Positions 1 to 23,831 of a DNA stretch of 23,831 bases are shown one piece after another. The translations under genes and the position numbers were made by a program. Location: positions 1 to 23,831 of IMG/VR virus record IMGVR_UViG_3300009506_002913. One strand, given 5' to 3'. The stretch's first letter is position 1. Each line of letters begins with the position of its first letter. The DNA comes from a virus. The notes below the pieces were generated by a model, which saw only the letters and a program-made list of their open reading frames with translations, was not told the origin of the DNA and did no database searches.

Positions 1-779
1 TTATTGGATGTGGACGAAAATGCATCTACAATATTGTTGGATTCAATTGTTTCTCTTTCGACTCCATCAACAAAAACCTTTTTATCATTAGGCGACTGTA
101 AAGTTTGCGGAGTCGAACCTTCATTATAAACTCCACGATATGTATCAAAAAAATCTTCCACCTGACGTTCTATAACAACATCTTTTTCATCAATATCAAG
201 TTTTTCAGAAACTTTAACTTGATCCCAAAAAATTTCTACAAACATCGGTATGTCTTTAACTGAAACTTTATCCTTAAATGATTCTTTCTCGCCAACATTG
301 TTTTCATTTTCAGTGTAAAATTGATAAGTAAAAGAAGTATAAAAATTAGGAGGAATTACCAAACTATTAAATTCCAATTGTTCGGACATATCTGTTTTTA
401 ATGCTACAAATAAATTAATTTTTGTTGCCTCATCTATCGCCTTTTCTATTTCGTCTGCCGAATTTATTTCGCTACCAATTATTGTATAAATTTCTTTAGT
501 ATATTCTACTCTGCCGGCAGAATCAATTTCTCCAACAACCTGTGATGATTCTTTTTTGGCTGGCGCCGTAGTATCGACAGTAACTTCTTCACCTGGAGAT
601 TTTGCAGTAGCCGCTTTGGCAACGGCTTGTAAAGTTTGGTCATTATTCAATTGTGAGTCTTCAGAAGACAAAACAACCAAATTTGTAAAATCAAAAGTAG
701 ATGTAACATTGGGTAAAGCTTCACCACTCTTTACCAAAAGTTGTCCCCAGGTTTGTGAAGTTCCTTCTCTTTTAATCAT
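1..779 (-). CDS. Partial tail/structural protein, 3' end outside window
   Basis: The frame is open from an ATG at 779 to the left edge, giving about 259 residues with no stop, so the C-terminus is missing. The start ATG overlaps the TGA of the upstream gene (ATGA), which suggests translational coupling and supports this start. The N-terminus reads MIKREGTSQTWGQLLVKSG. Residues about 50-90 are rich in Ala, Lys, Thr, Glu and Ser and look like a flexible linker; the rest is mixed alpha/beta and acidic. I recognise no family. Its place at the end of the baseplate/tail run suggests a virion protein, but this is inference from position only. Confidence 0.75.
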   Translation of the reverse strand, partial: MIKREGTSQTWGQLLVKSGEALPNVTSTFDFTNLVVLSSEDSQLNNDQTLQAVAKAATAKSPGEEVTVDTTAPAKKESSQVVGEIDSAGRVEYTKEIYTIIGSEINSADEIEKAIDEATKINLFVALKTDMSEQLEFNSLVIPPNFYTSFTYQFYTENENNVGEKESFKDKVSVKDIPMFVEIFWDQVKVSEKLDIDEKDVVIERQVEDFFDTYRGVYNEGSTPQTLQSPNDKKVFVDGVERETIESNNIVDAFSSTSN

Positions 780-2197
780 ACTTCAGTAATCCCCTCTTTC
801 GTTCCGGGCTTTTTCAAAATATCCGCTTCCGTTGTTTCTCCTTCCTTCTTTTCAAAAGTAATTGATACATCTTCATCTCTATTTGCAGGTTTATTCAACA
901 AATAAAGGTACTGTCTAAGATACTCAAACGCACCACTATGACCCTTCAAATCACTCAAGGTGAAAAAAGTATTAGAAATATCAGATAAATCCACCTTTGG
1001 CACACCATACTCTTCTACAGACTCAATTTTATTAGAAATGTCCGGAATTTGTAATTGTCCATTTTCATATTTCCATTTGATATTTAATGGAACCCATATA
1101 ATGTTTTTTGTAATAGGATCTGAAAATGTAGCATTTTTATTTTCCAACGCTTCAATCACGGCCTGTAATCTTAAATTAAGTTGTTCTTTGGTTATATTAT
1201 TAACCGGAGGAAAACTAAAAGCTTTCAAAAATTCTTCTACAGTCTGCTCAGAATCAGAAATTGTAGTTTTTGTAACAATTATTTCATTAGCAACTCTTGA
1301 ATTGAATTTGTCGGTGTAAAAAATCCTATCAACAGGATCTATGCTTTCTACAAAAATATCAAAAAATATATCTGGTAACCCTCCAATTAAACTTAAAACT
1401 TGTTTATAAGTATCTTTAACTCCAAATAAAAATATAGAATCATCAATAATTTTCATTATATCTGAAGCTTTGTAGTCTGTTGGCATCACAATTTCATTAT
1501 TCACCAAAAAATTAGATATTGGCACATTAACAGAATTTGGAGAAAAAAACCTCAAACTATCATTAAGTAAAGACATTACCCAAGCGTGCCTTCTGTCGCC
1601 AAATATTTTAGCAGAATTATTGTACATATCCAATTCACTACTTTCTGGATGCACTTCTGTAATGTATGCTTTTTCTTTGTGCAATAAAATAAAATTATAA
1701 TCAATTTCTGATATTTTTTGTGGAACTTTTGTTGCCACAATTTTATATTGATATATTCTATCTTTCTTGATATGTGGATCATGAAATATCAAAATATCAT
1801 CTTCATTTATCACAAAATCACCAATTTGTCTAATATAATCAACATAGTAGCTTCTTTCCTTTTCCAAATCCTTAACAGATAAAAACAAAACTCTATTAAA
1901 TTCTGAATCTTGAGTTCCGCCTGACAATTTTGAAAAAATATTCTTTTTGAAAATTTCATAATGAGTAGAATCAAGATATTTTTTCCAAACTAAAAGACAA
2001 CCTAAAAATTCTCCACTAACAACATATTCAACAACAAAAAGCAATTTTGGAATATTAGAGGTATAAAAATCAGGAGAACTTTCAAATCCAACCCGTTGAA
2101 ACTCACTTAAAGTAGGTTGCTTTATTGATTGCGCAGTTGCAGATTTTATGTTAACCGATGACACCAAAAAATCTGCTAAAACACCCCTGTCTACCAT
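776..2197 (-). CDS. Unknown structural protein downstream of FN3 protein
   Basis: A 473-residue protein starting MVDRGVLADFLVSSVNIK. I chose the ATG at 2197, which lies one base after the TAA of the upstream FN3 gene; an in-frame TTG lies 12 bases further upstream at 2209, inside that gene. An AAGG sequence about 12 bases before the ATG is a weak ribosome site. The N-terminal 150 residues contain alternating beta-type stretches ending in a segment like RIYQYKIVATKV, which resembles the F strand of an Ig/FN3-like domain. The C-terminal 40 residues are charged and probably disordered. It overlaps the next gene by four bases. No family recognised; a tail or baseplate role is inferred from context. 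Confidence 0.8.
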   Translation of the reverse strand: MVDRGVLADFLVSSVNIKSATAQSIKQPTLSEFQRVGFESSPDFYTSNIPKLLFVVEYVVSGEFLGCLLVWKKYLDSTHYEIFKKNIFSKLSGGTQDSEFNRVLFLSVKDLEKERSYYVDYIRQIGDFVINEDDILIFHDPHIKKDRIYQYKIVATKVPQKISEIDYNFILLHKEKAYITEVHPESSELDMYNNSAKIFGDRRHAWVMSLLNDSLRFFSPNSVNVPISNFLVNNEIVMPTDYKASDIMKIIDDSIFLFGVKDTYKQVLSLIGGLPDIFFDIFVESIDPVDRIFYTDKFNSRVANEIIVTKTTISDSEQTVEEFLKAFSFPPVNNITKEQLNLRLQAVIEALENKNATFSDPITKNIIWVPLNIKWKYENGQLQIPDISNKIESVEEYGVPKVDLSDISNTFFTLSDLKGHSGAFEYLRQYLYLLNKPANRDEDVSITFEKKEGETTEADILKKPGTKEGITEV

Positions 2198-2198
2198 T

Positions 2199-4484
2199 TT
2201 ACACACCAACCTTGATTATTTTAACGCCTACAATATTTCCATCAATATCAGAAGACCCAACCTTATAAACATACGAATTTCCACCTTTCGCTGTTTTGTC
2301 AACATAGCTTGAAAATAAATAAGATTCCCCCATTATTTCAAAAGTATCATATGCTGTATCGGCTTTTCTCTTTATCACCCAATGATCTGGTTTTAATTTG
2401 TTAGAATCATTTTCCCAGCTAATTCTTACAGACAAGGGAAGAACCCTTTCATTCACAACTTCAGCACGTAAATTAATTGGCGAAGATATCGCAGGAACTG
2501 TATCAAATTTTATTTCAGATGAATAATTACTGTATTTTCCATATTCAGAATCAACCAACTGAACTGCGGCCACTCTGTAATAATAGGTTGTATTTGTTTG
2601 TAAAAATTCAGGAATACCTTCAGGCCTTTTGATTGATTCATCTAAAATGCCGCCAGGTGACCTTGCATCTGTATCATCCTGAACAGCCGGAGCTGTACCG
2701 GGGATGCGATCCGTTATAGCGACAACATCCCTACTGCCAACACCACCAGAACCTTCTGGGTTTGTGGCACTAGAAACACCAACACCACCAGAACCTTCTA
2801 TCGAAACACTCGGAGGACGATCTTCTGGAATGAAATCTATTTTGTCTGTGACAGGAAATTCATCAATTATAAACTTACCTTTAACTAATGGAAAAGTTTT
2901 ATAAACTCTTTCATCTTTTCTTCTGCGTTGCACAGAAAAATAGATATTATCAATTCCATAATTATCATCATCCCAAGTTATTTTAACTCTTAATGGGTTT
3001 TCTCTCAAAATTTCTGTCTTTAAATTTATCGGAGTTTTAACACTTTTCTTGCCGGAATTTTTAACTGTAGCAAAAGCAAAAGATGACTTATTTCCAAATT
3101 GATCAACACCAACCGTACAATATTGATATATATTACCAATACTTACAGTTTTATCAACAAACTCTATTTCTTTAAGTGATTTGTCTACAAAAAATTTATC
3201 TTTTTCCCAACCAACAAGTGCTCCATATCCATCAGAATCTAAAGATGGCACAAGGAAACTTCTCTCAAAAATACTTAAATTTTTTCTCTGTAATTTATAA
3301 TAAAGAATCCTGGGATCATTGGGAGAAATAGTAATCTTAATAGCATCAGAATTTTGGTCCTGTATAGCAGATAAAATAGGAATTCTCAAATCATTAGATC
3401 TTGTTTTTGAAGTCAAAAATTGATCACTAACGGTTGTTGTAATTTCAGAAGGATCTGAATAAGTTCCATAAATATTTCTAAGAAAAACCCTATACTTATA
3501 TTTTTTTCCATATAAAACATCTGAATCTACTATTTTAACTTTATTTGTTAAATTATTGATATTCGCTATAATTTTAAATTCACTATCTTCTTCTGCTTTT
3601 TTGAAAATAAGAACTCTATTAACTTGATCTCTGTCGTCAATTCTTACACTCAAAACTAATGATGTTCTAAAAGTTTTTGCAACAATACTAGATGGCGGTC
3701 TAACATCAACAGTATCTGTAATATACACTCTCAAAATATTCGACTTAGTGTCTCCCCCAATTCTCCTATAGGCACCAACCACATAGTATTCAAAAGTTTC
3801 ACCAAACTTAGGAGTTCTGTCGTTATAAAAAAGATTAATAAAATCATTTTCTACAACAAAAACTTGTTTATTTTGAAGTTCCTTTAATACGCTACCGTAA
3901 TCAACAGATCCAATCTTTACAAAAGACATATCTAAAACATTATTTTCACTATCTACATATCTATTGACCACTTTCGAAGTAGAAGTAGGAGCCTCTAAAG
4001 ATGTTTGCTCCAAATAAAAATTTGGATTCAAATAAGAAACAGGTAAAGAAGAAATATTCACTTGTGGAATTGCTTTACGTTCCGCAGAAAATTTACTAAA
4101 AGATAAAATATTTTTAGATATTTGAGTAACTGCCGACAAATCAAAAACAGGTTGTTCTTTGGTGTGTATTTTTCTTCTATAAATATCGAACTTCAACAAA
4201 TTATTTGAAGATGCCCCTCTCTTGTCGTTATTTATTCCCGCCTTTTCTATTCTAAAATTCAATTGAACATAAGGATTTCTAAGCCCATCCAACATCAACG
4301 TCGCATATAAATCTGGCGCAGAAGGATATTGTTTAACAGACACTTGTGGACTTTTTCCAACCACAAATATAGTCGACTTAATTGAATTATCAATTATATT
4401 TTCTTCTTTTTGAGTAGTAGTATCCTTTAAAAGATCATACAGATCATCAAAATTTACCACCACATTATTTGATTTAGTCGACAT
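2199..4484 (-). CDS. Fibronectin type III repeat tail protein
   Basis: A 761-residue virion protein candidate with repeated FN3-type beta-sandwich modules, the kind found in phage tail and baseplate proteins that touch glycans. Modules fall at about residues 260-353, 368-475, 481-663 and 666-761. The recurring F-strand signature is visible as KYKYRVFLRNIYG, IYQYCTVGVDQFGN and TYYYRVAAVQLVD. The third module carries an insert of about 75 residues rich in Gly, Ser and Pro (about 550-624). The first 255 residues are not FN3 and are unassigned. I chose the ATG at 4484, 9 bases after AAGG; an in-frame ATG at 4490 is closer to that site. The start lies inside the 3' end of the upstream gene. FN3 assignment is by pattern, not alignment. 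Confidence 0.82.
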   Translation of the reverse strand: MSTKSNNVVVNFDDLYDLLKDTTTQKEENIIDNSIKSTIFVVGKSPQVSVKQYPSAPDLYATLMLDGLRNPYVQLNFRIEKAGINNDKRGASSNNLLKFDIYRRKIHTKEQPVFDLSAVTQISKNILSFSKFSAERKAIPQVNISSLPVSYLNPNFYLEQTSLEAPTSTSKVVNRYVDSENNVLDMSFVKIGSVDYGSVLKELQNKQVFVVENDFINLFYNDRTPKFGETFEYYVVGAYRRIGGDTKSNILRVYITDTVDVRPPSSIVAKTFRTSLVLSVRIDDRDQVNRVLIFKKAEEDSEFKIIANINNLTNKVKIVDSDVLYGKKYKYRVFLRNIYGTYSDPSEITTTVSDQFLTSKTRSNDLRIPILSAIQDQNSDAIKITISPNDPRILYYKLQRKNLSIFERSFLVPSLDSDGYGALVGWEKDKFFVDKSLKEIEFVDKTVSIGNIYQYCTVGVDQFGNKSSFAFATVKNSGKKSVKTPINLKTEILRENPLRVKITWDDDNYGIDNIYFSVQRRRKDERVYKTFPLVKGKFIIDEFPVTDKIDFIPEDRPPSVSIEGSGGVGVSSATNPEGSGGVGSRDVVAITDRIPGTAPAVQDDTDARSPGGILDESIKRPEGIPEFLQTNTTYYYRVAAVQLVDSEYGKYSNYSSEIKFDTVPAISSPINLRAEVVNERVLPLSVRISWENDSNKLKPDHWVIKRKADTAYDTFEIMGESYLFSSYVDKTAKGGNSYVYKVGSSDIDGNIVGVKIIKVGV
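2737..2799 (-). repeat. Two in-frame 21-bp direct repeats in an FN3 insert
   Basis: The 21 bases at 2737-2757 recur exactly at 2779-2799, 42 bases (14 codons) apart. On the coding strand each encodes EGSGGVG. They lie in the Gly/Ser-rich insert of the FN3 protein. A recent in-frame tandem expansion of a flexible linker is the simplest explanation. Confidence 0.85.
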
Positions 4485-4833
4485 CAACATCTACCTTAAT
4501 ATACTTTTCAAAACCCTCTTCAATTATATCATCATTTATTGTATCTACAGTATCGTCTCTATAGGCCCTTTGGAGAACCCCGTCACTACCACTATAAAAC
4601 ACCTCTATCAAAAAACCATTTAATGAAGGAACCGGACCATCTTTTGTTTTAAGAGTTAAATCTATAGTTACTTTATCTGTTCCTTCCAAAATTTCAACAT
4701 CCTCTTCGACATTCACAATAACAGTTTCCAAAATTTTTTCCACATCAATACTGTTTGGTTCCACACTTTCCAAACTAAAAAAAGATCCCTTATTGGAATC
4801 AAACAGATATTTACCCTTTTGATAAATTGACAT
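4474..4833 (-). CDS. Small acidic structural protein, unknown
   Basis: A 119-residue acidic protein starting MSIYQKGKYLFDSNKG. Its ATG follows the upstream gene's stop by one base, and a GGGA stretch about 8 bases upstream is a weak ribosome site. The middle (about 50-95) reads as beta strands around a segment KVTIDLTLKTKDGP, possibly a small beta-sandwich. The C-terminus is very acidic and ends in alternating Val and Asp (VDVDVD). It overlaps the start of the FN3 gene, so the two are probably translated together. No family recognised; a tail accessory role is inferred from position between virion-type genes. Confidence 0.75.
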   Translation of the reverse strand: MSIYQKGKYLFDSNKGSFFSLESVEPNSIDVEKILETVIVNVEEDVEILEGTDKVTIDLTLKTKDGPVPSLNGFLIEVFYSGSDGVLQRAYRDDTVDTINDDIIEEGFEKYIKVDVDVD

Positions 4834-4834
4834 A

Positions 4835-5356
4835 TTAACGTCCCAAGATTTTCAAAATTCTTTGTTCTCTGATAAAGGTTTCTTCTTTCGATACGGTATC
4901 TTGTTTTTTCAATTCAGTTTTAAATATTGCAGCTTCTGGTTTTCTGGTTTGTTTAACTATAGTTTTGATTGTTTTAATATTTGCCAATTTATAATCTCTA
5001 TTTAACTCAAATTCCACATCTTCATCTTGACTTGTAACAAAGGAAGGCAAAACTTCATTTGTTGCAGGGATTGTAAAAATATAAGAATTAAAATCTAAAT
5101 TTCTTCTGCCAAAAACCTTGCCTTTTGAGTCAGCAACTTTTTGATCACTTTCAAAAAAATTATGATTTCTATACACAATATCATCATAACTTGAAGATGT
5201 ATATATTCTGGAAATGTTGAGTGAACCACTATAATCTATACCATCATCGGAAAATGCATAATACTCTATTTTGAGCTGATTTTTAGATAAAAGTTCTCTA
5301 CCTTTATCTGTCAAAACAACATCGAAAATTCTTTCTTTTTTATCTAAAAACCCCAT
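4835..5356 (-). CDS. Conserved phage structural protein (LTDxGR...DDGIDY type)
   Basis: A 173-residue protein. Its N-terminus has the pattern MGFLDKKERIFDVVLTDKGR, followed by KIEYYAFSDDGIDYSG near residues 29-44. From memory this matches a small family of phage virion proteins starting MGFLD..., with an LTDxGR box and a later Asp-Asp-x-Ile-Asp-Tyr box; the role is unknown. The C-terminal third is Lys-rich and helical (TIKTIVKQTRKPEAAIFKTE). The gap to the preceding gene is 17 bases and shows no clear ribosome site, so translation may depend on coupling. Tail location is inferred from its neighbours. Confidence 0.78.
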   Translation of the reverse strand: MGFLDKKERIFDVVLTDKGRELLSKNQLKIEYYAFSDDGIDYSGSLNISRIYTSSSYDDIVYRNHNFFESDQKVADSKGKVFGRRNLDFNSYIFTIPATNEVLPSFVTSQDEDVEFELNRDYKLANIKTIKTIVKQTRKPEAAIFKTELKKQDTVSKEETFIREQRILKILGR

Positions 5357-5373
5357 TTAAAATAATTAGAATC

Positions 5374-6723
5374 TCACGATTTTATTAATCTGCCCCAAGT
5401 AATAAAGTTTTTATTTTTTTCATCTGTTTGTCCATTTTTATGCTTCACAGAAATTCTCAAATCTTTAACATTAGTCAATGGAATATCTATATTCCAATTA
5501 ATTTCAACTGGCGAGACGCCGTAATCTATATCTTTTCTATGAATAACATCCCTATATATGGCCTCAACAAAAGTTCCAGAAATTTCATATTCTACTGATT
5601 GGTTTATGGTAAATTCATTATCTCTAAGGGGCCTTTTTTCAATACGAATAAGAACACTGTCATCCGTTCCACTCACGGGAACATCTACATAACAAAAAAG
5701 TGTCAAATGATCATATTCTGAAACATCTCTGAATTTTCCTGGTTCAAATGTTGTCGACAATTTCCCGGGTTTCTGTCCGGGCGAATAACTACCAACGCCA
5801 CGAACAAAAGAATCTGTATTTTGATCAGGCCAAAAAACATAAACAACAGAACCTATATGATTTATTTGAATTAAATCATCATCTGTATTTCCTACTCTTC
5901 CTTCATCTACTGTTCCCAATATTAAATATGGCATTTGATAAAGACCGCTAGAATGAGGAAACTCCGACACATTCAAAGTCTTTTCTTTAGGAAATGCAGC
6001 CAACCTAGTATAGCCAAATTCAAAATTTTGATTTTCATGATCTTTGAAATATTTAATACCAAAATCGGTTAAATAAGAATCAAAATCCAACCTTGCATTT
6101 TTGAAAGCATATGAATTATCAGCACTCGAAGAAAATAAAAATGTAGTAGTTTGACCAACGAAATTGTCTCCATATTTATTGGAAGAGAGACTTGAAAAAT
6201 CTACTATAAATTTATACCAATCACCTTCATCTTTCCAAAATGTTCCAAAACCCTTAACTGACGAAAAAGGTTCATAATAAGTAAAATCTCTAAGATAGAT
6301 ATCAAAATCAGAAGAATCAAATGTTCCACTAACTCTTTTGACAAAACATGAAAACAAAACAGAGCGTGCAACACTTTCATCTGGAGTGGTAGAACCAGAA
6401 GCAGCAACACCAAATACGGACGAAAACCACTCAGGCTCTAAATTAAATCCAGATCTTCCATCACCAATAACAATTGGAACATTGTTCGATGTATACAAAC
6501 TTCTACTAAATTCTATACCTACAGCACCAGAAAGAATAAATTCATCATCAAAAGAACCAGTTGTAGCAAATGCAGATTCAAGTCCTCCGTGCGACCCGCT
6601 AAATGCCAACCAACTAAGTCTAATTTTTTTTCTGGCTGAACAAAAATAATGTTCATTGTCTTTAGACGAATCAACAGAATAAATAACAAAACCATTTCCC
6701 AGCTTTCTATTAACAATAGACAT
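5374..6723 (-). CDS. Unknown structural protein, beta-rich
   Basis: A 449-residue protein rich in Ser, Phe, Tyr, Asp and Gly with beta-strand periodicity throughout, typical of phage tail or fibre proteins. The start ATG lies one base after the TAA of the LamG gene and is served by a good GAGG site six bases away. The segment at about residues 125-200 (GDWYKFIVDFSSLSSNKYGD) resembles the style of the carbohydrate-binding-like domain in the upstream protein, where a DDWYRCYMAF stretch occurs, so it may hold a related jelly-roll. The C-terminal 100 residues look like another beta domain (PVEINWNIDIPLTNVKDLRI). No named family recognised. Confidence 0.8.
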   Translation of the reverse strand: MSIVNRKLGNGFVIYSVDSSKDNEHYFCSARKKIRLSWLAFSGSHGGLESAFATTGSFDDEFILSGAVGIEFSRSLYTSNNVPIVIGDGRSGFNLEPEWFSSVFGVAASGSTTPDESVARSVLFSCFVKRVSGTFDSSDFDIYLRDFTYYEPFSSVKGFGTFWKDEGDWYKFIVDFSSLSSNKYGDNFVGQTTTFLFSSSADNSYAFKNARLDFDSYLTDFGIKYFKDHENQNFEFGYTRLAAFPKEKTLNVSEFPHSSGLYQMPYLILGTVDEGRVGNTDDDLIQINHIGSVVYVFWPDQNTDSFVRGVGSYSPGQKPGKLSTTFEPGKFRDVSEYDHLTLFCYVDVPVSGTDDSVLIRIEKRPLRDNEFTINQSVEYEISGTFVEAIYRDVIHRKDIDYGVSPVEINWNIDIPLTNVKDLRISVKHKNGQTDEKNKNFITWGRLIKS

Positions 6724-6724
6724 A

Positions 6725-9700
6725 TTATTCCTCGTTATCCCTATCTTTTTTTGCCACCATTTGTTTTACCCATTCATTTCTGAAATTGATGCCAGAATTT
6801 GAATCGCAAGTATCTATTTTGTCATCGCCAGAAAGTTTCGAAACTTGCAAAAAACTATCAAAAAAAGTCTTAGTATTTGAATTATCTCCGGTTGTAACAA
6901 ATTCACTTGGTATGTCTACTCCATCTTTGACCTCCTCAAGTTGAATTCCATAAACAGCAAATGGATTACCGGGCCCGCCAGCATAAGATGAAGTAAGGTC
7001 GGCAGCGGCAGCACCTACACGAATTCCAGACAATTTAGAAGCATCACCACCCAAAGATGCTTCGTCTACAGTAAATGCCATATAACACCTATACCAATCA
7101 TCTCCAGCATCTTGTATTCCAAACACGGTAGTTGTTGACTCTAAATATGTGCTACCCAGCGTTCCAGATACTATACAATAATATGAGCCCCAACTGTCAG
7201 GAGCTAATTGAAAAAACACAAAATCTTGATCAACTGATTTAAAATAACCAGAAAGAACATATCTTTTACCTGCCTGAATTGTCACAAATCCATCATAAAC
7301 GGCAGATTCAAAATAATGACTTTCATCATCATCTGTATCAAAAACAAGTATTGCATCTTCTCCACCAAAGGGATCTGTAGCTACACTAGATGCAGACAAA
7401 AAAGTATAACTCCAAGTTGCAGCCTCAAAATTATTGGAATTAAGTGCCAAATTTTCAACAGATCGTTTTCTAAAAATCTGAGAATCATTAGATATATTAT
7501 CAAATTTAGAAACATTTGTGTTATTGATCTGTCCATCAATTTTAGTGATTTCCAACCTATCGGGCACGGGAACAGAACTACTCATAATAAGAATGCTAAC
7601 AGAATCCATACTGATAGCGCTAATTTCACCATTAAAAACATTCATACTTGAACCAGTAATAGCAGCACTGGCTGTAATTTCCATTTCAGGAATCGTTTTG
7701 GGAGTTCTAAATATAGGATATTTAAAAGACAATTTGGGTCGCTCTAATGCATGACTTTCAACCACCTGTTCTCCGCCAATAAAGCTCACCCTGACTGGCA
7801 ATAATTGTTTTATTGCATCACTAATTTTCTTATCAAACCATCTAAAAAGTTTGAAAAATGAAGTAAAATTCAAACTATCACCAAGTCTTTCAAAATAAAC
7901 TCTTCTGTAAGATTCCAGATCCGTATATTCATCTCTGTACTTATTTATTGGTTTTCCTATTGAATCATTCAATTTATCAAAAGTAGAAAAGATTTTTGCT
8001 ATATCTTCATTTAAAGAATCAATTAAATTAAACTCAATAGATACTTCATCGTTATCAAAACAAGCATCTTTCGATGTTAATTTACTTTTATTGTAAACAC
8101 GTATTTTATTTTGTGTATATCTTAAGTCAACATCGGCATTCAAATAATCATAAGATCTCAAAAATTTCTTAAAAGGATTATAACTTGCATCAAAATTCCA
8201 ACCAATAGCATCGTTTCCATTTTGAGATAGATCTGTTATATTTTCTATTGTTCCCGCAGAAGATGCTGTTACAAAGTTATTTAATGCCCAATGGCCAACC
8301 AACGGGTTGGGTAATTCCAATATATCTTTAATGCCCACACTTTCAAAATGCAGGGCATGATCATAAATTTCACTAGCAGACAAGGCACGATTCCAATATC
8401 TAACTTCACTAAACCACCCTTCCGTTTCATGATTAAAAAGGGAACCAGAATTTGCGCCTATAATGAAATCAAAATCACTTCCAGTAAACGCCCCACTCAC
8501 AACACCGGACCCTTCAAATGAAGAACTAATAGAAAACTTTTCTACATTAACTTCATCAGTATCTGGTCTAGTAACATAAATAAATGGAATTTTATCATTC
8601 AAGCCAGCAGCTATGTGTGTAAATTCTCCATCAAAAATATCTATACTGGCAGAAAAAGATTCGCCATCACTGGCTGTAAGAATCAATTCTGTATCTGTGC
8701 TATTCCATAATAAAGTAACAGATTCCGAATCTGCAGAATCTACAAATTGCCATAAACTACCAGAAGTAAAATTAGAACTTGCAGAAAATCTAACATATGA
8801 TTCGACAGTAAATGAGTTGTTCGGAGAAGCAACAAGAGAAGTATTTCTAACAAAAGCATCTTTAAAACTTCCCGTAATACCAAGAGCAGCAACAACTTTA
8901 TCTCTATGTATTCTAGAATCCTGTATAGAAGAACCAGCGGAATAACCAAATTCTTTAATTCTGATATTTTCTTTATTTATTCCCAACACATTCAAAAAAG
9001 CATCCAAATTTGACCTTTTTCCTTTGGTTTTATACAAATACGGAAGATTGTTTAATATCCTTCTCCAAAATTGGTCCTTTACTTCAACAAGAGGAACTTC
9101 AAGACTTCCAGAATTCAAAACTCCACTACCAAAAAAGAAAGACAAGGGATCGGTATCACCAAAATGTTCTGTAACTTTCCATCCAAAATAATCTTTCAAA
9201 AAAGATAAAAATAAATCAGGAGACTCATCAACTCCGTCATAGTTGGTGACTCTAAGATTGTCAAATTGATCTATATAAAGTTTTATCTCATCAAAATATC
9301 TGCCCATCGCCAAACAAAATGATTGCAACAAACCTTGTGAAAAATTATCTTCTTCTAAGACACCCCCAGGAATCATATTGAGAATAAACTTGTTATTTTC
9401 AGCATCATAAAAAGATGCCGAAAAATCTATACTTGATGTAAATGATACAACATCAGAATGAAAACTATATAAAATAGGATCCCCTGGATCGTCAACCATT
9501 ACCGATCCAGACGTTCTACTGTCCGAAGAATAATTTAAATATCTTCCATGTAACCCGCTCTTAGAATAATCCACAATAACTTGATCAATAGAACCTGTGC
9601 CTGTGACACTTTCATTAAATTTATAATGAAGTTTAAGAAAATCTTCTGCATCTATAGGTCTGTTATAATTGTCAGAAATCCAATTTGCACTGGCGGTATG

Positions 9701-10540
9701 AAAATATCTGAATTCATTCATCGACCCAGAAAACGAAGTATATGTAGAAAACGAACTACTACCAATCAAAAATGGAATAGTTGCAGCAAATTCCATAGAC
9801 CCAATATCGGCAGTTGGAACACCAGTTTTAACCAATTCCCCATTAACATATATTGACGCAGTTTGATTACAAAAAGTAGATGCAATATTTACAAAAGAAC
9901 CGGTAGGTATCGGATATACAATTCTGGCTACACTAGAACCCGAAACAACAAGAAAAGATGATGTTACATCAACACCAGTATTGCTATGCAGTCCTATTGA
10001 AAATCCAGTATAAACAGGACCAGCAGATTCGCTAATATAATAAACAACAGAAGAAGTAAACGACGGAGAAACTTCTGCTACATTCAACCAAACAGAAATA
10101 CCAAAAGAAGAACTTCCCATAATCAATTTTCTGTCTGTATCGCTAGCTGAAATATATTGGTCACTTCCACTTATGAAATCTACATAACCGACATACCGTG
10201 GCCATTGATCAAAAATATATTCATCATATTGCGTACCAGAAAGAAAATGTGCATCTTTTTCTTCGGCATTCCCGTTAAATGGATAATCATTCAAAACTTT
10301 ATTTTTTGCTATTCCAAACTTCGCCACAGCAGAATCAAAAAAAACATGATTAGAAAAATCTGAAAAATCTACCTTAAGTTCTGTTTTGAGCGCATCTTCG
10401 GCGATTCTCTCAATTTTACCTTTTTCTGAAATAAATTCCGACAAATCATCAAAAGAATATTTTGAAGTAGTAGAAAGGTTGGCATCCTTTTTGAGGTACT
10501 CTGGATATGTTAATTTTAGACCTATTTTCCTGTCGGCCAT
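6725..10540 (-). CDS. Large tail protein with two LamG-like and one CBM-like domain
   Basis: A 1271-residue virion protein, the largest in the window. In order: residues about 115-290, a LamG/concanavalin-A-like domain (YVDFISGSDQYI ... SFGISVWLNV ... GSMNEFRYF); about 390-530, a stretch resembling P2 gpI-type baseplate proteins (LPYLYKTKGKRSNLDAFL ... IKEFGYS); about 565-770, a second LamG-like domain (SFTVESYVRF ... FSEVRYWNRALSASEI); about 1028-1215, a carbohydrate-binding-like jelly-roll (NLALNSNNFEAATWSY ... DDWYRCYMAF ... YGIQLEE). It lies two genes after gp6, where T4-type phages place large wedge proteins, so it may serve as wedge scaffold plus adhesin. Start ATG is one base after the upstream stop with an AAGG site. 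Domain calls are by pattern. Confidence 0.85.
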   Translation of the reverse strand: MADRKIGLKLTYPEYLKKDANLSTTSKYSFDDLSEFISEKGKIERIAEDALKTELKVDFSDFSNHVFFDSAVAKFGIAKNKVLNDYPFNGNAEEKDAHFLSGTQYDEYIFDQWPRYVGYVDFISGSDQYISASDTDRKLIMGSSSFGISVWLNVAEVSPSFTSSVVYYISESAGPVYTGFSIGLHSNTGVDVTSSFLVVSGSSVARIVYPIPTGSFVNIASTFCNQTASIYVNGELVKTGVPTADIGSMEFAATIPFLIGSSSFSTYTSFSGSMNEFRYFHTASANWISDNYNRPIDAEDFLKLHYKFNESVTGTGSIDQVIVDYSKSGLHGRYLNYSSDSRTSGSVMVDDPGDPILYSFHSDVVSFTSSIDFSASFYDAENNKFILNMIPGGVLEEDNFSQGLLQSFCLAMGRYFDEIKLYIDQFDNLRVTNYDGVDESPDLFLSFLKDYFGWKVTEHFGDTDPLSFFFGSGVLNSGSLEVPLVEVKDQFWRRILNNLPYLYKTKGKRSNLDAFLNVLGINKENIRIKEFGYSAGSSIQDSRIHRDKVVAALGITGSFKDAFVRNTSLVASPNNSFTVESYVRFSASSNFTSGSLWQFVDSADSESVTLLWNSTDTELILTASDGESFSASIDIFDGEFTHIAAGLNDKIPFIYVTRPDTDEVNVEKFSISSSFEGSGVVSGAFTGSDFDFIIGANSGSLFNHETEGWFSEVRYWNRALSASEIYDHALHFESVGIKDILELPNPLVGHWALNNFVTASSAGTIENITDLSQNGNDAIGWNFDASYNPFKKFLRSYDYLNADVDLRYTQNKIRVYNKSKLTSKDACFDNDEVSIEFNLIDSLNEDIAKIFSTFDKLNDSIGKPINKYRDEYTDLESYRRVYFERLGDSLNFTSFFKLFRWFDKKISDAIKQLLPVRVSFIGGEQVVESHALERPKLSFKYPIFRTPKTIPEMEITASAAITGSSMNVFNGEISAISMDSVSILIMSSSVPVPDRLEITKIDGQINNTNVSKFDNISNDSQIFRKRSVENLALNSNNFEAATWSYTFLSASSVATDPFGGEDAILVFDTDDDESHYFESAVYDGFVTIQAGKRYVLSGYFKSVDQDFVFFQLAPDSWGSYYCIVSGTLGSTYLESTTTVFGIQDAGDDWYRCYMAFTVDEASLGGDASKLSGIRVGAAAADLTSSYAGGPGNPFAVYGIQLEEVKDGVDIPSEFVTTGDNSNTKTFFDSFLQVSKLSGDDKIDTCDSNSGINFRNEWVKQMVAKKDRDNEE

Positions 10541-10541
10541 A

Positions 10542-11909
10542 TTACACTACCTTGAAAGTAAAATCTGAATCTATGACTCTTCTATCTTTGTTGTATTCTA
10601 TCAAAAATTTGAATCTATATTTAAAACCAGGAATAAAACTAGCCATATCAATGTCGAAATAATTCCCCTCTTTGTTATAAGAAAGTTGTGTATATGCCAC
10701 AGAGCCCGTACCAAACGGAATCACAACTTCGCCACTTTCTTCATTCTCGACAGAAAAATACATTTTTTCCATATATTCTTGGTCTACATCTAAAGAACTA
10801 GAATTAATTATTCCATAATGAGTAACCCAATCTCTACTCCTAACATGAACCTTGAGTCTTGGTGATTCATTAACACTATAAATTCTTTTTGCATTTACAA
10901 TATCAACAACAAAACTATCATATAAATCAAAACTCGAACCTGTCAATGTAAGAGGGCGAAATGACGAAGACATATACACTTGAGATCCCGAATACCAAAT
11001 ATCTCTCCACCAACCAGAACCAGTAGGAGAAACATCATCAACAGAAACTCTATATATTCCAGTAGACACTCTAGATGCAGTAAACTCCTGTGTATAAGAA
11101 GAAGAAACTAATGCTTCTTGAATTCTGACAATTACGGGTTCCGTAACGTTTGTCAATTCTCCTCTGATTACATTATACATATAAAGATAATTTGATTGAT
11201 CAAATGCAAAATTTCCCCTATTGTCTTTAGTGACCTCCTCCCATGTCGCTTCAATATAGGGAATTTTATCTACATATTTACTTTCCCTGCCATGAAATGC
11301 TTTACGCCGATAATCAGTACCACTAACTTCTTCCGCTTCCCCCATTTTAATGACAAAACCATTATTGGAAATAGAAGAAGTCAACCAATTCTGAACTACA
11401 TCTGTAACATCAACTACCAAATCTTCAGAGCCTCTATCAAAATGTTGAGACGCAGAACCATATTCGGTAGCTAAAAAGTCTGAACCAGTTGAAGTCCATT
11501 CAACTGCATATTGAGCATTTATCCAATTGGCATACCCAGAATCTCTATCATTTCCGTCATCTACTCCAGTACCTTCGTCCCAACTCCTAGAAATAGGAAA
11601 TATAAAAAGATCAAAACTAGTAGGCACAGTATCTGCGTGTTTCATGTCAAACATTTTCAAACTGTATGTAACACTAGATGACGGAACTTTTTCATCCACA
11701 TAAATACTGCTTGACAAATCTGAAACATTAAATTGAATCAATGTCCTTGCAATATCTAGATTAGAACCAGATTGCCCAGCCGGAAGATAAGAAAAAACAT
11801 TAAGAGAAGGAGACAAGCCATGATTAGAACCAGTAGCTCTAACGAAATCTGACCTTAATCTATTGGTTACCCAAGTATCTTTTGTTGGAAAAAAACGATA
11901 TATTCCCAT
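10542..11909 (-). CDS. DNRLRE-domain tail protein
   Basis: A 455-residue protein. Residues 1-225 follow the DNRLRE pattern of secreted beta-sandwich domains: an N-terminal FFPTKDTWV start, then RTLIQFNVSDL, SRSWDEGTGV, VDVTDVVQNWL and a closing YIEATWEE. Residues 230-455 form further beta-type modules (EPVIVRIQEALV, SPRLKVHVRSRDWV) that could be Ig-like. DNRLRE domains are known mostly from bacterial cell-surface and secreted proteins; here the domain sits in a baseplate operon and probably adds a decorating or adhesive module. The start overlaps the gp6 stop by one base (TAATG). The ribosome site is weak, so coupling to gp6 is likely. Confidence 0.85.
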   Translation of the reverse strand: MGIYRFFPTKDTWVTNRLRSDFVRATGSNHGLSPSLNVFSYLPAGQSGSNLDIARTLIQFNVSDLSSSIYVDEKVPSSSVTYSLKMFDMKHADTVPTSFDLFIFPISRSWDEGTGVDDGNDRDSGYANWINAQYAVEWTSTGSDFLATEYGSASQHFDRGSEDLVVDVTDVVQNWLTSSISNNGFVIKMGEAEEVSGTDYRRKAFHGRESKYVDKIPYIEATWEEVTKDNRGNFAFDQSNYLYMYNVIRGELTNVTEPVIVRIQEALVSSSYTQEFTASRVSTGIYRVSVDDVSPTGSGWWRDIWYSGSQVYMSSSFRPLTLTGSSFDLYDSFVVDIVNAKRIYSVNESPRLKVHVRSRDWVTHYGIINSSSLDVDQEYMEKMYFSVENEESGEVVIPFGTGSVAYTQLSYNKEGNYFDIDMASFIPGFKYRFKFLIEYNKDRRVIDSDFTFKVV

Positions 11910-13738
11910 TATTTTGCCAGCCCTGTAATATCTTTATTGGGATATTTAATTTCAAAAATAGCATTTTCATTACAATAAACAATTCCATTCTTTTTATTTT
12001 CTGAAGCATTATAAATAGTAGAAGAATATGTTCTGTTTTGATAAGTATTATTTCTATTTTGGAAATCTACATCTATTAGCGACAACACCCCGGCAACATC
12101 CTTAATTATAGAATATATGTCAGTAATATTTATTGGTTGATTAAATTGCCACTTATCTATTTCAAAAAATTCCTTAAGAGCCGAAATACAATTAACAAGA
12201 ACTTCTGTTTTGTTAAAAGACGGATCAACCAAAATACTGAAATTAACTCCAATATTTATTATGTCGCCATCCAAAATCTCAATGGCATCTGTCATCATTC
12301 TGAATTTTGACAAATACAATTTTAAATTTTCTTTCAATGCCGAAGGGGCTGTTGTAAGATTTCCATTAGAATCTTTTGAAAGAATAAACATTTCAACAGA
12401 ATTTTTGTTAACAATTCCTTTTCTGACACCGGCCCTAAAAACAGAACCGAATCGAACTGGCATAGAAAGTGCTCTGGCTATAAAATCTGCATCGGTGACA
12501 ATACGAGACTGTGAAGCATAATTTGCAGAAATTAACTCTTTAATTTCTTCAATAGCAAATTCATCTCTTCCTCCACTAATTGGTTTTCTGTTGTATACGG
12601 CAAAAGAACTCGCCACGTCTCTTATTACAACTTCATCCAACGTTGTGTCCCCAATTTCATACTCACTTTCTGTCACAATATTAACTTCACCAGCTCCGGC
12701 ATTAGACGAAGCTCCGCCACCAACACGATAATTTACAGTCAAAGTAGTATTGACCGGAGCAAGGCCCAAAGTTCTTGTCTTTAAAAAATTCTGAGGATCT
12801 AATGCAAAATCAGTAAATGTATCTCTTCCGTACAACGGTAAAGCCAAATCACCCAAGTCTGGAATTAAATCGCCATCAAAAGTATATGCATCACCAGAAC
12901 CGAACTTTATACTGGTTCTGTTTGTTTCAATATTGTATTCAGTAACGAACCTATAAGGAACAGACCTTAAAGTCAACAAATATGGAACGTCAGAAGAATC
13001 TTGTCCAGAATTTGCGACACCATCAAAAACGGTATCTTGAGCTAAAAAATCCACCTCATACCAACTATTTCCTTCAGAATCTGTTACACTTATCACCTCA
13101 ATTACATCATCTTCTGGTATGGTAATAGATTTAAAACTTTCATAAGCACCTACAGAAAAATCAGAATTCTTTGTTTCGCCTGCAATTAAATCAATATCAG
13201 GAACTCTGAGCACAAAAGAAGTTGGAGTATTGTCGGGCGCCCTGGTCGAAACTTGAACAAAATTTGAATCAGTAATATCAACTGTACTAAAGTCAATTTC
13301 TAATAAAGTTTCATAAGATTCACCATTGTTGCTCCTGCAATTTGCTCCCTTGCTAATTGTCATAGCGTAGCGCATGTCAGGAATTATTTGACCATTAGAT
13401 GCTGTGGCAGGAACCCTTAAATAACCATCTATTTTTCCAACTGCGGGAGATTTCCCGAAAGCTTTATATCCTTGCTGTTTGCCGTGTTTAAAAACATTCT
13501 TCTTTTCTTTCGCTGTTTGAATGAAACTTTCGTTAAATTTTTTATCTAAATAAAACGACAAGTTATCGCCTATGAATGCCAACTTTTCAGTTAACATCAT
13601 ACCAACACTTGATTCGTTAAAATCTTCTACCGTGTCTGGAAAGTAAATTCTGAGATGCTCGATAATATCTTTTTTGAAACTATCGAAATCTCTATTCAAA
13701 TATCTTATATTTCTTTTTTTTTGAGTATTAGTTGCCAT
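11909..13738 (-). CDS. gp6: Baseplate wedge protein, gp6-like (baseplate J type)
   Basis: A 609-residue homologue of T4 gp6, the wedge subunit that forms the continuous ring holding the baseplate together. The N-terminus has the family's style: NIRYLNRDFDSFKKDIIEHL, then FPDTVEDFNESSVGMMLTEK and LAFIGDNLSFYLDKKFNE. The middle has the J-type core (GGGASSNAGAGEVNIV, then an RDEFAIEEIKELI helix and ADFIARALSMP). Residues about 480-609 contain the late alpha/beta part (IDKWQFNQPINITDIYSII). T4 gp6 is about 660 residues, so length fits. The gene directly follows gp25, the usual order in marine T4-like phages. An AAGAG sequence about 11 bases upstream may serve as ribosome site. Confidence 0.93.
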   Translation of the reverse strand: MATNTQKKRNIRYLNRDFDSFKKDIIEHLRIYFPDTVEDFNESSVGMMLTEKLAFIGDNLSFYLDKKFNESFIQTAKEKKNVFKHGKQQGYKAFGKSPAVGKIDGYLRVPATASNGQIIPDMRYAMTISKGANCRSNNGESYETLLEIDFSTVDITDSNFVQVSTRAPDNTPTSFVLRVPDIDLIAGETKNSDFSVGAYESFKSITIPEDDVIEVISVTDSEGNSWYEVDFLAQDTVFDGVANSGQDSSDVPYLLTLRSVPYRFVTEYNIETNRTSIKFGSGDAYTFDGDLIPDLGDLALPLYGRDTFTDFALDPQNFLKTRTLGLAPVNTTLTVNYRVGGGASSNAGAGEVNIVTESEYEIGDTTLDEVVIRDVASSFAVYNRKPISGGRDEFAIEEIKELISANYASQSRIVTDADFIARALSMPVRFGSVFRAGVRKGIVNKNSVEMFILSKDSNGNLTTAPSALKENLKLYLSKFRMMTDAIEILDGDIINIGVNFSILVDPSFNKTEVLVNCISALKEFFEIDKWQFNQPINITDIYSIIKDVAGVLSLIDVDFQNRNNTYQNRTYSSTIYNASENKKNGIVYCNENAIFEIKYPNKDITGLAK

Positions 13739-13742
13739 TATA

Positions 13743-14156
13743 TTATGCTCTTGATATTAACAATAAAGTTCTAACTTCAGCAGAAGTTCCAATAGAAAAA
13801 TCTATTTTTAATTCAACTTCTGATGCATTGCCTGTTGAAGTTATTTTCATACTTTCAATAGTCACAAATGGCATCCATTTTTCAACTGCCGAATTTATTT
13901 GATCAGAGATCCTTTGACCAATTAGAGAAGAGCTAATATCCGTACCTGCCGTCACACTACCTTCAATCCCACTTTCAAACAACAAAGCCCTTAAATTTGC
14001 TCCAAAATCATAATGTATAAGCCTGTCTCCGTAATTAGTCAGAAGAAGTATTTTAAGATCACTTTCTACAGCATCCAAAGTTGAGGTGTTAGTGGTAAAC
14101 GCACCTTCTGGAGATTTTTCCAACGGAAATTTAATATTAATTTTAGTATCTGTCAT
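13743..14156 (-). CDS. gp25: Baseplate wedge protein, gp25-like (GPW/gp25 family)
   Basis: A 137-residue protein matching T4 gp25 in length (132 residues). The family core is visible: a leader ending in NTSTLDAVESDLKILLLTNY, the GDRLIHYDFGANLRALLFE box (GxR...FGxxLxxLLFE), a helix with ISDQINSAVEKWMPFV, then a C-terminal beta pair (VELKIDFSIGTSAEVRTL). gp25 is the wedge component that binds gp6 and nucleates sheath assembly. A 28-base gap precedes it, and its GGGAG sequence touches the ATG directly, which is unusually close for a ribosome site. No alternative in-frame start fits better. Confidence 0.93.
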   Translation of the reverse strand: MTDTKINIKFPLEKSPEGAFTTNTSTLDAVESDLKILLLTNYGDRLIHYDFGANLRALLFESGIEGSVTAGTDISSSLIGQRISDQINSAVEKWMPFVTIESMKITSTGNASEVELKIDFSIGTSAEVRTLLLISRA

Positions 14157-14180
14157 CTCCCATAAATAGTAAATTTACAA
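14157..14180 (-). promoter_or_regulatory. AT-rich element upstream of gp25
   Basis: On the minus strand this reads TTGTAAAT, five bases, then ATTTATGGGAG, ending at the gp25 start codon. The same arrangement (TTGTAAAT, six bases, ATTTATGGAG) is found at 21377-21400 before the endolysin. It includes the 10-base palindrome GTAAATTTAC at 14169-14178. It may be a late promoter/leader; unproven. Confidence 0.35.
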
Positions 14181-14184
14181 GTTT

Positions 14185-15255
14185 TTATTCAGACTTATGT
14201 TTTGCAGAAATCATATTAACAAGCTCTGTCTGTAATTTTCCCGCAGGTCCGGCAAGAGCAGGATTGGCGGCGGGTAATGCGGTCAAGAAGGCAGTAAACG
14301 CCTGTATAAACCTATTTCCAAGTACCAACGGTTCAGAAGCATCATCTCCGCCAATTTTAATATCATTCGATTCAAAAACAATTTCAGGAGCAGAAATTCT
14401 TGCAGAACCACCTTCGACAATAATTTTAATGCCACTTCTACCAATCACCCTTATTTCGTCCGATTTGACAACAACATAAGCACCAGGGCCAGCCGGGGTA
14501 CCTGAATTTACTTCAAAATTTGTATCTGCGTCGGTATTTGAACTTACATAAATTCTAGATTTGTCATCTAAAAGATTTAAATCTTCTCCTTGCCGCCCAA
14601 CAATTATATCAACAGAGCCGGCATTTTCCTTTTCCCCCGAATCTACGTCAGAAACTCTATCTCTTCCTAGCACAATTATTGTATTGTTAGAACCTTCAAT
14701 AATCCTATCTCCAACTCTAAATTTATATCTTGGAACATCCTCCACAACAAAATTTTCATTTCTCGTTACATTGTCTGCTTCTACCTCTACATCCTGAACG
14801 GTTCCATCTATCCCAACCGAACTAGTTTTAGGTGAATTTTCGTATTTTTTCTTTCCTTCTGTAAAATTTAAATTATTAATATCGTTAGGTTCTGGTATTC
14901 TGGAAATCCAGAGTCCTCCGTCTTCATCTTGGTTGTTTTCAAAAATCACGTAAACATGCTCGCCTTCTTTTATTGGCATCACATCATATGGAAATAAAGG
15001 CCAGAACACTCTTAAGTTTTCTTTGTCTCTGTTTCTATCTTTTGTTAATATTCTAGCTTTTATGCTATTTGGCGGATTTTTAAATTCACCTTCGTCAGAT
15101 AACTGTCCACCTATTGTGTCTATCTCAACAACTAACGCTCTAAATAAAAAATTATAATCGTCGAGAGCGCCGTTAATATAATCATTAACTAAATTATCTA
15201 AAATCCTTGAGGGATAAATTAAATCCTTAGTCCTTATCGATTTCCTGTTCGCCAT
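14185..15255 (-). CDS. Baseplate hub/spike protein with OB fold, gp5-like
   Basis: A 356-residue protein resembling the N-terminal OB-fold part of T4 gp5 and related spike proteins. Residues about 35-125 show the OB style: FLFRALVVEIDTIG, PPNSIKARILTKD, LRVFWPLFPYDVMPIKEGEH and VYVIFENN...GGLWISRIP. Residues about 180-310 are beta repeats (YKFRVGDRIIEGS, DEIRVIGRSGIKIIVEG, ARISAPEIVFESNDIKIG) of the type that leads into a spike helix. No lysozyme domain is present, so any wall-cutting must come from another protein. The C-terminus is helical and Ala/Pro-rich. Its ATG has the best ribosome site in this module (GAGGG, six bases away) and lies inside the 3' end of the upstream gene. Confidence 0.82.
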   Translation of the reverse strand: MANRKSIRTKDLIYPSRILDNLVNDYINGALDDYNFLFRALVVEIDTIGGQLSDEGEFKNPPNSIKARILTKDRNRDKENLRVFWPLFPYDVMPIKEGEHVYVIFENNQDEDGGLWISRIPEPNDINNLNFTEGKKKYENSPKTSSVGIDGTVQDVEVEADNVTRNENFVVEDVPRYKFRVGDRIIEGSNNTIIVLGRDRVSDVDSGEKENAGSVDIIVGRQGEDLNLLDDKSRIYVSSNTDADTNFEVNSGTPAGPGAYVVVKSDEIRVIGRSGIKIIVEGGSARISAPEIVFESNDIKIGGDDASEPLVLGNRFIQAFTAFLTALPAANPALAGPAGKLQTELVNMISAKHKSE

Positions 15256-15481
15256 TATTTTCCCTCTTTTTTATTTCCTCTTCAATCAATTTTGTTAAAG
15301 ATTCTGAATCTTTATAATCAAATCCTCTGTCCACAAATTCTGCCGTAATGACTTGAAGTTCCTTTTTGTATTTACCGAATTTTTCTAATTTAGTAGCTAA
15401 CTCTGTAGCTAATTCCACATATTTTTCAACAAGATAATTATATCTATCTACAAGTTCAGAAGTGTCAGCGTCTTTAATCAT
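15227..15481 (-). CDS. Small helical protein before baseplate hub gene
   Basis: An 84-residue, charged, almost wholly helical protein beginning MIKDADTSELVDRYNYLVEK. The ATG at 15481 overlaps the TAA of the upstream gene by eight bases; longer in-frame starts reach back to 15556 but run deep into that gene, so I prefer the short form. Residues 10-45 look like an amphipathic coiled coil (YVELATELATKLEKFGKYKK) and the C-terminus is acidic/basic alternating. Its 3' end overlaps the hub gene by 29 bases. No family recognised; a tail-assembly or chaperone-like role would be a guess. Confidence 0.65.
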   Translation of the reverse strand: MIKDADTSELVDRYNYLVEKYVELATELATKLEKFGKYKKELQVITAEFVDRGFDYKDSESLTKLIEEEIKKRENNGEQEIDKD

Positions 15482-15779
15482 TTTTAATTTCTTCATGAAT
15501 TTTTTCAAAATCTTCTTCCGAAAGTCTGTCGTCCTGTTCTTTTGATTTCTGTGCAAGTTTGATCAATTCCATTAATTGTCCTGTTTGTTTTATCATCACA
15601 TCAGACAATTTGGCAATAGTATCTCCGTTTTCATCATATAAGTGTTTGTCTTTTAAAATGTGACATTTAAGATCATCAAAAACTTCTTTTATCGAATCCC
15701 GATCTTCAGTAACTTGTCTCCAAATTCTATCATAAAGAACATCCAAATCTTCTGCCTCAAGGGGCATCTTCCTAGACAT
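15474..15779 (-). CDS. Small acidic helical protein, unknown
   Basis: A 101-residue acidic, helical protein beginning MSRKMPLEAEDLDVLYDRIW. The ATG at 15779 follows the sigma gene's TGA by two bases and has an AGGAG site 10 bases upstream, located inside the sigma gene; an in-frame TTG at 15785 is closer to that site and cannot be excluded. The middle has helices rich in Lys and Asp (SIKEVFDDLKCHILKDKH), and the C-terminus is strongly acidic (DDRLSEEDFEKIHEEIKND). It is coupled to the sigma factor upstream and to the small protein downstream. No family recognised. Confidence 0.72.
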   Translation of the reverse strand: MSRKMPLEAEDLDVLYDRIWRQVTEDRDSIKEVFDDLKCHILKDKHLYDENGDTIAKLSDVMIKQTGQLMELIKLAQKSKEQDDRLSEEDFEKIHEEIKND

Positions 15780-15781
15780 TT

Positions 15782-16504
15782 TCAAATTTCTCCTGCTAAA
15801 TATTTCTTCTTAAATAAACTGTACTTCTTTTTGAATTTCCCCAAATTTGTAACAACTTGTTTGGTATTTAAACCAGAAATTTCTCTAATATAAAAATAAA
15901 TAGCCTTTTTGTTATAAATTGGAACAAGATCGGGATTTTCAAACAACAAAAGAATGGCCTCTAATACTTTAACTTCTTGATCTTTGTGAAACTTATCTCG
16001 CCATTTTGACATTTCTTCTTTTAAGTTTTCGATAAACTCTTTGTTGAAAATAACATCCTCCAAAGAGAAAACAACAGCATCATTGTTGTCCTTCTCTAAA
16101 GACTTAATTGCAGTTTTGTCAAAAGAAACATTCAACTTATTTTTTCTTTTTCTTTTTTTAACCTCTTGAATAAACCAATGCTTACCCATTACATTAAAAT
16201 AGGAAAATGCCTTTTTCCCACGAGACTTATCAAACTTGTGAATATTTTCAACTAAAAAAGAAATACAATCATCCTTTAAGACATCTATTTCTCCAAGAGT
16301 ATGAAATTTATAAACAAATATCAAATTCTCAACCAACTTTTCAAAAGCCGGTTGGATTCTAGATACAAATATTTTTTGTAGAATTTCGGGAGATGGATTT
16401 TCTTTAGATAATTCTAACTGATATTCAACTATTGCTAAATCGGTTTCTTCTCCAAAATAAAACTTATTCTTTTCTTTTTTCTTTCCTTCCTTTGCTGCCG
16501 GCAT
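15782..16504 (-). CDS. gp55: Late-transcription sigma factor, gp55-like
   Basis: A 240-residue protein related to T4 gp55, the sigma subunit that directs host RNA polymerase to late promoters. Residues about 45-120 form a sigma region 2-like helix bundle, with the best box at 90-117: KFDKSRGKKAFSYFNVMGKH followed by WFIQEVKK, matching the FD.....AF.Y.......F...VK pattern of gp55 proteins. A basic stretch KKRKRKNK follows. T4 gp55 has about 185 residues; this one carries an extra helical C-terminus (about 175-240). I chose the ATG at 16504 (MPAAKEGKKK), which has a GGA site 9 bases upstream; an in-frame start at 16540 has little support. It overlaps the upstream membrane-protein gene by about 40 bases. 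Confidence 0.8.
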   Translation of the reverse strand: MPAAKEGKKKEKNKFYFGEETDLAIVEYQLELSKENPSPEILQKIFVSRIQPAFEKLVENLIFVYKFHTLGEIDVLKDDCISFLVENIHKFDKSRGKKAFSYFNVMGKHWFIQEVKKRKRKNKLNVSFDKTAIKSLEKDNNDAVVFSLEDVIFNKEFIENLKEEMSKWRDKFHKDQEVKVLEAILLLFENPDLVPIYNKKAIYFYIREISGLNTKQVVTNLGKFKKKYSLFKKKYLAGEI

Positions 16505-16766
16505 TTCTGTATTCCAATAATATATCGTGCATAATACCAATCAATCGATATATAGATTGAATGTCTGGATCGTCTGATACAAGTTGCCGTTGCATTAATT
16601 TATCAAATGTCGATATTACGCCGTCAATATCTTCTAGGGTGTCCTCAAAAAAGTTATATAAATTTTCTCTCTCAATCGTAACAATCAGTGCTCTTCTGAG
16701 AACAACAATTAATATAACTAATTCTACAACACAAAATAAAGAAAGTAAAATACAAAGCAAAGTCAT
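16464..16766 (-). CDS. Small single-helix membrane protein
   Basis: A 100-residue protein with one N-terminal transmembrane helix at residues about 2-23 (LLCILLSLFCVVELVILIVV), followed at once by Arg-Arg and then a charged helical domain (EDTLEDIDGVISTFDKLMQR) and a very basic C-terminus (GSKGRKEKRKE). The charge pattern suggests the C-terminal domain is cytoplasmic. The ATG at 16766 overlaps the stop of the FmdB-like gene (ATGA) and has an AAGGTG site. It overlaps the start of the sigma gene. It could be a holin or lysis-control protein, but it has only one helix and the wrong apparent topology for a spanin; function unknown. Confidence 0.75.
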   Translation of the reverse strand: MTLLCILLSLFCVVELVILIVVLRRALIVTIERENLYNFFEDTLEDIDGVISTFDKLMQRQLVSDDPDIQSIYRLIGIMHDILLEYRNAGSKGRKEKRKE

Positions 16767-16972
16767 TTCGCACCTTTGGGTTTTTTTGAATATCCAGTAC
16801 TTGACCAACCGCCACCTTTAAGAATGAAAGTTCCACCAGAACTAATTGGTACCTTCTCCATCTCTGTCTGTAAACAAAGTTTACATTTTGGGGGAGGAAA
16901 GTCAGAATCAAATTTTTCTATCCTTTCCGTCTTATTTCCACAATTTGTACATACATATTCACGTATTGGCAT
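16763..16972 (-). CDS. FmdB-type zinc ribbon protein
   Basis: A 69-residue protein beginning MPIREYVCTNCGNK, the characteristic start of the FmdB/CxxC_CxxC_SSSS family (usual form MPIYEYRCxxCG). A zinc ribbon is formed by Cys8, Cys11, Cys30 and Cys33 (PPPKCKLC), followed by ISSGGTFILKGGGW, which is also typical of the family. These small proteins are often called putative regulators but no activity is firmly established. The ATG at 16972 overlaps the transglycosylase TGA (TGATG); TTG and GTG codons just upstream are less likely. The two genes around it code for a membrane protein and a membrane-anchored cell-wall enzyme. Confidence 0.88.
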   Translation of the reverse strand: MPIREYVCTNCGNKTERIEKFDSDFPPPKCKLCLQTEMEKVPISSGGTFILKGGGWSSTGYSKKPKGAK

Positions 16973-17784
16973 CACCAAGTTATTCCTTTTTCTTCAAACT
17001 GTCTCTTCCATTCATCAACTTTTTCAATATAATCGGCAGTTTCAACCGGATATGCTTTCCAAATTCCAGCTTCAACATTAGATACACAATTTATTCCACA
17101 ATTATAAGAGGCCACTGCTAATCTTTCATTATCTTCAAAAGCATGAAGCATTCTTGCCAAATACAATGTTCCAAAACGAACATTGTGATCCACCCTTTTC
17201 CAATTATAATATTTCCACCCAATCCAAGATTTAATATCATTTGCGGTTGCTGGCATCACTTGCAACAATCCTTGTGCTCCGGCAGCAGAAACAACATTAT
17301 TTTTAAAATTTGATTCTTGACGCATAATAGCCAAAACCAAAGATGTTTTAACATCATATTCGTCAGCACGATCAACTACAGCAGCGGAAATTTCTGTCAA
17401 TTCATCTACGGGCAAAATTCCACTAGAAACGCTTTTAATTGCATCTCTAACCTTTTTTATTCTTGCCCAACGCATTTCTTGACTATCAAGGCTTGCCTCT
17501 AAAACCTGAACTTGTGATATCAATTTATTTTGTTTAATTTGTACCGTTTCCAATTTGTTCGCACTTTTTACAATTGCAAAATTGTGATATTCATCTTCGG
17601 AATGCATTTCTCCGGTTAGGTGTTCTAGATTTTCGTTAAGAAGAATCTCTTTCCTGTCTAGTTCATAAATTCTTATAGCAATTCCAAAAAAAGATAAAAC
17701 AAACAAAAATCCAACAAGACCACAAAAAAATATGGTTCCTTCTACTTGTTTTTGTATTTTTTTAGAACACTTGCAAGATTCCAT
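16972..17784 (-). CDS. Membrane-anchored lytic transglycosylase (SLT domain)
   Basis: A 270-residue peptidoglycan lytic transglycosylase, which cuts the MurNAc-GlcNAc bond. Residues 1-14 are basic and Cys-containing, 17-38 form one strong transmembrane helix, about 45-115 are a charged coiled-coil-like stalk, and 130-262 form the SLT domain. Its motifs are visible: IMRQESNF with the presumed catalytic Glu157, SAAGAQGLLQVMPATA at 166-181, and the late AVASYNCG at 223-230. The basic N-terminus predicts a cytoplasmic end and a periplasmic catalytic domain. The start ATG has a GGGGA site and overlaps the upstream gene by 23 bases. It could act in lysis or be packaged for entry. Confidence 0.93.
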   Translation of the reverse strand: MESCKCSKKIQKQVEGTIFFCGLVGFLFVLSFFGIAIRIYELDRKEILLNENLEHLTGEMHSEDEYHNFAIVKSANKLETVQIKQNKLISQVQVLEASLDSQEMRWARIKKVRDAIKSVSSGILPVDELTEISAAVVDRADEYDVKTSLVLAIMRQESNFKNNVVSAAGAQGLLQVMPATANDIKSWIGWKYYNWKRVDHNVRFGTLYLARMLHAFEDNERLAVASYNCGINCVSNVEAGIWKAYPVETADYIEKVDEWKRQFEEKGITW

Positions 17785-18235
17785 ATTTAATCCCCAAAAA
17801 TCTAGAAATATTTTTCTTACTTGTTCTAATCATACATACAGCATGATCTTTCTTTTCCTGAGACAAGTCACAAATTACAACACTACCCAGTAATTTTTTA
17901 TGGTTATTCAACGAATTTTCGCAAGCTGCCAAAATATTGTCAATACCATATTCTTTTACTAGTTCTTCCCAATTATCAGTAGTAATTTTCACACGGGCCC
18001 TATACCCTCCACTAGTATATCCGGTATCACAATTATTGTAAACACCAAGAACTGGACCGAAATTGAAATGCCTAGAATCATGTTTCATAAACTTGGCCTT
18101 AACGCAAAGATCCGTATTGATCTTGCTCCAAGGACCAGAAGCTAATCGTTGTTTACTTTTCTTTCTTCTTTCTTCCTGATAAATTTCATGATGAATTGGA
18201 ATTTCATTCTTATTTGTTTTTTTTCGACGTGGCAT
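17762..18235 (-). CDS. Basic protein of unknown function
   Basis: A 157-residue protein. Residues 1-32 are highly basic (MPRRKKTNKNEIP ... RRKKSKQR), followed by a globular part with alternating strands and helices (RARVKITTDNWEELVKEYG at about 79-97, NILAACENSLNNHKKLLG at about 99-116, VVICDLSQEK after that). The basic N-terminal tail is compatible with nucleic-acid binding, but no motif proves it. The ATG has a good GAGGG site six bases upstream and lies six bases after the RNase H-like gene, so the two are likely co-translated. The 3' end overlaps the transglycosylase. No family recognised. Confidence 0.75.
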   Translation of the reverse strand: MPRRKKTNKNEIPIHHEIYQEERRKKSKQRLASGPWSKINTDLCVKAKFMKHDSRHFNFGPVLGVYNNCDTGYTSGGYRARVKITTDNWEELVKEYGIDNILAACENSLNNHKKLLGSVVICDLSQEKKDHAVCMIRTSKKNISRFLGIKYGILQVF

Positions 18236-18241
18236 ATTCCC

Positions 18242-18700
18242 TCACTTTGAAAATTTATCAGCAACAGATTGAGCTGCCCAAGCAGAAGGTTTAGCTACAA
18301 CCTTGAATCCCTGACCGACCACCATACCAACAAGTTCTTGCAAATAAGCATTTGACTTGAACTTCTTATTCTTATTTACATCAATATGAATTACAAGTTC
18401 AGCATTTTTAGGAAGTAAAGGATAAACCTTAAAAGCAGTTTCAATAGATCTCCAAACTTCCATCGTAAGCTTTTCTCTCAAGCTAGATGGTCGACGATCC
18501 TTCTCTTTAGAAAGAAATATTTTTCCACCCTTGCCCTTTTTGTATAAAATAATGCAAGTAGTATAAACAATTTTTTTAATTTTTCTATGTACTTGAGAAT
18601 CTGAACCTACATAAACCTCGTATTCAAAGTCTCCACTGATTTGTTTGACAATATCTTCCAGAGATACAACATTGCCACGGCTGTCTTTGAATGGTTCCAT
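18242..18700 (-). CDS. YkuK-type RNase H-like protein (DUF458)
   Basis: A 152-residue protein matching the YkuK/DUF458 family, predicted to have an RNase H-like fold. Visible family boxes: YEVYVGSDSQVHR at 27-39 with Asp34, SLREKLTMEVWRSIE at 73-87 with Glu81, LVIHIDVNKNKKFKSNAYL at 102-120 with Asp107, and a C-terminal GFKVVAKPSAWAAQSVADKF with Asp148. The acidic residues at 34, 81, 107 and 148 sit where a metal-binding D-E-D-D set would be expected, so a nuclease role on RNA or RNA:DNA hybrids is plausible but unproven. The length is near the bacterial family's. A GAG site lies seven bases before the ATG, in a 38-base gap. Confidence 0.85.
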   Translation of the reverse strand: MEPFKDSRGNVVSLEDIVKQISGDFEYEVYVGSDSQVHRKIKKIVYTTCIILYKKGKGGKIFLSKEKDRRPSSLREKLTMEVWRSIETAFKVYPLLPKNAELVIHIDVNKNKKFKSNAYLQELVGMVVGQGFKVVAKPSAWAAQSVADKFSK

Positions 18701-18738
18701 GTAAACACTCTAACATAAAAAACATCACATTGCAAGCA

Positions 18739-19050
18739 TTAAGGGTTGTTCAATTCTTTTAGGTCTTTGTGAGAAATCTTCTCACTTTTGAGATATTGCC
18801 AAAAGGCACTAAAAGATGGAAAATCTTCCTTTGTTAATTTTAAACTTTTAAGCTCTTTAATTTCGCTTCCGATACCTCTAAGATATTCTTCGGTATCTTT
18901 CCTTATTTTGCCATCTTTTATTTGCTTTATCTCATAATGAATTTCTTGAATTAATTCATTTATCTTAAGGCCAATTTGTCTATCTTGTTCACGTCGATTC
19001 TTGTAAATCTTCTTTGCAAAATTCCTAAAAAGTCTTCTCTTATTTAACAT
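18739..19050 (-). CDS. Small basic helical protein, unknown
   Basis: A 103-residue, Lys/Arg-rich protein beginning MLNKRRLFRNFAKKIYKNRR. Almost all of it is predicted helical; residues 25-75 show heptad-like spacing (INELIQEIHYEIKQIKDGK, then LRGIGSEIKELKSLKL), suggesting a coiled coil. The ATG lies three bases after the upstream stop with a GAG only three bases away, so coupling is likely. It belongs to a run of short basic genes (20208 to 18739). No family recognised; nucleic-acid or membrane-surface binding would fit the charge but is not shown. Confidence 0.68.
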   Translation of the reverse strand: MLNKRRLFRNFAKKIYKNRREQDRQIGLKINELIQEIHYEIKQIKDGKIRKDTEEYLRGIGSEIKELKSLKLTKEDFPSFSAFWQYLKSEKISHKDLKELNNP

Positions 19051-19053
19051 TTC

Positions 19054-19269
19054 TCACAACAATCCTTGTAAATATTTAACGTGTTTTTCAAGTCCCTTTG
19101 TATCCCATCTTTTGACATCGCCGACTCTTTTATGACTCAATATTTCACTTTTATATCTATCCCACTTTTTAATTTTCATATTAGTTTTCATTATAGCACG
19201 ACTAATTCTTCTATCTCTAGAAAGTCCACTACTTGTTCTCTTATCTCTTTTTGACTTTTTCTTACCCAT
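19054..19269 (-). CDS. Very small basic protein, unknown
   Basis: A 71-residue, highly basic protein beginning MGKKKSKRDKRTSSGLSRDR. The first 25 residues are likely disordered; the rest (about 26-71) is helical (IMKTNMKIKKWDRYKSEIL, then LEKHVKYLQGLL). It has one of the clearest ribosome sites in the window (AAGGAG, seven bases before the ATG), and its start overlaps the end of the lipoprotein-like gene by eight bases. The strong site suggests it is made in quantity. No family recognised. Confidence 0.72.
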   Translation of the reverse strand: MGKKKSKRDKRTSSGLSRDRRISRAIMKTNMKIKKWDRYKSEILSHKRVGDVKRWDTKGLEKHVKYLQGLL

Positions 19270-19891
19270 TACACAACTCCTTGCAAAGTAATTGACAAGA
19301 TTTCCAATTTACCTTCCTAATAAGAGAGTTTTTAAAACATTCTTTTTTCTGTTTTGAATCTTTTATTTCTTTACACTCAAGAGTCCAATATCCTTTCTTT
19401 TCGTGTTTCTCATCTATTTTTTTCTTAATATGTCTGTGAAAGAAATGTATCAATTCATGGCCTAAAACCGAAACAGCTATACATTTTTCCCACTTTACTT
19501 TCAAGGTAGAATAAGAAAATCCCTTAATAATTTTAACATCATGTAAACCATAACAAAAATCATGACCAGGACAACTAAATTTATTCTTCACAAAAACAAT
19601 ATCATGAGAAAATTTATCATGTTCCAAAAAATTTTCAAGCTTTTTTCTGTTATATGCTTTGTAATCCATTTGAGACATTTCGCCCATAACAACATCTGTA
19701 ATAATTTCTACTTGTTCTTGTGAATAACAAAGGTTCACATCTTCGCAATGTATATTGAAACCATGTTTTGTATTATACACAAATTTTGATGTTGGAGCGC
19801 AGTTAGTAATCGCAATTATTGTAATCAAACCTACTCCATATTGAACCATATTCCTCTTCAAATGAAACTGTTTTTTTCTCTTGTTTGTCAT
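19262..19891 (-). CDS. Cysteine-rich lipoprotein-like HExxH metalloprotease candidate
   Basis: A 209-residue protein. Residues 1-14 are basic and 16-30 hydrophobic, ending in AITNC with Cys31, an imperfect lipobox (Asn at -1 is unusual). The mature part has Cys at 49, 55, 107, 113, 137, 173, 185, 199, 203 and 207, suggesting disulfides in the periplasm. HELIHFFHRH at 145-154 contains the zincin HExxH motif (His145, Glu146, His149), preceded by hydrophobic AVSVLG as in true zincins. The third zinc ligand is not obvious. The ATG at 19891 has an AGGGA site eight bases away; a longer form to 19933 is less likely. It could be a lysis-associated or surface-modifying protease, or an inactive relative. 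Confidence 0.75.
   Translation of the reverse strand: MTNKRKKQFHLKRNMVQYGVGLITIIAITNCAPTSKFVYNTKHGFNIHCEDVNLCYSQEQVEIITDVVMGEMSQMDYKAYNRKKLENFLEHDKFSHDIVFVKNKFSCPGHDFCYGLHDVKIIKGFSYSTLKVKWEKCIAVSVLGHELIHFFHRHIKKKIDEKHEKKGYWTLECKEIKDSKQKKECFKNSLIRKVNWKSCQLLCKELCNG
19277..19282 (-). promoter_or_regulatory. Strong ribosome binding site of 71-residue basic gene
   Basis: AAGGAG on the minus strand, seven bases before the ATG at 19269, inside the 3' end of the lipoprotein-like gene. Most genes in the window have weaker sites. Confidence 0.7.
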
Positions 19892-20102
19892 TGTAATATC
19901 CCTTTCTGTCAATCTTACAACAACCGCAACCACAAGTCAAGTTCCATTTCTTCAAAATGCCTGGATTTTTAAATTCTCTGGTTCTTACAAATTTGGTGTG
20001 TGATCCTATTTCTGAACTACCAGAACACCACACTTTTATAATTTTTAATCTTTTTTGAATAACTTTTTCGGTTTGAAATCTTCGCCAATCTCTAGTTCTC
20101 AT
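19803..20102 (-). CDS. Small CxCxxC protein with DWRRFQ N-terminus
   Basis: A 99-residue basic protein beginning MRTRDWRRFQTEKVIQKRLK, with a cysteine knot-like segment WNLTCGCGCCKIDRKG near residues 53-68. From memory, small proteins with an N-terminal WRR...KRL segment and a late C-x-C-xx-C box are seen in bacteria and phages, with unknown function; zinc binding is likely. Its last 29 codons overlap the start of the lipoprotein-like gene in another frame (89 bases), which is long for this genome. Either the overlap is real or the functional part ends near the Cys box and the C-terminus is little constrained. Ribosome site weak (AGAG, about 10 bases). Confidence 0.65.
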   Translation of the reverse strand: MRTRDWRRFQTEKVIQKRLKIIKVWCSGSSEIGSHTKFVRTREFKNPGILKKWNLTCGCGCCKIDRKGYYNDKQEKKTVSFEEEYGSIWSRFDYNNCDY

Positions 20103-20106
20103 ACGT

Positions 20107-20208
20107 CTACTTTCTCTTCTTTTTGTTTTTCTTCATATTCCTTCTTTTTTTCTGGCCCTTCTTCCTTCTTCCGTGATGTCTGGCTTTTAGTCCTGTTTTA
20201 GCTGGCAT
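20107..20208 (-). CDS. 33-residue extremely basic peptide
   Basis: A short gene that length cut-offs would miss. It begins MPAKTGLKARHHGRRKKGQK and has 18 Lys/Arg and 2 His among 33 residues, with no acidic residue. The ATG at 20208 has a strong GGAGAG ribosome site (GGAG six bases away), and the frame fits the gap between the zinc-ribbon gene and the 99-residue gene, ending in TAG. An in-frame ATG at 20220 overlaps that ribosome site and is less likely. The composition resembles protamine-like or ribosomal-type tails and would bind nucleic acid or negatively charged surfaces. Function unknown. Confidence 0.62.
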   Translation of the reverse strand: MPAKTGLKARHHGRRKKGQKKRRNMKKNKKKRK

Positions 20209-20219
20209 TGTTCTCTCCA

Positions 20220-20420
20220 TTAATAAAGTATAAAAGAATCTTTAGGTATCTCAACAACAAAATAATAGTTGCCACATTTTTTACATTTGTATTTTTTATA
20301 AGTTGATAATTTAGAAAAATTAGAAATAATCCCATTACAATAAGGACATTTCTTTTTATTTTTTGGTGAACTCAATTTTTCTTTCCACCAATCTACAATC
20401 TTGAAAAAAATATTGAACAC
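20220..20420 (-). CDS. Small zinc-ribbon protein
   Basis: A 66-residue protein with a four-cysteine zinc ribbon: CPYC at residues 25-28 and CKKCGNYYF at 46-54. An aromatic N-terminal stretch (FNIFFKIVDWWKEK) precedes it. The C-terminus ends FVVEIPKDSFILY. The first start in frame is a GTG at 20420, 65 bases inside the upstream gene, with a poor ribosome site; a TTG at 20375 has a GG-rich site (GGTGGAAAG) and would give a 51-residue ribbon-only form. The start is therefore unsettled. Such ribbons often mediate protein or nucleic-acid contacts; no specific role can be assigned. Confidence 0.65.
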   Translation of the reverse strand: MFNIFFKIVDWWKEKLSSPKNKKKCPYCNGIISNFSKLSTYKKYKCKKCGNYYFVVEIPKDSFILY

Positions 20421-20640
20421 GTTCTACTGCCGCCAATGCAATAAATTCATCATCAAATACTACCTTTGCAGATATATATCTTTTTTGACAATTTGATGGA
20501 TTTTCTACAACTTCAATATTTTCTTCAGGTATGAAATAAATTTTAGATATTTCCTTTTCCAATTCTTCAATCCGAACAGTTTCTTTGCAAAAATTTTCTT
20601 TTGACAAAAAACAAAGAGAAATTTTTGCTTCAACCTTCAA
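20356..20640 (-). CDS. Small unknown protein with TTG start
   Basis: A 94-residue protein, mixed alpha/beta, reading KVEAKISLCFLSKE, then a helix RIEELEKEISKIYF, then IEVVENPS and ISAKVVFDDEFIALAAVERV. The only reasonable start is a TTG one base after the endolysin stop, with an AAAGAG sequence 11 bases upstream, so translation probably depends on the endolysin. The alternating pattern could form a small ferredoxin-like fold, but I recognise no family. Its 3' end overlaps the zinc-ribbon gene by 65 bases. Confidence 0.65.
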   Translation of the reverse strand: MKVEAKISLCFLSKENFCKETVRIEELEKEISKIYFIPEENIEVVENPSNCQKRYISAKVVFDDEFIALAAVERVQYFFQDCRLVERKIEFTKK

Positions 20641-20641
20641 A

Positions 20642-21364
20642 TTATTTATTTCTCTTTGACAGAATTTGACTTAAAGTTAATGTATCAAAATCTTTCAATC
20701 CCAAATATTCCAAAACATTATGTGTCTTGGGTCCAAAAATTCCATCTATTTTACCTGTTTCAAAATAACCAAGTCTTATTAATTGACTTTGAATAAACAT
20801 TTTTCTCAACTTTTCTGGGTCTTCATCAGGATTCCAACAACCAACATCTAGAATGGTTGCCTTCGCAGCTTCTTTATAAGACAATCTATTATAAACTTCT
20901 TCCCATTCTTCAGGGATCCAATCAAAATGCCATGATTCGTTGGCTGTGATATCAGGAATAGATATTATTGGTTTGAAACCAAGAGGTTTAGCTAAAACCC
21001 AAAAAATCTCTAACCAATCTTCTTTTTTGGAATCTTTAAATCCCAAATCAGAAACTGCAATATCGACAGCCATACCAGATTGATGAAAGCTAGAGCCCGG
21101 CTTGGCGACATATGCAGTTTTCTTTCCTGCCTCGTAATTATCACGAGCTAAGGATTGCATTTCCCATGTTCTAAGAAGATCAATGATATGCATATGACCT
21201 TTGGTTAATTCTACAATTTTATTTAGTTTTTCAAGTGCCTCGAACATTCCCGGATGAATATAGGCACATTGATTAAAAGATTCAACAGTTAATCTTTTAC
21301 CCCTTTTTTTATATATCGTTTTCAAACCACTCGCTGAAATTAAAACAACTCTTTTGGGTATCAT
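20642..21364 (-). CDS. Endolysin: M15 peptidase plus peptidoglycan-binding domain
   Basis: A 240-residue cell-wall peptidase. The M15 (D-Ala-D-Ala carboxypeptidase/L-Ala-D-Glu endopeptidase type) core has the zinc set SSFHQSGMAVDIAV with His94 and Asp101, and NESWHFDW with Glu143 and His146. A C-terminal peptidoglycan-binding (PG_binding_1-like) domain follows at about 185-225 (IQSQLIRLGYFETGKIDGIF, then GPKTHNVLEYLGL). No signal peptide, so release would need a holin, which I do not see in the window. I chose the ATG at 21364, 12 bases after GGAG; an ATG at 21382 adds six residues but has no ribosome site. It is the first gene after the largest non-coding gap. Confidence 0.92.
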   Translation of the reverse strand: MIPKRVVLISASGLKTIYKKRGKRLTVESFNQCAYIHPGMFEALEKLNKIVELTKGHMHIIDLLRTWEMQSLARDNYEAGKKTAYVAKPGSSFHQSGMAVDIAVSDLGFKDSKKEDWLEIFWVLAKPLGFKPIISIPDITANESWHFDWIPEEWEEVYNRLSYKEAAKATILDVGCWNPDEDPEKLRKMFIQSQLIRLGYFETGKIDGIFGPKTHNVLEYLGLKDFDTLTLSQILSKRNK

Positions 21365-21376
21365 GTAAAATCCAAA

Positions 21377-21400
21377 CTCCATAAATATAATTATTTACAA
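21377..21400 (-). promoter_or_regulatory. AT-rich element upstream of endolysin
   Basis: On the minus strand this reads TTGTAAAT, six bases, then ATTTATGGAG just before the endolysin start. The element closely resembles the one at 14157-14180 before gp25. TGTAAATA inside it differs by one base from the T4 late-promoter core TATAAATA. Candidate late promoter or leader; unproven. Confidence 0.35.
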
Positions 21401-21422
21401 ACCACAGAAAACATGTTATAAT
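21394..21422 (+). promoter_or_regulatory. Near-consensus sigma70 promoter on the + strand
   Basis: TTTACA (21394-21399) is followed by exactly 17 bases and TATAAT (21417-21422), with TG at 21414-21415 giving an extended -10 (TGTTATAAT). Transcription would start near 21429 and run rightward, antisense to the cupin and methyltransferase genes. All genes in the window point the other way. Confidence 0.6.
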
Positions 21423-21444
21423 CTAGCTGTACCAGGGGAAACAA
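21415..21444 (-). promoter_or_regulatory. Weaker minus-strand promoter candidate for endolysin
   Basis: On the minus strand TTGTTT (21444-21439) is followed by 18 bases and TATAAC (21420-21415). Transcription would start near 21408, ahead of the endolysin. Its -10 overlaps that of the + strand promoter, so the two could not be occupied together. The -35 match is poor (3 of 6). Confidence 0.3.
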
Positions 21445-21453
21445 TATATATAA

Positions 21454-21468
21454 CATATACAGTATATG
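21454..21468. repeat. Perfect 7+1+7 palindrome
   Basis: CATATAC, one A, GTATATG: perfect seven-base arms. It lies 25 to 40 bases downstream of the predicted + strand start and upstream of the minus-strand promoter candidate. It could be an operator for a dimeric regulator. The central base leaves no room for a good RNA hairpin loop unless inner pairs open. Confidence 0.5.
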
Positions 21469-21473
21469 GCACG

Positions 21474-21887
21474 TCAATCACCTTTGATCAATTTGAAACT
21501 ATCAGAATCTTCGTGAAATGTCGAAAACTCAAATAATTCAGAATTTTGAAGTCCAAGCATCATATGAATTCGACCTGGTGGTATATAAAAATTTTCACCA
21601 GGTTCTAAAATTACTTTATCTAAAGTGTCTTCAATTTCTTGATAAGATGGAGTGGTTTCATAAGTATGTAGAACAGAAGCTACAAGATCAAGAGAATCAG
21701 AATAAAAAACCTTTATTTTTCCGGAATGAAGGTAAAAAACTTCATCTTTATTTTTGTGATAATGTAAGCTGCACTTACGATCTTTGGCTATGTAAAGAAG
21801 TTTACCACAATATAATTCTTTGTTGACAATCCACCTTTCGTATCCCCAACCTTTGGGTACAAATTTCATCATTGGTTGTTCAATCAC
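21474..21887 (-). CDS. Cupin domain protein (sugar isomerase/epimerase-like)
   Basis: A 137-residue single-domain cupin. Motif 1 is LHYHKNKDEVFYLHSGKIKV at 41-60 with metal ligands His42, His44 and Glu49; motif 2 is GENFYIPPGRIHMM at 97-110 with His108. The start of the domain (KGWGYERWIVN ... LLYIAK) resembles the C-terminal cupin of type II mannose-6-phosphate isomerase/GDP-mannose pyrophosphorylase proteins and related sugar cupins. With its neighbours it probably acts in nucleotide-sugar or polysaccharide metabolism, though the reaction is not determined. The GTG start overlaps the methyltransferase stop (GTGA) and has AGGA seven bases upstream; the ATGs at codons 6 and 7 are alternatives. 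Confidence 0.85.
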   Translation of the reverse strand: MIEQPMMKFVPKGWGYERWIVNKELYCGKLLYIAKDRKCSLHYHKNKDEVFYLHSGKIKVFYSDSLDLVASVLHTYETTPSYQEIEDTLDKVILEPGENFYIPPGRIHMMLGLQNSELFEFSTFHEDSDSFKLIKGD

Positions 21888-22537
21888 TTTTCAATCCTAA
21901 ACCAAAAACTTGGATTATAGCACCAATCTCTGTGTGCCGGTTGTTTTATTTCAAAATGTTCCATAACGTCCGGTATCCAAAAATATGTTTCAATTTTATT
22001 TTCAGTAATATATTTTTTGAGCACAATAGATTCAGGATTTAAATTATCAACATTGTATCTAATATCGTGTGCCATAATCCAACAACCATTTTTTAAAAGT
22101 GGCAATAACTCTTCAGCATATCTACTAACAAATGGTTCGTCATGATTACAATCGATAAATAAAAAATCTAATTCACAAATTTTATCTTTATCTATTACTT
22201 TAAATAAATCTCCTTGAACAATTTTTACAAAATCATCTAAATTATTATTTTTGATATAACTTGTAGAGGAATTAGCAAGACTTTCGTGTACTTCGTACGA
22301 AATAACATAATCTTTTTCAACTAAAGATTCAATCATCGCTTCCGCTATCAACCTTGTAGAACATCCAGTATCAGTTCCCCACTCCATGGCTTTAGATGGT
22401 TTCACAACATTTAGCAAAAAGTTATACATAAATGCTTGTTCGATTTCATCCATCTGCCTTCTCGGCAGAGGACATTTTTGTAAAAGGAATTCTTCGGTAA
22501 GATTATTATTTATAAAATCAAAATTAGAAAAATACAT
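21884..22537 (-). CDS. Class I SAM-dependent methyltransferase
   Basis: A 217-residue protein with the Rossmann methyltransferase order: motif I MEWGTDTGCSTRLIAEAM at 51-68, acidic residue Glu82 ending the second strand (VISYEVHE), QGDLF at 108-112, LDFLFIDCNHDEP at 123-135 and CWIMAHDIR at 152-160. The IDxxH-type stretch with the late AHD resembles the Methyltransf_24/O-methyltransferase group. Placement between a sugar kinase and a cupin suggests methylation of a sugar or glycan intermediate, but the substrate cannot be read from the sequence. The ATG follows the kinase TAG by two bases and has no clear ribosome site. Confidence 0.85.
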   Translation of the reverse strand: MYFSNFDFINNNLTEEFLLQKCPLPRRQMDEIEQAFMYNFLLNVVKPSKAMEWGTDTGCSTRLIAEAMIESLVEKDYVISYEVHESLANSSTSYIKNNNLDDFVKIVQGDLFKVIDKDKICELDFLFIDCNHDEPFVSRYAEELLPLLKNGCWIMAHDIRYNVDNLNPESIVLKKYITENKIETYFWIPDVMEHFEIKQPAHRDWCYNPSFWFRIEK

Positions 22538-22539
22538 AT

Positions 22540-23376
22540 CTATAAATAGATTTCAACTGTACCAAACATCGTTACAGATTTTGCTGCAACGGTATTGGCA
22601 AACTGTACTGCCCTTCCTAGTAAAAATGATCTCATATATTCAACAACAAGTCCAGCGATAAATACATCTCCGGCTCCAGTTACATCTAAACATTCTACCT
22701 TTTCTGCTGGATAATGTAATTGTTTTCCGTTAGAACGTCTCAAAAAGGCACCATAATCTCCGTCTGTTATTACAACTTCGTGTTTTGTGGTTCCTTCTGT
22801 TTTTTTCCATTCATCCCAGTTCATTTTAATAATGCAATTTTCAACTTTATTCCAAATAGAAATATCTGAATTTTTTGTGTCAACAAAAACAGGACCGTCA
22901 AAATTAATCAATTTTTGAATAACCTTTTCGTTGATTGTTCCTTTTTTGTAGTCACTTACAACAATACAATCATAATCTTTAAAATTTGCATAATTAAGAA
23001 GAAATTGATATTCTTCTATTAAATCATCATCGAACCTTTTAATATTGTCTAATCTTACAATTTGATCGCCAGTCTTTAGATTAAAAATTCTTGTTTTTTT
23101 GATTCCTTCCAAATTTTCTAAGTTACAAGAATAAACACATTTAATTTCTCGTGCTTCTAACATTTTGTTGCATAAAGTAGACATAATACTGGATACATGT
23201 ACGATATCCTTAGAAAGTGATTTAAGATTAGCTGCAACATTCATACACCCGCCAAGCCTAGATTCTTCAGATTCTATATCCAAAACTGGCACTACAGGAT
23301 TTTCTGGAGATCTTCTAGAGATGGTACCAAATACGTAGTGATCTAGTATAGCATCACCAATGACTAGATATTTCAT
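22540..23376 (-). CDS. PfkB-family sugar kinase, HldE/RfaE kinase-domain-like
   Basis: A 278-residue kinase. The N-terminus follows the RfaE/HldE first domain closely: VIGDAILDHYVFGTISRRSP, then VPVLDIESEESRLGG, and CMNVAANL at 44-51. SDYKKGT at 141-147 and the anion-hole/catalytic box DVTGAGDVFIAGL at 231-243 (base Asp237) are PfkB hallmarks. HldE domain 1 phosphorylates D-glycero-D-manno-heptose 7-phosphate at O-1 for LPS core synthesis; full domains are about 310-330 residues, so this one is compact, and no nucleotidyltransferase domain follows. Exact substrate is inferred. The ATG lies in a 35-base gap with GGGA about 11 bases upstream. Confidence 0.87.
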   Translation of the reverse strand: MKYLVIGDAILDHYVFGTISRRSPENPVVPVLDIESEESRLGGCMNVAANLKSLSKDIVHVSSIMSTLCNKMLEAREIKCVYSCNLENLEGIKKTRIFNLKTGDQIVRLDNIKRFDDDLIEEYQFLLNYANFKDYDCIVVSDYKKGTINEKVIQKLINFDGPVFVDTKNSDISIWNKVENCIIKMNWDEWKKTEGTTKHEVVITDGDYGAFLRRSNGKQLHYPAEKVECLDVTGAGDVFIAGLVVEYMRSFLLGRAVQFANTVAAKSVTMFGTVEIYL

Positions 23377-23411
23377 TGTAATTTAATTCCCATACTAATC
23401 AAATCCTCTTT

Positions 23412-23831
23412 TTATTTATTATACTTGCCAGTCATTTGAGGCAAATTAAGCCAATCGTGATTTTCTCTTATATACAAATTTTTCAACCAAACAGTATTTA
23501 AAATAAGTGGATCTAAATACAAATTTTCTGCAAATGCAGCTAAAGCGTTGATGTCTTTGGGAAAACATGACTTTGAAAACCCGAGTTTTCCATCTGGACC
23601 TGGAACTTTGTAATGTGTGTGTCCAATTCTTTTGTCCAATAAAACTAAATCAGTTACTTTTTCAAAATCTAATTTTATTTCTTTGCATATTTCATATATT
23701 TCGTTAAAAAAAATAACTTTTGTTGCCAAAAATGAATTAATAACATATTTTGACATTTCTGCTGCTTCGCTCGTTGTTTCAATTATTTTATTTAAAGACT
23801 TTTCTTTTTGCACATTTTTGATAAAATCAAT
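23412..23831 (-). CDS. UDP-glucose/GDP-mannose dehydrogenase-like, partial (5' end outside window)
   Basis: The frame is open to the right edge (about 139 residues), so the N-terminal NAD-binding domain lies outside. An internal GTG at 23813 is not the real start. Visible is the central dimerisation/catalytic region: AEMSKYVINSFLATKVIFFN, NEIYEIC, DKRIGHTHYKVPGPDGKLGF, then SKSCFPKD with the presumed catalytic Cys. The usual GFGG before this Cys is GFSK here. The protein ends only about 45 residues after the Cys, so the family's C-terminal UDP-binding domain (roughly 100 residues or more) is missing or very short. These enzymes oxidise UDP-glucose to UDP-glucuronate or GDP-mannose likewise; substrate not decidable here. 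Confidence 0.85.
   Translation of the reverse strand: MDFIKNVQKEKSLNKIIETTSEAAEMSKYVINSFLATKVIFFNEIYEICKEIKLDFEKVTDLVLLDKRIGHTHYKVPGPDGKLGFSKSCFPKDINALAAFAENLYLDPLILNTVWLKNLYIRENHDWLNLPQMTGKYNK

Follow-up and report, generated by a model that had tools for sequence, protein, structure and literature searches.

A candidate exported zinc protease encoded beside the endolysin gene of a phage

A minus-strand gene in a virus record of 23,831 bases (the whole of this stretch is called the window) is predicted to encode P0002, a protein that is probably an exported zincin. More tentatively, P0002 can be read as a late, exported, membrane-anchored zinc protease, with a contribution to envelope breakdown at lysis as its most likely use. 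The window phage has T4-like baseplate genes and is therefore probably contractile-tailed. No Rfam matches and no tRNAs were found in the window.

The predicted protein and its N-terminus

The open reading frame was found where the preliminary description had placed it, and the hydrophobic N-terminus ending in a cysteine, the ten further cysteines, and the HELIH motif that it listed are all present. The features of the gene are given below, with the signal peptide, lipidation site, and HELIH residues assigned from the sequence.

19262..19891, minus strand: exported zincin candidate P0002, 209 aa plus stop (ATG at 19891, stop at 19262-19264)
19802..19891, minus strand: predicted signal peptide, residues 1-30, with a basic n-region (KRKKQFHLKR) and then a hydrophobic core
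19799..19801, minus strand: Cys31, predicted lipidation site, in a non-canonical lipobox (ITN-C)
19445..19459, minus strand: HELIH, residues 145-149, with predicted zinc ligands H145 and H149 and predicted catalytic residue E146
19412..19414, minus strand: D160, an Asp three residues ahead of the third His and outside the search pattern
19403..19405, minus strand: H163, predicted third zinc ligand, invariant in alignment A8 but part of the search pattern
19385..19387, minus strand: W169 of the HExxH-x10-D-x2-H-x5-W signature, invariant in alignment A8

Cys31 is preceded by the hydrophobic stretch VQYGVGLITIIAITN. Compared with the lipobox pattern [LVI][ASTVI][GAS]C, the residues at -3 and -2 fit but the Asn at -1 does not, so P0002 does not match the pattern; the counterparts in the related loci L008 (LVS-C) and L020 (LFS-C) conform fully or almost fully to the canonical form. 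Because deviant lipoboxes are known among phage o-spanins (PMC6139136), P0002 may be lipidated despite ITN-C. Phages rarely have lipoprotein genes (PMC6139136); the P0002 N-terminus is the sole credible lipoprotein-type N-terminus within the window, and the zincin is likewise the sole one in the L008 contig. An alternative start is possible at an internal ATG (Met15, 19849) with AAGAGGA upstream, and its use would cost the protein the basic n-region. With 11 cysteines in total, P0002 has a Cys fraction of 5.3%, which is matched by just 1.1% of 1180 distinct ORFs from related loci.

Neighboring genes and syntenic relatives

We searched with the proteins encoded around P0002 and found four relatives, whose wedge proteins show 58-64% identity. 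The common gene order is nucleotide-sugar genes, M15 endolysin, a slot of small genes, a gene of ~100 aa, SLT transglycosylase, sigma factor, and baseplate, and the SLT enzyme was not detected in L022. P0002 occupies the slot, between the following genes of the window.

20642..21382, minus strand: M15/VanY peptidase with a PG_binding_1 domain, a likely endolysin, upstream of the slot (VanY, 6e-7; PHROG endolysin, 1.6e-9)
19803..20102, minus strand: basic, Cys-rich ORF of 99 aa just upstream of the zincin, with a homologue at L022:6483-6722 (1e-4)
18739..19050, minus strand: 103-aa gene that forms the downstream boundary of the slot in all relatives, based on comparison of gene order
16972..17784, minus strand: SLT transglycosylase with an N-terminal transmembrane (TM) segment (TM 18-36), downstream of the slot (SLT, 1.5e-25)

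The lysis-type neighbors named in the preliminary description thus correspond to an M15/VanY peptidase with a peptidoglycan-binding domain, a gene kept in 4/4 relatives, and to a TM-bearing SLT transglycosylase. The 99-aa ORF, which has a weak match to phrog_4499, and the start of the zincin gene overlap by 89 nt in different frames. A T4-type late promoter was not found just upstream of P0002; the promoter sequence TATAAATA occurs once on the minus strand of the window, at 22514, so late expression of P0002 is neither supported nor excluded by it.

Several other genes of the window were characterized. Sugar-nucleotide-type genes adjoin the endolysin (21474-23813, minus strand) and encode a dehydrogenase central domain, a PfkB kinase, a methyltransferase, and a cupin, of which the dehydrogenase, kinase, and cupin genes are conserved in 4/4 relatives. 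Inside the late block, an RNase H-like protein is encoded at 18242-18700 (minus strand; PF04308, 1e-33), and its phage relatives are mainly from Vibrio phages. A 1271-aa protein with Laminin_G_3 (concanavalin-like) matches (6725-10540, minus strand) is kept in the relatives. A 114-aa protein that is conserved in the relatives and has a single TM segment at its N-terminus (16464-16808, minus strand), and whose gene overlaps the sigma-factor gene, could be an i-spanin or similar candidate.

The slot holds a zincin in three of the five syntenic phages and lacks one in the other two (L022 and L024). In L008, the slot protein is P0001, a 158-aa lipoprotein with the motif HEVAH that leans SprT-like; in L020/L021, it is P0003, a lipoprotein and true matrixin metzincin (PF00413, 2.3e-9; HEAGHVLGLNH..LM). 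In L022, the slot holds an HSP20 small heat-shock gene (L022:5994-6434; PF00011, 9e-6). Of the 1180 distinct ORFs from the relatives that are 100 aa or longer, 7 are lipoprotein-like and 16 contain HExxH; only two are both, and these two are the slot proteins of L008 and L020 (p 0.003). Pairwise similarity between P0002 and P0001 is not above that of shuffled sequences. Conservation of the active site had been set beforehand as a check, and P0001, the L008 counterpart, keeps the residues.

Further genes were recorded in the relatives. In L008, a ClpP-like protease gene that is missing in the window lies between two conserved late genes (L008:7608-8261; PF00574, 2.5e-27). The contig of L020 encodes a second lipoprotein protease, with an LIFTS-C signal and a trypsin-like domain (L197:3107-3775, minus strand; PF13365, 1.2e-13). 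In the L020 phage, two overlapping frames make up the baseplate wedge gene (L046:14452-16285, minus strand), through either a sequencing error or a real frameshift.

The active-site motif and a group of exported phage proteins

HELIH occupies residues 145-149 of P0002, with KCIAVSVLG just before it. Shuffling the mature protein yields a bare HExxH in 4.9% of cases; HELIH alone is therefore weak, and the observation needed support from outside. P0002 and P0001 both have an ungapped HExxH-x13-H-x5-W, which in the fetched loci occurs in the slot only. This pattern appears in 0.0025% of P0002 shuffles, a post hoc rate because the pattern was defined after viewing P0002 together with the L008 protein. 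With an Asp at -3 of the third His added, it appears in 0 of 200,000 shuffles. The resulting signature, HExxH-x10-D-x2-H-x5-W, lies at 19385-19467 (0 expected in shuffles), and P0002, which combines it with an exported N-terminus, had itself served as a seed of the pattern, along with P0001.

Across all viral contigs, HExxH-x13-H-x5-W matched 56 stretches, many of which are cytoplasmic proteins or chance frames. The matches include nine exported proteins (L138, L142, L144, L145, L162, L167, L173, L175, and L176), and the H, E, and H of HExxH show no variation across the nine exported members. The Asp at -3, which lay outside the search pattern, is found in 7/10 exported proteins (L008 counted) vs 1/31 non-exported ones (Fisher p 4e-5; p 3e-4 without short frames); it is present in P0002 (D160) and missing from P0001. 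One 245-kb viral contig encodes two adjacent exported HExxH proteins (L144:398-1099 and 1080-1874, plus strand), the second of which has an N-terminal hydrophobic segment and a motif one residue longer (HEIMH-x14-H-x5-W); the pair seems to have arisen by tandem duplication, and the two differ in their anchors.

A profile HMM built without P0001 finds P0001 with 27 bits (E 1.7e-6), and one built without P0002 finds P0002 with 18.6 bits (E 7e-4), where an unrelated HExxH protein (L136) scores 18.0. Using hhalign, the group aligned to P0002 at 34% (E 4e-4) over 35 columns of P0002, to the matrixin P0003 at 1.7%, and to a true SprT-like protein at 11%. Membership of P0002 in the group is thus assigned from the active-site segment of the sequence, and we regard P0002 as a zincin candidate representing an as yet unnamed group of exported phage proteins with HExxH-x10-D-x2-H-x5-W. 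Outside the slot, group members lie among tail genes or are isolated genes on the opposite strand, with no clear proximity to lysis genes.

Database searches and comparison with known families

The best Pfam match to P0002 is SprT-like (PF10263; 14.7 bits, E 0.029), below the curated cut-off of 25.6 bits. Searches of PHROGs, NCBIfam, PDB sequences, and, by TBLASTN, phage records gave no useful match to P0002. A direct search of genome contigs found none, and the sole direct match in viral contigs turned out to be a false positive, a terminase large subunit (L001). The group profile (A10) found none in 296 genomes from the phylum of a Winogradskyella MAG, a search that shows little since it was run without a positive control. 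The preliminary description knew of no phage family with this arrangement; in agreement, the protein is unclaimed by Pfam, PHROG, and NCBIfam, but several unnamed phage relatives do exist.

P0002 resembles SprT-like/Spartan proteins in its HExxH helix and in having a third His and an aromatic residue at a similar distance; however, it is exported, Cys-rich, and below the family cut-off, and its third His is two residues closer (x13-H-x5-W) than in the SprT-like protein encoded by the L020 phage (x15-H-x3-W). The matrixins (PF00413), represented by P0003 and Listeria Mtz (PMC8235301), are exported zinc proteases encoded beside phage lysis genes, as is predicted for P0002, and P0003 shares the slot of P0002. 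P0002, however, lacks HExxHxxGxxH and a Met-turn, and it was rejected as a matrixin: its HELIHFFHRHI is without the Gly and His of the extended motif, which are seen in P0003 only. PhageMetallopep (PF18894) is also a phage HExxH family, with a weak match to 1/9 group members (E 0.0028), but it matches neither P0002 nor P0001. The C-terminal zinc metallopeptidase of VgrG2b, a T6SS effector, is a periplasmic HExxH enzyme whose action perturbs cell shape and causes lysis (PMC6899460); the likeness is by description, and VgrG2b differs in being a delivered effector with an immunity protein and without a lipoprotein anchor. The o-spanins and u-spanins are phage-encoded lipoproteins at lysis, as is proposed for P0002, but they carry no enzyme motif, whereas P0002 is a Cys-rich zincin candidate of ~180 residues.

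Structure models

AlphaFold2 produced an unusable model of P0002 (two sequences; pLDDT 38) and a model of P0001 with moderate confidence (nine sequences; pLDDT 69, pTM 0.67). The P0001 model has three strands, a helix (105-122) carrying HEVAH, a short helix right after H129, and a C-terminal helix; this moderate-confidence model shows the zincin order of elements, with the HExxH helix behind a beta sheet. No PDB structure match to the model reaches E 0.001. Zincins recur among the weak matches, including jannalysin (a minigluzincin), Acel_2062, lugdulysin, ERAP1/2, and MMP-11, with TM-scores mostly of 0.3-0.4, and non-zincins are also among the matches. Phage peptidases and SprT-like proteins are among the viral structure matches, which have E values from about 1e-3 to 1e-1. 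The preliminary description had proposed an exported metalloprotease; synteny, the motif group with H163 and D160, and the zincin-like model of P0001 support an exported, anchored zincin with predicted protease activity.

Discussion

We infer a mechanism in which P0002 would be exported and anchored in the membrane as a lipoprotein-type protein, and its many cysteines would probably pair as disulfides outside the cytoplasm. The zinc ligands would be H145 and H149 in the HELIH helix together with H163 in the segment that follows, and E146 would be the catalytic base. Produced as part of the late set, from a gene next to those of the M15 endolysin and SLT transglycosylase, the protein would most likely cut one or more host envelope proteins; the envelope would thereby be weakened, and peptidoglycan hydrolysis could be completed as full lysis and virion release. 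Predicted export, the position in a late block by two peptidoglycan hydrolases, and the occupation of the slot in a relative by an unrelated zincin that is also exported together point to late envelope proteolysis. There is one precedent in a Gram-positive host: in Listeria, the phage-derived secreted metzincin Mtz, whose prophage copies are often downstream of holin-lysin, sensitizes cells to lysins and lysis by cleaving a partner lipoprotein (PMC8235301). The cell-lysing periplasmic zincin effector described above (PMC6899460) is a further precedent for such proteolysis. Outer-membrane disruption, as suggested in the preliminary description, is plausible from gene position and from the Listeria precedent, but relatives elsewhere are not clearly lysis-linked and two of the five syntenic phages have no slot zincin. 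Both observations count against a lysis role, and we consider a lysis-related function possible though somewhat doubtful.

The main rival to the lysis role, itself rather unlikely, is that the same enzyme serves surface modification or superinfection exclusion by trimming a receptor or surface protein and so blocking adsorption or injection. A zincin that is found in 3/5 syntenic phages, in a slot whose content is exchanged between non-homologous genes, would fit an accessory trait, as would the moron-like opposite-strand genes among group relatives elsewhere. Some exclusion factors are lipoproteins (T5 Llp, phi80 Cor), although these are not proteases. However, a place in the late block beside the endolysin is late for exclusion; we know of no zincin among phage exclusion proteins, and a literature search for zincin-type examples found nothing relevant.

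It is unlikely that HELIH is fortuitous and P0002 is instead some ordinary or degenerate exported protein, for example a Cys-rich envelope protein or an o-spanin-like lipoprotein. The shuffle rate of bare HExxH, the lack of any zincin similar to P0002 over its full length, the pLDDT of its model, and the potential i-spanin at 16464-16808 are consistent with such a protein, but in two relatives the slot also encodes an exported protein with HExxH, and the H-E-H-D-H-W signature did not arise in shuffles. P0002 also exceeds typical o-spanins in size.

A role in processing or quality control of a late exported phage protein, in which P0002 would activate the TM-anchored SLT enzyme, for example, or a different phage protein sent to the envelope, seems quite improbable. 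The N-terminal TM anchor of the SLT enzyme could need release, and Mtz does cleave a partner lipoprotein (PMC8235301), but L024 keeps the SLT gene yet has no slot zincin.

A cytoplasmic SprT-like protease of the DNA-protein crosslink repair type, with a hydrophobic N-terminus that is no signal, would explain the weak SprT-like matches of P0002, P0001, and 3/9 group members, but we reject it as very improbable because the N-terminus is typical of a signal (basic, hydrophobic, Cys) on a Cys-rich protein and because the L020 phage has a separate bona fide SprT-like gene (L050:919-1419), which matches the group profile more poorly.

Returning to the proposed late envelope protease, the finding offers HExxH-x10-D-x2-H-x5-W as a searchable signature for an unnamed phage protein group. 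A survey of 677 phages found no spanin in 91 of them and raised the question of how the outer membrane is breached in such cases (PMC6139136), so outer-membrane opening by phages without recognizable spanins is a question already posed in the literature. In some tailed phages, a late lipoprotein zincin might cleave outer-membrane or tether proteins and so replace or assist spanins, with zincins from unrelated families recruited to a single fixed position next to the endolysin; we consider this broader reading unlikely as it stands. The occurrence, in one slot by the endolysin, of zincins that are unrelated yet alike in being exported and anchored suggests that envelope proteolysis itself, and not a particular protein, is selected there. 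Exported proteases of differing build at one place thus hint at a late protein-cutting step, possibly in the opening of the host cell.
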